64,000 nt of DNA from Flavihumibacter solisilvae (lineage in GTDB: Bacteria; Bacteroidota; Bacteroidia; Chitinophagales; Chitinophagaceae), in NCBI RefSeq assembly GCF_000814475.1, contig NZ_JSVC01000015.1, positions 124,001 to 188,000 of the forward strand. The letters are read 5' to 3'. Shown here piece after piece: positions 1 through 64,000 of the stretch (position 1 is the stretch's first letter; every line of letters begins with the position of its first letter). The notes below the pieces were generated by a model. The model searched no databases. It was not told the origin of the DNA and saw only the letters and a list, made by a program, of their open reading frames with translations. The translations under genes were made by a program, and so were the position numbers.

Positions 1-1215
1 GCCTGCACTGAGTGAACCGTTGGGCCAGCGTACAGGAATGAAAGGATATAGTGAACGTGTCTCATGCATGATGCTGCTGACACCATAAGTGGGATAGTTG
101 CGGTTTTCCGTTCGCCCGGCAAGATCAAGATTGACCTTCAGGTTCTTCGTGATGCGGGCATCGATATTGGACCGCAGGTTGAACTGGCGGTAGTGTTCGA
201 TACTGTTCCTGAAATTGCTCGACTGATCGAGGAACTGCCCGGAGAAATAATAGCGCACATTTTCTGAACCACCTCTTACAGAAAGGGAGTGAGCAGTCTG
301 CGGCGCATTTTTCCTGAACACTTCATTGATCCAATCCGTGCTCGGATAAGCGGGGTCGTTACCTGCCTTATATTTTTCAATGTCTTCAGTGGTATAACTG
401 TTGGGATTTATCTCGTTGTAGTAGGTCATATATTGCCACGCGGGTACAATTTCCGGCAGGCGGGTGAGTTGTTGCACGCTAACAGATCCATCGTATTGGA
501 TTGAGGGCTTGCCGCTTTTTCCTCTCTTGGTTGTGACGAGAATAACACCGTTTGCTGAACGCACACCATAGATCGCTGCCGATGCATCTTTCAGCACAGT
601 AATATTTTCAATATCGGCCGGATTGATCCGGGAGAAGTCGCGGTCAGGAATTCCATCCACAACGAAAAGCGGACTGGTTCCACCGCCAAAGGAATTAAAG
701 CCCCTGATCAGGATACTGGAGCCGTCATCCCCTGGTCGCCCCGAACGGTTATTGGCGATAACGCCGGGCACCCGTCCTGCAATGGCATTGGTAACGTTTG
801 CAGAGGAACTCTGAGTAAGTTCAGATCCTTTCACAGAAGCTACAGAACCGGTTAAACTGGTTTTTTTCTGTGAACCGTAACCGATGACCACTACTTCATT
901 CATGGACTTGCTTTCGGGGGACAGGACAATGTCGAGCAGCTTACCGGCAACAGCCCGGGTTTCCATGTTTGCAAAACCGGTATGGGTAATGACGAGGATG
1001 AGATTTTTTCCTTCAACAGTTAGCGAGAAGTGGCCGTCGTTTCCGGACACTGTTCCCGTTGTATTGTCTTTGATGCGGATGCTGGCACCCACAACAGGTT
1101 CGCCCTTTTCGGTGCGGATGATGCCCGACACCTGTTGCTGGGCAAGGGTGATTAAGGGCAATAGGAGGAGAGTGGCCTGGATCAGCCAGGCCATTAAGGC
1201 AGACTTTTTTAGCAT
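1..1215 (-). CDS. SusC/RagA-type TonB-linked outer membrane receptor, N-terminal part (runs off left edge)
   Basis: This is the first 405 codons of an outer-membrane TonB-dependent transporter for oligosaccharides or other polymers; the C-terminal barrel lies beyond position 1. The frame is open from ATG at 1215 to the window edge. The product starts with a signal peptide ending near LITLAQQQ. A carboxypeptidase-regulatory-like beta domain follows (GEPVVGASIRIKDNTTG, about residues 37-110), then the SusC signature NEVVVIGYG at about residues 129-137, then the plug. There is no STN domain before the beta domain, so signalling to an anti-sigma factor is not indicated. The SusD partner is expected to the left of the window. 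The upstream region carries TAGACT half-sites. Family assignment is secure; the substrate is unknown. Confidence 0.93.
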   Translation of the reverse strand, partial: MLKKSALMAWLIQATLLLLPLITLAQQQVSGIIRTEKGEPVVGASIRIKDNTTGTVSGNDGHFSLTVEGKNLILVITHTGFANMETRAVAGKLLDIVLSPESKSMNEVVVIGYGSQKKTSLTGSVASVKGSELTQSSSANVTNAIAGRVPGVIANNRSGRPGDDGSSILIRGFNSFGGGTSPLFVVDGIPDRDFSRINPADIENITVLKDASAAIYGVRSANGVILVTTKRGKSGKPSIQYDGSVSVQQLTRLPEIVPAWQYMTYYNEINPNSYTTEDIEKYKAGNDPAYPSTDWINEVFRKNAPQTAHSLSVRGGSENVRYYFSGQFLDQSSNFRNSIEHYRQFNLRSNIDARITKNLKVNLDLAGRTENRNYPTYGVSSIMHETRSLYPFIPVRWPNGSLSAG

Positions 1216-1330
1216 AATTGAGTTTATTTGGTTGGTGGTCTTCGAAAGAATGGTGCGATCGTTCGCACGCCGGCAGGTGCCGTCAGGAGTGGCGGGTCTT
1301 ACGCATGGGCAATCGTTTTGGTTAGGTAAA

Positions 1331-1372
1331 AGACTAATAGTCTATTCTAGTCTGTTCTACTGTATAAAGATA
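1331..1372 (-). promoter_or_regulatory. Putative promoter and operator region of the left-edge SusC gene
   Basis: Read toward the SusC gene, a -7-like element TATCTTTA (1372-1365; Bacteroidota consensus TAnnTTTG) is followed at once by TAGACT-type half-sites about 10 bp apart and a short palindrome, AGACTATTAGTCT (1343-1331). The half-sites resemble those at 41859-41877 and 42354-42425 but are not in the same 6-7-6 arrangement. I saw nothing else in the 328-bp gap between 1215 and 1544. Confidence 0.35.
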
Positions 1373-1543
1373 TAAGCTTTATTCTTTATCGGAAAAATAT
1401 TTTTTGGGGAAAGCGGGAAACCAGGCCGGGCTGGCACCAGATTTTAGTGAATTGGGAGGCCGAACAGGTAACCAGGGAAGTGCCGGTTGAAAAACCGCTG
1501 GACTGATTGCTTTAGTTTAACTTAACCCTGTAAATACCAGATT

Positions 1544-2296
1544 ATGAAACTTTGTACACTCCTTGTCTTGTTACTGTTTAATGGTTTCACTGCACTTGCA
1601 CAAACCGATATCATTGAAACAAATAAAGGCCCATTGGAAATTCACCCGGTTTTACACGGCTCATTGTGGTTGAAATGGAACAACATAAAGATTGCAGTTG
1701 ATCCTTATGGTGGGGCCACCCGGTTTACGGAAATGGGCGAGGCTGACCTGGTGATCATTACTGATATTCATGGGGATCACCTCGACAGCAGTACACTCGC
1801 GGCTATGAACCTGGGAAAGGCCAAACTGATCGTGCCCGCAGCAGTGGCGGAGCGATTGAAAGTTGTATTGCCTTCTTTTAAAAATATCGAAGTGTTGGCA
1901 AATGGTGCCCAAACGTCTTTCAAGGACATAACCATCACTGCGCTGCCAATGTATAACCTTCCCGAAACTGCCGACTCAAGGCATCCGAAGGGTCGTGGCA
2001 ACGGCTACCTGCTGAATATAGCTGGGAAACAGGTTTATTTTTCCGGTGATACGGAAGATATCCCTGAAATGCGCGCACTGAAAAATGTTGATGTGGCTTT
2101 TGTTTGTATGAACCTTCCTTACACCATGGATGAAAAACAGGCTGCAAGTGCAGTACTGGAATTCAAACCTAAGATCGTTTATCCCTATCACTACCGGAAG
2201 CCGGATGGATTCACTGATGTAAAAGAATTCGCAAGAATGGTAAACGAAAAGGATAAAGCGATTGACGTACGTCTTCGTAACTGGTACCCGGGGTAA
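1544..2296 (+). CDS. Exported MBL-fold metallo-hydrolase (UlaG-like)
   Basis: A 250-residue protein with a signal peptide (MKLCTLLVLLLFNGFTALAQ), so it probably acts in the periplasm. The metallo-beta-lactamase fold is indicated by IITDIHGDHLD at about residues 70-80, the metal-binding HxxDH motif, in which the first His of the common THxHxDH form is Asp. Later metal-ligand regions are YFSGDTEDIPEM (about 165-176) and YPYHYRKPDG (about 213-222). This short form resembles UlaG-like or L-ascorbate-6-phosphate lactonase-like proteins, but the substrate cannot be told. It ends 18 bp before the convergent serine hydrolase gene. The start is chosen because the signal peptide begins there. Confidence 0.85.
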   Translation: MKLCTLLVLLLFNGFTALAQTDIIETNKGPLEIHPVLHGSLWLKWNNIKIAVDPYGGATRFTEMGEADLVIITDIHGDHLDSSTLAAMNLGKAKLIVPAAVAERLKVVLPSFKNIEVLANGAQTSFKDITITALPMYNLPETADSRHPKGRGNGYLLNIAGKQVYFSGDTEDIPEMRALKNVDVAFVCMNLPYTMDEKQAASAVLEFKPKIVYPYHYRKPDGFTDVKEFARMVNEKDKAIDVRLRNWYPG

Positions 2297-2314
2297 AAAG
2301 GATGGTTCATTCTT

Positions 2315-3661
2315 TTACTTCACTTTTTTTGACTCCGTGTCTTTTCCATGTTCATGGATGACAACTTTGTCGTATGTGCCGTTTTTATTTTTCACAAACA
2401 GGAATTCGGAATTATAGTTCACGAAGTAAAATGATTCAGAATTTTCTGCAAGCATCGGCAGTTCCAGGCCTCCGGGTAATATTGCATGAAGTTGATTATC
2501 CCGGATCTGGAAACTTATTTTCAACCTTCCCTGCTCAAATGTTCCGGTGTATTGTGCAGCAGGCAGTGTGATCTCTGTCCGCTGTTTCCAGTTGTCGTAG
2601 GGTAGCCCCAGTGTAATACAGGAGATTCCCATTGTTACAGGCCAAAGGTCCTCCCCGTATGTTCCCGTATTTCGCAGCAGGATGATCGTCACTTCCTGCT
2701 TATGATAATAAATGAACTCGGAGGCAAATCCCGGGTACCCACCGGAATGCCGGATATAACTTTTTCCGAAAAGCTGTCCTAACCGAAACCCGATTCCATA
2801 ATCGCCTGCTATTTGGGAGAGGGCTGTTTTCCATGAGGCAGGGGACAGCAACTGTTGGCGGGCTACTGCTTTCATCCATTTGTACATGTCGGTTGTGGTG
2901 CTGTATATCGCTCCCGCTGAATAGCCGACCGTTGAATCAACATAAGTATACGGCTTTTGCTGTTTATCATTAAGGAACTGGTAGCCACATGCCTTCCTGT
3001 CGGTCGGCAGGCCATTAAAATCAAAACCAGAACTGTTCATCTGAAGTGGTTCGAACAACAGCTCCCTGACGTTTTGTTCATATGTTTTCCCGGTTACTTT
3101 TTCAATGACAAGTCCCGCCAGGTAATAACCCGAATTGTTATATGCAAATCCTTTCCCGGGAGTGAAATTATAAGGCTTTGAAGCGATATGGTCCACCACA
3201 TAATTCTTTTCGACCGGGTGATTCACCAATGCAGAATCTTCTTCACCTATATCGTCAGTATAGTTGTGAATACCCGACTGGTGCGTCAGTAATTGCAGAA
3301 GGGTTACCTTGTCAGCACCGGGAAAATCAGGCAGGTATTTAACCAGTGGGTCTTTAAGTGACAATTTGTTTTGTTCCTGAAGTTTCAGCATGACCATTGC
3401 CGTAAACGACTTGGTAATTGAAAGGATCGGGAAGACTGTTGTTGTGTCATTATGCGTCCGCTCCGCGATGTTCTTCCAGCCATATGCCTTGTGAAAGATT
3501 TGCTTTCCCTGCCTGGCCACCAATACTGAACCATTGAACTTATATGCATTAACGGCGGATTGCAAATACCCGTCAATCTTTGCAGCCAGTATTTCATCAT
3601 TGTATTCCGGTTGTGCGGCAATTCGCAGGAAGAAAAGCATGAGGAACAGCATACGATTCAC
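2315..3661 (-). CDS. Serine hydrolase, class C beta-lactamase/DD-peptidase family
   Basis: A 448-residue secreted hydrolase with a penicillin-binding-protein-like fold. The signal peptide is MNRMLFLMLFFLRIAAQ. The SxxK nucleophile motif is S81-I-T-K84 (in FPILSITKSF). The YxN motif is in FAYNNSGYY (about 172-180), and the third box is HSGGYPGF (about 306-313). A C-terminal beta domain of about 100 residues follows (from about 345), as in many Bacteroidota serine hydrolases. Such proteins may be esterases, D-aminopeptidases or peptidoglycan-related enzymes; a true beta-lactamase role is not implied. It is divergent from the SDR gene, with 75 bp between the starts. Confidence 0.9.
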   Translation of the reverse strand: MNRMLFLMLFFLRIAAQPEYNDEILAAKIDGYLQSAVNAYKFNGSVLVARQGKQIFHKAYGWKNIAERTHNDTTTVFPILSITKSFTAMVMLKLQEQNKLSLKDPLVKYLPDFPGADKVTLLQLLTHQSGIHNYTDDIGEEDSALVNHPVEKNYVVDHIASKPYNFTPGKGFAYNNSGYYLAGLVIEKVTGKTYEQNVRELLFEPLQMNSSGFDFNGLPTDRKACGYQFLNDKQQKPYTYVDSTVGYSAGAIYSTTTDMYKWMKAVARQQLLSPASWKTALSQIAGDYGIGFRLGQLFGKSYIRHSGGYPGFASEFIYYHKQEVTIILLRNTGTYGEDLWPVTMGISCITLGLPYDNWKQRTEITLPAAQYTGTFEQGRLKISFQIRDNQLHAILPGGLELPMLAENSESFYFVNYNSEFLFVKNKNGTYDKVVIHEHGKDTESKKVK

Positions 3662-3736
3662 TTTCCTGTTAATTTAGTAAAAGAAATAGTCAATTTGCAC
3701 GCCAGCAGGGCACCGGCAGGATGATTAATTTTAGGT

Positions 3737-4498
3737 ATGTCATTGAACGCATTTTCATTAAAGGATAAGACAGCCCTCATCACCGGCGGCGGTACAGGAA
3801 TCGGGTTCGGCATCGCTAAAGCCATGGTGGAAGCAGGAGCAAAAGTGGTCATTACCGGTAGGCGCGAAGGGCCATTGCAGGAAGCGAAAGCGCAATTGGG
3901 TGAGAACGCTGCATATCTTGTATTTGACGTACTGGACAGGCCGGGTATCCCAGCCTTTGTAGAGACGATTGAAGCCACTATCGGACCCATAGACATCCTT
4001 GTCAACAATGCGGGGATCCATTTAAAGAAATGGGCATTGGATACCGAAGATGAAGAATTTGAAAGGATCATCCAGACCAACCTGCTGAGCGTGTTCAGCC
4101 TCAGCAGGGCCTGCGCACGGCGTATGGTCGAAAGAAAAAGTGGCAGTATCATTTTCCTTGGCTCCATGACCGGCATTTTCGGGATGGACAGGGTAGTGGC
4201 CTATGGTACTTCAAAGTCCGCACTGGCAGGACTCATGAACAATCTTGTTACCGAATTCTCGAAACATAATGTACGCGTAAATACCATCGCCCCTGGCTGG
4301 ATAGAATCGCCCATGATGCTGAATGCCATCAATGCTGATCCGCAGCGGAAGGAAAAGATCGTCAACAGGATTGCCATGACGGGTTTTGGAAAACCGGAAG
4401 ATGTGGGTAATGCCGCGGTGTTCCTTTCGTCTGAAGCAGCTCGCTATATCACAGGTGTAGTGCTTCCTGTCGATGGCGGCGCAGTAGTAAATTTTTAA
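3737..4498 (+). CDS. SDR-family NAD(P)-dependent oxidoreductase
   Basis: A 253-residue classical short-chain dehydrogenase. The cofactor motif TGGGTGIG is at residues 16-23, NNAG at about 90-93, the catalytic Ser in FLGSMTG near 143, and YGTSK gives Y156 and K160. The C-terminal VVLPVDGGAVV stretch is typical of the family. It lies 9 bp before a zinc-type dehydrogenase, so the two probably form an operon oxidising a sugar, sugar acid or polyol. In related organisms such pairs serve hexuronate, gluconate or L-sugar breakdown. The exact substrate is not visible in the sequence. Confidence 0.92.
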   Translation: MSLNAFSLKDKTALITGGGTGIGFGIAKAMVEAGAKVVITGRREGPLQEAKAQLGENAAYLVFDVLDRPGIPAFVETIEATIGPIDILVNNAGIHLKKWALDTEDEEFERIIQTNLLSVFSLSRACARRMVERKSGSIIFLGSMTGIFGMDRVVAYGTSKSALAGLMNNLVTEFSKHNVRVNTIAPGWIESPMMLNAINADPQRKEKIVNRIAMTGFGKPEDVGNAAVFLSSEAARYITGVVLPVDGGAVVNF

Positions 4499-4507
4499 AC
4501 TCATTAC

Positions 4508-5524
4508 ATGAAAGCGATCATCCTGCAGGAACCCGGCAAGTTCGAAATTGTCACGAAACCGGCACCGGCATCACCAGGACCGGGAGAAGTATTGCTGAAG
4601 ATCAGGAACATTTCCATCTGCGGTACAGACCTTCACGCCTTTGAGGGAAAGCAGCCGTTTTTCACCTATCCCCGGATCCTGGGTCATGAGGTGGCAGCGC
4701 AAGTGGTGGCAGTTGGTGAAGAAGTATCAGGTATTCAACCTGGCGACAGCTGCACAATTGAGCCTTACCGGAACCTGGTGATCGACCAGGCAGTGCTGCG
4801 TGGCAAAACGAATTGTGGCAGTAAACTGACCGTGTTCGGCGTGCACGAAGATGGTGCCATGCAGGAGTACATTATTTTCCCTGCGTCACACGTTCACCTC
4901 ACTAACGATCTGCCTGCGGAGCAGGTGTCGCTTGTAGAGCCTTTCGCCATTGGTTCACACGCGGTGGAGCGGGCTGAACTGAAACCTAACGACACAGTAC
5001 TGGTAATCGGGGCCGGGCCTATCGGGCTGGGAATTATTGCACTCGCAAGACTGCATGGGGTTAAGATCGTTGTACTCGATATGGTTGCTTCCCGCCTGGC
5101 TTTTGCAGGGAAGAAGTTTCCCGGCGTTGCAACCATTCTCGCCGGCAACGAGGTAATCGAACAGCTGGAGCAGGTTTTCAATGGTGACCTGCCTACCGTT
5201 ATTTTTGATGCTACCGGTAACAAGTCATCGATGCAAGAGTCCTTCAACTTAATTGCTGCGGGTGGTACCATCGTTTTTGTGGGATTATTTACAGGTGAAA
5301 TAGTGTTCGATGACCCGAATTTCCACCGGAAAGAAATTACGCTCAAGGCCAGCCGGAATGCACGGGCAGCCGATTTCAGGAAAGTGATTAACTTAATGAA
5401 AAGCGGGCTCCTTGATACCGAAGGTTTCATCACACACAGGCTGCAGGCTGATGACCTCGTGCGTGATTTTGAAAAGCTGTTTGTGAAAGAAGAGCAGGTA
5501 ATAAAAGCAGTGGTCTCCTTTTAA
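4508..5524 (+). CDS. Zinc-binding alcohol/polyol dehydrogenase (MDR family)
   Basis: A 338-residue medium-chain dehydrogenase. Catalytic zinc ligands are visible: C38 (ISICGTDLH), H60-E61 (LGHEVAA) and the Glu in VEPFAIGSHAV near 147. The Rossmann motif VIGAGPIGLG lies at about 166-175. The structural-zinc loop is unusual. Where relatives have a run of four Cys (GxCxxCxxGxxNxC type), this protein reads EPYRNLVIDQAVLRGKTNC, with only the last Cys kept, so the structural zinc is probably absent. It is likely co-transcribed with the upstream SDR gene, as a two-step oxidation of a sugar or polyol. The stop codon overlaps that of the convergent EEP gene by 4 bp. Confidence 0.9.
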   Translation: MKAIILQEPGKFEIVTKPAPASPGPGEVLLKIRNISICGTDLHAFEGKQPFFTYPRILGHEVAAQVVAVGEEVSGIQPGDSCTIEPYRNLVIDQAVLRGKTNCGSKLTVFGVHEDGAMQEYIIFPASHVHLTNDLPAEQVSLVEPFAIGSHAVERAELKPNDTVLVIGAGPIGLGIIALARLHGVKIVVLDMVASRLAFAGKKFPGVATILAGNEVIEQLEQVFNGDLPTVIFDATGNKSSMQESFNLIAAGGTIVFVGLFTGEIVFDDPNFHRKEITLKASRNARAADFRKVINLMKSGLLDTEGFITHRLQADDLVRDFEKLFVKEEQVIKAVVSF

Positions 5525-6309
5525 TAATTCAGTTGGATAGTCGACACAATGGGATAGTGATCTGACGCGTATTCTTCAGGGATCACGCGATGTGATACTA
5601 CAGAGAATTTTTTTGCTGGCCGGAATCCTATAAAGTCAATTGCTTTTCCGTCGGTGCCGGGAAATGTCGGTTCACAGTTATTGCAGGAACGGGTAAATTT
5701 TTTATCCAGGCTCCTGATCACCTCGCTATTTTCAATGGCGTTGAAATCCCCGGCTATAACTACAGGATTTAATTTACCTGCGATATTATTGATCGCCTTT
5801 ACCTGCAGCAGCCTGTTAAGATTGGTGTCGAGCGCGTCAAGATGCGTGCTGGCAAAGTGGAGGAATTTTCCACCAGGCAATTTTATTTTGGCCAGGGCAA
5901 CTGCGCGGCGTTCACCTTTTGTTGAACTGTCAGTTGGCAGTGCATGGACAACAGTATCGGATAAGGGGTGCTTTGACAGGATCGCAATGCCATATTTCCC
6001 GCCATCAAAATCTATTGCGCGTCCAAAAAAGTAGTATGGGTAACCTGCTTTAAGTGCAATCTGTTCAGCTTCATTGATATTTCCTGAGCGGCCGGTAAAT
6101 ACATCTATTTCCTGCAATGCAACCAGGTCCGGATTGGCTCTCATGATAACTGCAGCTATTGCATCAATGTCAATTACTCCTGTTTTGCCGGGCGGGTTGC
6201 AATGGTGCACGTTGTAAGACATGACGGTAATGACCGGCTTCCCGGGTGTCCACGAAAGAGAAACAAGGAACAGTAAGGCCAAAGCTATCGAAGCAGATTT
6301 TCCCCGCAT
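5521..6309 (-). CDS. Endonuclease/exonuclease/phosphatase (EEP) family hydrolase
   Basis: A 262-residue protein with an N-terminal signal sequence (about residues 1-22), so it acts outside the cytoplasm. The EEP fold is shown by MSYNVHHCN (about 30-38), the metal-binding Glu in VALQEIDVF (about 61-69), the GDFNA motif (about 188-192) and the C-terminal SDHYPIV motif (about 248-254). Secreted Bacteroidota members act on DNA, phosphodiesters or phospholipids, and the substrate cannot be assigned here. It follows the ABC permease gene on the same strand with a gap of 32 bp. Confidence 0.88.
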   Translation of the reverse strand: MRGKSASIALALLFLVSLSWTPGKPVITVMSYNVHHCNPPGKTGVIDIDAIAAVIMRANPDLVALQEIDVFTGRSGNINEAEQIALKAGYPYYFFGRAIDFDGGKYGIAILSKHPLSDTVVHALPTDSSTKGERRAVALAKIKLPGGKFLHFASTHLDALDTNLNRLLQVKAINNIAGKLNPVVIAGDFNAIENSEVIRSLDKKFTRSCNNCEPTFPGTDGKAIDFIGFRPAKKFSVVSHRVIPEEYASDHYPIVSTIQLNY

Positions 6310-6341
6310 AGTTGCAATTTTTGTTTTGCAAGATAACCATG

Positions 6342-8705
6342 CTATTCGGTTCTTAGACTCTTCAGCGGGTTAGCGATGGCAGTTTTAATTGACTGGAAGC
6401 TTACCGTCAGCAACGTAATGACCAAAGCACCAGAGCCTGCCAGGGCAAAGATCCACCAGGAAAGATCGGTGCGGAAGTTGTAGTTCTGCAGCCAGCCGTG
6501 CATAAAGTAGTAAGCTATGGGTATCGCCACCAGGAGAGAGACAAGTACAAGCACCACAAACTCTTTGCTCATCAACCGCCACAGGCTGAATACCGATGCG
6601 CCTAATACTTTACGTACGCCGATTTCTTTATTGCGTTGTTCCGCAACGAAAGAAGAAAGGCCGAATAAGCCAAGGCTGCTGATGAAGATCGCCAGCACTG
6701 CAAAGAGACCTGCCAAACTTCCGATGCGTTCTTCGCTGGTAAATTTCCGCGCATATTCGTCATCTATGAACTTATACTCGAAGGGGCTGTTCGGGCTCAG
6801 GACACTGAAAACCGGTGCTATTTTGGCCAGCGCTTCCCGCACCGGCGCCGCGGAACTTAGTTTGACAAGAATAACACCCATCCAGCCATCGCAGAAGAAT
6901 ATGGTGGGTTGCATCTCGTCATATGGCGATTGTGTCAGCATGTCCTGTGCCACTCCAACTATCGTGTATTCCTTGCCGTGATATTTGACTCTTTCGCCAA
7001 CGGCATCTCGAAAGCCCATTATTTTGGCTGCAGTTTCATTCACAATTGCGGAAGCAGAATCCGTAGCAAACTCTTTGGAAAAATCGCGACCATTCTTAAT
7101 ATTCCAGCTCACGGTCTTTCCATAGTCATGTGTAACATTAACATCCCTGAAAAAATTTACCTGGTTCGGATCTTTTCCCCGCCACTCAATGCTGTTATTG
7201 TTGTTGAAGTAAGCGGTTGACTGTGAAGATTCCGATACATTCTCTACGGCCCCGGTTTTCATTAACGCATCTGTCAGTAGTTCTAAACGGCCAAACAGGT
7301 CCGGGGTAAGGGGTACGGAAATCAGTCGCTCACGGTCATATCCGACCGGCCGGCTTTTTGAATATTGGACCTGGCGGAATACAACGATGGTCCCGATAAT
7401 CAGGGCAATGGATACTGTGAATTGAACTACCACCAACATTTTGCGTGGAAGTGAAGCCAGCCTGCCGGAACGAAACACTCCTTTCAATACTTTCACCGGT
7501 TCAAAGGACGACAGGTAAAAAGCGGGGTAACTACCAGCGAGCATGCCGGTAAGTAATGTAAATGCAACAATCAGCAACCACAGCCATGGATTGGTCCATT
7601 CAATGGTGATCTGTTTGTCGGCAAGCCCGTTAAAGGCTGGAAGCGAAATCTGCACGATTACAATTGCCAGGAATGCTGCAAGTGACGATGTTACAACCGA
7701 TTCACCCAGGAACTGGCCGATCAGTTGCTTCCGCAGTGAACCAACCGCTTTGCGGATACCGACTTCCTTTGCGCGTTTTTCACTTCTCGCCGTGCTGAGG
7801 TTCATGAAATTGATGCAGGCAAGTACCAGGACAAAAACGCCGATAATAGCCATCAGCCGTATAAAATCAATCCGGCCGCCGGATTCCTTCCCGTTTTTAA
7901 AGTCAGTATAGAGATTCAGTCGGTCAAAAGGATGCAGCATGATCTCTTCCTTCCATCTTTCAATATGCTTCGTAGGTAGATTTTTGATTTTTTCCGAAAC
8001 ACTATTCACATTTACACCGGGCTGTAATTCCACGAAAGCTTCTCCACAATGGTTCTGCCACGCAGTCATAGCCTTGGTCCATAAATAATTTTCCTTGTTC
8101 TCCCAGGGCAACAAAAGTTTCGTTTCATGAAAGCTGGTATTATGGGAAAAATCTTCGTATACTCCCGCCACCTTCATTTCCTGCTTGTTGTCGACCCGGA
8201 TAATTTTATTGATTGCGTCTTCATTTCCAAAAAGTGCTTTGGCTGTTGATTGGGCAAGGAGAATGGATGAGGGATCCTTCAGTGCGTTGCGATCCCCTTG
8301 CAACATTTTTAGTGAAAACATCCCGGGGAAGTCCTGCTGCACCCACTTGCCCGCACGGTAAAGTTTCTTATCACCGGAGGCCAGGATATGGTCCCCGTTA
8401 TGTGATGTGAGCGAAACCCTGCTGATCTGTTTGCCGAATCCGGTACGCAACGCATCGCCGACTGGCATTGCTACTGTATTGTCGGTATAGACTTCGGCAT
8501 TTTCTGCCTCTGACTGGTTGACCAATACCTGGGCCAATTGTGCGTGATTCTCAATTGAACTGTTGTATGAAATTTCATCCCAGATCCACAAGCCGACCAG
8601 CATGGCGACCGCCATGCCCATAGCGAGACCGGCTATATTAATAAATGAATAGGTTTTATTCCGTTGCAGGTTTCGCCAGGCTATGACGAAGTAATTTCTG
8701 ATCAT
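6342..8705 (-). CDS. MacB/FtsX-type ABC transporter permease, long Bacteroidota form
   Basis: A 787-residue membrane protein with two copies of a periplasmic core domain plus an FtsX permease unit. TM1 is near residues 20-42 (SFINIAGLAMGMAVAML), the first FtsX block is at about 280-450 (LMAIIGVFVLVLACINFMNL) and the second begins near 670 (GLFAVLAIFISSLGLFGL). ARSEKRAKEVGIRKAVGS and VAEQRNKEIGVRKVLGAS are the paired family signatures. No ATPase gene is next to it, which is usual for this family; the partner is probably encoded elsewhere. Relatives export lipoproteins, peptides or toxic compounds. Confidence 0.92.
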   Translation of the reverse strand: MIRNYFVIAWRNLQRNKTYSFINIAGLAMGMAVAMLVGLWIWDEISYNSSIENHAQLAQVLVNQSEAENAEVYTDNTVAMPVGDALRTGFGKQISRVSLTSHNGDHILASGDKKLYRAGKWVQQDFPGMFSLKMLQGDRNALKDPSSILLAQSTAKALFGNEDAINKIIRVDNKQEMKVAGVYEDFSHNTSFHETKLLLPWENKENYLWTKAMTAWQNHCGEAFVELQPGVNVNSVSEKIKNLPTKHIERWKEEIMLHPFDRLNLYTDFKNGKESGGRIDFIRLMAIIGVFVLVLACINFMNLSTARSEKRAKEVGIRKAVGSLRKQLIGQFLGESVVTSSLAAFLAIVIVQISLPAFNGLADKQITIEWTNPWLWLLIVAFTLLTGMLAGSYPAFYLSSFEPVKVLKGVFRSGRLASLPRKMLVVVQFTVSIALIIGTIVVFRQVQYSKSRPVGYDRERLISVPLTPDLFGRLELLTDALMKTGAVENVSESSQSTAYFNNNNSIEWRGKDPNQVNFFRDVNVTHDYGKTVSWNIKNGRDFSKEFATDSASAIVNETAAKIMGFRDAVGERVKYHGKEYTIVGVAQDMLTQSPYDEMQPTIFFCDGWMGVILVKLSSAAPVREALAKIAPVFSVLSPNSPFEYKFIDDEYARKFTSEERIGSLAGLFAVLAIFISSLGLFGLSSFVAEQRNKEIGVRKVLGASVFSLWRLMSKEFVVLVLVSLLVAIPIAYYFMHGWLQNYNFRTDLSWWIFALAGSGALVITLLTVSFQSIKTAIANPLKSLRTE

Positions 8706-8752
8706 GCGCTAAAATATTGCTCCCTCACTGGCTTTCAAAAATGTGCCAGTTG

Positions 8753-8953
8753 TTAACTGGTTGATTTATTGCAAGTTATGCGCTGGTAAATGGGTGATGC
8801 TGTCCGCTTTTGATACAGCAGTTGTCGCGTTTCGCTACATCCTTCCTGGCCTGTTTGTTCCCTTGCAGGTTCAGGATTGTAAAGCCTGGCGATTATTGTT
8901 CCGTTTTCCTGCGGAGTTATACATGTTACAACGATGCGGTCCTGGGTGACCAT
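8753..8953 (-). pseudogene. Open 66-codon stretch in frame behind the MBL stop; possible remnant of a hydrolase C-terminal domain
   Basis: An ATG directly follows the stop codon of the MBL-fold gene in the same frame (TAA-ATG), and the frame stays open for 66 codons. The start of the translation (VVTCITPQENGTIIARLYNP) has the look of the C-terminal beta domain of GH38-type alpha-mannosidases, where VVTAxKxxEDGxxxIxRLYNP-like strings occur; the rest looks random. It may be a decayed fragment, a small real gene or chance. I could not verify the similarity. Confidence 0.25.
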
Positions 8954-9733
8954 TTAAATGGTTGTTGGCACACCGGGTGGTAAGAAACTGACCTTCCTGT
9001 TTATCGGTGGATCACCGGCGAGAATTTGCTTCAGCGTAGCCTCGCTTTCCTTGAAATGGGTCCAGCCCCTGTAATGTACAGGTATCACTTTGTTTGGGTT
9101 CAGGCGCTGGATCGACTTCAACAGGTCTTTCCCATTCATGGTGTATTCACCAGCACCGGTCAGATACCTCACCTGTACCGCACCCAGATGAAAGATGGCT
9201 GTGTCGATTTTAAATCGTTTTCCAACTTCTTCAATCCCTTTGAAATACACGGTATCTCCTGAAATATAGATCACACCGTCTTCCTGGCTGTCAAACTCAA
9301 TTATAAATCCAATTACTTTACCGGCAATGAAACCAGGTACCCACCAGGGATGATGTTGTGCCGGCGTAGCAGTGATCTTTAGTCCCGGAACTCTGGCAGT
9401 ATTGATGCTGAAGGATTCCCAGTCATCCAGCCCGGTTATTCCCCTGATCGCTTTTGCAGCAGGCTTGGTGGAAAGGATCAGCGGCACAGACAACGCAAAT
9501 TCGCGCCCTTTATGATCGAAATTATCCATGTGCTGGTGATGGCTCAGGAGAACAAGGTCTACAGGTTGTAGCCCAGATGGCGGCAGGGACGGATTGTCGG
9601 TTTTTCTTGAAAACACTCCTGCGCCATGGTGATATAGGTGACCGGCATTGTCTAAAGTGGGATCTGTCAGGATCCGGAAACCATTGATGTCGATCAGCAT
9701 ACATGCAGTGTCGATATGTGTAATGGTTACCAT
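8954..9733 (-). CDS. Cytoplasmic MBL-fold metallo-hydrolase (UlaG-like)
   Basis: A 259-residue protein without a signal peptide. The metal-binding motif is in LLSHHQHMDNFD (about residues 63-74), with further ligand regions at TPAQHHPWW (about 122-130), YISGDTVYFKGI (about 154-165) and PVHYRGWTHFKES (about 219-231). The family is UlaG-like, the same broad group as the exported hydrolase at 1544-2296, though the two are not close copies. Members hydrolyse lactones or phosphodiesters, including N-acyl-phosphatidylethanolamine in the NAPE-PLD branch, and the HHxHMDNFDH pattern would allow either. Upstream lies the long gene-free region with 11-bp repeats. Confidence 0.88.
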   Translation of the reverse strand: MVTITHIDTACMLIDINGFRILTDPTLDNAGHLYHHGAGVFSRKTDNPSLPPSGLQPVDLVLLSHHQHMDNFDHKGREFALSVPLILSTKPAAKAIRGITGLDDWESFSINTARVPGLKITATPAQHHPWWVPGFIAGKVIGFIIEFDSQEDGVIYISGDTVYFKGIEEVGKRFKIDTAIFHLGAVQVRYLTGAGEYTMNGKDLLKSIQRLNPNKVIPVHYRGWTHFKESEATLKQILAGDPPINRKVSFLPPGVPTTI

Positions 9734-9990
9734 TCACACAAAGATATTCTACCCCGGTTCACTTCAGTTCAGGTTTTTTATTTAAGCATTCAAGATAGGT
9801 GTCCCCGATAGGAAGTGACTATGGCCCTCATTTAATTTTAGAACCTGCCGGTTATTCCGGATTTTGGACCGGTTAATTACCATTTTGTACAGATTGTTCC
9901 CAATGTTTGGAAATTCTCTTTTTGGTGAGTAAATAACATTCTGATTCTTGCGGGAAACGCAAACATCATTAATTGAATTCCAGGCGTTCT

Positions 9991-10321
9991 TTGATAAGCA
10001 ACTTTTCGTGAAGCCGTCCCAAAGCCGGGTGAAAGCCGTCCAGACTTTAGAAAAAGGTAACAACAAGGCCACGCCGAGCCTACGCCGAGGCCGAATTACA
10101 GGGACGAACAAGGGAGAATGAGTACAGCGCGAAGAGAGAAAATTGTATGAGTGACGTGTACAGGAGGTATGAGTGACGAGTTTTGGAGGTAAGAAAGATG
10201 GTATGAGTGACATGTTACTATGTCGATTGTACTACGAATGGTAGTTTGCAGTGAATTGTGCATGAACGGTATCGGAATCAGGGTGATATCGTCCTGAACG
10301 GTCAGCCAGGCTTCCTGAAAA
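9991..10321. repeat. Array A: about 30 degenerate 11-bp units
   Basis: Cut into 11-mers on the + strand, the region lines up with one single-base slip (an extra G at 10200). Examples are GCCGTCCCAAA (10013), GCCGGGTGAAA (10024), GCCACGCCGAG (10068), CCTACGCCGAG (10079), GGGACGAACAA (10101) and GTATGAGTGAC (10145, 10167 and 10201, three exact copies). By my count, A stands at unit position 10 in 16 of the 18 units from 10013 to 10211, and G at position 1 in 15 of them. Units after 10211 keep the A at position 10 but lose the leading G. Unit middles vary freely. This is neither a coding repeat nor a CRISPR array. Confidence 0.8.
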
Positions 10322-10457
10322 AACTGGTTGCGGGATACTCTATAAATCTCCCCCACCAACAGCCGAAAGATTTAAATGTGGCTAAAACGCAATTTAAAGC
10401 CCGTGAGCGACCTTGATATAAAAATAAGTCAAGGATTCGACGCAGCAAAGAAATGCC

Positions 10458-10469
10458 GAAATTTCGGTT
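10458..10469. repeat. Perfect 12-bp palindrome between the arrays
   Basis: CCGAAATTTCGG, in the segment between arrays A and B. A nearby CTTGA...TCAAG pair (10411-10432) could form a small hairpin. No known regulator site is recognised. Confidence 0.4.
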
Positions 10470-10538
10470 ATACGAGGGCAAAGAGGCCTTGTTCCATCCA
10501 GGTGTCAACAACGAGGCCCGGGAGCTTTGATGCCCCGA

Positions 10539-10670
10539 TCCTTCACAATGCCTTCACAATGCCTTCACTATTCCTTCATGAATTGTTCATGCTTCTCCAA
10601 TGAAACAATGAGCAAACAGTATACGAATTGTGAACCCATTGTGGACCCATTGTGATGAATTCGAGAGAAT
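10539..10670. repeat. Array B: about 12 degenerate 11-bp units, partly self-complementary
   Basis: Units of 11 bp run from TCCTTCACAAT (10539) through GCCTTCACAAT (10550), GCCTTCACTAT (10561) and TCCTTCATGAA (10572) to ATTGTGAACCC (10627), ATTGTGGACCC (10638) and ATTGTGATGAA (10649). Eight of twelve units have A at position 10, as in array A. The left units (CACAATG) are complementary to the right units (CATTGTG), so the block can fold on itself, unlike array A. It lies just past the stop codon of the MBOAT gene. Confidence 0.75.
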
Positions 10671-10777
10671 TTCCAATTCGTGCCACCCAAAGAGAGGGCC
10701 TGCGATGGGTCCGGAATGCCCCACGCTCACAGGCCACACTTTTGAATTTTGAGCTTTATTTTTTAGTTGACTGTTAA

Positions 10778-12244
10778 TCAAAACTGGAAATATATAAACG
10801 AGTTGCTGCTCTTCTGGCTGACTACCAGCAGGATCAGCATCACAGCCCAGGCAACACCAAGTACTTTCCAGTTTGTGCGATGAATTATGTTCTCGATCGA
10901 AAGGTCGCGCAGCAGCCAATGAGTTGCGAGCAACGCACCAGTAACCAGGAAAACCTTTACTAAGTCGAGTGTGGACAAAAGCGCCGCACCGTTATGGTCC
11001 ATTCCGAACATGGAAGAAAGTAGTCTCCATGCAGTGCTGAAATCAGTCGAGCGGAAGAATACCCAGGCAATGGTAACCAGCAGGAAGACAAACAGTGCCG
11101 TTGCAAAGCGGTTAATCGACTTGCCTGCAAGGAAAGATGGCACAAAGGAGGCCCTTGAAACTGCCACAGCAGGTTGACCGGTAGTGATCGTTCTTTGTTG
11201 CAGCAGTCTTTCAACGCACAGGTAAACGCCGTGTAACGCACCCCACACCACGAAAGTCCAGGAAGCACCATGCCAGAGACCGCCCAGCAACATAGTGAGC
11301 ATCAGGTTTACGTACGTCCTTGCTGGGCCTTTCCGGTTGCCACCCAACGGGATATACAGGTAGTCGCGCAACCATGCGGAAAGCGTAATATGCCAGCGGC
11401 GCCAGAAATCGGAGAAGCCTGATGCAGCATAAGGAAATTTGAAGTTCTCAGGAAGGCTGAACCCAAGGCACATGGCTGCGCCGATCGCACAGGTACTGTA
11501 TCCTGCAAAATCGAAGAAGATCTGCCCGCTGAATGCAAGCACCCCGGCCCATGCGTCAACAGGCAGCAGGCTGTTTTGTGCCTGGAATACACTGTCGGCA
11601 GGTGAAGCCAGCAACGTATCGGCCATTACTACTTTCATGAATAATCCCAATGAGAGCAGGAAAAGTCCGTTCACCAGCTGATGCCGTGTGGCCTGCTTTG
11701 GCGTCTCGAATTGAGGAACCAACTGGTGGGGTCGTACGATTGGTCCTGCTACCAGGTGAGGGAAGAAGGTAACAAAGAGCGAGAAATCGAGCAATGTTTT
11801 TACCGGTGTACCTTCTTTCTTATACATGTCGATGGTATAACACAACGTAGTAAAAGTATAGAAAGAGATACCAGCCGGCAGGATAATGCTTGGCTTGGCT
11901 GGATGGTAATCAATGCCAATGGTATTTACCAGCGTTACGAAATTGTCCAGCAGGAAATTTCCGTATTTGAAAAAGCATAGCATCCCGAGGTTGCCAATGA
12001 GACTAACGACCAGGAGCAGCCTTTTTTTCTGTTTGTTGTTCTCGTTATACAGCGCCTTTCCGACAAAAAAATCAACAACGGTGGAGAGCCACAGCAAAAG
12101 GATAAAGGGCGGATTCCAGGCAGCATAAAAGATATAGCTGCCGATCAGGAGGTTGACCTTTTTTACTTTCCAGGGAAAGTTCATACTGTGCAATGCCAGC
12201 ATGATGATAAAGAATACGACGAAGGAATATGAATTGAATAACAT
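10778..12244 (-). CDS. MBOAT-family O-acyltransferase (AlgI/DltB-like)
   Basis: A 488-residue polytopic membrane protein that moves acyl groups, usually acetyl, across the membrane to a polysaccharide or another envelope polymer. Conserved MBOAT features are GISFYTFTTLCYTIDMY (about residues 125-141), FPHLVAGPIVRPHQLVPQF (about 160-178), FWRRWHITLSAWLRDYLYIPLGGN (about 287-310) and MLLGGLWHGASWTFVVWGALHG (about 324-345). The last holds the catalytic His. It is followed 10 bp upstream on the same strand by an SGNH-like gene, the usual partner in AlgI/AlgJ and DltB/DltD pairs. No polymer biosynthesis genes lie beside it, so the substrate is open. Confidence 0.93.
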   Translation of the reverse strand: MLFNSYSFVVFFIIMLALHSMNFPWKVKKVNLLIGSYIFYAAWNPPFILLLWLSTVVDFFVGKALYNENNKQKKRLLLVVSLIGNLGMLCFFKYGNFLLDNFVTLVNTIGIDYHPAKPSIILPAGISFYTFTTLCYTIDMYKKEGTPVKTLLDFSLFVTFFPHLVAGPIVRPHQLVPQFETPKQATRHQLVNGLFLLSLGLFMKVVMADTLLASPADSVFQAQNSLLPVDAWAGVLAFSGQIFFDFAGYSTCAIGAAMCLGFSLPENFKFPYAASGFSDFWRRWHITLSAWLRDYLYIPLGGNRKGPARTYVNLMLTMLLGGLWHGASWTFVVWGALHGVYLCVERLLQQRTITTGQPAVAVSRASFVPSFLAGKSINRFATALFVFLLVTIAWVFFRSTDFSTAWRLLSSMFGMDHNGAALLSTLDLVKVFLVTGALLATHWLLRDLSIENIIHRTNWKVLGVAWAVMLILLVVSQKSSNSFIYFQF

Positions 12245-12254
12245 AACTCAGGAT

Positions 12255-13310
12255 TTAATTGGTGGTAGTTGTCAACGCCAGTTCTTTAGCTGCGAACCAA
12301 TTCTTTTCCCTGAGGATTGAGATCAGTTCATGCGTATAGATAACAGCATCTTTGATGGCGAGGTGTGACCACTCTGGACATTCCAGGTTTTTAGTGGAAG
12401 CATAATCGCGGTAATGGATGCCTTCTGTTTTTACGTGGGCCAGCAATTTGTCCCAGTATGCATTCCGGGGATATTTCTTTTCTTCCGCTTCGGCCAAAGG
12501 GCCGCTCGATGGGGTGCGTATAAAGATGACCTTGCCGCCGCGATTATTGATTTTATCTACACTGGTCTTTACTCTTTCAAAGATCTGTGTAAGGTCGGCC
12601 CCTGTTGGTGGCGGCGTCGGATCGCCCATCAACAGCATTGACCAGATGCCAGTCTGTTTGTTGATATCGTTCGTGTCTGAGAGGAACATGTCTGACATGA
12701 ATGTTTGCCGGTCGTAAGTTGTCCATTCAAATCCTTTGGGGAAAACAGGCATGGCAAAAACACCTGGACGATTCTGGAGGGGCACTTCATTCAGCAGCGC
12801 ATTTAGGGAGAACCGGCGTTCTTCCAGGAAAGCCAGCTTTGACTCGAGGGCATAGTTGACCTGTGAACTCAGCTTTTCGGAAGGTGTCTGGTTCTTGTAA
12901 AAGTCAATCGCTTCTTTGGCCGATTGATGGAAAACCGGGTTGTTCGGGAAAAACAGGACCTCTGTGATGTCAGTAACAACTTTGCCATTGAAATTTTCAT
13001 CGTTGGCGAGTTCTTCGAGTAAAGTGAGGGGAGAAGTTCCCACAACGGAAAGCTGAACTGCTTTTTCGCCTGTAGTTGCTTCCCATGTCGGAATATCCAG
13101 GTCGAACTTGATGCGGGATGACCCGATAAACACAGTCGCATTTGCCTGCGGGCGGTAGGCCTCTTTCCTTGAGTTTGCCCAAAGAGCCTTGTCGTCGTTG
13201 AAGGTGGCCTGAAATCCCCTGTTGCGCCAGAATAATTCCCATCCAACGATAAATGAGAGCACTAAAACCAGGGCAAGAAGCCCCGATTTCAGCAGTTTAC
13301 TTTCCTGCAT
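12255..13310 (-). CDS. Membrane-anchored SGNH-like protein, partner of the MBOAT acyltransferase
   Basis: I take the ATG at 13310 as the start (351 codons). It gives a short cytoplasmic head and one TM (LLKSGLLALVLVLSFIVGW) followed by an extracytoplasmic domain; the frame extends 40 codons upstream to 13430 without protein-like character. The domain begins with an SGNH-type nucleophile motif, VFIGSSRIKFDLD. It ends with CPEWSHLAIKDAVIYTHEL, which could supply the late His/Asp of a DltD/AlgJ-like fold. The gene pairs with the MBOAT gene 10 bp downstream. The inferred role is to take the acyl group outside the membrane and pass it to the polymer. The exact family was not confirmed. Confidence 0.75.
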   Translation of the reverse strand: MQESKLLKSGLLALVLVLSFIVGWELFWRNRGFQATFNDDKALWANSRKEAYRPQANATVFIGSSRIKFDLDIPTWEATTGEKAVQLSVVGTSPLTLLEELANDENFNGKVVTDITEVLFFPNNPVFHQSAKEAIDFYKNQTPSEKLSSQVNYALESKLAFLEERRFSLNALLNEVPLQNRPGVFAMPVFPKGFEWTTYDRQTFMSDMFLSDTNDINKQTGIWSMLLMGDPTPPPTGADLTQIFERVKTSVDKINNRGGKVIFIRTPSSGPLAEAEEKKYPRNAYWDKLLAHVKTEGIHYRDYASTKNLECPEWSHLAIKDAVIYTHELISILREKNWFAAKELALTTTTN

Positions 13311-13414
13311 AGAAATAAGGTTTAATTTGATGAAACGCAGCTCTGAACTGCTTTCGCGGCGATAAAGTTGCAACACAGATGGATGAAAGTCCAGCCCATC
13401 GTGATTTAATTGAA

Positions 13415-13433
13415 TGATTGATCTGATCAATCA
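13415..13433. promoter_or_regulatory. Perfect 19-bp palindrome between divergent genes (candidate operator)
   Basis: TGATTGATC-T-GATCAATCA: 9-bp arms around one base, placed between the SGNH gene (start 13310) and the epimerase gene (start 13490). Position and symmetry fit a dimeric repressor site controlling one or both genes. The regulator is unknown. Confidence 0.5.
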
Positions 13434-13489
13434 GGCCGGACGGCGGATGAACTGTTCTAACTTATAGCGGGAAAACGGCGTTTTTAACC

Positions 13490-14488
13490 ATGAAACAGGT
13501 ATTTATCACCGGTGCTTCCGGATTTATCGGCGGACACCTGGCACAACGATTAGCTGTGTTGGGAACGAATATTCATGTGTTGCTTAGGAAGACCAGCCGT
13601 AACGGCCACCTTCTTCATTCCCGGATCAGGATCTTTGACGGCGACCTCCTGGATGTAGATCGCATCAGGACGGCGATGACCGGTTGCAGCCACGTTGTTC
13701 ACCTTGCCGGCCTTGCAAAAATGTGGACGAAAGATCCGCATGATTATTTCCGGGTGAATGTATCTGGAACAAAAAATGTCCTGGATGCCGCGTCAGATTT
13801 AAATGTGGAAAAGATCATTGTAACCTCCACTGCAGGGGTATTTCCACCAGCAGTTGCTCATCCATCAAATGAAGAATCCTTAAAACACCCGCAACTTTTC
13901 ACAGAATATGAAAAGAGCAAGAACCAGGCTGAAGAACTTGCCATTCAATATTTTAAGAACGGACTGCCGGTACTTGTTGTCAACCCTGCGAAAGTCTATG
14001 GGCCCGGACCGGTCAATGACAGCAATACTGCCACGATGATGGTTCGCGGGTACCTCGCTGGCCGGTGGAGATTTATCCCGGGCAATGGAAGTGGTAAGAT
14101 GAATTATGTGTACATCGACGATGTGGTTGAAGGGATTATTTCAGCACTGGACAAAGCGCAGCCAGGTTCACAATATATACTTGGCGGTGAGAATGCGAGT
14201 TACGACCAGTTCTTCGATCTTGTTAAGGAATTGTCGGGACTGGACCGGAGGTTATTTCACCTGCCATATGCCCTCATCCGCAGTATTGCCTGGTTCGGTG
14301 ACCTGAAAGCTGCTTTGGGATCCCCGCCGTTTATTACATCTGAATGGATAAAGAAGCTTCCATTTGATTGGTCCAAAGATATCTCGAAGGCCACCCGGGA
14401 CCTGGACTACCATCCACGGTCCCTCAGGGAGGGATTGAAACAGACCATCATGTGGTTACGCAAAACTGGCGGGATTGACTATATTTAA
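13490..14488 (+). CDS. NAD(P)-dependent epimerase/dehydratase, extended SDR
   Basis: A 332-residue extended short-chain dehydrogenase. GASGFIGGHLA at residues 7-17 is the nucleotide-binding motif. TSTAGVFPPA (about 118-127) supplies the catalytic Ser/Thr region. YEKSKNQAEELA (about 141-152) gives the YxxxK pair, and the substrate-binding tail holds YILGGENASYDQF. It resembles dihydroflavonol-4-reductase or 3-beta-hydroxysteroid-dehydrogenase-like proteins more than sugar-nucleotide epimerases. It is followed 5 bp later by a DUF2490 gene, so the two are probably one operon. A specific substrate is not visible. Confidence 0.87.
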   Translation: MKQVFITGASGFIGGHLAQRLAVLGTNIHVLLRKTSRNGHLLHSRIRIFDGDLLDVDRIRTAMTGCSHVVHLAGLAKMWTKDPHDYFRVNVSGTKNVLDAASDLNVEKIIVTSTAGVFPPAVAHPSNEESLKHPQLFTEYEKSKNQAEELAIQYFKNGLPVLVVNPAKVYGPGPVNDSNTATMMVRGYLAGRWRFIPGNGSGKMNYVYIDDVVEGIISALDKAQPGSQYILGGENASYDQFFDLVKELSGLDRRLFHLPYALIRSIAWFGDLKAALGSPPFITSEWIKKLPFDWSKDISKATRDLDYHPRSLREGLKQTIMWLRKTGGIDYI

Positions 14489-14493
14489 TACTT

Positions 14494-15264
14494 ATGCAGT
14501 TAAGGATCGGTGTCGTTCTGACAATTTTCTTTTCATTTCTCCAACCGGTTTCAGCACAGCATACCTATCACCATGGGATGCTGTGGGGAAGACTGGTGCT
14601 GTCAGATAAAATTACTGCAAAGTCAAGATGGGAATTTTTCCTCCAGAAACGGACTCAGAATATCCCGGGAGAAAAAAGTCCGATCGAAGCGCATTATGTT
14701 ACCAGCGCCTGGTTCTGGCTGAATTTTATGCTGGGAAGGGATCTGAAGCTTTCTGTTTCACCTTTCGGTTATTTTCAAACTAATACCTTCCTCACGTTGC
14801 CGGCTGATGCTGAACTACCGGGCGTTAAAGAGTATCGTTGGGCAGCTCGTCTCGAACACGAACGGAAGTTAAAATGGTTCTCTTTTATTAATCGTATTGG
14901 TCTTGATTACCGGCGACGTGATATCCGGTTCAATGATGTTTATGTGCCAAACTGGCGCGCAAGGTATATGGCCAGGCTGGAGAAACCGGTTCCCGGAATC
15001 TTCTCAAAGGAAAAGCCGGTTACTTTTATTTTGAGTGATGAAGTAATGTTCCAGTTTGGAGAAGCTGTCAGGAACAATGCAAACGCCTTCGACCAGAATA
15101 GGGTATCGGCTGGATTCAGTTATGACATTTTCCGAAATGTAAAAACTACGTGCAGCTATATGAACATCATCCAGCAACGCCCAAACGGCAAAGACTTCGA
15201 TATAGCGAACGCGTTATGGTTAGTGCTTACGTTTGACAATCTCTTCAGCCAGTTTCGAAAATAG
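14494..15264 (+). CDS. DUF2490-family outer membrane protein
   Basis: A 256-residue protein with a signal peptide (MQLRIGVVLTIFFSFLQPVSAQ) followed by alternating aromatic and polar strands, as expected of a small outer-membrane beta barrel. Typical family strings are GRLVLSDKITAKSRWEFFLQKR (about residues 30-51), RLEHERKLKW (about 112-121), YRRRDIRFND (about 135-144) and NRVSAGFSYDIFRNVKT near the C-terminus. DUF2490 proteins have no assigned function. The gene starts 5 bp after the epimerase-like gene and is likely translated with it. Confidence 0.85.
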   Translation: MQLRIGVVLTIFFSFLQPVSAQHTYHHGMLWGRLVLSDKITAKSRWEFFLQKRTQNIPGEKSPIEAHYVTSAWFWLNFMLGRDLKLSVSPFGYFQTNTFLTLPADAELPGVKEYRWAARLEHERKLKWFSFINRIGLDYRRRDIRFNDVYVPNWRARYMARLEKPVPGIFSKEKPVTFILSDEVMFQFGEAVRNNANAFDQNRVSAGFSYDIFRNVKTTCSYMNIIQQRPNGKDFDIANALWLVLTFDNLFSQFRK

Positions 15265-15325
15265 TGTGGTTAAAATTGCCGGCATTTACGCCAAAATTGA
15301 GGCGGCTGATTGGGATACACCTCGT

Positions 15326-15333
15326 TAGATTTG
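15326..15333 (+). promoter_or_regulatory. Possible -7 element of the GH95 gene
   Basis: TAGATTTG fits the Bacteroidota -7 consensus TAnnTTTG and lies 31 bp before the ATG. No TTTG stands at the expected distance upstream, so this is tentative. Confidence 0.3.
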
Positions 15334-15364
15334 GAAATAAACCATCCCTGCAGATTCAATCGAT

Positions 15365-17563
15365 ATGAAAAAGTTAAGTGCAACCGCGATTTGCGTGCTC
15401 ATTGTCTTGCATTCATTTGCGCAATCTTCCTCCTTACTCTGGTATGACCGTCCAGCTAAAGACTGGGAGTCTGAAGCCCTGCCCATCGGTAACGGCCGGA
15501 TAGGAGCGATGTTATTCGGGGGACTAAAACAGGATCGCATCCAGTTCAATGAACAAAGCCTATGGAGCGGTGACAATAACTGGGATGGTGAGTATGAAAC
15601 CGGCGATCATGGCTTCGGGTCATACAGGAATTTCGGTGATGTTTATGTGAACTTTTCCGACAGTGCGAAAGCATTGACTTATCGACGCACTCTCGACCTG
15701 TTCAACGGTATTCATACTACAACATTTGAGGAAGCCGGGGTGAAATATAAAAGGGAAGCATTTGCCAGTCATCCTGACCAGGTGATGGTCTTCCAGTACA
15801 GCGCGGGCAATCGTAAGTCGATGTCGGGATCTGTTTCGATAGTGTCTGGACAGGGCGCAAATAGCAGGGCTGACCAGAACACCATTTCTTTTTCCGGTGA
15901 AATGCCCAACAGGCTGAAGTATGCAGCTAAACTGCTGGTTGTGCATGACGGGGGAACCATCCGTGGCACGGGCGACAGCCTCATTTTTCATAATTGCCGA
16001 TCACTGACAATCTTTTTGAATGCCCGCACCAACTACAAGCCAGACTATAATTCAGGCTGGAGAGGAGTTGATCCTATGCCTGTCCTGGAAAAGGAACTTT
16101 CACAGGCCGTCGATAAAGGATATAAGCAATTGGCGGTTAGTCATCGCCGTGATTTCTCGAAGTTGATGAATGGGGCAGTAATTGATATCGGAAATACCGC
16201 AGAATCATTACGGTCATTACCTGTTGACGAGCGATTGAAAAAATATTCAGCAGGTAGCGTCGATCCGGATCTCGAAGAAACACTGTTCCAATATGGCCGT
16301 TACCTGTTGGTAGGCAGCTCCCGTCCGGGTGGACTTCCGGCCAACCTGCAAGGCCTCTGGAACCACAGCAATACCCCGGCATGGGCGAGCGACTATCACA
16401 ACAACATCAATATCCAGATGAATTACTGGCTGGCGGAGAGTACGAACCTGTCTGACTGCCACCTGCCCCTTATTGATTTTATTTCGGCACAGGCAGAGCC
16501 CTGCCGCATAGCAACCAGGAAGGCTTTTGGGGCGAACACGCGGGGGTGGACAGCCAGGACCAGCCAGAATATCTTCGGTGGAAATGGGTGGGAGTGGAAT
16601 ATCCCCGCCAGCGCCTGGTATGCGCAGCATGCTTTCGAGCACTGGGCATTCACTGGCGACACATCTTACCTGCGCAAGACTGCGTATCCCATTTTGAAAG
16701 AGATCTGCCAGTATTGGGAAGACAACCTGAAAAAATTGCCCGATGGTACACTGGTAGTGCCTAACGGCTGGTCACCGGAACATGGTCCGCGTGAAGATGG
16801 AGTAATGCATGACCAGCAACTCGTATGGGATCTCTTCCAGAATTACCTTGATGCTGCAAAAGCACTTAACGTTGACCGTGAGTACCAGCAAACCATTGCA
16901 GGCATACAGCAGAATCTTGCGCCAAATAAAATCGGGAAATGGGGACAGCTGCAGGAGTGGCAGACCGATCGTGATGATCCCGATGACCAGCACCGGCACA
17001 CTTCGCATCTTTTTGCCGTGTACCCGGGCAGGCAGATCAGTACCATCCAGACTCCCGAACTGGCTAAAGCTGCGATTATTTCGCTTAGAAGCCGCAGCGG
17101 TAATTATGGAAAGAATATCAATACACCATTTACGCTGGCTTCAACAGTTGGCGACAGTCGCCGGTCATGGACCTGGCCCTGGCGTTGTGCCCTATGGGCG
17201 CGACTGGGTGAAGGTGAGAAGGCTGGAATAATGATTCGCGGATTGCTGACTTATAACACTTTACCTAACCTGTTTACGAATCATCCTCCTTTTCAGCTCG
17301 ACGGCAATTTCGGGGTAAGTGGTGCCATGACGGAAATGTTGTTGCAAAGTCATGCCGGAGAAATCAGCCTGTTACCAGCCATTCCTTCAACCTGGGCTGT
17401 CAATGGGTCCTTCAAAGGTTTGAAAGCCCGCGGAGGCTTTACCGTAGATTGTTCCTGGAAGGATGGGAAAGTGACAACTTATCGCATCAGGTCAGCTAAA
17501 CCTGCCCGGGTAACGGTTAGGATCAATGGAGAAAAAAAGGAAGTTTACTCAACAGGTAATTAA
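15365..17563 (+). CDS. GH95-family alpha-L-fucosidase (or alpha-galactosidase)
   Basis: A 732-residue exported glycosidase; the signal peptide ends near HSFAQ. The N-terminal super-beta-sandwich begins [25 protein letters not shown] (about residues 24-48). The (alpha/alpha)6 barrel carries the family's key sites: [20 protein letters not shown] (about 346-365, the paired Asn), [10 protein letters not shown] (about 467-476, the acid Glu) and [15 protein letters not shown] (about 644-658, the Asp). It removes alpha-1,2-linked L-fucose or related L-sugars from glycans. The protein is somewhat shorter than many GH95 members, mainly in the N-terminal domain. The adjacent convergent S1 sulfatase suggests sulfated fucose-containing glycans. 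Confidence 0.92.
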
Positions 17564-19074
17564 CGTGAATTCTGTTGGGTTTTCTTCAACAGGGTTTCCA
17601 TTTCTTTTACTTTCTCCGGGTATTTGTCAGCCAGGTTATTCTTTTCCCCGATATCCTCTCTCAGGTTATACAATTGAGGAGTCGGTAAATTGCCAGTCTC
17701 GATATTCGTTAGATTAATTCCGGTGTTTGCAGGACCGCTATTTGGACTGATGTATTTCCAGTCGCCCCTGATAAAGCCAAGTGCCCCGCCCTGGGTTACC
17801 AGTTCGTTTCTTCCAGAGCCGGACCTGCCAAAGAATGCGTTAAGTTGATTTTGGCTATCCCCTGCGTCTCCCGGAGTAACCGGTTGGTTTAACAGTGCCG
17901 AAAATGACGCGATAAAATCTATCTGGCACACAAGAGCAGTTGAAGTTTTCGGTTGTACGGTACCCGGCCAGCTGATAATGAAGGGTACGCGCGTGCCAGC
18001 TTCGAAGGCGCTGTATTTACCGCCACGCAAGGGCCCGGCAGGAGTATGTCCATTCAGTTGCGTCACCGCGCCATCCTGGTAGCCATCGTCCAAAACAGGG
18101 CCATTGTCGCTGCTGAAAATAATGATGGTATTCTTTTCAATCCCAAGCGCCTGAACATGTTTCATGATCTCGCCCACAGACCAGTCCAGCTGCAGGATGG
18201 CATCACCTCTCAGTCCCAGCCCGCTTTTCCCTTTGAATATGGTGGATGGTACACGTGGTACGTGAGGCTCTGTAAGTGAATAATACAGGAAGAAGGCCCT
18301 GCCTTTGTTTTCGGTGATGAACTGTTTTGATTTTTCCAGGAAGGTCAGTGGCATTTCTTCATCGGTCCACCTTGCCAGCTTCCCACCTGTCATATAACCA
18401 ATACGCCCCACGCCGTTTACGATTGTATTGTTGTGTCCATGATCCGGTGACGCCTGCATCTTGAGTAAATCAGGATTCTCCTTGCCCGTAGGTTCGTCGC
18501 CAATTTTAGCTGCATAATCAACTGCTATCGGATCAGCGGGGTCGGCAGCAACCACCCTGTGGTTTTCAAGGAATACAGTTGGCACCCTGTCTGCTGTAGC
18601 GGGGAAAATAAATGAATAGTCAAACCCGGTTTCGTTTGGACCAGGTCTTATCTCGCCATTCCAGTTCTTTTCAGTCTTCTCACCAAGTCCGAGGTGCCAT
18701 TTGCCAACTATCCCGGTACTGTAACCGGCTTTCTTAAAAACTCCAGGCAATGTCGTTTTATCAGACGGGATGATCAGGGCCGCATCACCCGGCAGGATGC
18801 CGGTTCCCTGTTTACGCCATGGGTATTGCCCTGTCATTATCGCATAACGTGATGGCGTACACGTAGCTGAAGTGGAATGCGCATTGGTAAACCTTATACC
18901 CTGCCTCGCCAGTTGATCGAGGTTTGGTGTTTTTAGTTTTGTGGCACCATAACAACCCAGGTCACCATATCCCAGGTCATCCGCATAAATAAAAATTACA
19001 TTTGGTTTCGATTGAGCCTGGCAGTAAGTGATGGCAACTGTTAGTGCACAGATTGCCGTAAGGAGATACTTCAT
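17560..19074 (-). CDS. S1-family sulfatase (arylsulfatase A type)
   Basis: A 504-residue sulfatase with signal peptide ([20 protein letters not shown]). The metal site begins [14 protein letters not shown] (about residues 27-40). C72-T-P-S-R76 is the maturation motif whose Cys becomes formylglycine. IVGKWHLG (about 120-127) and ITGEDNGP-like [14 protein letters not shown] (about 316-329) complete the site. It removes sulfate esters from glycans in the periplasm and needs an anaerobic or FGE-type maturase, not present here. Its stop overlaps that of the convergent GH95 gene by 4 bp, supporting joint action on sulfated polysaccharide. Confidence 0.94.
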
Positions 19075-19090
19075 TACACTAAAATACTCT

Positions 19091-21532
19091 TTACTTTTTT
19101 ATTGTTATCTCCTGTTGCGGAAGTGGAATTTCAATTCCTTCCCTGTCGAATGACTCGAGGATCCTGCTCATCATGTCACTGCGTTGGTGCCAGGAATCGC
19201 GGATGTCTGCCACCCAGAAATCAATTGCTATGTTAATTGAACCTGCGGCAAATTCCACAACCGTTATAGATGGAGCTGGATAATGCATCACATAGTCATT
19301 CCCCTTCAGTACGGTTTCAAGAATTGTATTTACTTTCTTTAGGTCCGTTCCATAGTTAACAGATATTGCAACGTTTATCCTTCGGCGGTTGTTTCCCATT
19401 GTCCAGTTGATGAGATGATTGGTCAGGAGGTCGCTGTTGGGAATGATGAAAGATGCACCCTCAGTAAGATTGATGATGCTGCTCCTGAAGCCAATGGATT
19501 TCATCGTGCCCATTTTCCCGTTAACTTCCACTATGTCGCCTACATTGACCGGTTTTTCGAACGCGATGATCAACCCGCTGACAAGATTGCTTACCAGGCC
19601 CTGCAACCCAAGTCCGATTCCTACACCGAGTGCCCCGAGGACTATCGCCAATTTATCCATGGGGATGCCGGCGGCGGCAAATGCGAGGAAAAGTCCAAGC
19701 GACAACACGAAAATCCGGATAAGCAGTAGCCAACTTCCTACGCCGGGCTGCCGGGCTGTCTTATCGCGGTCCCGCTGGTCACCTGGCTCGGCCGCGAAAA
19801 AAGAGATGACCTGTGAAATAAGGGTAGATACACCTATGATGACAACAAACAGCACAAGACTGTTGATGGTGAAATCATAATTACCGATCGTTCTTTCAGT
19901 GCCAAGGAATTCCATCAGCGGAGTTGTAGCCTGCTGGAATGCATAAAAGTTTTTGCCCACCAGCACAAACCAGCCTATCACCAGGAACACATATAAGTAT
20001 GTTGGAACTTTTTCTCCTACCCGTTCGAAGTTGATATAGAATAATTTTCTTTCGGGGTGCTTATAAATGGACGCAATCAGAACAAGTGCTTCATTTATAA
20101 GCCTGGCTGTCCAGATAAACAATATGGCGATTACCAATCCCGAGTATCCTGCCACCATTAATGTTTTTGCCAGGTTGTAACGGCCGGTTGCATTGAAGAT
20201 AACCGAAGCGGCTTCCAGCAACACTACGAAAACAATAAAATAACGGATGTTTTTTTCTCTCAGTTCCTGGTGCTTCGAAGACCGGAGAACAGATGTGCAA
20301 TAGACAGCACCGCCTGAAGCCAGTGCAAACATCCACCAACGCTCCATGCGGGATGCCTCCAGGACCATGTTTGTGAGTCCTGCCAATACAAAAAGCGCTA
20401 CCATAATGGTCCAGAACAGCATCCAGTATGGACTGATAAACCGATAGAATATGATACAAAGACTGACGGCGGAGATCAGCCATAAAATGAAACTGAAAAT
20501 AAATGGTGGCTGTAGAAACAGGAATTGGAAGATACTGATCACAACCAGCACTGCAGAAAGTGATGGATAGCGAAACACCAGTTGTCCTTTAAAACCGGGA
20601 TCCAGGCCTTTTTCATCTGCCCATTTCTTTTTGCAAGCCAGCAGGAAACGCCAGGCTGCAATAATGAGCACGACCAGTAAAATCAGCCTGCCACGGAAAT
20701 CGCGCAGGTAATATTTAAGTGCAAGTTTCTCTTTCGCGATCGACATGGGTATGATCTCGCTCAATGGCCGATGTGGCGAAGGCGGGTGCCAGAGATTGCT
20801 GAAATCCCGCCGGAAGATCCTCGAATCCTGTTGCCTGCGGAAACGCTCAACATCTTCAAGATTAGTACGGATGTCAACAATGGTCATGTCGTATGAGGTC
20901 TGCAGATGTTGAAGGGAAGCAATGGATTTACGTAACAGGGTGTCAACCGGGCCTAATTCCCTGGCAATAACTTTCAACCTGTTGAAATATTGAATCACCT
21001 GGGCCGAGTCTAAGGGGAATGTGTATAATGCCGAATCGGCAGAAAGAGAGTCGATGCGATCGATAAATTCCACCATGGTATGGATATGTCTTGACACGAC
21101 ATCCCTTTGTTGGGAGACTTTCAAAAGCAGTTCATTCAGGATAGCCCAGCTAACGGCCAGGTTTCTTGTCGTATGGCCGCTTCCGTTATTTGCTGTAATG
21201 CCATCCTGGACAATCGTCAACTGGTCATGGGTTTCTTTTAGTTCCCTTGCGTAACCGGAAGTATCCATTCCCTTGTGAAGGAAGATTCTCGCCCGACCGC
21301 TGGTCTGCCTGATTTCCTGCAACAGGATGTCCTGCCTGATCGCTATCCGTCCCCGACTGTATTTCTCGATACTGTTGATGGTTTCCTGCCGCCCTGCCTC
21401 GAGGATTTTTTCCATTATAACACTTCGCTTTATCGGGGTGTCCCGCGTTATCACAGGTTGTTGGGCAAATGACAGGGCATAAGCTGACAGTGACAGCAAC
21501 AATCCTGTAAGTATCCGGCAGACGGCTGGCAT
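19091..21532 (-). CDS. MscS-family mechanosensitive ion channel, large form
   Basis: An 813-residue membrane protein: signal peptide, a periplasmic coiled region of about 270 residues (many Arg/Glu/Gln heptads), then about 11 TM segments and an MscS core at the C-terminus. The core pore helix is LGALGVGIGLGLQGLVSNLVSGLIIAFEKPVNVGDIVEV (about residues 624-662), followed by the beta domain GTMKSIGFRSSIINLTEG. This size and layout match the MscK/MscM-like branch, which releases solutes on hypo-osmotic shock. It precedes the sulfatase gene by 16 bp and follows the CsgG-like gene on the same strand by 12 bp. Confidence 0.93.
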   Translation of the reverse strand: MPAVCRILTGLLLSLSAYALSFAQQPVITRDTPIKRSVIMEKILEAGRQETINSIEKYSRGRIAIRQDILLQEIRQTSGRARIFLHKGMDTSGYARELKETHDQLTIVQDGITANNGSGHTTRNLAVSWAILNELLLKVSQQRDVVSRHIHTMVEFIDRIDSLSADSALYTFPLDSAQVIQYFNRLKVIARELGPVDTLLRKSIASLQHLQTSYDMTIVDIRTNLEDVERFRRQQDSRIFRRDFSNLWHPPSPHRPLSEIIPMSIAKEKLALKYYLRDFRGRLILLVVLIIAAWRFLLACKKKWADEKGLDPGFKGQLVFRYPSLSAVLVVISIFQFLFLQPPFIFSFILWLISAVSLCIIFYRFISPYWMLFWTIMVALFVLAGLTNMVLEASRMERWWMFALASGGAVYCTSVLRSSKHQELREKNIRYFIVFVVLLEAASVIFNATGRYNLAKTLMVAGYSGLVIAILFIWTARLINEALVLIASIYKHPERKLFYINFERVGEKVPTYLYVFLVIGWFVLVGKNFYAFQQATTPLMEFLGTERTIGNYDFTINSLVLFVVIIGVSTLISQVISFFAAEPGDQRDRDKTARQPGVGSWLLLIRIFVLSLGLFLAFAAAGIPMDKLAIVLGALGVGIGLGLQGLVSNLVSGLIIAFEKPVNVGDIVEVNGKMGTMKSIGFRSSIINLTEGASFIIPNSDLLTNHLINWTMGNNRRRINVAISVNYGTDLKKVNTILETVLKGNDYVMHYPAPSITVVEFAAGSINIAIDFWVADIRDSWHQRSDMMSRILESFDREGIEIPLPQQEITIKK

Positions 21533-21544
21533 CAGTAAGACGAA

Positions 21545-22387
21545 TTATTTTGTATATAGCGGTGATCGCTTCAATAAATATTCAAGAGTGCTCTTGTAAG
21601 CATCCTGTGTATTCCAGAAAGAAGTGCGGTTCTGGTTGTACAGGCTGGATCCTTTATCGTTATAGATCGACAGACTGAGGTTTGTCTGGTAGTTCTGGGT
21701 AGTAGTTCCATAGGTGGAACTGCTGGTCTCTTTTTTCTTGTCGTTATTCTTACTGTTGTCTTTGGTGGTCGAAGAACCTGAGGTTGATTGATAATTAGTC
21801 TGGGTGGTCTTGTTCATGGCTACTGTTCCCCTGACTACATATTCAACGCCAAGCAGGCTGCAGAGGTCATCCATCGAATAGCCCTTGATATTTTCTTTTG
21901 TAATGCCTGCTTTGACCAAGACTGTATTTGTTGTGCCCGGATCAACAATTTTGTAGTTGCCGGAATGTTTGCTCATAAAGGAATAGCACTCGTCCTGTAC
22001 CTGCTCGCTGATTGCATCGTCGGTTGCCTGTCCATCGCTGACGAAAGTGAATGGAAGTATCGCCACTTTGTTGCGGCGTTCCTCAGGTGATGCTGTCGCT
22101 TTTTGCAAGGGAACTGCAGGTTGTGTTTTGTCTGACGGCAATGCGGGCTTATTGAACACCTGGACCCTTCCGCTTGCAAATGTGATCTTCATAATGTCTT
22201 CATTCCTGATCGTGTAACTAAGTGTCTCCCCAACATAGGCGAACTCTACTGAATTGTCATTAACCTTGAGCACTTTTCCGACAAGTTCATCACCATTGAT
22301 TTTCAGGATTACATCATTCTTTTGCTGTTGGGTGAAACCGGCAAGAGTAGCCAGGGACAATACGAGGAATAAAAATATTTGTCTCAT
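21545..22387 (-). CDS. Exported protein with CsgG/TolB-like N-terminal fold, function unknown
   Basis: A 280-residue protein with a signal peptide (ends near AGFTQQ). Residues about 25-85 form a small beta-domain (VILKINGDELVGKVLKVNDNSVEF). Then KVAILPFTFVSDGQ (about 108-121) opens a domain like those of CsgG or TolB N-terminal families, with LCSLLGVEYVVRGTVAMN (about 183-200). A low-complexity Ser/Thr/Lys/Asn stretch follows at about 205-228, then a final beta segment. Such proteins sit at the outer membrane or periplasm and often take part in assembly or secretion. The job is unknown. Confidence 0.65.
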   Translation of the reverse strand: MRQIFLFLVLSLATLAGFTQQQKNDVILKINGDELVGKVLKVNDNSVEFAYVGETLSYTIRNEDIMKITFASGRVQVFNKPALPSDKTQPAVPLQKATASPEERRNKVAILPFTFVSDGQATDDAISEQVQDECYSFMSKHSGNYKIVDPGTTNTVLVKAGITKENIKGYSMDDLCSLLGVEYVVRGTVAMNKTTQTNYQSTSGSSTTKDNSKNNDKKKETSSSTYGTTTQNYQTNLSLSIYNDKGSSLYNQNRTSFWNTQDAYKSTLEYLLKRSPLYTK

Positions 22388-22486
22388 ATGTACAAGTTTT
22401 AATGCGGGTATTACAATTTACTTACTAATTATAAATAATATATATATAAAGAAGGATATACTGTAAAATCTTCTTTCTTAGGGGCG

Positions 22487-22548
22487 AAAAAGAGAATAGG
22501 TCAGTAAGTAAACAAGGTTGATATTCCTCATTCACTTATTGACCTATT
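22487..22548 (-). terminator. Hairpin with U-run behind the haloperoxidase-like gene
   Basis: Arms 22495-22509 and 22534-22548 pair in 14 of 15 positions around a 24-base loop. On the minus strand the stem is followed by CTCTTTTT. It lies about 50 bp after the stop of the haloperoxidase-like gene, in the right place for an intrinsic terminator. The AATAGGTCA/CACCTATTGAC repeats around it could also be an interspersed repeat. Confidence 0.5.
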
Positions 22549-22594
22549 CACCTATTGACTGCAATGCAAAAATCGCAGGCGGACTTATTTGTCT

Positions 22595-23953
22595 TTAATG
22601 TTTTCCACTATGTGTCAGTTTGATATCTGCGATCCGGTTACCCAGGTCTGTCCCAATATCAATTGTAGCATATTGAGTGAACCTGTAGTGTATGCCAGCA
22701 TAAACACGCGATATTGCGGCTTCTTCGACCATCTTGTCGATGGATGCATAATTCCGCGGTGCCGAGCCATTCCATACATAGGTTCGATCAGAGATAGGGA
22801 TATTGCCATATTCCCTTTTCAGGATCTGCATAACTGGCGTGTAAACGCCTGCGAGTCCTGAAGGATAATCGGGATACGGTGGCGTAGGTAAATGAGATGT
22901 CCATGCGGGGTCGATAAGGTTGTTAATGTACGTAATCGGGCGCAGGAGGTTTTCAGTAAATTTTATCCTCCAGATGAGATGGAAGGCATCCTTGAAAGCG
23001 ATCCCGGTTTTAGCATAGATCTGTGCAGCCTGGTTGAGATTTGCTTTATGATCCTCGAGTACCAGGGTAATTTCGGAAATAATATGGCCAGGTCCCGGAT
23101 ATCCGACTCCCGGCCCACCAACATCAGCCCAGAAGTTGGCAATTCCCCTTTGTTCGTCGGTCAATGCCAGGCCTACATCATATACGTCTTTGGCGGCTTT
23201 GTAAAATTTAGAGTGCTTTTCCTCAGAATAGGGGAAAGGTATGGCGGGATAAGTAGCGGTGAGAGTTGACTGGAGGAACGGCCTGGAATCTGCCAGGAAC
23301 GGACCAACAGGATTTGCATACGCGGGAGGTGTAGGTTCCCATGAACCGGGAAAAACAGGTATTACGTATCCTTCAGCTGAAAGGGTGAAATTATCTGTTG
23401 TAGACCAGTCGAAAATCCGTGAGGCAACAGCACGGCCGAATGCCTGTGAATTGCTGATTATCTGGTCAGAGAGACTGAGTTTGAAGCGTTCGTTGTACGC
23501 ATTTTCAAGAGAATCTATACTGGCTTTGTTGGCATCGGTAAGCGCTGGCAGGAACTGGCGGAACAAACTCGCCATTGCTGCATTGGCGCTGGCACTCCAT
23601 GAATAAACCTGGTACCATTCCGGTTCAGGCATTGCAGGCATCTCGAGAAGCCGGGTTGACAGGCTTACTGATCCCTTTATTCCCGGCCTTACGGCCTCAT
23701 ATAGTCCGACTCCGATGTATCCATAACTCCTGCTGTTTAGTGGCGGGGGCGGAGGAGTAGTATTGTATAGTTGCATCTGCATTCCCAGCCTGTACCAGTC
23801 ATAAAGTACGGTTGCACTTTCTTCCGAAGCATCTTTCGGTGGCCAGCCTTTTGGCGGCCAGTCATCTTTCTTACAACCCTGTAACCAACTTATTACCACA
23901 AGTAGCGCAACCAGTTTCAAGCAATGGCTTCGCTTTAGTAAACAACATTGCAT
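22595..23953 (-). CDS. Vanadium-dependent haloperoxidase-like lipoprotein (PAP2 fold), atypical active site
   Basis: A 452-residue lipoprotein: hydrophobic start and lipobox LQGC (Cys about residue 27). The fold is recognised by EEKHSKFYKAAKDVYDVGLALTDEQRGIANFWAD (about 240-273), PPYPDYPSGLAGVYTP (about 366-381) and SRVYAGIHYRFTQYATIDIGTDLG (about 413-436). In this family the second block normally reads PSGHA, where the His is the acid/base of the oxidant chemistry; here it is Leu (CTC). The later His that holds vanadate (GIHYRF) is kept. It could be a phosphatase-like or inactive relative. The 417-bp gap upstream is shared with the ECF sigma gene. Confidence 0.8.
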   Translation of the reverse strand: MQCCLLKRSHCLKLVALLVVISWLQGCKKDDWPPKGWPPKDASEESATVLYDWYRLGMQMQLYNTTPPPPPLNSRSYGYIGVGLYEAVRPGIKGSVSLSTRLLEMPAMPEPEWYQVYSWSASANAAMASLFRQFLPALTDANKASIDSLENAYNERFKLSLSDQIISNSQAFGRAVASRIFDWSTTDNFTLSAEGYVIPVFPGSWEPTPPAYANPVGPFLADSRPFLQSTLTATYPAIPFPYSEEKHSKFYKAAKDVYDVGLALTDEQRGIANFWADVGGPGVGYPGPGHIISEITLVLEDHKANLNQAAQIYAKTGIAFKDAFHLIWRIKFTENLLRPITYINNLIDPAWTSHLPTPPYPDYPSGLAGVYTPVMQILKREYGNIPISDRTYVWNGSAPRNYASIDKMVEEAAISRVYAGIHYRFTQYATIDIGTDLGNRIADIKLTHSGKH

Positions 23954-24370
23954 AACAAAGGATTTAAATGGTTAAGAAATATGAATGACGATGAAGCAAC
24001 CTGAACTCAAAGAGCAGATATTTCGCATACGGACATGCGAGTGCGGAATCAAAAATTTAAATAAGGAGCGGTGCGTGAAATCGGTTATCCGCGGAGATCC
24101 ATAGTGGGAGAGATCGGGATGAGAACAAGGCAGTGGGCGGCTGTTCTGTTCCACCAGTAAAAGTAGACTATTAGTTTGGAATTCACAGAAATTTCATCCC
24201 ATACAGTTTACAATCACTTAATAACGGGGAAGCGGGAAATTTTGCATTTTGCCGGCTCATTCTTCGTTTGTGCATGATGTTGAAACAACAAGATGGATGA
24301 AATTTTACGCAAACGATTGAGTGAGAAAAATCACCGGGATATTTACAAAATTTACAACAACTGACTGCTT
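23954..24370. other. 417-bp divergent intergenic region
   Basis: Separates the haloperoxidase-like lipoprotein gene (minus) from the ECF sigma gene (plus). It holds a GTAGACTATTAGTTTG string at 24162-24177, which resembles the TAGACT half-sites seen near other TonB-receptor genes; no full inverted repeat is present. No gene or convincing promoter was found. Confidence 0.5.
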
Positions 24371-24889
24371 GTGGATATACTCCTTCACATAAAGGAATCG
24401 AATGAGCATGCCTTTGAACAGGCATTCCGGCAATGGCATGAGAAAGTGTACGCATATCATTTTGCCAAAACCAGGGATGAGTCTTTTGCCGAGGAATGTA
24501 CGCAGCTCACATTCATCAAGCTCTGGGAATCCAGGCACTTGTTGAATGCGGATCTTCCGCTTGAAGTACAGCTATTCCGGATTGCAAAGACTACTCTCAT
24601 CGACCAGCTTCGGGCACGGCTTCGCGACAACAGGAGGTTGCAGGTGATCCGTAATCTATCCGGTCAGTCGCAGGAGCAACCACAATATGAACCTGATTGC
24701 TCCAGGCGTATTGCATTCGCGTTAGACAGCCTTCCACCCACAAGGAAAAAAGTTTTTATGCTGAACCGGGTTCATGGACTTACCTACAAACAGATCGGCG
24801 AAGAACTTTCCATTTCCGATCGTACGGTTGAAAAACATATTTCGCTGGCGCTGAAACAACTTAAAAAGATCCTGAATCTCGTTTTCTGA
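24371..24889 (+). CDS. ECF sigma-70 factor (FecI-like)
   Basis: A 172-residue sigma factor starting at GTG. Region 2 is seen in FRQWHEKVYAYHFAKTRDESFAEECTQLTFIKLWE (about residues 19-53). Region 4, with its helix-turn-helix, is in LDSLPPTRKKVFMLNRVHGLTYKQIGEELSISDRTVEKHISLALKQL (about 117-163). It is the first gene of a cluster with FecR anti-sigma, SusC, SusD and a double phosphatase, so it should direct RNA polymerase to this locus when the receptor is occupied. The FecR gene starts 68 bp later. Confidence 0.92.
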   Translation: MDILLHIKESNEHAFEQAFRQWHEKVYAYHFAKTRDESFAEECTQLTFIKLWESRHLLNADLPLEVQLFRIAKTTLIDQLRARLRDNRRLQVIRNLSGQSQEQPQYEPDCSRRIAFALDSLPPTRKKVFMLNRVHGLTYKQIGEELSISDRTVEKHISLALKQLKKILNLVF

Positions 24890-24957
24890 AAAAATATTTC
24901 CGGATGCATTACGGGTTCTTCCTTCCTGCATCGTATTCTTCTTAAAGCCATTGCTTC

Positions 24958-26013
24958 TTGAATCCTGACAAAAACATATTGCAACGATTTCTTGCCGGTG
25001 AATGTACCGAAGAGGAGATGTCTCAGGTCAGGGAACTCTTGCAAAACCCTGTTCTTGCAGAGCAGCATTTTCCTGAAGAGGAATGGGCATCCGTTCATTC
25101 GTCGGTACTTGCCAATGAAGAAACGGAGCGTCGCTGGCTTAATGTGAAGAAACACACTGTTGAAAAGTATAATAAAAAAGTTGCGGCTTTCCGGTTGATG
25201 ATCCGCGTTGCTGCCATAGTGATTTTATTGGCAGGAATAGGTGCTTTGTGGATCGTTGTGCATGACAGGCCTGTTGGATCAACGCCGGTAGTTGCTGACA
25301 GCCGGGTTGTGAGCACAAATAGTGTAGCGCCTGTAATCTTTTACAATAATCTGGAACGTGCGATCTCGGGAGTTCTGCCCGATGGCTCTGAAATATCGTT
25401 GGAACCGCATTCGGTTATCCGGTATGAGGCAGACTATAATGAGTCAAAGCGGGAGGTTGTGCTGGAAGGAAAGGCATATTTCAAGGTGAAGAAAGACAGG
25501 GACCGGCCATTTACAGTGTATGCAAATGGTTTTTCCACTACCGCATTAGGAACCTCATTTACCGTTAGCGCTTACCCGGATCGACCGAATACCAAAGTTG
25601 CCCTTCATACCGGAAAGGTCGTGATCAGATCCGTGCATGGCGGGAAGATAAAAATGAAGGATGTTTACCTCGAGCCCGGTGAGCAATGGAAGCTGAATAC
25701 ACAGAGTCGCATTTATTCAATCAGTCGGCGTGAATTGCCGGACGCCCGGAAGAAGATGCAGCAGTCAAATGTTAGCATTACAGGAAAAACCATAGACTTT
25801 GACAGGGTTCCGCTGAACGATGTATTTCAATTAATGCAACAATATTTCGACGTAATCATTTCCTATGAACCCCTGACCCCAGACCGGTCTCATTTTTCAG
25901 GAACGATTAAACTCAACGATCCAATCGAAAAGATCATGACGCGGATTGCGTCTATGCACAACCTGCAGCTGAAACAGGCAGGGTGGAACTTTTCGGTCAA
26001 AGCAAAAAAATAA
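24958..26013 (+). CDS. FecR-family anti-sigma factor
   Basis: A 351-residue inner-membrane regulator, starting at TTG (product begins MNPDKNILQRFLAGECTEEEM). It has an N-terminal cytoplasmic domain of about 78 residues that should bind the sigma factor, one TM at about residues 79-102 (LMIRVAAIVILLAGIGALWIVV), the FecR domain (LPDGSEISLEPHSVIRYEADY... about 138-250) and a C-terminal STN-like DUF4974 domain (FDRVPLNDVFQLMQQYFDVIISYE, about 281-304). It senses the occupied outer-membrane transporter and frees the sigma factor. It lies between the sigma and SusC genes. Confidence 0.92.
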   Translation: MNPDKNILQRFLAGECTEEEMSQVRELLQNPVLAEQHFPEEEWASVHSSVLANEETERRWLNVKKHTVEKYNKKVAAFRLMIRVAAIVILLAGIGALWIVVHDRPVGSTPVVADSRVVSTNSVAPVIFYNNLERAISGVLPDGSEISLEPHSVIRYEADYNESKREVVLEGKAYFKVKKDRDRPFTVYANGFSTTALGTSFTVSAYPDRPNTKVALHTGKVVIRSVHGGKIKMKDVYLEPGEQWKLNTQSRIYSISRRELPDARKKMQQSNVSITGKTIDFDRVPLNDVFQLMQQYFDVIISYEPLTPDRSHFSGTIKLNDPIEKIMTRIASMHNLQLKQAGWNFSVKAKK

Positions 26014-26094
26014 CATGACATAGTCTCCATATGATTCCTGCATGCCGTGATCACGGCTGCGTGGAGGCACTTATATACTCAATAACCAACCATT

Positions 26095-29000
26095 ATGAAC
26101 CGAATGAAAGCAATTCTGGCAGTTTTGCTCGGGTGTGCTATGCCTTTGCTGATGCATGCCCAACAGCCTGCAACAGCTTCACTGAAAGGTATAGTAGAAA
26201 ATGAAAAAGGCGAACCACTCGAAGGTGTTTCAGTCGAAATCGCAAACGATTCCGCAAAGATCAAAAACAGCGCCATTACCGACAACAAGGGGACTTATTC
26301 ATTTGCCAGCCTGGCCGCCGGTGTCAGGTACACCATTAAATTCTCGTACGTGGGATACGAGATTGCAACACGTAAAAACTACCTGTTAAAGGCAGGGGAG
26401 AAGGGGTCATTGCTGATAAACATGAAGCTGATGCAAAACGACCTTTCCGACGTAGTGGTTGTAGGTTATGGAACTTCGAAAAAAATTAATGTAACCGGAG
26501 CTGTCGATCAGCTTTCCGGCAGGCAGCTTGCAGAACGACCCATTGCGAATGTGTTCCAGGGATTGCAGGGGGTGAGCCCGGGATTGAACATTACATATGC
26601 CGGTGGTGCACCAGGACAAACACCAAATATTAATGTGCGTGGTTATACTTCTATCAATGGTGGTTCTCCATTGATCATTATCGATGGTATTGCTTCTGCT
26701 ACTGATGACCTGCTGCGGATAAATCCCTCAGACATCGCATCCATAACGGTCCTGCGTGACGCCGCTTCTGCTGCAGTTTATGGTGCAAGGGCGGCTTATG
26801 GCGTTTTACTGGTTACAACAAAAGAAGGTGCTTCAGGCGGCAGGCAGGTTATTTCATACAATAACTATTTCGCCAGTTCCCGGCCCACAATTTTGCCTGA
26901 GGCTGTGACAGATCCCTACATTTATTCCAGGGTTCTTGAGACATCGACCGATAACACGCCGTGGGATTACGTCAACTACTCAGACGAACATTATCAATGG
27001 GCTAAAGAAAGGTCCGCTAATCCATCTATTGAGGATGTACGTATCGATCCTTCGAACTCCGCCCTTTGGGCATATATGGGCAGTAATAACTGGAATGACT
27101 ATTTTTTCAGCAAGTCCAATTTTTCACAATATCATACCCTCTCTTTCAGCGGATCTTCAGGCAATAAGAAAATGCCTATAGGTTACCTGCTTTCCGCCGA
27201 CTATACCAATGAGAATGGTCTTAATAAATTGTCTCGCGATGACTGGAACCGGTACGGACTTCGGGCACGTGTCAATTTTACGCCACTCGAGTGGTTGAAA
27301 GTCGATAACAACCTGTTGGTATACCAGCTTGAAAGGGATGCACCTACTTACGCTATTACCGACCTCTATTACCTTCAACCGACTAACGTTGCAAAGAATC
27401 CTGACGGGAGCTGGGGTAACAATGCCGCTGGCAGGCTTGCTTCCCAATTAACCAGCGGTGGACGAAATACACAGGACCGTTTCGGTTTCCAGAATATTTT
27501 CCGCGGAACTGCGACCTTCTTAGATGGTGACCTGAGTATCGCCGGCGATGCGAGCTTCAAACGCGAATTATGGAAGTATCATACAGAAAACCTTCCTTAC
27601 ACTGTTGGTTATGGCCCGAACGACATCCGGATTGAGAACCCGATCGGCTCCATTACAGAAACACATGGAACCATCAAGCAGGACGTGTTTGATCTTTACG
27701 CCAATTATGGGAAAACATTTGGGATGCATGGATTTAAAGTGATGGCCGGCTTTAACCAGGAAAGCTATGAGTGGTCGCCACTATCAGCTTCACGTTCGCA
27801 GGTCATCTCTTCATCTGTTCCATATATAGGGCTCACCACAGGTGACGCGACTGTAAATACAACCTCGCAGGGTGGCTACTATAGTTATGCGATCCGGAGC
27901 TTGTTTGGCAGGGTCAACTACAGTTATCGCGATCGTTATATCCTGGAAGCCAATGGCCGTTACGACGGGTCCTCCCGTTTTCCATCCAGTAACCGCTGGG
28001 GATTTTTTCCCTCCGTTTCTGCAGCCTGGATCGTAACAAAGGAGTCCTTCATGGAGAACCTGTTCCCGGCAATTTCCACGTTTAAACTACGGGCCAGTTA
28101 TGGAAGCCTCGGTAACCAGAGCGTAAGCTATTACGGCTACCAGCAAACGCTGCCGACTTCACTTTCATCATACCTGATCAATGGCAACCGTCAGACTGTG
28201 CTTGGAGTTGCGCCCTCACTTCGTGTTGATCCGGAAGCCTACACCTGGGAGAAAGTCTCAACAGCCAACGTAGGAACTGATCTTGCATTTTTTAATGATC
28301 GTCTCTTTACCAGCTTTGATTACTATGTCCGTAACACCACCGGCATGCTGGCGCCCAGCCAGGAACTGCCAGCAGTTCTTGGAACATCGGCACCCCAGCA
28401 GAATGCAGCTGATCTCAGTACGAAAGGGTGGGAATTTTCCATCAGTTACCGGAACAGTTTCTTTGGCGGCAGAAACCCGTTGTCTTTCAGCGCCAAGTTT
28501 ATCTTATCTGATTCACGCAGTGAAATAACCAGCTATAACAACGCTTTACAGACATTCTCCGGTGCTTTCAGGCCGGGACAACAGATTGGCGAGATCTGGG
28601 GACTTACCAACAACGGTTATTTCAACAGCGAGGAAGAAATTGCAAAGCTGGATCAGTCAGCAATAGTGCCATGGGGAGCATTGGAAGTAGTGCCGGGATG
28701 GCCGCGTTACCTCGACCTCGACAAAAATGGTAAAATTGAAGAAGGTCCCTCTGCCCTCGATTCTAAAGACCTCAAGGTGATCGGGAACAGCAGTCCCCGG
28801 TACCGCTACGGGTTCAACCTCGACCTCGCATGGAAAGGCATTGATCTTTCGCTGTTCCTGCAGGGAGTCGCGAAGATGGACTACTATCCGCGCCATTACC
28901 TGTTCTGGGGACCATACCAGCAGCCATATGCGAACATCTATCCCTGGAACCTCGATTTCTATCGCGGAAGTTCAGAGACAGGAGCCGACCGTGACAGGCA

Positions 29001-29358
29001 TTCCGCATCTTATCTTGCTGCGGGACTTGCAGATGCAAACCCGAATGGATATTTCCCCGTGCTGCAGTCATGGCTTGCTGACAACAACTATGGAACCGGA
29101 CTGGACATTGCCCAGACCAAATATCTCCTGAATGCTGCTTATCTCCGGATTAAAAACCTGACGCTTGGTTATACCATTCCTCCGGCTTTGACAAACAGGT
29201 ATCACATCAAACGCCTGCGGATCTTCTTTAGCGGTGAGAACCTTTATGAATTTTCTTCCATCAAGAAATACCTGGATCCTGAGTCGATCACCGATGGATA
29301 CGGATGGGCCTACCCTTATCAACGCAAATATGCTGTTGGCATTAACCTGGATTTCTAA
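26095..29358 (+). CDS. SusC/RagA-type TonB-linked outer membrane transporter
   Basis: A 1,087-residue outer-membrane receptor. Signal peptide (ends LLMHAQ), a carboxypeptidase-regulatory-like domain (about residues 28-110: LKGIVENEKGEPLEGVSV), the SusC motif DVVVVGYGTSKK (about 118-129), a plug (PIANVFQGLQGVSPGL, about 145-160) and a long beta barrel ending YAVGINLDF. No separate STN domain stands before the regulatory-like domain, although the gene follows an ECF/FecR pair. It is followed by SusD after 16 bp. The phosphatase fusion that ends the operon suggests the cargo carries phosphate esters; that part is inference. Confidence 0.95.
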   Translation: MNRMKAILAVLLGCAMPLLMHAQQPATASLKGIVENEKGEPLEGVSVEIANDSAKIKNSAITDNKGTYSFASLAAGVRYTIKFSYVGYEIATRKNYLLKAGEKGSLLINMKLMQNDLSDVVVVGYGTSKKINVTGAVDQLSGRQLAERPIANVFQGLQGVSPGLNITYAGGAPGQTPNINVRGYTSINGGSPLIIIDGIASATDDLLRINPSDIASITVLRDAASAAVYGARAAYGVLLVTTKEGASGGRQVISYNNYFASSRPTILPEAVTDPYIYSRVLETSTDNTPWDYVNYSDEHYQWAKERSANPSIEDVRIDPSNSALWAYMGSNNWNDYFFSKSNFSQYHTLSFSGSSGNKKMPIGYLLSADYTNENGLNKLSRDDWNRYGLRARVNFTPLEWLKVDNNLLVYQLERDAPTYAITDLYYLQPTNVAKNPDGSWGNNAAGRLASQLTSGGRNTQDRFGFQNIFRGTATFLDGDLSIAGDASFKRELWKYHTENLPYTVGYGPNDIRIENPIGSITETHGTIKQDVFDLYANYGKTFGMHGFKVMAGFNQESYEWSPLSASRSQVISSSVPYIGLTTGDATVNTTSQGGYYSYAIRSLFGRVNYSYRDRYILEANGRYDGSSRFPSSNRWGFFPSVSAAWIVTKESFMENLFPAISTFKLRASYGSLGNQSVSYYGYQQTLPTSLSSYLINGNRQTVLGVAPSLRVDPEAYTWEKVSTANVGTDLAFFNDRLFTSFDYYVRNTTGMLAPSQELPAVLGTSAPQQNAADLSTKGWEFSISYRNSFFGGRNPLSFSAKFILSDSRSEITSYNNALQTFSGAFRPGQQIGEIWGLTNNGYFNSEEEIAKLDQSAIVPWGALEVVPGWPRYLDLDKNGKIEEGPSALDSKDLKVIGNSSPRYRYGFNLDLAWKGIDLSLFLQGVAKMDYYPRHYLFWGPYQQPYANIYPWNLDFYRGSSETGADRDRHSASYLAAGLADANPNGYFPVLQSWLADNNYGTGLDIAQTKYLLNAAYLRIKNLTLGYTIPPALTNRYHIKRLRIFFSGENLYEFSSIKKYLDPESITDGYGWAYPYQRKYAVGINLDF

Positions 29359-29374
29359 TTCTCAAAACTGAACA

Positions 29375-31183
29375 ATGAAAAAGACATTCATACCCGCAAT
29401 ACTGGTCGTGGTCCTGGGAACTGCATCATGCAAAAAGGATTTCCTGGATCGCTACCCGCAAACTTCGATTTCAGCCGACCTGTTTTTTAAGTCAGAGCAG
29501 GATCTTTCGCTGTATGTCAATGGACTGCTCAGCATGCCGGGAACCGGTGAATTCCTGAATGACCAGAACAGTGACAACACTGCAACCACTGGTGCTGTCG
29601 AAATAAAGAATATCATGACGGGAACACCAAGTTCACAGACAATTACGTCCGGTTGGAGTTGGGGCAGGCTGCGCAATATCAATTACTTCCTCGATAATTA
29701 TCAACAGGCAGCAGTAAGTGATGAGGTTAAGAACCATTATGCAGGACTTGCCCGGTACTACCGCGCGCAATTCTATATGGGAATGGTTAGGCGCTATTCT
29801 GACCTGCCCTGGTATGGTAAGACTATTAACCCGGGCGACAGTGCCGAGCTCTATAAAGCCCGGAATCCCCGCGCCGTAGTTGTAGACAGTATTATGGCAG
29901 ACCTGGAATTTGCGGCTGCGCATGTGCGGGATGAAGTGCCGACAGGTACTCCAGATGTATGGGCAGTAAAAGCATTCCAGGCCCGTGCGGCCTTATACGA
30001 AGGGACTTATCGGCGGTATCACGAAGAGTTGAATCTTCAAACTACATCTGATGCTTTCCTCCAGAAGGCTGTTGACGTGTCGAACGAAATCATGCAGTCA
30101 GGAAAATTCCAGTTGCATTCAACCGGGAAGGTGAACCAGGATTATGCTGACCTGTTCCGGAGTGCCGATCTTCTTGGCAATAAAGAGGTCATCCTGGCCA
30201 ACCCATTTGACGCTACGAAGCCGGGAGCTCCTGGCAGCAGCGTGAATGGTATCGTATTCGGCGACTATGAACAATCGCCGTCACGTGACCTGGTGCAGAC
30301 CTACCTGATGAAAGACGGCTCGCGGTTTACGTCCAATCCTGCTTACCAATCAATGCAGTATGTTCAGGAATTCAGCGATCGCGATCCCAGGATGAAGCAG
30401 ACGCTGGTGTACCCCGGTTTCGTGCGTACGCCTGAAACAAAACCTTACGTGCAGCGGCTTAATAAGAATTTTACGGGCTATCACCAGTTAAAAGGCTACA
30501 TCAATGGAACTACAGACAATGTGGTGATGAACAGTGTTGATTTCCCGGTTTACCGGTTTGCAGAGGTGCTGTTGAATTTTGCAGAGGCGAAAGCAGAATT
30601 GGGTACGCTTACACAGGCCGACCTGGAAAATTCGGTAAACCTGTTACGTAGCCGGGCCGGGATGCCTGCTCTGGACCTGGCGGCAGCAAATGGCGATCCT
30701 GATCCGGTGCTCGCATCGAAATATCCAAACGTGACTGGAGCAATGCAGGGCGTGCTGTTGGAAATCAGGCGGGAAAGGAGGGTGGAACTTGCATTGGAAG
30801 GATACAGGTTCGATGACCTTATGCGCTGGCATGCAGGTCTGTTGTTAGAGCGTATTCCCGAAGGCATGTATTTTCCGGGCCTCGGAAAATATGACCTGAC
30901 AGGCGATGGAAACGAAGATATCATCCTGATCGGGGAGAATGAGACTATTCCTGCAGAAAACCAGAAAGAGAGCAATGCACTGGGCGAAAAACTTATATAT
31001 TACAAGGCCGGGAGCTTTGGTGACAATGTTACGGTATTCCTTCGGAATGGAGCAGGCGGTGGCACGCTGGTAACGGAAATGACTCCACGAAGTTTCATTG
31101 AACCGAAGTATTACTATCGCCCCGTGCCGTATGGACAGGTGGTACTGAATCCCAACCTGTCGCAGATCTTCGGCTGGCAATAA
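29375..31183 (+). CDS. SusD/RagB-family substrate-binding lipoprotein
   Basis: A 602-residue surface lipoprotein pairing with the upstream SusC. Lipobox GTASC gives Cys at residue 19; CKKDFLDRYPQTSIS is the typical start after the lipid. The helical TPR-like body includes INYFLDNYQQAAVSDE and AKAELGTLTQADLENSVNLLRSRAGM (about 411-436), ending with RREREVELALEGYRFDDLMRWHAGLLLE-like sequence (about 520-550). It binds and delivers the ligand to the SusC pore. It is somewhat longer than many SusD proteins, the extra length lying in the C-terminal part (about 550-602). Confidence 0.95.
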   Translation: MKKTFIPAILVVVLGTASCKKDFLDRYPQTSISADLFFKSEQDLSLYVNGLLSMPGTGEFLNDQNSDNTATTGAVEIKNIMTGTPSSQTITSGWSWGRLRNINYFLDNYQQAAVSDEVKNHYAGLARYYRAQFYMGMVRRYSDLPWYGKTINPGDSAELYKARNPRAVVVDSIMADLEFAAAHVRDEVPTGTPDVWAVKAFQARAALYEGTYRRYHEELNLQTTSDAFLQKAVDVSNEIMQSGKFQLHSTGKVNQDYADLFRSADLLGNKEVILANPFDATKPGAPGSSVNGIVFGDYEQSPSRDLVQTYLMKDGSRFTSNPAYQSMQYVQEFSDRDPRMKQTLVYPGFVRTPETKPYVQRLNKNFTGYHQLKGYINGTTDNVVMNSVDFPVYRFAEVLLNFAEAKAELGTLTQADLENSVNLLRSRAGMPALDLAAANGDPDPVLASKYPNVTGAMQGVLLEIRRERRVELALEGYRFDDLMRWHAGLLLERIPEGMYFPGLGKYDLTGDGNEDIILIGENETIPAENQKESNALGEKLIYYKAGSFGDNVTVFLRNGAGGGTLVTEMTPRSFIEPKYYYRPVPYGQVVLNPNLSQIFGWQ

Positions 31184-31206
31184 TTGTTAACTTTTATATT
31201 GAAGAG

Positions 31207-33192
31207 ATGAATCGGATCAGTTTTCTTTTTGCAGTTCTGCTGCTGACCTTGGGTGTTTCGGCACAACAAAAGGTTTGTAAAACAGTGTTTATTATTGTTG
31301 ACGGCATAGCGGCTGATGTAATTGAAAGTCAACCTGTGCCCAACCTTAAATCCATTGCGGCGAAAGGGCATTATTTCAGGGCATGGCTTGGCGGCGAAAA
31401 GGGCGGGTATTCACAAACGCCTACCATATCGGCCGTAGGATACAACAGCCTGCTTACGGGTACATGGGCGAACAAGCATAATGTCTGGGACAATGACATT
31501 GCGGCACCGAACTATAACTACCCAACCATTTTCCGCCTGATGAAGGACCAGTACCCGCAAAAAAAGACTGGTGTGTATTCCAGCTGGCTCGACAACAGGA
31601 CCAAACTGGTTGGCGACGGGTTGGCAGCCACAGGAAATATTAAAGTCGATTTCGTGGCAGATGGCTACGAACTGGATACGGTACAGTTTCCTCACGACAG
31701 CCAGGACGACTATATGGAAAAGATCGACCGCAAGGTCGCTGAACAGGCTGCTGAAATTATTTCGAAACATGCACCCGACATGAACTGGGTTTACATGCAG
31801 TATACTGATGATATGGGACATATGTTTGGCGACCAGCCCCAGTATGCGAGGGCCATCCGGCTGATGGATGAGAAAGTCGGACTTGTTTGGAAAGCGATCC
31901 AGGAAAGGGAGAAAAAGTTCGGCGAAGAATGGCTCATCTTCGTCACAACTGACCATGGACGGGATGCAGCGACGGGCAAAGGACATGGCGGACAATCATA
32001 CCGTGAACGGAATATCTGGATGGTAACAAACCAGCCTGCTGTTGGCAATTATGCAAGCTTTTTCAAACCTGCGATAACAGATATCTATCCCAGTATAGCC
32101 AGTTTTATGAAAATCAGGATGCCGGTGGAAATTGCCCGGGAACTGGATGGACAGAGCATTTTCAGCCAGGGCTCCATCACCAATATGCAGGTGAATTATT
32201 TCCAGGGAAAGATTGATGTGAGCTGGACACCGTTGGTTAAAAACCAGCAGGTACGCATTTTAGTCAGCACGTCAAATAATGTTAAGACTGGCGGAAAGGA
32301 TGAATACTTTGAAGTAGGTAAAGCTGATATTTCAAAGGGTGCGGCGATTGTCGACGTGTCGAAATATCCATCGGAATTATACAAAGTGGTGTTGGAGGCA
32401 CCGGGAACCACACTCAACCGTTGGGCGATCAACAAAGCGCCTGTACCTGCTCCTGCTTCCGCTCAGTTATTACCAGGCGGTCCTGCCTGGGGTGCCCTCT
32501 GGCAGCAATCCGCCGCCGAGTACAAAGCACTTGCATACCAGTCGTACCAGACAGCGAAGGCCCGCCTCGACCAGCTGTTGGCTGCCAGGCCAAGCGGAAA
32601 ACCGCTTGCTGTGATCACGGATATTGACGAGACAGTACTTGATAACAGCCCGTATTTCATTCAGCAGGCGCTGAACAAGAAAATGTATGACGACAGCAGC
32701 TGGATCAGGTGGACAAGCCAGCAGAAATGCGACACGGTACCGGGTGCCCTGAATTTTTTCAGGTATGCCGCTACAAAGGGTGTCGAAGTTTTTTACATCA
32801 CCAATCGTTTCGAAGTGGAGAGGGCAGCGACTTTGGCAAACCTGCAGAAATTCGGGTTTCCCAACACTACCGATGATCACCTTTTTCTGCTGAACACAGA
32901 AAACTCTTCCAAAGAAGTGCGCCGGAATGCTATTGAAGCCAAATTCGAGGTGTTATTGTTGATAGGTGATCACCTTGGTGATTTCAACCGCTTGTTCGAT
33001 ACCAAGGTGGAAGGCGAGAGGAGCCAGGCAGTTAACAAGGCCGCCGCACTTTTCGGGAACAGGTTTATCGCACTCCCCAATTGCATGTATGGTGGTTGGG
33101 AAGACGCGCTTTTCTACCAGAAACCCGGAACAGAAACTGTTGCCGCCAAAGATGCATTGCTCGTGAAAAGATTAAAGGAAATTGTAAAGTGA
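31207..33192 (+). CDS. Two-phosphatase fusion: alkaline-phosphatase-superfamily (NPP-like) domain plus HAD acid phosphatase (e(P4)-like)
   Basis: A 661-residue exported protein (signal peptide ends GVSAQQ). Residues about 22-310 form a nucleotide pyrophosphatase/phosphodiesterase-like domain: metal Asp in FIIVDGIAAD, nucleophile region YSQTPTISAVGYNSLLTG (about 67-84), metal ligands YTDDMGHMFG (about 199-208), TTDHGRD (about 248-254) and KGHGGQ. Residues about 430-661 form an HAD-type acid phosphatase like lipoprotein e(P4): ITDIDETVLDN (about 468-478, DxDxT nucleophile), FYITNR (about 529-534) and LLIGDHLGDF (about 584-593). Both active sites look complete. It closes the sigma/FecR/SusCD cluster, 23 bp after SusD. 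The inferred job is stepwise release of phosphate from nucleotides or other phosphodiesters. Confidence 0.88.
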   Translation: MNRISFLFAVLLLTLGVSAQQKVCKTVFIIVDGIAADVIESQPVPNLKSIAAKGHYFRAWLGGEKGGYSQTPTISAVGYNSLLTGTWANKHNVWDNDIAAPNYNYPTIFRLMKDQYPQKKTGVYSSWLDNRTKLVGDGLAATGNIKVDFVADGYELDTVQFPHDSQDDYMEKIDRKVAEQAAEIISKHAPDMNWVYMQYTDDMGHMFGDQPQYARAIRLMDEKVGLVWKAIQEREKKFGEEWLIFVTTDHGRDAATGKGHGGQSYRERNIWMVTNQPAVGNYASFFKPAITDIYPSIASFMKIRMPVEIARELDGQSIFSQGSITNMQVNYFQGKIDVSWTPLVKNQQVRILVSTSNNVKTGGKDEYFEVGKADISKGAAIVDVSKYPSELYKVVLEAPGTTLNRWAINKAPVPAPASAQLLPGGPAWGALWQQSAAEYKALAYQSYQTAKARLDQLLAARPSGKPLAVITDIDETVLDNSPYFIQQALNKKMYDDSSWIRWTSQQKCDTVPGALNFFRYAATKGVEVFYITNRFEVERAATLANLQKFGFPNTTDDHLFLLNTENSSKEVRRNAIEAKFEVLLLIGDHLGDFNRLFDTKVEGERSQAVNKAAALFGNRFIALPNCMYGGWEDALFYQKPGTETVAAKDALLVKRLKEIVK

Positions 33193-33205
33193 CAGTAAGG
33201 GTGGT

Positions 33206-33221
33206 TTCAGAAAATATTCAG
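33206..33221 (+). promoter_or_regulatory. TTCAG-N6-TTCAG box 1, before the response regulator gene
   Basis: Direct repeats TTCAG at 33206-33210 and 33217-33221, 11 bp apart, as expected of an OmpR-type response regulator dimer. A -7-like TTCTTTTG (33232-33239) follows after 10 bp, and the gene starts at 33258. The same spacing occurs at boxes 2 and 3. Confidence 0.6.
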
Positions 33222-33257
33222 AATTAATTCTTTCTTTTGAGGGTTCAGACCTAAAAA

Positions 33258-33932
33258 ATGAAGATCCTGATTGTTGAAGATGAAGCTGACCTCCGGAAAA
33301 GCATAGTTACCTATCTGTCGGGGGAGGACTACCTGTGTGAGGTTGCAGCCACATTCAGCGAAGCCATGGAAAAGACGGAGGTCTATGATTATGATTGCAT
33401 CCTGCTCGATATAACCCTTCCCGATGGTAATGGTCTCAAGGTCCTGGATGCGCTTAAAGCCAATGATAAAGCGGATGGCGTGATCATTATTTCTGCCCGA
33501 AATTCTATTGATGACCGGATTACAGGGCTCAACCTCGGGGCCGATGACTATATGCCCAAACCGTTTCACCTGTCAGAACTCAGCGCGCGGATCGCCGCTG
33601 TTATCCGTCGCCGGCAGTTTAACGGCAGCAAACAGCTCGTTTTAAATGAACTGGTGCTGGATATCAGCGGCAAGACAGTTTCCGTAGACAGTGAAATTGT
33701 GGACCTGACCCGGAAGGAGTATGAGATCCTGCTGTACCTGATCGCCAACAAGAACAAAGTGATTTCCAAAAATGCACTCGCAGAACACCTTTCCGGCGAT
33801 AAGGCGGAAGCCTATGATAATTTTGATTTCATTTACGCGCACATCAAGAACCTTAAAAAGAAGCTTATTACGGCCGGTTGTACGGATTATATTAAGTCCA
33901 TTTACGGAATGGGTTATAAGTTTGATGTATAA
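33258..33932 (+). CDS. OmpR/PmrA-family response regulator
   Basis: A 224-residue two-component regulator. The receiver domain holds the acidic pair in IVEDEADL (D9-E10 region), the phospho-acceptor Asp in DCILLDITLPDG (about residue 54), a Thr/Ser switch in IIISARNS and Lys in YMPKPFHL (about 105). The C-terminal winged helix (LVLDISGKTVSVDSE... to IKSIYGMGYKFDV) is OmpR-type. It overlaps the sensor kinase gene by 1 bp. Being first of a run of envelope-modification genes, and preceded by a TTCAG box, it probably controls itself and them. Confidence 0.93.
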   Translation: MKILIVEDEADLRKSIVTYLSGEDYLCEVAATFSEAMEKTEVYDYDCILLDITLPDGNGLKVLDALKANDKADGVIIISARNSIDDRITGLNLGADDYMPKPFHLSELSARIAAVIRRRQFNGSKQLVLNELVLDISGKTVSVDSEIVDLTRKEYEILLYLIANKNKVISKNALAEHLSGDKAEAYDNFDFIYAHIKNLKKKLITAGCTDYIKSIYGMGYKFDV

Positions 33933-35221
33933 TGAGACTTCTCCAGGGAACCATACGTCAGTATTTTCTATTGTCCCTCGTAGCAATGCTCCTGGCCATT
34001 CCCACCTTCTACGTCCTCATTCGCGCCCTGGTACAGGAGGAAGTTGATGAAGAACTCATCGTTGAAAAGGTTGCGGTAGTTAAAAAACTACAGGAGAAAA
34101 TGACTAAAAATCCGGGTGTTATTCCGGATCTGCTCGACAACGACCTGATTATTATTAAAGCGGCAAAATTTATTGCGCACGACAGCTTCTACAATGAAAC
34201 CATTTATGATACGACGCTTCGGGAACGGATCCCGCACCGCGTGCTGGTAACTCACCAGTTGCTCAATAATAAACCGTACGAAATCCTCATTCGTGTTTCC
34301 ATGCTTGACTACGATAACCTGATCGAGGTTATTGTGGCAGTCCAGGCTTTTGTTATGGTGCTGCTTTTCATCGGATTACAGGTAATAAACCGCAAGTTAT
34401 CGAAGCGGATTTGGGATCCCTTTTACCGGACGCTCCACCAGTTAAGGCGATACCGGGTAGAAGAACAGCAGGCACTTTTATTTGATAAAACCGGGTATCT
34501 GGAATTTGATGACCTGAACAAGGCTATAACGCAACTGACAGAAAGAAACCATAAGGCGTATGTAAGCCAGAAGGAGTTTGTTGAAAATGCTTCCCACGAA
34601 TTGCAGACTCCGCTGACGATTTTCCAGACAAAGCTTGAGCTGCTGATGCAAACCAGTCCGCTGAACAGTGAGCAGGCGGGACTGATCAGTAGCATGGCTG
34701 ATACCAGTCAACGTATGAACAGGATGAATAAAGCGCTGCTGTTATTGTCGAAGATTGACAACCAGCTTTATTCAGGAAAAGAAGAAATTGACCTGAAGCA
34801 ATTGTTCAATGAAACAGTCACGCAGTTTGAGGATGCAATTGAACAAAAAAATCTGAAAGTCCAGGTCGGAAACCATTCCAGACCAAAGGTCGAAGCCAAC
34901 CGCACCCTGCTGGAAATCCTGGCGAACAACCTGGTGTTTAATGCGATACGGCATAACATGGCAGGAGGAATTGTAGAAGTGAGTTTTAATGACCACGAAG
35001 TTGCCATTGAGAATACCGGTAGTGCCAAACCACTTGATCCCGACCAGATCTTCCAGCGGTTCAAAAAGCAGAGCTCCGATGCAAACAGCCTTGGATTAGG
35101 GCTTGAGATTATCAGCAAGATCTGCCGCATAAATGAATTCGGCCTCCGCTATCGGTTCCATGACAACAAACATTGTTTTATAATAGACCTGCAGGGAGGA
35201 AACGGCAAAAATTCAGAATAA
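33932..35221 (+). CDS. Sensor histidine kinase, partner of the response regulator
   Basis: A 429-residue membrane kinase with two TM segments (about residues 9-30 and 129-151) around a periplasmic sensor loop of about 100 residues. The phospho-accepting His is in FVENASHELQTPLTIFQ (about residues 212-228). The ATPase domain has the N box LANNLVFNAIRHN (about 330-342) and the G2 box SLGLGLEIISK (about 388-398). The G1 box is weak (AIENTGSAKPL rather than DxGxG), as seen in other QseC/PmrB-like Bacteroidota kinases. The trigger is unknown; cationic peptides or metal stress would fit the downstream genes. Confidence 0.92.
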   Translation: MRLLQGTIRQYFLLSLVAMLLAIPTFYVLIRALVQEEVDEELIVEKVAVVKKLQEKMTKNPGVIPDLLDNDLIIIKAAKFIAHDSFYNETIYDTTLRERIPHRVLVTHQLLNNKPYEILIRVSMLDYDNLIEVIVAVQAFVMVLLFIGLQVINRKLSKRIWDPFYRTLHQLRRYRVEEQQALLFDKTGYLEFDDLNKAITQLTERNHKAYVSQKEFVENASHELQTPLTIFQTKLELLMQTSPLNSEQAGLISSMADTSQRMNRMNKALLLLSKIDNQLYSGKEEIDLKQLFNETVTQFEDAIEQKNLKVQVGNHSRPKVEANRTLLEILANNLVFNAIRHNMAGGIVEVSFNDHEVAIENTGSAKPLDPDQIFQRFKKQSSDANSLGLGLEIISKICRINEFGLRYRFHDNKHCFIIDLQGGNGKNSE

Positions 35222-35227
35222 ATTCAG
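35212..35227 (+). promoter_or_regulatory. TTCAG-N6-TTCAG box 2, before the LTA-synthase-like gene
   Basis: TTCAG at 35212-35216 and 35223-35227, 11 bp apart, across the stop codon of the kinase gene. The LTA-synthase-like gene starts at 35254, 26 bp after the box. The -7 match at 35238-35245 is poor. Confidence 0.5.
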
Positions 35228-35253
35228 GATCACATGTCACCTTGGTGTCAACT

Positions 35254-37359
35254 ATGAAAACAACCAAGGCCCTGATAAGATATTTTTCCCCGGCCCTGAT
35301 CACCCTCCTGCTGGTTACCTCTATGTCCACCATCACGCGGCTGCTTCTGTTTTTTCGGTCAGCCGCGGTGGTGGATTTAAGTTTTGGACAGGTTACGGGT
35401 GCGTTCCTGATCGGTTTTTTTTACGACCTGCTGGTGGCAGGTTTTTTTACATTACCTGTGGTGTTGCACTTATGGTGGCTGAATGAAAAATCATATAGTG
35501 ACCGATGGAAATGGGTGATGCCCGTTGCCTACCTGGTTGTTATTTTCATCCTGGTATTCACCAGCCTGGTTCCAAAGGAGTTCAACAAGGATCTCAGGCT
35601 GGTTGTAATCGGGTATTTCTGTTGCAGGCTGTTGATTTTCCTGTTGCTTTCCGCGGCAGGTGACAGTTTTCGCCAGGCGTGGCGGAAATATGTACTGGTG
35701 ATCGATGTCTTCCTGCTGTGTTTTATTATCACCTTTAATGCGTTGGGTGAGTGGTTTTTCTGGGACGAATTCTCTACCCGTTACAATTTCATAGCTGTTG
35801 ATTATCTCGTATATACGAATGAGGTGATTGGCAACATCCGCCAGTCTTATCCCGTCGGCTGGCTGATTGCGGCCCTTTTAGCGCTGTCTCTCCTGGTTAC
35901 TTTTTTGCTTCGGAATCAATTGTTCAACGCAGTCCGGGAAACGCTTTCGTTCCGGTACCGCTCAGCAGTTGCATTGACGTTCATAGTGGTAATTGGTGCT
36001 GGTTATGGCATGGCAGATCCCGAGTGGAGAAAGTTCAGCAAAAACGAATATGCAAATGAGCTTGCAGGAAATGGTATCTATGAATTTGGGAATGCCTTCT
36101 GGAATAATGAGCTGGATTATTTCAGGTTCTATCGTACCATGCCGGATAAGGAAGCCTTTTCCTTATTAAGAAAGGAACTGGGAACGTCAAGTTCAAAATT
36201 TATTAGTAACGATGTTTTTGATATCGAAAGGGAGGTGAATTACGGAAGGCCGGAAAAGAAAATGAATGTTGTGCTGATCAGCGTGGAAAGCTTGAGCGCC
36301 GGTTATCTGAATGCGTTTGGCGGCAAGTATAATATTACACCCAAACTGGATTCACTTGCCAGGCAAAGCATGTTCTTCACCAACCTTTATGCATCCGGAA
36401 CGCGCACCGTGCGGGGTCTTGAAGCGCTTTCACTTTCTATTCCACCAACTCCGGGCCAGAGTATTGTGAAACGGCCTGGTAACGAGCATCTTTTCTCCCT
36501 TGGATCCGTTTTTAAAAGCAAAGGATATATTACCCAGTATATCTATGGGGGTGACAGTTACTTCGATAATATGGACTACTTCTTCAGCAATAACTCCTAT
36601 GATGTTATAGACAGGGATAAAATTCCCGCTAACAAGATCCATTATGCCAATATATGGGGAGTAGCGGATGAAGACCTGTTTACTCATACATTAAGTGTAC
36701 TGGACAGCAATTACCAGGCTGGCAAACCATTCTTTTCACATATTATGACGGTATCCAACCACCGGCCATTTACCTACCCGGATGGACGGATCGACATCCC
36801 GTCTGCAAGTCAGTCCCGCGAAGGTGGGGTAAAATATACCGACTACTGTATCGGGAAATTCCTGTCAGATGCGGAAAGAAAACCCTGGTTCAGGAATACC
36901 ATTTTTGTCATTGTCGCTGATCATTGCGCCGGAAGTGCAGGTAGTGTGGAGCTGCCGGTAACAGGATATCACATTCCCATGCTGATTTATTCACCTGGTA
37001 ATATTCAACCCCGCGAAATCAGCACAGTTAGTGCACAGATTGATATAGCGCCTACTATACTGGGAATGTTGAACTTTCGCTATAAAAGCAAGTTTTTTGG
37101 TCGCGATATTTTCGACATCAGTCCGGGCAGCGAGAGGGCATTTATAAGCACATACCAGGGGCTGGGATTTATTAGATCTGACAGGGTTGTCATTCAGTCT
37201 CCTATGAAAAAGATCCAGGCTTATGTTCCTGATTTTGTAACGGGTAAGTCGACACCTGTTGCGGTAAATGATACACTCGTAAAACAGGCGATTGCCTGGT
37301 ACCAGTGTGCAAGCTGGCTGATCCGGAATAAAAAATATAATAGCCCTTCGGTACAGTAG
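35254..37359 (+). CDS. LTA synthase-family sulfatase-fold membrane enzyme (phosphoethanolamine/phosphoglycerol transferase type)
   Basis: About 701 residues from the ATG at 35254, chosen because it begins the first TM; the frame extends upstream to 35173 inside the kinase gene. Five N-terminal TM segments are followed by a periplasmic sulfatase-fold domain. The domain begins VVLISVESLSAGYLNAFGG and carries the nucleophile Thr in ASGTRTVRGLEALSLSIPP. Metal or substrate residues are in FSHIMTVSNHRPFTYP and VIVADHCAGSAG. LTA-synthase-like enzymes move phosphoglycerol or phosphoethanolamine from phospholipid to an acceptor. Its place between a two-component system and GalA/lipid-A-like genes suggests a lipid A or other envelope acceptor. 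Confidence 0.85.
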   Translation: MKTTKALIRYFSPALITLLLVTSMSTITRLLLFFRSAAVVDLSFGQVTGAFLIGFFYDLLVAGFFTLPVVLHLWWLNEKSYSDRWKWVMPVAYLVVIFILVFTSLVPKEFNKDLRLVVIGYFCCRLLIFLLLSAAGDSFRQAWRKYVLVIDVFLLCFIITFNALGEWFFWDEFSTRYNFIAVDYLVYTNEVIGNIRQSYPVGWLIAALLALSLLVTFLLRNQLFNAVRETLSFRYRSAVALTFIVVIGAGYGMADPEWRKFSKNEYANELAGNGIYEFGNAFWNNELDYFRFYRTMPDKEAFSLLRKELGTSSSKFISNDVFDIEREVNYGRPEKKMNVVLISVESLSAGYLNAFGGKYNITPKLDSLARQSMFFTNLYASGTRTVRGLEALSLSIPPTPGQSIVKRPGNEHLFSLGSVFKSKGYITQYIYGGDSYFDNMDYFFSNNSYDVIDRDKIPANKIHYANIWGVADEDLFTHTLSVLDSNYQAGKPFFSHIMTVSNHRPFTYPDGRIDIPSASQSREGGVKYTDYCIGKFLSDAERKPWFRNTIFVIVADHCAGSAGSVELPVTGYHIPMLIYSPGNIQPREISTVSAQIDIAPTILGMLNFRYKSKFFGRDIFDISPGSERAFISTYQGLGFIRSDRVVIQSPMKKIQAYVPDFVTGKSTPVAVNDTLVKQAIAWYQCASWLIRNKKYNSPSVQ

Positions 37360-37362
37360 GTG

Positions 37363-37378
37363 TTCAGTATTTCTTCAG
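37363..37378 (+). promoter_or_regulatory. TTCAG-N6-TTCAG box 3, before the epimerase gene
   Basis: TTCAG at 37363-37367 and 37374-37378, 11 bp apart, plus a third TTCAG at 37380-37384. A -7-like TAATTTTC (37389-37396) follows after 10 bp and the gene starts at 37402. The 10-bp gap is the same as at box 1. Confidence 0.6.
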
Positions 37379-37401
37379 ATTCAGATGATAATTTTCTGTA
37401 A

Positions 37402-38385
37402 ATGGAGACGATGAACGGGAAAAGGATATTAGTAACAGGTGGAGCTGGTTTCATCGGAAGTCATGTGGTCGATGCCTTACTCTGGCGTGAAAACGAAGTG
37501 TATTGCATTGATAACTTTGACGGCTATTATGATCCTTTGGTAAAAATGGAGAACCTGCGATCGGCATTGTCCAATCCGGATTTTCACCTGGTGAGAATGG
37601 ATCTCGCAAATACCTCTGCAGCTAACCTGTTAAAGTTATTTCGATTAATAAATTTTGACGCTGTCATTCACCTCGCTGCCAAAGCAGGTGTACGAGCCAG
37701 TATTGAAGATGCGCAGGCCTACTATGAGGTTAATGTTAAGGGAACGCTCTCCCTGCTTGAGTTCGCACGACAGAAATTCATACAGCATTTCATCTTTTGC
37801 TCGTCGAGCAGCGTTTATGGTAACAATCCAAACCTGCCATGGCGGGAGAGCGACCTTTTGCATCAGCCTATCAGTCCATATGGCGCCACTAAACTGGCTG
37901 CCGAGGAACTCGGCCAGGTATATTCGGGATTGTATGGATTAACATTTATAGCATTAAGACTTTTTACTGTTTACGGGCCGAGACAACGCCCCGACCTTGC
38001 CATTCATCGTTTTTTTGAACAAATGAAAGACGGAAAGCCGATCACGTTATTTGGTGATGGTAATTCGAAGCGTGATTATACTTATGTGGCTGATATTGTC
38101 AACGGAATTCTTGCTGCGCTTTCATATACCCGGGAACAATTTGACATTTTCAACCTGGGTAATAACCGTCAGGTTAAACTAGGAGACCTGGTCCGCCTGC
38201 TGGAGGAAAATATGTCTACCCGTGCAATTATAAACTGGCAAAATGACCAGGCCGGGGACGTGAACCAGACTTTTGCCGACATTTCAAAAGCACAGCAATT
38301 GCTTGATTATCGTCCGACAACAACCATTGATGAAGGGGTAAGGAAATTTGTTCGATGGAAAGAACTGCAGGCTGCTTTAGTGTAA
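37402..38385 (+). CDS. UDP-glucuronate 4-epimerase-like NAD-dependent epimerase
   Basis: A 327-residue extended SDR. GGAGFIGSH (about residues 13-21) binds NAD, SSSSVYG (about 133-139) supplies the catalytic Ser, and YGATKLAAEE (about 155-164) the YxxxK pair. The strings NFDGYYDPLVKMENL and LRLFTVYGPRQRPDLAIHRF are characteristic of the UDP-glucuronate/UDP-galacturonate epimerase branch. It would supply UDP-galacturonate for the GT2 and GT39 enzymes encoded next. The start follows TTCAG box 3 by 23 bp. The sugar specificity is inferred from family signature and context. Confidence 0.85.
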   Translation: METMNGKRILVTGGAGFIGSHVVDALLWRENEVYCIDNFDGYYDPLVKMENLRSALSNPDFHLVRMDLANTSAANLLKLFRLINFDAVIHLAAKAGVRASIEDAQAYYEVNVKGTLSLLEFARQKFIQHFIFCSSSSVYGNNPNLPWRESDLLHQPISPYGATKLAAEELGQVYSGLYGLTFIALRLFTVYGPRQRPDLAIHRFFEQMKDGKPITLFGDGNSKRDYTYVADIVNGILAALSYTREQFDIFNLGNNRQVKLGDLVRLLEENMSTRAIINWQNDQAGDVNQTFADISKAQQLLDYRPTTTIDEGVRKFVRWKELQAALV

Positions 38386-38406
38386 TGAAAAAGAAATCTC
38401 AGCAAG

Positions 38407-40023
38407 ATGCAGCAGGTAAAAATATTGCCGGTATTAGTTCTGCTCACTGCCGTTTTGCTGTTTGTGAGGCTCGGTACCGTTAGTGTTTTCCAGGTCGCTG
38501 AAGCCCGCAACAGCCGGTGTGCTGTTGAAATGTTTGAATCAGGTGATTATGTCGTTCCTCATTTCAATGGCCAGGTACGGGTTGATAAACCACCGCTGCA
38601 TTATTATTTTATGATTGCAGCATACAAGGTGGCGGGAGTCAGTGAAGGGACCTCTCGGTTCTTTTCTGCGGTTTGCGGAATGCTGGTATTTTTTGCTGTC
38701 TGGCTGGCAGTGAAAAAGAACCTTGGAGTCAATGCTGCAGTGGTCACCTGGCTGGTTTTGCTTTCATCATTGCATGTAATCTTCCAGTTCAGGCTCGCGA
38801 CACCTGATCCATACCTGATTTTCTGCCATGTGGTTTCGCTGTATTGTTTTTATGAGGGATTGATGTCTGGACGAAAAGGGTTTGTTTTACTAACGTATGT
38901 GCTTTGGGGAGCAGCTATCGTTGCGAAAGGACCAGTTGGGTTGGTATTGCCGGCAACAACTGTTTTTTTGTTCCTCCTGTTTACCGGGCGCTTACGCATC
39001 CAGGTTATAAGATCAATGTTGCCCGTTTGGGGATCGCTGATTGTTTTACTTATCGCATTACCCTGGTACCTGATGGTTCACCGCGAAACTGGTGGCGAAT
39101 GGACCTCCGGTTTTTTTGTTACGCACAATATAGGTCGTTTTAACAGGCCGATTGATGGTCATGGCGGTGGTTTTTATTTGCCAATTGTCTTCCTCCTGGC
39201 TGGTCTTTTTCCTTTTGCACTGTTATTGCCCAGGACATTGGTTACCGGATGGAAAGCCATTAGGCACAATGACTGGCTCTTTTTTAACCTGCTTGCAGCT
39301 GCTGTTGTCATTACCTGTTATTCGATTGCTTCGACGAGACTTGTCAATTATATTGCTCCGGCATACCCGTTTACTGCCGTATTGATCGCCAATTTCCTTG
39401 TCAGCCAGCATGAAACACAACAGCGAAAGTTATTCGCGGAATGGATCATCCTTTTAATTGTGGCAGTTGCGATTCCTGTCGGGGTACTTCTATGGATGAA
39501 GGGCCAGCCCGAATTGCAGTCCATTTCTTCATACCCATGGATGCTGGGCGTGTTGCCGGTTGCCGGGGCCGGAGGGTTCATTTTGAACATGAAGGCACGT
39601 GGTAAAGAAGCGCTTTCTTTTGTTGCAGTCGGTTCAGTAATGACCACGTTGCTTTTCCTGGTTGTTTTGTATCCTGCTATTGATTCCTGCGGATCGGTGA
39701 GCCGCCTTCGTGAACTGGCAAGATCAACCCCGAAATTAGCAGCCTATCGTTCACTGAATGACGCGTTCGTGTTTTATCATGGCGGCACTATACCGGTTTT
39801 CTCTTCTGCCCGGGAGATTTCAGTTTATATGAAGAGTAACCCGGATGCTTTGGTTATAGAACGGGCCCGCGTCTCCGGGCTTCCTGACAGCCTTTCCAGT
39901 TTAACCGCCATCGCCACAGTAAAAGACCTGTTCAGTAGCCAGTCGACTATTTTTTATAAACACGAAGTAGTCAATAAAAACAATGACCATGAAGCTTTCC
40001 CTGGTAATAGCGTTGTACAATGA
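38407..40023 (+). CDS. ArnT-like GT39/PMT-family glycosyltransferase
   Basis: A 538-residue polytopic enzyme with about 12 TM segments. The N-terminal periplasmic loop carries VAEARNSRCAVEMFESGDYVVPHFNGQVRVDKPPLHYYFM (about residues 30-69), matching the ArnT/RgtA pattern (EARY...; DKPPL). FRLATPDPYLIF (about 134-145) is the second conserved loop. Such enzymes move an aminoarabinose or galacturonic acid from an undecaprenyl-phosphate carrier to lipid A. The next gene overlaps its 3' end by 41 bp and encodes the enzyme that would load the carrier. The exact sugar is inferred. Confidence 0.87.
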   Translation: MQQVKILPVLVLLTAVLLFVRLGTVSVFQVAEARNSRCAVEMFESGDYVVPHFNGQVRVDKPPLHYYFMIAAYKVAGVSEGTSRFFSAVCGMLVFFAVWLAVKKNLGVNAAVVTWLVLLSSLHVIFQFRLATPDPYLIFCHVVSLYCFYEGLMSGRKGFVLLTYVLWGAAIVAKGPVGLVLPATTVFLFLLFTGRLRIQVIRSMLPVWGSLIVLLIALPWYLMVHRETGGEWTSGFFVTHNIGRFNRPIDGHGGGFYLPIVFLLAGLFPFALLLPRTLVTGWKAIRHNDWLFFNLLAAAVVITCYSIASTRLVNYIAPAYPFTAVLIANFLVSQHETQQRKLFAEWIILLIVAVAIPVGVLLWMKGQPELQSISSYPWMLGVLPVAGAGGFILNMKARGKEALSFVAVGSVMTTLLFLVVLYPAIDSCGSVSRLRELARSTPKLAAYRSLNDAFVFYHGGTIPVFSSAREISVYMKSNPDALVIERARVSGLPDSLSSLTAIATVKDLFSSQSTIFYKHEVVNKNNDHEAFPGNSVVQ

Positions 40024-40933
40024 GGCAGGTAATATCCTGCCATTGCTACATAATATTGTTGAAGCTCTTGACTCCGTTTCATATGAGCTCATACTTGTGG
40101 ATGATGGGTCAACGGATGGCTCCGCCGACATCATACAACGACACCTGCTGCCCTGTATAAAACTTGTCAGGCTCCGGAAGAATTATGGTCAGTCAGCTGC
40201 CATGGCTGCCGGTATAGAGGCAGCTGCCGGAGAATTCATTGTTACCATGGATGCAGATCTGCAAAATGATCCGGCAGATATTCCGATGATGCTTGAAGTA
40301 TTATTGCGCGGCAAGTGGGATGTGGTGGCAGGGATCCGGAAACACAGGAAAGACGGACTGCTTCTCCGGAAAATCCCCAGCAACATCGCCAATCGCCTCA
40401 TCAGGAATTCTACTGGTATATTACTTCACGATTATGGGTGCACGCTAAAAATCTTCCGGCGTGAATTTGCAAGGAATCTTGGATTATATGGACACTTGCA
40501 CCGGTTCATACCTGTGCTGGCAGCCGTACAGGGAGCAAGAATGACAGAAGTGGAAGTTCGGCACCATCCCCGCGTAAGTGGTCAGTCTAAATATGGAATG
40601 GGCAGGTCGGTGCTGGTTATAAGTGATCTTATTTTCATCCTGTTCCTGCAGAAATATTTCCAACGGCCGATGCATATTTTTGGTCCCATTGGCCTGATGA
40701 TGTTTTTAACCGGATCTGTAATGAGCCTTTACCTGCTGATGCTGAAAATCGGCGGGGAACGGATAGGGCAACGGCCTTTGCTGGTCATAAGTGTGATGCT
40801 TATCCTGGCAGGGTTGCAATTTGTTTTTTTTGGTATAATCACCGAAATCCTGATGCGTACCTACTACGAGTCGCAACACAAGAGATCTTACCATGTTCGC
40901 GAGGTTGTGACGTATAATGCCGTACTCACATGA
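39983..40933 (+). CDS. GT2-family polyprenyl-phosphate glycosyltransferase (ArnC/RgtE-like)
   Basis: A 316-residue enzyme that loads a sugar onto undecaprenyl phosphate. The GT-A domain shows VIALYNEAGNILPLLHNI (about residues 8-25), LVDDGSTDGS (about 39-48) and the DxD motif MDADLQNDPADIP (about 88-100). Two or three TM segments close the protein (about 230-300). The gene overlaps the GT39 gene by 41 bp and its stop overlaps the next start by 4 bp, so the three are translated together. With the epimerase upstream, UDP-galacturonate is the likely donor, as for RgtE of Rhizobium. Confidence 0.88.
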   Translation: MTMKLSLVIALYNEAGNILPLLHNIVEALDSVSYELILVDDGSTDGSADIIQRHLLPCIKLVRLRKNYGQSAAMAAGIEAAAGEFIVTMDADLQNDPADIPMMLEVLLRGKWDVVAGIRKHRKDGLLLRKIPSNIANRLIRNSTGILLHDYGCTLKIFRREFARNLGLYGHLHRFIPVLAAVQGARMTEVEVRHHPRVSGQSKYGMGRSVLVISDLIFILFLQKYFQRPMHIFGPIGLMMFLTGSVMSLYLLMLKIGGERIGQRPLLVISVMLILAGLQFVFFGIITEILMRTYYESQHKRSYHVREVVTYNAVLT

Positions 40934-41808
40934 ACTACTGGCTTAAATATATTTTCCGGTTGGTCGTATCAGCGATCGCAGTTTACATCGTTTCGCGGAA
41001 GATCGATCTGCGGGTAGTTGCTGATCTCGCCGGGAATGTTTCACTGCCGATGCTTTTCGTTTCAATTCTTGTGTACAATTGCTCACAGGTTATCAGTTCA
41101 CAAAGACTGTCAGGCTTCCTGAAAGTTGTTGATCCCACCATAAGTGAATTATGGAACCTCAGGTTGTATTACCGGGGAATGTTCTATAACCTGTTTCTTC
41201 CCGGAAGTGTTACTGGCGATGCTTATAAGGTCGTTGTGCTGAAACGGAGATCAGGGGGCTCCTATAATTTATACATCACAGCCATTCTGCTTGACCGTCT
41301 TACCGGCCTTATGTTGATCTTCGTAATTATAGGGTTGCTTTTTTTGTTTACTACTGCCGGGAAGCATGTCCCGGTTTATTTGAATTACATCTCAGTTGCC
41401 TGCCTTTTCCTCCCCATATTGTTATGGTTCGTGGTAAGCAGGTATCTTAACAGGTTTCGGGTACCACTATTTCCTGCCTGCCTGTTGTCGCTGGCAGTCC
41501 AGTTTCTTCAGCTTGCTTCACTTGGGTGTATCCTTCACGCGCTCGGAGTTGAACCAGGGCAATACCTTACTTATGCATTAATGTTTTATGTAAGCTCACT
41601 TGTGTCTGCCATTCCATTTACTATGGGTGGACTAGGTGCGCGGGAACTGGTATTCATGACTGGATCCGCCTGGTTCGGCTTGCAACAGCCTGTTGCCGTG
41701 TCAGCAGCATTTTTATTTTTCCTGGTTGTTGCTTTGAGTTCGCTTGTAGGGGCGTGGTTACCTGTTGAAAATAAGAATATGAATGTTGATCCGGCCATGC
41801 AGGCATAG
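40930..41808 (+). CDS. LPG-synthase/AglD-like integral membrane protein (flippase-like)
   Basis: A 292-residue membrane protein with about 8 TM segments. Conserved strings are LYYRGMFYNLFLPGSVTGDAYKV (about residues 76-98), LDRLTGLMLIFVIIGLLFLF (about 119-138) and VSSLVSAIPFTMGGLGARELVFM (about 218-240). These fit the lysylphosphatidylglycerol synthase TM region/AglD family. Relatives are found beside glycosyltransferases and are thought to act on lipid-linked sugars, perhaps as flippases. It is the last gene of the operon (4-bp overlap with the GT2 gene), so a role in moving or presenting the undecaprenyl-phosphate sugar is a fair guess. Confidence 0.82.
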   Translation: MNYWLKYIFRLVVSAIAVYIVSRKIDLRVVADLAGNVSLPMLFVSILVYNCSQVISSQRLSGFLKVVDPTISELWNLRLYYRGMFYNLFLPGSVTGDAYKVVVLKRRSGGSYNLYITAILLDRLTGLMLIFVIIGLLFLFTTAGKHVPVYLNYISVACLFLPILLWFVVSRYLNRFRVPLFPACLLSLAVQFLQLASLGCILHALGVEPGQYLTYALMFYVSSLVSAIPFTMGGLGARELVFMTGSAWFGLQQPVAVSAAFLFFLVVALSSLVGAWLPVENKNMNVDPAMQA

Positions 41809-41827
41809 GCAGAAATGACTGAAATAT

Positions 41828-41859
41828 TTTGAAGTGATACGGATAATGCTGTATGTTTG
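41828..41859 (+). promoter_or_regulatory. Bacteroidota-type promoter of the small secreted protein gene
   Basis: TTTG at 41828-41831, then 20 bp, then TATGTTTG (41852-41859), a full match to TTTG-N20-TAnnTTTG. The gene starts at 41882. Confidence 0.65.
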
Positions 41860-41877
41860 TCTACATAAACAGTAGAC
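41859..41877. promoter_or_regulatory. GTCTAC-N7-GTAGAC operator, immediately downstream of the -7 box
   Basis: Perfect 6-bp arms (GTCTAC 41859-41864 and GTAGAC 41872-41877) around 7 bp. It starts inside the last base of the -7 element and ends 4 bp before the ATG, so a bound protein would block transcription. The same type of site is at 42354-42372 and 42405-42425. Confidence 0.65.
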
Positions 41878-41881
41878 TAAT

Positions 41882-42235
41882 ATGGGAAATCCTGCAATTC
41901 AAAGGGGAACCTGGCGAGCAATCACTGCTTCTCTGTTGCTGCTGTTCCTGTATACCTCAGGGGTTAAGGGAAAGGATTTAAAGGAAGGAATAAAAAGTGA
42001 AAAAGTTAAGGGAGTCGTCGTAACCAGAGAGGGGAAACTTCCCGTCAAAAGCGCTTTGGTCTATATTGTCAAAGGGGAAGAGGAGACATTAACAAATGGA
42101 AAAGGGGAATTTATCCTTAATACCTGGAATCGAACACCTTTTGAATTAAATGTTGAGAATGAGGGCTTTAAACCAGTTCGTGTGATAGTAAACAGCACTT
42201 CTGAAACCATAAACGTCTTCCTGGAAGCAAAATAA
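41882..42235 (+). CDS. Small secreted protein with carboxypeptidase-regulatory-like domain
   Basis: A 117-residue protein: signal-like segment (ITASLLLLFLYTSGVKG, about residues 14-30) followed by a single beta-sandwich of the CarboxypepD_reg-like type (VKGVVVTREGKLPVKSALVYIVKG, about 41-64; TNGKGEFILNTWNRTPFELNVENEGFKPVRVIV, about 70-102). It is the same fold that stands at the N-terminus of SusC and TonB receptors, but here alone. A strong promoter with an overlapping inverted-repeat operator stands directly before it, and an intrinsic terminator follows the gene (42294-42319). The next gene is a TonB receptor with the same operator type, so the two are probably co-regulated. Function unknown. 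Confidence 0.8.
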   Translation: MGNPAIQRGTWRAITASLLLLFLYTSGVKGKDLKEGIKSEKVKGVVVTREGKLPVKSALVYIVKGEEETLTNGKGEFILNTWNRTPFELNVENEGFKPVRVIVNSTSETINVFLEAK

Positions 42236-42293
42236 GTGCGCTGGTAATGTGCGTTCCACATTGCCTCGCTCTGCAGCAAAGCAATCGTTGAGG

Positions 42294-42319
42294 GCCGGTA
42301 TGTCTATACCGGCTTTTTT
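42294..42319 (+). terminator. Intrinsic terminator after the small secreted protein gene
   Basis: Perfect 8-bp stem GCCGGTAT/ATACCGGC (42294-42301, 42306-42313) with loop GTCT, followed by six T (42314-42319). Confidence 0.85.
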
Positions 42320-42353
42320 ATTAATAATACCGTCACCCAACTAAAAAATAAAT

Positions 42354-42372
42354 GTCTATAGGTTTTGTAGAC
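42354..42372. promoter_or_regulatory. GTCTAT-N7-GTAGAC operator overlapping the -33 box of the TonB receptor gene
   Basis: Arms at 42354-42359 and 42367-42372 (one mismatch) around 7 bp. The TTTG of the -33 element (42364-42367) lies within it. Confidence 0.6.
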
Positions 42373-42395
42373 TTAACAATTGTTGTATATATTTG
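42364..42395 (+). promoter_or_regulatory. Bacteroidota-type promoter of the TonB receptor gene
   Basis: TTTG (42364-42367), 20 bp, TATATTTG (42388-42395). Operators stand on both sides, one on the -33 box and one at the likely start of transcription. Confidence 0.65.
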
Positions 42396-42404
42396 ACCCC
42401 AAGA

Positions 42405-42425
42405 AGTCTATTAATAGAATAGACT
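42405..42425. promoter_or_regulatory. AGTCTAT-N7-ATAGACT operator at the likely transcription start
   Basis: Perfect 7-bp arms (42405-42411 and 42419-42425) around 7 bp, about 10 bp after the -7 box. A further half-site GTCTAC lies at 42437-42442. Confidence 0.65.
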
Positions 42426-42491
42426 ATGTATAATAAGTCTACAAAAATCATGGACATACACCAACCACAAACCAAACTGAATGCATTGATT

Positions 42492-45038
42492 ATGAAAAGA
42501 TTATTAACCCTGCTTTTCCTTTTAGTGATCGCGCATTTTTCTTATGCCCAGCAGGCAGTGGAAGGATGGGTGAAAGATAGCACCGGTGCTGCAGTAGCAA
42601 GTGCGACCATTTCAGTTAAAGGAACAACAAGCTATGCTATCTCTGATGCCAATGGACATTTCAGCATCGTTTCAAAGAGAACTCCGCCATTTACCCTGCT
42701 CGTAAGCTCGGTAGGCTTTAAAGCCTATGAACTGGCGGTGAATTCACTGGCTGATAAGCTGGCTGTAGTGCTGTTACCGGGTAGCGATCTGACAGAAGTG
42801 GTGATCACTTCGCGCCGCCGGATGGAAAGTGCCCAGAATGTACCTATCCCGATTTCAGTTGTTGGCGGTGGACAGGTTGAGGCGACAGGTTCGTTTAACG
42901 TTAACCGGCTGAAAGAACTTGTTCCCACTGTGCAGCTATATTCCTCAAATCCAAGGAACACAACGCTGAATATTCGCGGACTCGGATCCACATTCGGTCT
43001 TACCAACGACGGCATTGACCCTGGTGTTGGTTTCTATGTGGATGGTGTGTATTATGCCCGTCCCGCCGCTACTACATTAGATTTTATCGATGTTGACCAG
43101 ATTGAAGTTTTGCGTGGACCGCAGGGTACGCTTTTCGGAAAGAACACCACTGCCGGGGCATTTAACATTACCACCCGCAAAGCAAGCTTTACGCCGGGTG
43201 CAAATTTTGAAGTCAGCTACGGAAACTTCGGTTATATCCAGGCAAAGGCATCTGTGACAGGTCCTATAAGTAAGAAATTTGCGGGCAGGCTTTCATTTTC
43301 GGGTACGCAGCGCGACGGCGTTATTAAAAATATTTCAACCGGGAAATACATCAATGATATCAACAACCTGGGTTTGCGCGGGCAACTGCTTTATTCCCCA
43401 AGTGATAAGGTTCAGCTGACACTTTCCGGTGATGCGTCGAGGCAGCGTCCTGACGGTTATGCGCAGGTGCTGGCAGGGGTGGTTCAGACACAGCGGGCTC
43501 CTTACCGGCAGTTTGACCAGATCATTGCAGACCTTAACTACCAGGTGCCCAGCAGGAATGCTTTTGATCGGATAATTGATCACAATACACCCTGGCGTTC
43601 GGGAAATGACCTTGGTGGTGTCGCCCTGAATGCAGATATTAAAATAGGATCCGGTACCCTTACTTCCACCACTGCATGGCGTTATTGGAACTGGGATCCC
43701 TCCAACGACCGTGACTTCACCGCGCTGCCTGTGCTTAGCTTGTCGCAGGCAACTTCCAAACACAAGCAGTGGACACAGGAAGTCCGCTATGCAGGTAACT
43801 TTTCTAACAAACTAAGCGGTGTGATCGGCGTATTCATCATAGGGCAGGACCTTAAAACAGATCCGGTTCATATCGAAGAATCCGGATCAGCACAATGGCG
43901 CTTCTCGCAAAGTACTACCAGCGAAAAATGGAAAACGCCCGGACTTCTTGACGGCTACGGAATTAAAACTACCTCGCGGTTAAAGACATTTGGTGCGGCT
44001 GTTTTTGGACAGATCGACTGGGCAATCACCGAAAAACTCCATGTATTACCGGGACTCCGTTTCAACTTCGACCAGAAAAAAGTTGACTACGACAGGCGGA
44101 CATATGGCGGCTTGCAAACCGATGATCCGGACCTGATTGCCATCAAGAACTCTGTTTATTCCAACCAGGCGTTTACTGCTGATGTTGATGAAAATAAACT
44201 CTCCGGTCAGTTTACAGTTGCGTACAAATGGGCTGACAACATAAACAGCTTTGCTACCTTTTCAACAAGTTACAAGCCTGCCGGTGTGAACCTGGGTGGA
44301 TTGCCAACTTCAAATGGGCAGCCGATGCTTGAACTTGCGCAGATCAAGCCCGAATATGTCACACACTTCGAACTTGGTATAAAGACGAAGCCGACTAATC
44401 GTTCCATTTTGAATGTTGTTTTCCATCATACCGATGTTAAGGATTACCAGACCCAGGTACAGACAGCTGAGGTCGGAGTGAACAGGGGCTTCCTGGCAAA
44501 TGCGGAAAAAGTACGGGTACTTGGTGTTGAAACAGATGCCAACATAACTCTTGGCAAGCATTTATCCCTATATGGCGCGGTTGCATTTACTGAAGGTATT
44601 TATGTCTCCTTCAAAAATGCCCCTGTGCCTCTCGAAGAAACCGGTTCACAAAAATCCTTTAAGGATCTTTCCGGTGATCAGCTTCCCGGTATTTCCAAAT
44701 GGGCGGGTTCATTGGGCGGTGAATTATCATCAAACCAACTCAGGCTGATAGGCCAGAATGGAAAACTCTTCTTTGGATTGGACTCATATGCCAGGTCTTC
44801 TTTTTCTTCAAGTCCGTCACCTTCCAAATATCTTAATATCCCTGGGTATGCAACATTTAACTCACGATTGGGCTTCCGGGCCACTGACGGGTTATCGCTC
44901 TTTGTCTGGGGTCGCAATATCTTTAATAAAGACTACTACGAACAACTATTACCGGCAGCGGGTAATGCCGGCCACTATGCCGCAGTATTGGGCGACCAGC
45001 GGACATATGGCATCACCGTACGCTATTCTCTTCAATAA
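42492..45038 (+). CDS. TonB-dependent outer membrane receptor
   Basis: About 848 residues from the ATG at 42492, where a clean signal peptide begins (MKRLLTLLFLLVIAHFSYAQ); the frame extends 22 codons further up to 42426 through the operator region. A carboxypeptidase-regulatory-like domain follows (VEGWVKDSTGAAVASATIS, about residues 23-41), then a plug (NVPIPISVVGGGQVEATG, about 118-135; EVLRGPQGTLFGKNTTAGAFNI, about 206-227) and a barrel ending in YGITVRYSLQ. Its plug is like those of siderophore/vitamin-type receptors and it lacks a SusD partner, so the cargo is probably a small metal chelate or vitamin; this is inference. Double operators at the promoter suggest repression. Confidence 0.92.
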   Translation: MKRLLTLLFLLVIAHFSYAQQAVEGWVKDSTGAAVASATISVKGTTSYAISDANGHFSIVSKRTPPFTLLVSSVGFKAYELAVNSLADKLAVVLLPGSDLTEVVITSRRRMESAQNVPIPISVVGGGQVEATGSFNVNRLKELVPTVQLYSSNPRNTTLNIRGLGSTFGLTNDGIDPGVGFYVDGVYYARPAATTLDFIDVDQIEVLRGPQGTLFGKNTTAGAFNITTRKASFTPGANFEVSYGNFGYIQAKASVTGPISKKFAGRLSFSGTQRDGVIKNISTGKYINDINNLGLRGQLLYSPSDKVQLTLSGDASRQRPDGYAQVLAGVVQTQRAPYRQFDQIIADLNYQVPSRNAFDRIIDHNTPWRSGNDLGGVALNADIKIGSGTLTSTTAWRYWNWDPSNDRDFTALPVLSLSQATSKHKQWTQEVRYAGNFSNKLSGVIGVFIIGQDLKTDPVHIEESGSAQWRFSQSTTSEKWKTPGLLDGYGIKTTSRLKTFGAAVFGQIDWAITEKLHVLPGLRFNFDQKKVDYDRRTYGGLQTDDPDLIAIKNSVYSNQAFTADVDENKLSGQFTVAYKWADNINSFATFSTSYKPAGVNLGGLPTSNGQPMLELAQIKPEYVTHFELGIKTKPTNRSILNVVFHHTDVKDYQTQVQTAEVGVNRGFLANAEKVRVLGVETDANITLGKHLSLYGAVAFTEGIYVSFKNAPVPLEETGSQKSFKDLSGDQLPGISKWAGSLGGELSSNQLRLIGQNGKLFFGLDSYARSSFSSSPSPSKYLNIPGYATFNSRLGFRATDGLSLFVWGRNIFNKDYYEQLLPAAGNAGHYAAVLGDQRTYGITVRYSLQ

Positions 45039-45079
45039 CTCCTGCCGAAAATCTCTCGTTGCTTATTACAGTATAGAAC

Positions 45080-45110
45080 GCCCTGGTAGTCTTACCGGGG
45101 CTATTTTTTT
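45080..45110 (+). terminator. Intrinsic terminator after the TonB receptor gene
   Basis: Stem GCCCTGGTA/TACCGGGGC (one G-T pair) with loop GTCT, then TATTTTTTT. Confidence 0.8.
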
Positions 45111-45140
45111 ACGTTTAGATTTTACTTTTTACTTTCGGAA

Positions 45141-45791
45141 ATGGTTACATACGAACAGATCTTCCGGAATAACCTGGACTGGGTTGAACGCCACAAAGAA
45201 AAAGACAAGGATTTTTTCGAAAAACTCGCTTCTGATCAGCAGCCCGGCTATTTATACATTGGTTGCAGCGACAGCCGCGTAACTGCCGAAGAGATGATGG
45301 GAGCAAGCCCTGGCGAAGTTTTCGTACATCGTAACATTGCAAACCTTGTCAACAGCATTGACCTGAACGTGATGTCTGTGATTAATTATGCTGTCCGGCA
45401 CCTGAACGTAAAACACATCATTGTCTGCGGTCACTATAACTGTGGTGGCGTGAAAGCTGCCATGGAACCCAAAGACCTGGGAATCCTAAATCCATGGCTC
45501 AGGAATATACGCGATGTATATCGTATGCATAAGGACGAACTCGACGCCCTTCCGGAAGGTAAGGAAAGATATGACCGCCTTGTAGAACTGAATGTACAGG
45601 AGCAGGCAATTAACGTGATCAAAACCGCAGCGGTCCAGTTATCCTACAGCGAAAATAAATTTCCGGTTGTTCATGGCTGGGTGTTCGACATCCATAGTGG
45701 GATGTTGAAAGACCTTCAGCTCGACTTTGAAAAAATCCTGAAAGATATCCAGGGCATTTACAACCTTACCGGCAAGGATCTTTTTATGTAG
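45141..45791 (+). CDS. Beta-class carbonic anhydrase
   Basis: A 216-residue cytoplasmic enzyme interconverting CO2 and bicarbonate. The zinc ligands are all present: C42 (GCSDSRV), with D44 and R46, H98 and C101 (ICGHYNCGGV). The length and the final segment (LQLDFEKILKDIQGIYNL) match beta-CA of the Bacteroidota. It follows a terminator, so it is probably transcribed on its own. It ends 15 bp before the stop of the convergent glycosidase gene. Confidence 0.95.
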   Translation: MVTYEQIFRNNLDWVERHKEKDKDFFEKLASDQQPGYLYIGCSDSRVTAEEMMGASPGEVFVHRNIANLVNSIDLNVMSVINYAVRHLNVKHIIVCGHYNCGGVKAAMEPKDLGILNPWLRNIRDVYRMHKDELDALPEGKERYDRLVELNVQEQAINVIKTAAVQLSYSENKFPVVHGWVFDIHSGMLKDLQLDFEKILKDIQGIYNLTGKDLFM

Positions 45792-45806
45792 AAAATTCAT
45801 TCCTGA

Positions 45807-47447
45807 TCAGACCTTGTTAGTCCCAGGTTTGATGTCAATTGTTTCAGCGCCCCCCGGCCAGGTCAGTTTCAACTTCAGGGGAATAGTTGATTCGATCCGG
45901 ATTTGTGGTCTCTGCTTCGGATTGGTTCGCGCGGCACAGTGGAAAGTGAGTAACCCGTCTTTCCCAAGGGGGTACCTTTCTATCCCATGCTCGTCAGTAA
46001 GCCGCACATCCCAATTGATCTGCTGTTGCTGAAGGTTGGACGTAATTCCGAATATGCATTCAAACATTATGGAAATCGGTACAAGGCCGGTCCACCCGAT
46101 AAATTCAGGCCTTGCCAGGAAGCCGGGGCTGGTAGTTTCCGGTGCGTAATATTCAAAGAAGGTACCGGTGTCCTTAAACACCTGGCCTACCTGCTGGTGA
46201 TGTTTTATGGCAAGATCAAATGCCTGCGCATGAAAGTTTTTATTCCTCAATCCCGATATCACCATATAGTTGGTGGGTGCCCAGACGCCTCCCTGCCAGT
46301 AGCGGCCGTCTGCCTGGTATTTCTCATGATCGGCAGGTATTGATGGAATCGGGTGTTTTCGTGCAAAGGTTTTAGGGTCATTTAGGTGAGCCACAAATCG
46401 TTTGAGTTCCTCCGGCTCCAGAACATCTGTCCATAGTGCCCAGTAGGCCCCAATGCTTTTTAAGGTACCAAGACTGCCATCGGCATAACGGTCATACAGG
46501 AACGCGGTTTTCGGGTCCCATAACTTTTCCCGGATGTATTTTTTCAGGAATTTGGTTTCCTCTTCGATATCTTCTATTTCCTGCCAGCGTTCCGTATAAA
46601 AGCCGAAATCTATCAGGATCTTCCCGATATACAATTGCTGAAGGCAGGTGTCGAGCCAGGTCATATGCCCGTTCGAATAGATCGGGTTATATTTCTTCTG
46701 CACCCTCGGTTGGTTATCCATACCGGTGCCCCATCCGCTCGACCAATAGGAACCATCCTGCCAGGTCCTGTTCAGGCCCAGCCATTGGTAGTAGGCGCAG
46801 AGTACGGGGAAGATTTTATGAATACGGTTCAGGTCACCGAATTGCCTGTAATATTCCAGTTCACTCCACGGGATCAGGTTTGGGCCCGTACTCGTAGGAT
46901 CATACCGGTGGAAGCAATCGCCTCCTGTTTCTCCCCAGATCTCACGGCAAATAAATCCATCAGGATGTTGCTTTGCATAAAAGTTGTTTAATGTCTGCTG
47001 GAAAGGATATGCCCTTGAACCATACCTGGCGAACATGGTAATAAATGTGGAATCCCACATAAAAATATTCCCATTGTATGCAGTGTCGATATAGGAGCAA
47101 ATAAAACCTGAATCTTTTGCGGGTGCCTTGATATTTTTGAATGCGATCTCCCAGGCTTTCCAGTACATTTCGATAGCAAGGTCGTTTCCTTTCCAGGTGG
47201 GCAATGGCAACAGTTCCTTCGCCTGGGAAAACGGTGGTGCCGCTATAACGCTCGTATCTGCGCCACGAAATTCATTCTCAGTTACGAAGATGTTTTTTAT
47301 GTAGGTATTCTTGTATTCGGACTGAATGTCTGCATCGGGTAATTTTTCTGCGGGCGACTTTGTGCCAGCTTTAAGTGCAGCATTTGGTACAGCGGCAGAT
47401 GCTGCGATGAGTGCAGTATTTCTCAAAAACTTTCGACGCGAATCCAT
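45807..47447 (-). CDS. Tat-exported MGH1-like six-hairpin glycosidase (GH63/trehalase-like)
   Basis: A 546-residue enzyme with a twin-arginine signal (MDSRRKFLRNTALIAASAAVP). The (alpha/alpha)6 barrel shows IDTAYNGNIFMWDSTFITMFARYGSRAYPFQQTLNNFYAKQHPDGFICREIWG (about residues 120-172), YWSSGWGTGMDNQPR (about 232-246) and GRYWQGGVWAPTNYMVISGLR (about 380-400). These resemble mannosylglycerate hydrolase (MGH1)/GH63 proteins. It probably cleaves an alpha-linked disaccharide or oligosaccharide in the periplasm. A two-block element like that of the SusCD/ROK region lies before it, so it may share the XylR-like regulator encoded 10 kb away. Confidence 0.83.
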   Translation of the reverse strand: MDSRRKFLRNTALIAASAAVPNAALKAGTKSPAEKLPDADIQSEYKNTYIKNIFVTENEFRGADTSVIAAPPFSQAKELLPLPTWKGNDLAIEMYWKAWEIAFKNIKAPAKDSGFICSYIDTAYNGNIFMWDSTFITMFARYGSRAYPFQQTLNNFYAKQHPDGFICREIWGETGGDCFHRYDPTSTGPNLIPWSELEYYRQFGDLNRIHKIFPVLCAYYQWLGLNRTWQDGSYWSSGWGTGMDNQPRVQKKYNPIYSNGHMTWLDTCLQQLYIGKILIDFGFYTERWQEIEDIEEETKFLKKYIREKLWDPKTAFLYDRYADGSLGTLKSIGAYWALWTDVLEPEELKRFVAHLNDPKTFARKHPIPSIPADHEKYQADGRYWQGGVWAPTNYMVISGLRNKNFHAQAFDLAIKHHQQVGQVFKDTGTFFEYYAPETTSPGFLARPEFIGWTGLVPISIMFECIFGITSNLQQQQINWDVRLTDEHGIERYPLGKDGLLTFHCAARTNPKQRPQIRIESTIPLKLKLTWPGGAETIDIKPGTNKV

Positions 47448-47509
47448 GAGTCTGAATATTTAAAGTAAACTAAGATATTATGGGCGTATTCTGCAATGTG
47501 GTGGAAAAA

Positions 47510-47573
47510 CGTAAATTAATCCTCAAATTACGTCCGGCAAAACCTGCACGTTGATTATTGCGTTAAATTGATG
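47510..47573. promoter_or_regulatory. Two-block operator B (candidate XylR-type site)
   Basis: Block 1 (47510-47533) contains AATCCTCAAA; block 2 (47554-47573) begins ATTATTGCG. Both blocks match operator A at 56209-56270, with block starts 44 and 43 bp apart. The element lies about 60 bp before the MGH1-like gene on the minus side and overlaps the first possible start (47568-47573) of the VCBS gene. Confidence 0.55.
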
Positions 47574-47591
47574 CGTTATAACCAGAATACA

Positions 47592-50500
47592 ATGCGCAGC
47601 TTCGTTTTGACCGCTTTCTTGTTTGCCTGCGTGGCAGCCATTCCAGGTTGCAGCGACAATGGAAAAAATAAACCGCTTTTTGAACAGCTTCCTTCGGGCA
47701 GAACGGGAATAGATTTCTCCAATGAAATAAGAGAAGACGAAAAACTTAACATCCTCACATTCGAATACTTTTATAACGGCGCCGGTGTTGGTATCGGTGA
47801 TTTTAACAACGATAGCCTGCCTGATGTTTTTTTCAGTTCAAATATGGGTAAAAGCAGGCTTTACCTGAATGAAGGCGATTTCAGGTTCAGGGATATTACG
47901 GAAGCAAGCGGAATTAATACGGAGGGGAAATGGGCAACCGGTGTTTCTGTTGTTGATATCAACCAGGATGGCTTCAGTGATATTTACCTTTCTTTTGCCG
48001 GTCCTCACGAAGCTGGAAAGCGTGCGAATGCTTTTTATATAAATAACCGGGATAACTCATTCACCGATAGGGCTGCAGCTTACGGCCTTGCCGATACCGG
48101 GCATAGTGTGCAGGCTGTGTTCTTCGACTATGACCGCGATTCCGATCTTGACATGTACCTGCTTACCAACATCACCGACGAAACAGGTCCCAATATCATC
48201 CGCCCGAAACGGAACAATGGCGAAATGGCCAATACCGACAGGCTTTACAGGAATAATGGTAATGAAACTTTTACCAATGTTTCGAGAGATGCAGGCATTA
48301 CGCATGAAGGTTATGGTCTCGGTGTTGCAGTGTGTGATTTCAATACTGACGGATGGCCGGATCTTTTTGTTTCCAATGACTATGTTTCCAATGACCTCCT
48401 GTACATCAATAATTGCGATGGCACATTTTCCGAAAGATCTTCAGCTGCGTTCAGGCATACGAGTTATTCGGCAATGGGTAATGATGTTGCTGATATGAAC
48501 AACGACGGGAAACCGGATATAATTGAAGTGGATATGCTTCCACCTGACAATTTCAGGTCAAAGCTGATGCTGGGTGCGACCAACCACGACCGCTATCGTT
48601 CCGAGATCCAATACGGCTACGCTCCGCAGTTTATGCGAAATACACTGCAACTTAACCAGGGTGCCGGACCGGGCCAGTTGCCAGCATTCAGTGAGATTTC
48701 CATGTTGTCGGGCGTAGCGGCCACTGACTGGAGCTGGAGTCCGCTGTTCGCTGATTTTGACAATGACGGTTGGAAGGATCTGATGATCACTAACGGTTAT
48801 CCCCGCGACATTACCAACCGGGATTTTATCAGTTACAGGGCACAGAATTTCATGCAGGAAAATAGCGCGGAGAGCCAGCAGGAAAAATGGTTCGCAGCTC
48901 TTCAGCAACTTGACGGAGCCTTATTGCACAGCTTCCTTTTTCAGAATAAGAAAGACCTGACTTATAAAGACGTGTCAGCAGAATGGGGGTTTAATACAAG
49001 TGCCTATTCCAGCGGTGCAGCATATGCAGACCTTGACCGTGATGGCGACCTGGACCTTATTATAGTTAATACCGGCAAACCGGCCGGCATTTACAGGAAT
49101 AATGCAGAGACTTTAATTAAGAATCATTTTCTCGGTATTAACCTGGCTGGACCTGCCGGGAATATCGAAGGTTACGGAGCCAGGATCAAAGTATTTGCTG
49201 ATAGTCTTTCCATTTACCAGGAGCAGTATCCCGTGAGGGGATATCAATCCACCGTTGAATCAACAATTCACCTGGGCCTGGGCAAAAATAAAACCGCAGA
49301 CTCAGTTATAGTTTTGTGGCCGGATGGAAAAATGTCAAGACTGCTTAATGTGCTGGCGAACCAGGTAATCAGCGTTAAATATTCAGATGCTGTTTTACCT
49401 GAACCGAAGCCTGTAATGATTGCAACTCCGTTATTTGAAAACGCAAACCAAAAGTATGGGATCCAATTCCGGCATGCAGAGTCACCCTATACCGATTTCA
49501 ATATACAGCCTCTCCTGCCGCACAAATTTTCCCAAAGCGGTCCCGGAATCACTGTGGGCGATATGAACGGTGATGGGTTGGATGATTTTTTTGTTGGCGG
49601 CGCCTATCACCAGTCGGGGCAATTGTTTTTCCAGCAGGCTAATGGAAAGTTTCTTCCGCGTAAACTCGATAGCGATCGGAAACAGGAGGAAGATCTCGGC
49701 GTTTTGTTATTTGATGCGGACAAAGACCGGGACCTGGATCTGTATATCGTTAGCGGAGGAAACGAGTTTGAAGCTGGTTCCAGGTATTACCAGGACAGGT
49801 TGTATAAAAACAACGGCAAGGGCACATTCACCCGCGACTCACTTGCTTTGCCAAAGGAAACATCCAGCGGGTCATGCGTTGTGGCTACGGATTTTGACCT
49901 TGATGGCGATCTTGATCTTTTTGTCGGCGGAAAGATCATCCCGCAGCATTACCCGGATGGTGGCGTGAGCAGGCTGCTGGAAAACAACGGCGGCCGGTTT
50001 ACAGATGTTACGGATGCAAAAGCACCGGGGCTAAAAAACATCGGTATGGTTAATGCCGCGATCTGGTCCGATGTCAATAATGACCAGCGGCCCGATCTTG
50101 TTTTGGCAGGGGAGTGGATGCCCATTACTGTTTTCATCAATGAACATACTCGCTTTACAAATGCTACAACTTCGTTTGGTCTTGATCATACGGTAGGATG
50201 GTGGAACAGCATCCAGGCAGGTGATTTTAACCAGGACGGCAAAACTGATTTTATTGCCGGAAACCTTGGCAGCAACAGCCGCTATACTACCAATGATAAA
50301 CACCCCTTAAGTATCTACATTAATGACTTTGGAAATATTGGTAACCGCAACCCGATTATTACCGTTAACGACAGCGGCGTTGGTTATCCCATACATCCAA
50401 GGGATGACCTGATGATGCAACTGCCAGGCTTAAGGAAGAAGTTTCCTCTTTATGCGGATTATGCAAAAGCCAGGATCACTGACCTTTTTACTGCTGATCA

Positions 50501-51095
50501 ATTGCAAAAGGCAAAATCAATACGGGCGAATACTTTCCAGACTGTTCAACTGGTTAATAATGGCGACAAGCCATGGACCATTCACCCTTTATGCGTTGAA
50601 GCGCAGTTTGCGCCCATCTTCGGAATCCTGGTGAACGATTTTGATACTGATGGTTTTGATGATGTGCTGCTTACCGGTAATTTTTATGGGGCTGAAGTAA
50701 TAAACGGGCAATACGATGCATTCAAGGGCCTTTTTCTGAAAGGAAAACCTGGCGGTGGTTTTACAGTCGCTGCGAATGATTTCCGGATGGAAGGTGATGG
50801 TAAAGGTCTTGCAGAAATCCTGGTGAAGAACAGGTCACTGGTACTGGCTGCCACAAATAATGACACACTTAGTGTTTTCGAGCAAAAGCCGGTGCAGTCC
50901 AAAAGAACAGAAAAACTGCATAATGATGATGCCTGGGCAATTTTACATTTCCAAAATGGAAAGACCGCCAGGAAAGAGTTCTATTATGGGTCTGGTTACC
51001 TCTCCTCATCTGGCAGGTATCTTCATATTCCGGCAAATGTAAAGGCAGTTGAAGTGTACAACTCAAAGGGTGTAAAAAGAAGCTTAGTGTTGTGA
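47592..51095 (+). CDS. VCBS/FG-GAP-repeat lipoprotein with ASPIC/UnbV domain
   Basis: About 1,167 residues from the ATG at 47592, chosen because a lipoprotein signal begins there (MRSFVLTAFLFACVAAIPGC) and because earlier starts (47568, 47571) lie inside the operator. The body is a seven-bladed-propeller type repeat protein with many calcium-binding loops (for example VGIGDFNNDSLPDVFFS, VSVVDINQDGFSDIYLS, LADFDNDGWKDLMITNGY). An ASPIC/UnbV domain lies at about 510-600 (NHFLGINLAGPAGNIEGYGARIKV...). A second propeller follows. These large surface lipoproteins often bind glycans and accompany SusCD loci. It overlaps the end of the convergent lipoprotein gene by 12 bp. Confidence 0.85.
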   Translation: MRSFVLTAFLFACVAAIPGCSDNGKNKPLFEQLPSGRTGIDFSNEIREDEKLNILTFEYFYNGAGVGIGDFNNDSLPDVFFSSNMGKSRLYLNEGDFRFRDITEASGINTEGKWATGVSVVDINQDGFSDIYLSFAGPHEAGKRANAFYINNRDNSFTDRAAAYGLADTGHSVQAVFFDYDRDSDLDMYLLTNITDETGPNIIRPKRNNGEMANTDRLYRNNGNETFTNVSRDAGITHEGYGLGVAVCDFNTDGWPDLFVSNDYVSNDLLYINNCDGTFSERSSAAFRHTSYSAMGNDVADMNNDGKPDIIEVDMLPPDNFRSKLMLGATNHDRYRSEIQYGYAPQFMRNTLQLNQGAGPGQLPAFSEISMLSGVAATDWSWSPLFADFDNDGWKDLMITNGYPRDITNRDFISYRAQNFMQENSAESQQEKWFAALQQLDGALLHSFLFQNKKDLTYKDVSAEWGFNTSAYSSGAAYADLDRDGDLDLIIVNTGKPAGIYRNNAETLIKNHFLGINLAGPAGNIEGYGARIKVFADSLSIYQEQYPVRGYQSTVESTIHLGLGKNKTADSVIVLWPDGKMSRLLNVLANQVISVKYSDAVLPEPKPVMIATPLFENANQKYGIQFRHAESPYTDFNIQPLLPHKFSQSGPGITVGDMNGDGLDDFFVGGAYHQSGQLFFQQANGKFLPRKLDSDRKQEEDLGVLLFDADKDRDLDLYIVSGGNEFEAGSRYYQDRLYKNNGKGTFTRDSLALPKETSSGSCVVATDFDLDGDLDLFVGGKIIPQHYPDGGVSRLLENNGGRFTDVTDAKAPGLKNIGMVNAAIWSDVNNDQRPDLVLAGEWMPITVFINEHTRFTNATTSFGLDHTVGWWNSIQAGDFNQDGKTDFIAGNLGSNSRYTTNDKHPLSIYINDFGNIGNRNPIITVNDSGVGYPIHPRDDLMMQLPGLRKKFPLYADYAKARITDLFTADQLQKAKSIRANTFQTVQLVNNGDKPWTIHPLCVEAQFAPIFGILVNDFDTDGFDDVLLTGNFYGAEVINGQYDAFKGLFLKGKPGGGFTVAANDFRMEGDGKGLAEILVKNRSLVLAATNNDTLSVFEQKPVQSKRTEKLHNDDAWAILHFQNGKTARKEFYYGSGYLSSSGRYLHIPANVKAVEVYNSKGVKRSLVL

Positions 51096-51509
51096 TGCAG
51101 TTGAATCGATCCGCGTAAAGTAACGGATTTCATAACGCACCTGGTTTTTTCCACTGAATAGCGGTTGTTTGTTTTTCTTAAGGGCCATTCTTTGCTGATC
51201 GATATGGAGTATAATGAATTCTCCTGATGGTCCCCCGGTTGTTTCAGAGATGGATAAAATGGAGTCGTTGCATGCGTACCTGTATTCCAATTGTTCACCC
51301 ATTCCCTTTCTCAATACAGTCTTGTTCTTCCTGTATTCGTAAACTTCTTTGGGATACGGATTTTTATTAGTGAAGCCGAAGCCGTTGTAGTTGTCGTAGA
51401 TGGAATCCATTTGCCAGCTGCCAACTATTTTGACTTCTGCCGGCTGGTCACAGGCTCCCAGTGCAAGCAATGCAAAGAGAGCGGATGATAATATTAATCC
51501 CTTCATCAA
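51084..51509 (-). CDS. Small lipoprotein, lipocalin-like, function unknown
   Basis: A 141-residue lipoprotein (lipobox LGAC, Cys about residue 20). GSWQMDSIYDNYNGFGF (about 31-47) is the typical start of a lipocalin-like small beta barrel, followed by strands such as TVLRKGMGEQLEYRYACNDSILSISE. It is the last gene before the SusCD terminator on the same strand. No function can be assigned. Confidence 0.65.
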   Translation of the reverse strand: MMKGLILSSALFALLALGACDQPAEVKIVGSWQMDSIYDNYNGFGFTNKNPYPKEVYEYRKNKTVLRKGMGEQLEYRYACNDSILSISETTGGPSGEFIILHIDQQRMALKKNKQPLFSGKNQVRYEIRYFTRIDSTASQH

Positions 51510-51525
51510 AATTCAGAATTTGTAT

Positions 51526-51579
51526 AAAAAATGATCCCGGCAACCTTACATGGTTAAAGTAGTAAAGTTACCGGGATCA
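51526..51579 (-). terminator. Intrinsic terminator of the SusCD operon
   Basis: Stem TGATCCCGG/CCGGGATCA (51532-51540 and 51571-51579) with a run of six T on the minus strand (51526-51531). It ends the SusC-SusD transcript. Confidence 0.75.
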
Positions 51580-51594
51580 CATTTATTTAGATGA

Positions 51595-53043
51595 TTATCT
51601 GAAATCGGGGTTTTGCTCCAGTACCCCATTGCTCAGGTCGATCTGGCGCTGTGGGATCGGGAACAAATAGTTTTTAGGACGCTGGAAATTCCTTGCTGGT
51701 TTCCATTGGCCACGTGCCTTCGCGTAATGCGCTTTCAGGTCAATGATTCCGGCGCGGTCCCAACGCATCAGGTCCTGGTGGCGTTCATTTTCTCCCGCCA
51801 GTTCAACCCTTCTCTCATGGATCAACTGGGTCATGGTAGCATTTGAAATATCTGCCAGGCCATTACGGCTTCTGACTGCATTTATCTCTGCATCCCCGTT
51901 TGCGCCGGACCTGATCTTAGCTTCCGCAACAAGCAGGTATACATCTGATGCACGCAGCATAATAATGTTCATGTTGTTGTCCAATCCTCCATCTGGTCTC
52001 CAGTTAACATATTTCCTGAAGAAGTATCCTGTGTTGGTTAATCCTGGTGGAACGGGCTGTAGTCCACCGTTAGACTCTCCTGCATCGATCATGTCACCCA
52101 CTTTCGCCAGGGTGTAAGTCAGTCGTTCGTCATCTGCTTCAAATTCGTCAGCGAGGTCCTTGATTGGTTCGTTAAAACCCCAGCCACCCCAGGGACGTGG
52201 TGCCGAGTAAATCGAGGTTACGTTTTCCGTCCAGCCGTCTGTACACTGGATGGAGAACAGGACTTCCGGGTTGTTCTTTGTTTCAGGCGCAAAATTGTCT
52301 CCGAAACTTGCGGCCAAAGGATATGGACCTGTGATGACTTTGTTCCCTGTTTCGATTGCTTTTGGCCAGTTCTCCTGGTAAACATAAAACTTGGTAAGGT
52401 AGCCCCAGGCTGAACCTTTCGTTGCCCTGCCGAGATCGGCCTCATCGTATTGCAGTTCCAGTGATTCTGCCGCCGCGGTCAGGTCGGCTTCGATTAGTGC
52501 TTTAATTTCGTCAGCCGTAGCTTTAGGGACATTGTAATTATTGGCCAGCACGTTTTCCTCGGTGATCAGGGGAACCTGGCCGTAAATGCGGTAGAAATGC
52601 CAGTAGATGAAACCACGCATGAAGTGCGCTTCGCCAAGTATTCTTCTTTTCAAGCCCTCATCCATCTGGATCTTCGGTACATTAATGAGGATGGCGTTGG
52701 CACGGGAAACCACTTCATATTTTCTCGCCCAGCTGTCATTTAACTGTGGGTTGCTTGGTTCGTACGTAAATTCTTCTATTGCCTGGTCTTCGGGGTGGTC
52801 ACCGGCGCGCCACTGGTCGTCGGAACAAATGTCCCAGGTCTGTTCGGTATGGGCGAACATATATTCGTCGCCGAGAAAAGAATACAGCGCATTGGATGCG
52901 GCTATCGCATCATCGGCATTGCGCCAGAAATCTTCGGAAGTGGATTGTCCATATGGCGGAGAGTCCAGGATGTTCTTTTTGCAACCGGACATGGAGGCTA
53001 TTGTGAGGAGAACAAGTCCACTTTTTATAATGATATTTTTCAT
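51595..53043 (-). CDS. SusD/RagB-family substrate-binding lipoprotein
   Basis: A 482-residue lipoprotein (lipobox MSGC, Cys about residue 21) starting CKKNILDSPPYGQSTSEDFWRN. The helical body includes EAHFMRGFIYWHFYRIYGQVPLITEEN (about 137-163) and the C-terminal signature RSRNGLADISNATMTQLIHERRVELAGENERHQDLMRWDR (about 388-427). It ends with FPIPQRQIDLSNGVLEQNPDF, typical of the group. It lies 16 bp after the SusC gene and binds a saccharide for it. Its operator region is shared with the divergent ROK gene. Confidence 0.95.
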   Translation of the reverse strand: MKNIIIKSGLVLLTIASMSGCKKNILDSPPYGQSTSEDFWRNADDAIAASNALYSFLGDEYMFAHTEQTWDICSDDQWRAGDHPEDQAIEEFTYEPSNPQLNDSWARKYEVVSRANAILINVPKIQMDEGLKRRILGEAHFMRGFIYWHFYRIYGQVPLITEENVLANNYNVPKATADEIKALIEADLTAAAESLELQYDEADLGRATKGSAWGYLTKFYVYQENWPKAIETGNKVITGPYPLAASFGDNFAPETKNNPEVLFSIQCTDGWTENVTSIYSAPRPWGGWGFNEPIKDLADEFEADDERLTYTLAKVGDMIDAGESNGGLQPVPPGLTNTGYFFRKYVNWRPDGGLDNNMNIIMLRASDVYLLVAEAKIRSGANGDAEINAVRSRNGLADISNATMTQLIHERRVELAGENERHQDLMRWDRAGIIDLKAHYAKARGQWKPARNFQRPKNYLFPIPQRQIDLSNGVLEQNPDFR

Positions 53044-53059
53044 GTTGCTTCTTTAATCG

Positions 53060-56000
53060 TTAAAATGTGATATTGGCGCCAAAGATCCAGGTACGTGATT
53101 GTGGGTACTGTGCATAGTCCACGTTGATCTGCTTGTTGCCGTCAATGTAACCCAGTTCAGGATCGAGGCCTGAGTAATCGGTAATCGTAAATACGTTCTG
53201 GCCGGTCACATAAAACCTCAGGCGGCTTATTCCGATGTTCTTTGTCAGCCTCTCACTCAACGTATAACCAATTACCAGGTTTTTAAGCCTGAAGAAATCA
53301 CCTTTTTCCACGAACATGTCAGAAGTGCGGTAGTTGCGGTTATTCCTCTTGGTTGTCATCCGCGGAATGGAGTTGCTGGTGTTTGGACCTGACCAGCGAT
53401 TCACTGTCTCCTCATACATGTTGAATGAATAGGTTGGATCAAGGCCCTGCATCCTGTCGGCATTGTAAATTTCCAACCCGGCATTTCCAAGGAAGAACAG
53501 GGAGAGATCAAATCCTTTGTAACCGAAGTCCGCATTGAGGCCGTACACTACTGAAGGGTGTGGGCTTCCCAGTTTCACCCGGTCTTTATCATCGATCAGT
53601 CCATCTCCGTTGGTATCAATAAAACGGACGTCACCTGGTTCAATCAGCCCGTCCAGTCTCCTTGAATCGTTGGCAATATTGGGATCTTTGGCGATGTCTT
53701 CTGCTGTCTGGTACAACCCGTTGGTTCTCCAGCCCCAGAAAATGCTCATGGGCTCACCCTCGTATGTGCGGGAGATTTCTTCATTGGGGCGACCGTATGT
53801 TTGTGAACCAATGAAATTACCTTCATACAACTTGATCACTTTGTTCTTGATGAAAGAAGCATTTCCACTGATATTATAAGTGAATTCTCCTTTGTTGTTG
53901 CGGTATGCCAGGTCTATCTCAAGACCGCTGTTCTTCAGTATTCCGACATTCTGGTCGGGAATGGCTAAGGTTCCGACTGTTCCGATAGTTGGTGGTGACA
54001 GCAGCATGTCCTCTGTCCTCTTATCGAAATAGTTTAATGAAACACTAAAGCTGTTATTGAAGAGTTCTGCATTCAAACCGATATTAGTCATCTCTGCAGT
54101 TTCCCATGAGATGTTCGGGTTAGGAAGGCGGGTTTGGGCAGCTGCTACTACCGTATTGTTGTTGAAAGAATACCTTCCACCGCTGCCTATGAGTGCCAGG
54201 TATTGCAGTCCTGTCACATTCTGGTTACCCAGCTGGCCCCAGCCTCCTGTAAGTTTCAGGTCATTGATGAATCCGACATTGAAGAATTTCTCTTCGGAGA
54301 TCCTCCAGCCGGCTGAGAACGCCGGGAAGTAACCCCATTTGTTGCCCTCTGCAAATTTGGACGAACCATCTGCCCTGAAGGTCGCAGTAAACAGGTAACG
54401 CCTGTCAAAGTCGTAGTTGATCCTTCCGAATGCAGATTGCAGTGCGTCATAATAGCGGTTGCCGGCAATGCTGTTGAGTGACTGGCCAGCATCAAAATAG
54501 CGTTGTTTCGGATCTTCATTCAGGAAGTCGCGCTTGCTGGCAGAGAACAAGTCGCCGTCGAAGGTCTGGGCGGTATAACCTCCGACAACATCCAGCTTAT
54601 GTTTGCCGGCGAATATGTTGCTGTATGTCAGGAAATATTCGCCAAGCAGTGAGTATGATTCGCTGAAGCTTTTGCTAAGTGAGTTGTTGTTTGTTGTACG
54701 GGTCTGATCGGTAACAATTATGCTGAAATTGCGTCCTGTATAATGGTTCCCGTCGAGCCCCAGGTTCACTTTGAACTTCAGGCCTTTTGCTATCTGGTAC
54801 TCTGCATTGAGGTTACCCAGAAGGCGAGTGTTAACGTTTGATGCATCGTTTGCATGCGCAGTAAAGATGGGGTTGTTGATGTCTCCATATTCGTTGGAAG
54901 CTTTTGATGTTCCCCATGAACCGTCTTCATATTTTACTGGTATGAAGGGCATGAAGCGAATAGCGCTCCAGATCAGGCCGTCCTGTGCTGAGGTGGTGTT
55001 CAGGGCATTGTCATCAGAACGTGTCAATTGAAGGCTCTGGCCAATCTTCAGTCTTTTTCCCACCCGGTGGTCGGAGTTAAGGCGAAGACTATACCGTTTG
55101 AAATAGGAATTGGTGATTATTCCTTTCTCATCGTAATATCCCCCGGATAGCATAAATGACGATTTGGCTGAACCACCGCTGAGTGAAACATCCACGTTGT
55201 AAACTTTCCCGGTTTCGAACAGTTCATCCTGCCAGTTCGTGCGTTGAGTTGAATTGGATGGATCATCCCATACCGGGTTCATGTCGATTCCATCATTGGT
55301 ATACCGCTCTCTTTTTAACTCTACCAGTGTAGGGGCATCCAGCATGTCTATCGTTTTGCGGGCGTCTGAAAAGCCGCCATATGCATTGATGGAAATCTTA
55401 TTTGGCTGCTCGAATCCGCCCCGTTTTGTCGTAACGATCACAACGCCGTTTGCTGCCCGTGTTCCATATATGGCCGAAGCCGAGGCATCCTTCAGCACTT
55501 CCACGGAAGCAATGTCGTTTGGGTTTACAGAGTTCAGGTTCCCCGCCGGTACACCGTCAATTACAATCAGCGGATCAGCATTGTTAATGGTGCCCGTACC
55601 ACGGATCCTGATAGATCCGGAGTTTCCGGGGCTTCCTCCATTCCTGACCACATTCACACCTGCAGTTCTTCCCTGCAATGCCTGTGTGGCACCGGATACG
55701 GGCAGGTTTTGAAACTCGTCTCCTTTAATGGATGCGACAGCTCCTGTGACATCGCGTTTTGCCTGGGTACCATACCCGACAACCACAACTTCTGTGAGTC
55801 GCGTTGAGCCCGTGGCAAGGGTTACATCAATTGTTGATCTTCCATTAATCAGGACTTCCGATGCGGCATAGCCCGTACTGGAAAATACCAGCACAGAATC
55901 GCCAGGCGATACAGGGACATTATAGACCCCGTCGGTATTGGAAACCGTGCCTCGTGTCGTGCCTTTAATGGTCACATTCACATGGGGAATCGCGCGTCCC

Positions 56001-56119
56001 GCGCTGTCTGTGATTTTGCCGGTGACGGCAGATTGTGCATACGAAACTGTAGCAGTGGCAATGGTTATGATAAGGGCTAATGCAGACCTTATCAGGTGAG
56101 TAAATTTCATAATTCTCAT
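53060..56119 (-). CDS. SusC/RagA-type TonB-linked outer membrane transporter
   Basis: A 1,019-residue receptor. Signal peptide (ends VSYAQS), carboxypeptidase-regulatory-like domain (TGKITDSAGRAIPHVNVTIKGTT, about residues 33-55), SusC motif EVVVVGYGTQAKRDVTGAVASI (about 111-132), plug and barrel ending RTWIFGANITF. It has no STN domain, and regulation is probably by the divergent XylR-like regulator rather than by sigma/FecR. With SusD it would import an oligosaccharide; the neighbouring glycosidase and ROK kinase fit a sugar system. Confidence 0.95.
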   Translation of the reverse strand: MRIMKFTHLIRSALALIITIATATVSYAQSAVTGKITDSAGRAIPHVNVTIKGTTRGTVSNTDGVYNVPVSPGDSVLVFSSTGYAASEVLINGRSTIDVTLATGSTRLTEVVVVGYGTQAKRDVTGAVASIKGDEFQNLPVSGATQALQGRTAGVNVVRNGGSPGNSGSIRIRGTGTINNADPLIVIDGVPAGNLNSVNPNDIASVEVLKDASASAIYGTRAANGVVIVTTKRGGFEQPNKISINAYGGFSDARKTIDMLDAPTLVELKRERYTNDGIDMNPVWDDPSNSTQRTNWQDELFETGKVYNVDVSLSGGSAKSSFMLSGGYYDEKGIITNSYFKRYSLRLNSDHRVGKRLKIGQSLQLTRSDDNALNTTSAQDGLIWSAIRFMPFIPVKYEDGSWGTSKASNEYGDINNPIFTAHANDASNVNTRLLGNLNAEYQIAKGLKFKVNLGLDGNHYTGRNFSIIVTDQTRTTNNNSLSKSFSESYSLLGEYFLTYSNIFAGKHKLDVVGGYTAQTFDGDLFSASKRDFLNEDPKQRYFDAGQSLNSIAGNRYYDALQSAFGRINYDFDRRYLFTATFRADGSSKFAEGNKWGYFPAFSAGWRISEEKFFNVGFINDLKLTGGWGQLGNQNVTGLQYLALIGSGGRYSFNNNTVVAAAQTRLPNPNISWETAEMTNIGLNAELFNNSFSVSLNYFDKRTEDMLLSPPTIGTVGTLAIPDQNVGILKNSGLEIDLAYRNNKGEFTYNISGNASFIKNKVIKLYEGNFIGSQTYGRPNEEISRTYEGEPMSIFWGWRTNGLYQTAEDIAKDPNIANDSRRLDGLIEPGDVRFIDTNGDGLIDDKDRVKLGSPHPSVVYGLNADFGYKGFDLSLFFLGNAGLEIYNADRMQGLDPTYSFNMYEETVNRWSGPNTSNSIPRMTTKRNNRNYRTSDMFVEKGDFFRLKNLVIGYTLSERLTKNIGISRLRFYVTGQNVFTITDYSGLDPELGYIDGNKQINVDYAQYPQSRTWIFGANITF

Positions 56120-56200
56120 ATTAGTCAGTTAATCTGGTGGGGGCACATAGTATGGCAAACTACCTGCCTAAAGGTAGAGTTACGGATCATTAGGCCGGTA

Positions 56201-56270
56201 CGCAAATGCGTATAATAATCCTCAAAATGCGTATCTTGGTGTTATCAAATTATTATTGCGCATTTTGATG
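56201..56270. promoter_or_regulatory. Two-block operator A with inverted repeat (candidate XylR-type site)
   Basis: Block 1 (56209-56232) has AATCCTCAAAATGCG and block 2 (56252-56270) begins ATTATTGCG. TCAAAATGCG (56222-56231) and CGCATTTTGA (56259-56268) are perfect 10-bp inverted arms. AAATGCGTAT also recurs 21 bp apart (56204, 56225). The element sits between the SusC and ROK genes. A -7-like TAGATTTG lies at 56314-56321, before the ROK gene. Confidence 0.6.
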
Positions 56271-56343
56271 GATTTACTGCGCGAATTCAGGAGCGCTTTC
56301 GTTTCTGCCGGGTTAGATTTGTTTCATTCAACCCGTGTAAGTA

Positions 56344-57198
56344 ATGATTATTGGAATAGATCTGGGAGGCACAAATGCAAGAGCTGCAGTTGTCGATAAT
56401 GGCAAGGTGATAGAGGCGCGCCAGACAGTTCTTTCGGACAAAAATTCGCTCGACAGTACATTGGAACAGCTGTACTCGATAATTTCGCCGCTTATTAAAT
56501 ACGATATTGAAGGCATTGGGATTGGTGTTCCCTCTGTTGTTGATCCTGAAAGGGGAATTGTGTATGATGTTGTCAATATCCCTTCATGGAAGGAAGTAGA
56601 ACTGAAGCAGCTTTTGCAGTCGCGCTTCGGAAAGCCTGTTTATATTAACAATGATGTGAAATGTATGGCGCTGGGGGAGAAAATTTACGGCCAGGCTGCT
56701 CCTTTTTCTTCATTTGTTGTCCTTGGCATTGGTACCGGCCTGGGTGCCGCGGTAGTTGTTGATCATAAGCTGTACGAGGGCGTGTATTGCGGGTGCGGGG
56801 AAATTGGTTATATCCCGTACCTGGACAAAAACCTGGAGCATTATGCCAGCGGCATGTATTTTGAAATGTTCTCAACGACATCTCATGCCGCATACGAGTC
56901 AGCCCTCAGGGGAAACGATGAAGCCCTTGACTTATGGAAGTCTTACGGACACCACCTGTCACAGGTAATGAAGATCGTGTTATACACTTATGCGCCCGAG
57001 GCGATCATTCTCGGTGGCGGTGTCTCAAATGCGTTTCCTTTTTTCGAGGAATCCATGTATGCCGGAATGAATGATTTTATTTTTTCAAGAACCTTGAAAC
57101 AGGTGAAGATAATGCGTTCTTCTTTGGATAATATTGCAATACTGGGAGCCGCCGCCTTAGTACACAGCCGTTATGAACAAGATCATTTTACTTTTTGA
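56344..57198 (+). CDS. ROK-family sugar kinase
   Basis: A 284-residue kinase. The ATP site is IGIDLGGTNARAAVVD (about residues 3-18), the catalytic Asp is in YINNDVKCMALGE (about 100-112), and IGTGLGAAVVVDHKLYEGVYCGCGEIGYIP (about 129-158) is the hexokinase-like region with part of the ROK Cys cluster. It probably phosphorylates glucose, N-acetylglucosamine or fructose taken up through the divergent SusCD system. Its end overlaps the XylR-like gene by 26 bp, so the two are translated together. Confidence 0.9.
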   Translation: MIIGIDLGGTNARAAVVDNGKVIEARQTVLSDKNSLDSTLEQLYSIISPLIKYDIEGIGIGVPSVVDPERGIVYDVVNIPSWKEVELKQLLQSRFGKPVYINNDVKCMALGEKIYGQAAPFSSFVVLGIGTGLGAAVVVDHKLYEGVYCGCGEIGYIPYLDKNLEHYASGMYFEMFSTTSHAAYESALRGNDEALDLWKSYGHHLSQVMKIVLYTYAPEAIILGGGVSNAFPFFEESMYAGMNDFIFSRTLKQVKIMRSSLDNIAILGAAALVHSRYEQDHFTF

Positions 57199-58336
57199 TA
57201 TTTCGGAAAGATATGGCCAGAGTCTGATGCAGGGTATAGTGAGGTATTATAAAGAAAACGGGTCTGCTTTATTTTGCCGGATGCCATTGTATTACCGGGA
57301 GTCCCTCGGAATCAAGGGGATCCTGAAGTTTGCCCGGGACTGGGGAGCCCAGGGCATTGTGGGACAGCTTAATAACTCAAGACAGGTAAAAAAAATAGCA
57401 GAGTCGGGGATTCAGCTCATCCTCGAAGACTTTCACGAAAGGTTTGAAGATTTCCCCAATATTACCGGCGGGTATTTTGAGACTGGTCAGATGGGGGCGG
57501 AGTACTTTGTAAATAAAGGGTTCAGGCATTTTGCATTTTATGGCTTCCGCAATATCGTATGGTCACGGGAACGATCTGATGGTTTCGAACATTACCTTCA
57601 TGAGCGGGGGTTCGATGTGTATAATTTTGAACACGAAGACCTTCATGAAACGGACCTCTGGTTTTACAAGCCCTCTTCATTGAGCAAATGGCTCAAATCG
57701 TTACCCAAGCCAATCGCTATTATGGCCTGTGATGATATGCGCGCACAACACATTACCGAAGCTTGTAAACATGCCAGCATCCGGGTTCCTGAAGACGTAA
57801 TAGTTTTGGGGGTTGACAATGATGAGCTTACCTGCAACCTTTCGGATCCGCCATTATCAAGCATTAACCTTGATACTGAAAAAGGTGGTTATGAAGCAGC
57901 GCGCCTGATGGACCTCATGATCCAGGGGAAAGTAAAAAAGCCGCAGAATATCATGGTGATGCCAACGTATATCGTTACTCGCCAGTCTACAGATATCACA
58001 GCCGCACATGACAATGATATAGCTGCTGCATTGAACTATATCCACAAGAATTTTGAGAACAACATCAATGTAAGTAATGTGCTGATCCAGGTTCCTATCT
58101 CCCGACGTTCGCTGGAAAAGCGATTTCTGCACGTTACGGGTACCAGCGTTTACCAGTATATTTTCAAGCTCAGGATGCAGCGGTTTTCACAGCAGTTGCT
58201 GGAGTCAGACAGGAGAATATCCGAGATCGCACTTGATGCCGGCTTTACGCTTACAAATAATATTTCCCGCCAGTTCAGGCAGATCTATGGATGCACACCC
58301 GGCGAATACCGGAAAAAACATCTTCCAAGGCTTTAA
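57173..58336 (+). CDS. XylR-like transcription regulator: LacI-type sensor plus AraC-type DNA-binding domain
   Basis: A 387-residue activator. Residues about 1-280 form a periplasmic-binding-protein-like sugar sensor (ILLFDISERYGQSLMQGIVRYY; IMACDDMRAQHITEACKHASIRVPEDVIVLGVDNDELTC, about 182-220; SSINLDTEKGGYEAARLMDLMIQG). Residues about 285-387 form the AraC-type helix-turn-helix pair (NNINVSNVLIQVPISRRSLEKRFLHVTGTSVYQYIFKLRMQRFSQQLLES... FTLTNNISRQFRQIYGCTPGEYRKKH). It overlaps the ROK gene, and the two-block elements at 56201-56270 and 47510-47573 are its likely targets. CorA starts 12 bp later. Confidence 0.93.
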   Translation: MNKIILLFDISERYGQSLMQGIVRYYKENGSALFCRMPLYYRESLGIKGILKFARDWGAQGIVGQLNNSRQVKKIAESGIQLILEDFHERFEDFPNITGGYFETGQMGAEYFVNKGFRHFAFYGFRNIVWSRERSDGFEHYLHERGFDVYNFEHEDLHETDLWFYKPSSLSKWLKSLPKPIAIMACDDMRAQHITEACKHASIRVPEDVIVLGVDNDELTCNLSDPPLSSINLDTEKGGYEAARLMDLMIQGKVKKPQNIMVMPTYIVTRQSTDITAAHDNDIAAALNYIHKNFENNINVSNVLIQVPISRRSLEKRFLHVTGTSVYQYIFKLRMQRFSQQLLESDRRISEIALDAGFTLTNNISRQFRQIYGCTPGEYRKKHLPRL

Positions 58337-58348
58337 TTTTTTCGACTT

Positions 58349-59257
58349 ATGGCTATAGTCAGGAAAATTGTTACAGAAAAGTTGAAATGGATAGATGTCA
58401 CTGATCCGTCGGCTGATGAAATGTCCGCACTTGCCAGCGAATACAACCTGAACGAACATACGGTGCGGGACTGCCTCCAGCCAGAACATCTTCCTAAGTA
58501 CGAACGGGACGAAATCAACAATGTGGATTTCCTGATACTTCGGTTTTATTCCTTTACACATCAGTCGCACATCTCAACTATCCAGGAACTGACTGATAAA
58601 ATTGCCATCTTCTCCACCCACGACCTGCTGATCACTATTCACAAAAAGGAAACCCCATTTCTTGAACCGTTGGCGAAAAGATATGAATCAGTACAACGAA
58701 AGATCAGTGCCCCGGGCTTGTTGTCGCGCATCATCTGGCAGGCTTTGGAAACCTATGACGATCCCGCAAACCGGATAACTGAGCAGGTTGATTTTTATGA
58801 AAAGCAGGTGATGTTGAAACAGATGGACAGCGACATCACCGAAGCGCTCTATTACATAAAACGCCAGGCTATAGTTTCTCATAAGGTACTGACGCTAATG
58901 CTCGAGCCGATCAATCATATTTTTATTAAGTCAAGAGAAGAGGCACCCCTGCTCCAGGATTTAAAAGACCAGCACCTGAAAATGCAGACTGTTTATGGCC
59001 AGATCGTGGAAGAAGTTAATAACCTGCTGAACCTCTCTATGTCATTTGCTGCGCAACGCACGAATGAAGTAATGCGCATTCTAACTGTTTTTTCCGTGTT
59101 CTTTATGCCGCTCACTTTCATCGTGGGCGTGTACGGTATGAACTTCCTGTTTATGCCTGAACTTCGGCAGAAATGGGGTTACCCGGCAGTACTTCTCCTT
59201 ATGCTGGTAGTAGCCGGTGGAATATATTTCTGGTTTAAAAAGAAGAAGTGGTTGTAG
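58349..59257 (+). CDS. corA: CorA-family magnesium/cobalt transporter
   Basis: A 302-residue inner-membrane ion channel. The N-terminal cytoplasmic domain is about 240 residues, with a long coiled helix toward the end (about 160-235). The two TM segments close the protein (about 245-264 and 280-297), and the YGMN signature is in IVGVYGMNFLFMP (about 261-273). The C-terminus is basic (FKKKKW). It lies 12 bp after the XylR-like gene and is probably read with it, although the function looks unrelated. Confidence 0.93.
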   Translation: MAIVRKIVTEKLKWIDVTDPSADEMSALASEYNLNEHTVRDCLQPEHLPKYERDEINNVDFLILRFYSFTHQSHISTIQELTDKIAIFSTHDLLITIHKKETPFLEPLAKRYESVQRKISAPGLLSRIIWQALETYDDPANRITEQVDFYEKQVMLKQMDSDITEALYYIKRQAIVSHKVLTLMLEPINHIFIKSREEAPLLQDLKDQHLKMQTVYGQIVEEVNNLLNLSMSFAAQRTNEVMRILTVFSVFFMPLTFIVGVYGMNFLFMPELRQKWGYPAVLLLMLVVAGGIYFWFKKKKWL

Positions 59258-59624
59258 TGCGTTTCGGACTGTAATTTGCCTTGAAGGATCCTGCTTTCAT
59301 GCTGCACCCTTCTGATCCCGGAGATTTCCGCAAAAATGTGAAGCTTACTATTGTTCCTGCCTGTCTTTTTCATTTTTGTTAGACCTCATCCAGAATCCCA
59401 GTGTTACAAAAAATAGTGTAACAAAAAGGAAAATTACTTCTATCCCCACATGCCAGGTTTACACTTACAACAAGCCGGGTCGCCTGAATGTTTGGTGACT
59501 TTCTGGCAGCGTAACAGCAGGTAGGTGAAATTTCAGGCAGAAAAGGGAAGATTTCAGGATTCGGACCATCCCGGGGAAATTTTACTTTTACCCATTGGTT
59601 TATCCCCGCTTAACTCAATTAGAA
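59258..59624. other. 367-bp intergenic region
   Basis: Between CorA and the GH29 gene. It contains a perfect 6-bp inverted repeat (TGTTAC/GTAACA, 59402-59407 and 59418-59423) inside a possible small minus-strand frame (59346-59441). I saw no promoter or terminator with confidence. Confidence 0.5.
59346..59441 (-). CDS. Possible 31-residue single-TM protein
   Basis: A GTG-initiated frame encodes one hydrophobic helix (EVIFLFVTLFFVTLGFWM) followed by a charged tail (RSNKNEKDRQEQ). This is the layout of many small bacterial membrane proteins. The start has no clear ribosome-binding site, and the frame opens only three codons further up, so it may be chance. Confidence 0.25.
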
Positions 59625-60953
59625 ATGAAAATAAAAAGCACTGTCGCAGGGTTGTGTTTCCTGTCAGCACTTAATGTAAATGCACAGTCAAAGGTTGAAG
59701 CAACCGGTATTAAAGATAAAATGCAATGGTTCGCTGATGCGAAACTCGGAATATTCATTCATGAAGGTATTTATGCCGTAAATGGTATTGATGAATCCTG
59801 GAGTTTTCATAATAAGAAAATCAGCTATGCTGATTACATGAAGCAGCTGAAAGGTTTTACCCTTAAAAAATACGATCCTGCTTTCTGGGCAGACCTGATC
59901 CAGGAAAGCGGTGCGCGGTATGCGGTTATTACAACAAAGCATCATGACGGGGTTGCTATGTACGATACGAAAATGAATAACCTGAGCAGTGTAAAAGCAA
60001 CACCTGCTAAAAAGGACATGGTAAAGCCCTTTTTTGAAGAGCTCAGGAAGCGCAATATCAAATGCGGCGCATATTATTCTTTGATCGACTGGTCGCACCC
60101 CGACTACCCCGGTTTCCTGAAAGACAGCTCGAGATATAAAGTGGCTTCCGATTACCCAAGGTGGAACCGGTTCCGGAATTTCTTCCAGGGGCAGATCAGC
60201 GAGATCAGTACCCAATTTAAGCCGGATCTGTGGTGGTTTGATGGTGATTGGGAGCATTCTGCCGAGGAATGGGAATCACAGAAAGTACGGAATATCATCC
60301 TTGCCGGAAATCCCAATGCAATCATAAATGGTAGGCTGCAAGGTTACGGTGATTATGAAACCCCGGAACAGAACTTCCCGGTTAGCCGCCCGAATTACAA
60401 CTGGTGGGAGCTGTGCATGACCACTAACGACAACTGGGGCTTTCATCATGACAATAACTGGAAGACGCCTCATGAAGTGATCACAATATTTGTGGACGCA
60501 GTTGCTAATGGAGGTAACCTGCTGCTCGATATGGGACCTATGGAAGATGGAACTATTCCGGCTGAACAGGTGAACGTTTTGAAAGAATTGGGTGCCTGGA
60601 ATAAAAAACACGGCGAGGCAATATTCGAAACCGTAGCCGGAATTCCGCAGGGGCACTTTTATGGAGCAACAACTTTGTCGAAAGACTCAAGTGTACTTTA
60701 CCTGTTCCTCCAGGGAAAGATCTCAGGCGAGATAACGCTTAAAGGCCTGAAAAACAAGATCGACAATATTACAGTCCTGGGTAACGGGACAAAGATCGAG
60801 CATAAGATTGTCGGAAAGATCTCCTGGAGCCCGGTACCCGGACTGGTTTACATAAATGTACCGGAAAATGTGCTGGACAAATACGTTACTGTTCTGAAAG
60901 TGAAACTGGATGGTCCGATTCGTTTATACAGTGGCAGGGGTGGACTGCAATAA
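59625..60953 (+). CDS. GH29-family alpha-L-fucosidase
   Basis: About 442 residues from the ATG at 59625; the signal peptide (MKIKSTVAGLCFLSALNVNAQ) starts there, and the frame extends upstream only to a TTG at 59595. The catalytic barrel shows MQWFADAKLGIFIHEGIYAV (about 34-53), YAVITTKHHDGVAMYDTKM (about 101-119) and WWFDGDWEH, where D206 is the probable nucleophile. GGNLLLDMGPMEDGTIP (about 297-313) and a C-terminal beta domain follow. It releases alpha-L-fucose by a retaining mechanism and complements the GH95 enzyme encoded at 15365. Confidence 0.93.
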   Translation: MKIKSTVAGLCFLSALNVNAQSKVEATGIKDKMQWFADAKLGIFIHEGIYAVNGIDESWSFHNKKISYADYMKQLKGFTLKKYDPAFWADLIQESGARYAVITTKHHDGVAMYDTKMNNLSSVKATPAKKDMVKPFFEELRKRNIKCGAYYSLIDWSHPDYPGFLKDSSRYKVASDYPRWNRFRNFFQGQISEISTQFKPDLWWFDGDWEHSAEEWESQKVRNIILAGNPNAIINGRLQGYGDYETPEQNFPVSRPNYNWWELCMTTNDNWGFHHDNNWKTPHEVITIFVDAVANGGNLLLDMGPMEDGTIPAEQVNVLKELGAWNKKHGEAIFETVAGIPQGHFYGATTLSKDSSVLYLFLQGKISGEITLKGLKNKIDNITVLGNGTKIEHKIVGKISWSPVPGLVYINVPENVLDKYVTVLKVKLDGPIRLYSGRGGLQ

Positions 60954-61036
60954 CAGTTTTATCTAAGTTTTTCCTTCATTAGTCCATTGACTAAGACAAT
61001 CCCGGATTGTAGTTTCGGCGGGTAAATCTTCATTCG

Positions 61037-61654
61037 ATGAATATGTATCCGCCGGATAAAACAGCATTGGTATTGATTGATCCATTCAATGACTTCCTTT
61101 CTGAGGGAGGCAAATTGTGGTCACTCACTAAGGAAACGGTAGAAGGAGTGGGGCTGGTAAAAAATCTGAAATCACTGGTAACGGCTGCCAGGAAGTTGAA
61201 CATGAGGATAGTTTATGCTCCGCATCATCATACGGAGAAAGGTGATTACCTGAACTGGAAGTTTATGGCCCCTTCCCATGCCGGTAGTAAGAAAACCATG
61301 TTGTTTGAAAAGCACAGCTGGGGTGCGGAATTTCACCCGGAACTTGCAGCCCGGGAAGGCGACCTGGTTGCCCAACACCACTGGACCAGCAGCGGATTCG
61401 CCAACACCGACCTCGATTTTATCCTAAGGTTGCATGGAATTGAATACCTGGTGCTTGCCGGTATGAGGGCAAACACCTGTGTCGATTCCACAGCCAGATA
61501 TGCAATTGAACTGGGCTACCATGTTACCCTGATCCGGGACGGCATTGCGGCTTTCAGCTGGGAAGAGATCCGGGCTACCGTAGAAACTAATTTTCCCCAT
61601 TACGGACATACATTGTTAACCACTTCGGAGTTTATCCGGACGATTAACCTTTGA
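61037..61654 (+). CDS. Isochorismatase-like cysteine hydrolase
   Basis: A 205-residue cytoplasmic enzyme of the cysteine hydrolase superfamily. ALVLIDPFNDF (about residues 10-20) supplies the catalytic Asp, the Lys region is near FEKHSWGAEF (about 92-101), and C148 is in MRANTCVDSTARYA (about 143-156). Members include isochorismatases, nicotinamidases and biuret hydrolases; the specific reaction cannot be told. The gene is downstream of the GH29 gene with an 83-bp gap. Confidence 0.9.
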   Translation: MNMYPPDKTALVLIDPFNDFLSEGGKLWSLTKETVEGVGLVKNLKSLVTAARKLNMRIVYAPHHHTEKGDYLNWKFMAPSHAGSKKTMLFEKHSWGAEFHPELAAREGDLVAQHHWTSSGFANTDLDFILRLHGIEYLVLAGMRANTCVDSTARYAIELGYHVTLIRDGIAAFSWEEIRATVETNFPHYGHTLLTTSEFIRTINL

Positions 61655-61674
61655 CTCACTTAATTTTCGGGTGG

Positions 61675-62142
61675 TTACTTTTCGCCTTTGACTGGAAGAA
61701 AAATATCTGTCCGGTCAACATTTCTCAGTGCGAGACAGAAAGTGTCGATGCAGCCGCCCTGGCGGAACAATACTGCCAGTTGCAGGATCTTCTCTTTTTC
61801 AGGTACACCAAAAAAGCTCCTGATATTGGGAATGGTGTATGACCATTTGTTATTACCTGCGGGTTTAGCCCTTGCCTGCTCATCCTCCGAACCCCAGGAA
61901 AATTTCACGTACCGCCAATGATTGGGATTTATGGAGCTGTCGGTGATAAGGCCAAGATGCACATACACAGGGCCGTTGAAATTTAATAGACCTTTGTTCC
62001 CGCCATTTGCGTTTGCAAAGATCGTTACCGGGCTCTTGTCGTCAAAGGATTCCGGTTCCGTTTTCACTACGTCATAGCTGCAGCCGCTGATCAGGATAAT
62101 GGTAAATAGCCACAGGAAGTTTTTTGGCCGCAATCGCGTCAT
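61675..62142 (-). CDS. Lipoprotein of unknown function, beta-sandwich type
   Basis: A 155-residue lipoprotein (lipobox ISGC, Cys about residue 21). PVTIFANANGGNKGLLNFNGPVYVHLGLITDSS (about 39-71) and the later FSWGSEDEQARAKPAG suggest a beta-sandwich of the kind that precedes alpha-amylase-like enzymes of the Bacteroidota. Its start overlaps the end of the histidine kinase gene by 4 bp, so it belongs to the regulator/kinase operon and may be a surface or periplasmic partner of the kinase. No function is known. Confidence 0.65.
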   Translation of the reverse strand: MTRLRPKNFLWLFTIILISGCSYDVVKTEPESFDDKSPVTIFANANGGNKGLLNFNGPVYVHLGLITDSSINPNHWRYVKFSWGSEDEQARAKPAGNNKWSYTIPNIRSFFGVPEKEKILQLAVLFRQGGCIDTFCLALRNVDRTDIFLPVKGEK

Positions 62143-63881
62143 CGTGATTTCGTTTGGTCTATAATAATACGTGTTCCTTTTCTATTTTCAATACTGAATC
62201 GCGCCGACAGGTCTTCACTCAGGCCTCTCATCAGTTTCAGGCCGAGTGATTTATTGTTGCCTGCATCAAATTGTTCAGGCAGGCCTATCCCATCGTCTGA
62301 AATCTCCAGTATGAAATGATTATTCGATGATTTTGTCAGCCTGATGTTGATTTCCCCCTGGCGTTGCATCGGGAATGCATACTTTAACGCGTTTGTGACA
62401 GCCTCATTAAGGATCAGTCCAATGGGTACAGCCTGTGAAATGTCTAGTGTAAGGGAGTCAAGGTTTGTTTGGATGATCACCCGCTGACCGGTCTCATAAC
62501 TCTCCTGCAGGTTTTTGATCAGCTCAAGCAGGTATACTGAAATCTCGATCCCGGTCGATTTACTTTCGGGCTGGTAAAGTTTCTGGTGAATAAGTGACAT
62601 GGCAAAGACCCTGTGCTGCGTATCACGAATTGCATTCAATGCATCATTCTTAAGATAGGCCGACTGTGATTCAAGAAGGCTGTTAATTGTATGAAGGTTG
62701 TTTTTTACCCGGTGATGCACTTCTTTCAGTAACCATTCTTTTTCTTCTACCAGGCGCTGAAGTACGGTATTGTTTTCATTGATGAGTTTTTGCTGTGTAT
62801 TGAGCTTCCTGACCTGCTTCGCAATAATAAAACTCAGGGCAATCAGCATGATGAATAGCAGCGTAATAATAAACGCATACAAAGTTATATTCAGCTTGTC
62901 CTTTTCAACTGAAGCAACCCTTTCAGCTTCGATGACCGGTAATATATTGCCTAGCTGCACCATACGCTGCCTGGCCCCGAAAGTTTTAGCATCACTCGCC
63001 GCTTTTTGAATGAATAACGAAGCATTCTCAATGTCGCCCAGCTTAAAGAGTAAGGTGGCCAGGTGCAAAATGGCAGTAGTTTCTTTTGTTGAGGAACGGA
63101 TGTCTGCAATCGCTGCCTCAGCCAGCAATATGATCGCAGAATCTGTCATGCCTCTTCTGATGTAAATGTCACTGAAAGTCGAATAGGCAATAGCTTGTTC
63201 ATGTAATGTCAGCGCCGGATCTTTTGTCAGCCGGTTGAAGTATTGGCCTGCTTCCCGGATATCTTCCTGCCGGATGCTTTTTAAGCCTTCGTAGTATAAC
63301 CTGGTGAATGAATTTTCGGGTGACGAACTGATGCAGGAATCTATATAATTATCCGCCTGGACATTGTATAGGTCTCCAAAAATTCCCGCCTGGTTGTATT
63401 CCGATAGATCCGTATAACTGCGTGCTTTGAGAATATAGTAGGATGTTTGTACGGAATCCGGAAGGCCCTGGGGACTGAAGAGTTTCAGCGTGTCGAACAT
63501 TTCCTTGAACATTCCCGCTGAAAGCAATACTGCACAGATTTTCAATTCAGCCTGCTTCGCAAGCAGTGAATCCGCGCCTGCTGCTTCTTTCAATTTCATC
63601 GCATAGAAATACGCAGAATCAAATTTGAAAACGGAATATGCCTCCTGGATCTTCAATAAATGCCTGAATTGATTGCCGCCTCCACTTTCTGGTGCGTCCG
63701 AGTGCAATTCTGCGATGGACTTTATTTTCCCCTTATCGTAATGGTAAGATTTGCCTATTTCATTTCTGAGTGCGTATAACCATTCTGATTTGTTGTTCTG
63801 GCAAAAAATGGTTGTTGCTGCCAGCTGGAACAGTGTGCACAGAATGGCAGTTAAGAAGGTGTTATGACGGGTTTTTATCAA
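62139..63881 (-). CDS. Sensor histidine kinase, HisKA_2 type, with TPR-like sensor domain
   Basis: A 580-residue kinase starting at TTG. The signal segment is followed by a large alpha-helical TPR-like sensor region (about residues 40-320). One TM follows at about 327-350 (LYAFIITLLFIMLIALSFIIA), then the HisKA_2 box LLKEVHHRVKNNLHTINSLLESQ (about 390-412, His near 395) and the ATPase domain (VPIGLILNEAVTNALKYAF, about 484-502; LEISDDGIGLP, about 529-539). The gene overlaps the Fis-family regulator gene by 4 bp, so the two should be translated together. Confidence 0.9.
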   Translation of the reverse strand: MIKTRHNTFLTAILCTLFQLAATTIFCQNNKSEWLYALRNEIGKSYHYDKGKIKSIAELHSDAPESGGGNQFRHLLKIQEAYSVFKFDSAYFYAMKLKEAAGADSLLAKQAELKICAVLLSAGMFKEMFDTLKLFSPQGLPDSVQTSYYILKARSYTDLSEYNQAGIFGDLYNVQADNYIDSCISSSPENSFTRLYYEGLKSIRQEDIREAGQYFNRLTKDPALTLHEQAIAYSTFSDIYIRRGMTDSAIILLAEAAIADIRSSTKETTAILHLATLLFKLGDIENASLFIQKAASDAKTFGARQRMVQLGNILPVIEAERVASVEKDKLNITLYAFIITLLFIMLIALSFIIAKQVRKLNTQQKLINENNTVLQRLVEEKEWLLKEVHHRVKNNLHTINSLLESQSAYLKNDALNAIRDTQHRVFAMSLIHQKLYQPESKSTGIEISVYLLELIKNLQESYETGQRVIIQTNLDSLTLDISQAVPIGLILNEAVTNALKYAFPMQRQGEINIRLTKSSNNHFILEISDDGIGLPEQFDAGNNKSLGLKLMRGLSEDLSARFSIENRKGTRIIIDQTKSR

Positions 63882-64000
63882 TGATAATAATGCTCCTTGT
63901 TGATTGCGTGTTTTTTTATTTTGGCATTAAGGGTAGACACATGAATATTTAAGAGTTGCGCCGCACCCCCTTCGCCGGAAATTTTACCGTGGCACTGGAC
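63878..64000 (-). CDS. C-terminus of a sigma-54-activator/Fis-type regulator (runs off right edge)
   Basis: Only the last 40 residues are in the window. The pattern GKISGEGGAAQLLNIHVSTLNAKIKKHAI matches the DNA-binding tail of NtrC-like regulators, which typically reads GKISGPGGAAELLGIxxxTLxxRMKKLGI. The kinase gene starts 4 bp inside its end. The AAA+ and receiver domains, if present, lie beyond the window. Confidence 0.8.
   Translation of the reverse strand, partial: VQCHGKISGEGGAAQLLNIHVSTLNAKIKKHAINKEHYYH

Follow-up and report, generated by a model that had tools for sequence, protein, structure and literature searches.

A dispersed noncoding element of Flavihumibacter solisilvae, of which an array of 11-bp units is one copy, may belong to a new RNA-protein pair

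The window is a stretch of 64,000 nucleotides of Flavihumibacter solisilvae DNA, corresponding to C7:124001-188000 of the 5.41-Mb genome; C numbers denote contigs and G000 denotes the organism's own genome. Array A, a run of degenerate 11-bp units, lies in a gap (9734-10777) between the genes for a beta-lactamase-fold hydrolase and an MBOAT acyltransferase (Table 1). Five of the nine proteins and ORFs around it matched a Pfam family (lactamase-fold hydrolase, MBOAT, FtsX-type permease, epimerase, and DUF2490). The three spurious ORFs across the gap gave no Pfam match at E values up to 0.001, and Rfam covariance models gave none in 9000-12000 at E values up to 1.

Table 1. Features in and around the gap that holds array A (window positions)
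Feature	Position	Strand	Description
Beta-lactamase-fold hydrolase gene	8954..9733	-	Pfam PF12706/PF13483
Left end	9849..9882	+	GGTTATTCC (9850) and GGTTAATTACC (9871), 21 bp apart, operator-like; pattern search
Promoter-like pair	9905..9937	+	TTTG 9906-9909, TAAATAAC 9930-9937, spacer 20
Array A	10013..10211	+	18 units of 11 bp, one 1-bp slip
Conserved block of array A	10013-10177	+	15 units, common to five copies
Tail	10145..10211	+	GTATGAGTGAC three times; counterpart of the GCATGAACGACA pair closing type I arrays
Weak continuation	10213..10321	+	degenerate tail-like GTGCATGAACGGT at 10258; weak lag signal
Second element, hairpin array	10526..10664	.	CCTTCACAATG units, then reverse complement; TRF
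MBOAT acyltransferase gene	10778..12244	-	Pfam PF03062

The MBOAT gene has probably been acquired, since its protein is at most about 40% identical over its full length to relatives in the genus and 65-69% identical to proteins in other Bacteroidota records, the nearest named ones being from Ferruginibacter and Flavisolibacter. A Ferruginibacter MAG carries three TTCCCTATAAC units about 115 bp past the end of its MBOAT match (L046, approximately 2829-2861), a spot that corresponds to the position of the arrays in the window. The second element of the gap, a hairpin array, is the stronger of the two repeats. It is periodic at 10540-10665, the predicted energy of its RNA fold is well below the shuffle level (z -5.0 over 10510-10700), and a 94% identical copy is found at C11:118597, near the C11 array described below. 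Hairpin arrays of this CCTTCACAATG type are noted at 10526-10664 and at L043 8611-8737. Tandem Repeats Finder (TRF) at a score of 40 reported this second array and missed array A.

The 11-base periodic register of array A is real. Over 9991-10321 the identity at lag 11 is 0.375, compared with 0.26 in 500 dinucleotide shuffles (z 4.8), and none of the shuffles was as high; the second harmonic at lag 22 (z 3.6) was likewise reached by none of the 500. The excess over shuffled controls on which the original prediction was to stand or fall is thus confirmed, and its counts proved exact: within 10013-10211, A occupies position 10 in 16 of the 18 units and G occupies position 1 in 15, and GTATGAGTGAC occurs three times without change, at 10145, 10167, and 10201. 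The sum of the two best columns of the units was equalled in none of 5000 shuffles. We also agree that 11 is not a multiple of the codon. The claim that one register runs over all 331 bp holds in part. It is clearest at 10013-10211, with a single one-base slip before 10201; by itself, 10213-10321 shows a faint signal, with z 2.0 at lag 11 and z 0.05 at lag 22. No lag-11 excess is present in 9734-9990. A stable RNA fold of array A was considered and dropped, the predicted fold lying at the shuffle level (z 0.19).

The first 165 bp of the array (15 units) are found in five gap-free copies in the genome, at 68-94% identity to one another. Relative to array A, the copy on C45 is 94% identical, followed by those on C17 (87%), C11 (78%), and C67 (75%). 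We refer to this family as type II. Most differences between units are shared, gap-free, by all five copies and were therefore inherited rather than freshly made, so that the ongoing diversification of units that had been suggested is not supported. In the comparison of C7 with C45, 11 of 244 positions differ in the array and 25 of 168 in the left flank (p = 3e-4), and the array has no gap runs, compared with two in the flank. The consensus positions of type II units are not more constrained than the others, with an on-consensus divergence of 0.203 and an off-consensus divergence of 0.204 (p = 0.48). At C11, three arrays lie inside one intergenic region. A comparison with an empty site was sought at C17, and no synteny was found in relatives. 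By blastn, the array was found in none of the 14 other genomes of the genus and in none of 293 other genomes drawn from the family (genus members included, two candidates scored per genome). As judged from these alignments, the kinship of array A with arrays in relatives is visible only in register and unit motifs.

Arrays of this form are a class of which array A is one member. At the loosest threshold, 30 noncoding lag-11 segments were detected in a 909-kb sample of the genome that was partly chosen around known copies. The same sample gave zero to two segments each at lags 9, 10, 12, 13, and 15-20, three at lag 14, four at lag 21, and eight at lag 22; the 15 segments at lag 7 and 13 at lag 8 come from other short repeats. 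Lag-11 segments occur in 7 of 10 sampled sister species (6 of 10 at the strictest threshold), this sample leaving out G004, of which only 3.4 kb was available. None was found in 200 kb from two species of other genera, and in 1.36 Mb of mixed bacterial loci lag 11 was not special. The view that no chromosomal system has this form was therefore too narrow, because such arrays occur elsewhere in the genome and in the genus. No description of these 11-bp arrays was found among the matches listed from the open-licence PMC literature.

The units of different arrays are mostly unrelated in sequence, but some families can be seen by eye to recur across species: three species share AAGC-N7 units, and CCCTAT(C/G)AAAA units and a hairpin family, [AACCATGTG(T/C)C]n, are each present in two. 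Placement of the arrays between genes is near the intergenic baseline, with no clear preference. Other short-period repeats were observed alongside. Intergenic arrays with 7- or 8-bp units (TTTTGAA, ATTCACTT, CTTACCT) lie at several loci in G000, G003, G007, and G022; some form inverted pairs, and they too are degenerate with the phase kept. Palindromic arrays with a 14-bp period, of the CACCCGACGGGTG kind, are present at C7:259129-259182, 272964-273047, and 364939-365009 of G000 (L035, L036, L040), with a variant in G010. In sister species G005, all three sampled contig starts (L171, L174, L175) share the same end of 124-127 bp that looks like the start of a transposase, presumably of the IS256 type. 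An 11-bp array begins at 297, 220, and 149, respectively, within the first 400 bp of these contigs, and arrays may be insertion targets.

A second family, type I, comprises four close relatives (L149, L154, L157, L159) and one partial copy (C1). The arrays contain 14 units, mainly of the form AGC-N8; the four close with GCATGAACGAC twice, the third base being A or G. The pattern of this tail pair has 10 matches in the own genome and a single match in 6 of the 14 sister genomes, compared with one overall for the control. The array parts are 79-89% identical and free of gaps, and the left parts are 62-74% identical with gaps. With the misregistered C1 row omitted, the AGC positions, which were picked after the consensus had been inspected, diverge far less than the remainder (0.036 vs 0.201; permutation p = 0.0001). 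All consensus positions taken together give 0.107 vs 0.248 (p = 0.0004). When compared by eye, the C1 copy and the others appear to be set apart by differences of whole 11-bp units. No terminal inverted repeats or target duplication are visible by eye in the four aligned copies.

One type I copy, at C7:383.8k, lies between two convergent genes, and here the element has been gained when compared with six sister species, because 333 bp separate the stop of the first gene from the aligned end of the second in this genome, whereas this distance is -3 to 27 bp in six of the eight sisters measured (G001, G002, G003, G005, G008, and G010). In the other two, G004 and G006, the pair is separated by 200 and 294 bp of other sequence. 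This comparison covers 13 full-length orthologue loci of the first gene, the own one included, the partial locus of G013 being left out; in G007, G011, and G014, the search of the flank did not reveal the second gene. No lag-11 segment was found downstream of the first gene in the twelve sister species other than G009, for which the wrong ORF had been picked.

Upstream of array A, the left end is followed by a stretch (9906-9937) that we take to follow the Bacteroidota-type promoter consensus, TTTG-N20-TAAATAAC. The left-end pair pattern has 11 matches at seven loci in the genome and none with the reversed-pattern control. Across the 14 other genomes its frequency is no different from chance (14 matches vs 9 in the control), and it was not found in three of the five copies of array A. 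The left end of array A resembles those of type I arrays. One of the seven loci, C20:194.28-194.35k, carries no type I array; its left end is part of the leader that precedes the gene of a 189-aa protein. The left ends of type I arrays are 82-86% identical to this leader (E 1e-18 to 1e-23), and that of array A matches it directly over a short stretch of 35 nt (E 0.004). The suggestion that a transcript is plausible gains from this resemblance between the left end of the element and the leader of a protein gene, and the direction of the C20 gene suggests the direction in which the element would be read. In addition, the 15-mer CAATGTTTGGAAATT is common to the promoter-like stretch of array A and the leader of the 189-aa gene on C7; blastn of the two leaders gave no match at E values up to 0.01.

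Relatives of the C20 protein are 189-191 aa long and are encoded beside 11-bp arrays. The C7 member of G000 is 83% identical, and further loci are a 123-aa version in G000 (C7b), one in G003, two in G007, and a broken copy in G005. A profile run over all sampled sequence (2.41 Mb) gave seven clear family loci, and an 11-bp array lies 25-327 bp upstream of the start in all seven, five of which had been found by looking beside arrays, C20 through its left-end match, and the G005 locus through the profile. By comparison, an array is present within the 350 bp upstream of 28 of the 1939 called genes. The array class is tied to this gene family. At five of the loci, 25-169 bp separate the array from the start codon that follows it, and a promoter was identified in none of these five. 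In the other two (C7 and C20), a hairpin array lies upstream of a promoter-like stretch. At G003 and at C10 of G007 the order is pseudoknot, array, gene, as if the array lay within the leader transcript; an additional paralogue follows the gene at the latter locus. Around two weak C-terminal matches to the profile (E 1e-4 and 7e-4), no array is present over a distance of 2 kb. Between the 189-aa gene on C20 and a divergently oriented gene (C20:194821-195960; L167, L351) for a tyrosine recombinase resembling XerA and integron integrases lies an 11-bp hairpin array; the recombinase has an extra N-terminal stretch weakly like HARP, below the cut-off.

The family of ~190-aa proteins is undescribed. 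One member had no match in NCBIfam or PHROG, five members gave only two weak, unrelated families in Pfam at E values up to 10 and none in PADLOC, and a profile search of solved structures (PDB) gave no convincing relative (best E 0.71). DUF6266, a possible look-alike of the protein, is absent among the Pfam matches of the five members. The family was not found in viral contigs by alignment search, and one member searched against plasmids and phages gave none.

Four of the seven leaders contain a candidate pseudoknot of the form a-N7 or N9-CGGG-AG-a'-CCCG, with one C or none before the last part. In 2.41 Mb, both strands included, the strict form occurs only in these four leaders, and not at all on the reversed sequence; the motif was defined from these leaders, and therefore its absence elsewhere is the informative part. 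A relaxed form gives 16 matches, of which four are the true ones, and the reversed control gives 13; the strict form alone is therefore informative. The alignment consists of four sequences, which represent three species and include two paralogues, and is fitted to the structure, since its register is held by N padding. In it, 43 of 43 cells are paired, compared with 84% in shuffles, and sliding the partner by one to three columns leaves 33-54% paired. Both sides of the first helix have changed in five of seven pairs, a level reached by 13 of 500 shuffles (5 of 11 over all pairs), and the covariation score was equalled by none of 500. Further pair types are no more numerous than in shuffles, and the second helix is invariant. 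Rfam gave five sub-threshold microRNA matches for two gene-leader loci, all across one hairpin array. Beside array A, the family gene and the pseudoknot are both absent.

We tentatively favour a reading, to which we assign somewhat less than an even chance, in which array A is an orphan, dispersed leader array that is probably transcribed and whose 11-nt recognition step is tied to the ~190-aa protein. In this reading the element opens with a promoter-like left end, continues as a series of 11-nt units, and closes with a tail motif that is repeated. Each unit would present a recognition step every 11 nt in RNA, to be read by the ~190-aa protein or by another oligomer. Copies such as array A, which have no gene, would have been dispersed by insertion and could act in trans as a decoy or regulatory RNA; alternatively, they may persist as partly decayed, non-autonomous copies. 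The reading is favoured by the gap-free copies, the gain at C7:383.8k, the slower divergence of arrays than of flanks, the AGC constraint in type I, the left end shared with the C20 leader, and the tie to the gene family with its leader pseudoknot. Counting against it are the lack of phase constraint and of a stable fold in array A, the missing gene and pseudoknot beside it, the short match of its left end to the C20 leader, the chance-level left-end pattern in other genomes and its absence from three of the five copies, the way in which five of the seven family loci were found, the position of the array upstream of the promoter-like stretch at two loci, the lack of an identified promoter at the other five, and the unselective placement of arrays between genes. 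The fuller proposal, that this is a new RNA-protein system, seen in one genus so far, with a pseudoknot-and-array leader, an AGC-type motif every 11 nt as the protomer register, and orphan arrays that act in trans and spread by insertion, we consider unlikely in its entirety.

The strongest competing explanation is that of a dispersed repeat, neutral or selfish, namely an old 11-bp minisatellite within a non-autonomous insertion element, in which the period is inherited, growth and loss occur by whole units, and nothing is done for the host. The lack of phase constraint in the array A family is its strongest support; the gain at C7:383.8k, the three arrays at C11, the baseline placement, and the apparent whole-unit differences of the C1 copy point the same way. 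Such a repeat would not, however, be expected to remain gap-free and diverge less than its flank, to hold the AGC phase in type I arrays, or to be tied so consistently to one gene family with whose leader it shares its left end, and we hold it to be a doubtful, if serious, possibility. Were the arrays instead read as DNA, as partition or nucleoid sites for example, short direct repeats of about one helical turn and a left end whose 21-bp repeats resemble operator DNA would be readily understood. The spacing, however, is strictly 11 rather than 10.5 bp over 15-18 units, the arrays recur directly upstream of one gene family, and the Pfam scan of the nine neighbouring proteins and ORFs revealed no partition protein, so that the parC/ParR-type centromere offered by the original prediction as the nearest known case is not borne out; we consider a DNA-binding array quite improbable.

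A locus akin to type III toxin-antitoxin systems, with the repeat RNA as antitoxin of the ~190-aa protein and the orphan arrays as spare antitoxin, would account for the array upstream of the gene at all seven clear loci and for the H-type pseudoknot in four of the seven leaders; the antitoxin repeats of such systems are described as folding into pseudoknots and preceding the toxin gene (PMC5086642). Against this, five family members gave no ToxN-type match (Pfam at E up to 10, PADLOC), the array unit is 11 nt long compared with 34-36 nt given there for the ToxIN family, and there is a single pseudoknot per leader, which lies outside the array; we judge this improbable. A Rho-dependent terminator, in which C every 11 nt on the minus strand would form a rut site after MBOAT, had its appeal in the C spacing of 11-13 nt that rut sites require, a published rule being C at that spacing in 78 nt with C>G (PMC6407284). 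The minus strand of array A, which is the strand of both neighbours, has a C content of 0.33 and a G content of 0.18, and for array A alone the C-rich strand is sense to MBOAT. Among 22 array segments between same-strand genes, however, 10 have their C-rich strand on the side of the genes, which is no preference, and several arrays have about as much C as G. The terminator was dropped after this strand test and is very improbable.

Should array A prove to be an orphan copy of an RNA leader recognised by the ~190-aa protein, a protein-RNA pair would be added whose RNA serves as a ruler marked every 11 nt. The arrays would also be a concrete candidate ligand for an undescribed protein family, and the existence of degenerate 11-bp arrays, which can escape tandem-repeat finders, would be explained.

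Several known systems invite comparison. The parC/ParR centromere of plasmid R1 contains clusters of 11-bp direct repeats. The comparison fails because no par genes (ParM or ParR) lie beside array A; in addition, the copies here are dispersed on the chromosome and their units are far more degenerate. The toxins of type III systems are similar in size to the ~190-aa protein. No homology of the latter to ToxN, CptN, or TenpN was detected by Pfam or PADLOC (five members each), NCBIfam (one member), or a PDB profile, so that at the sequence level it is not recognisable as one of these, and many arrays have no gene. With tandem repeats upstream of a gene and an H-type pseudoknot RNA, the type III loci (toxIN, cptIN, tenpIN; PMC5086642) are closest in architecture, differing in at least one defining feature. 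Rho utilisation sites share C every 11-13 nt (PMC6407284), whereas the C-rich strand of the arrays is unlinked to the direction of the neighbouring gene. Among the literature examined, the published element closest in kind is BrickBuilt, a MITE of Porphyromonas gingivalis, which differs in at least one defining feature: its units are 23 nt long rather than 11 nt and it has IS5-family-like terminal inverted repeats, whereas the arrays here have none that we noticed and are tied to a protein family. BrickBuilt belongs to the same phylum and is likewise dispersed and intergenic, with 19 copies in one strain, a repeat body between a distinct leader and tail, and reported promoter elements (PMC4596501).
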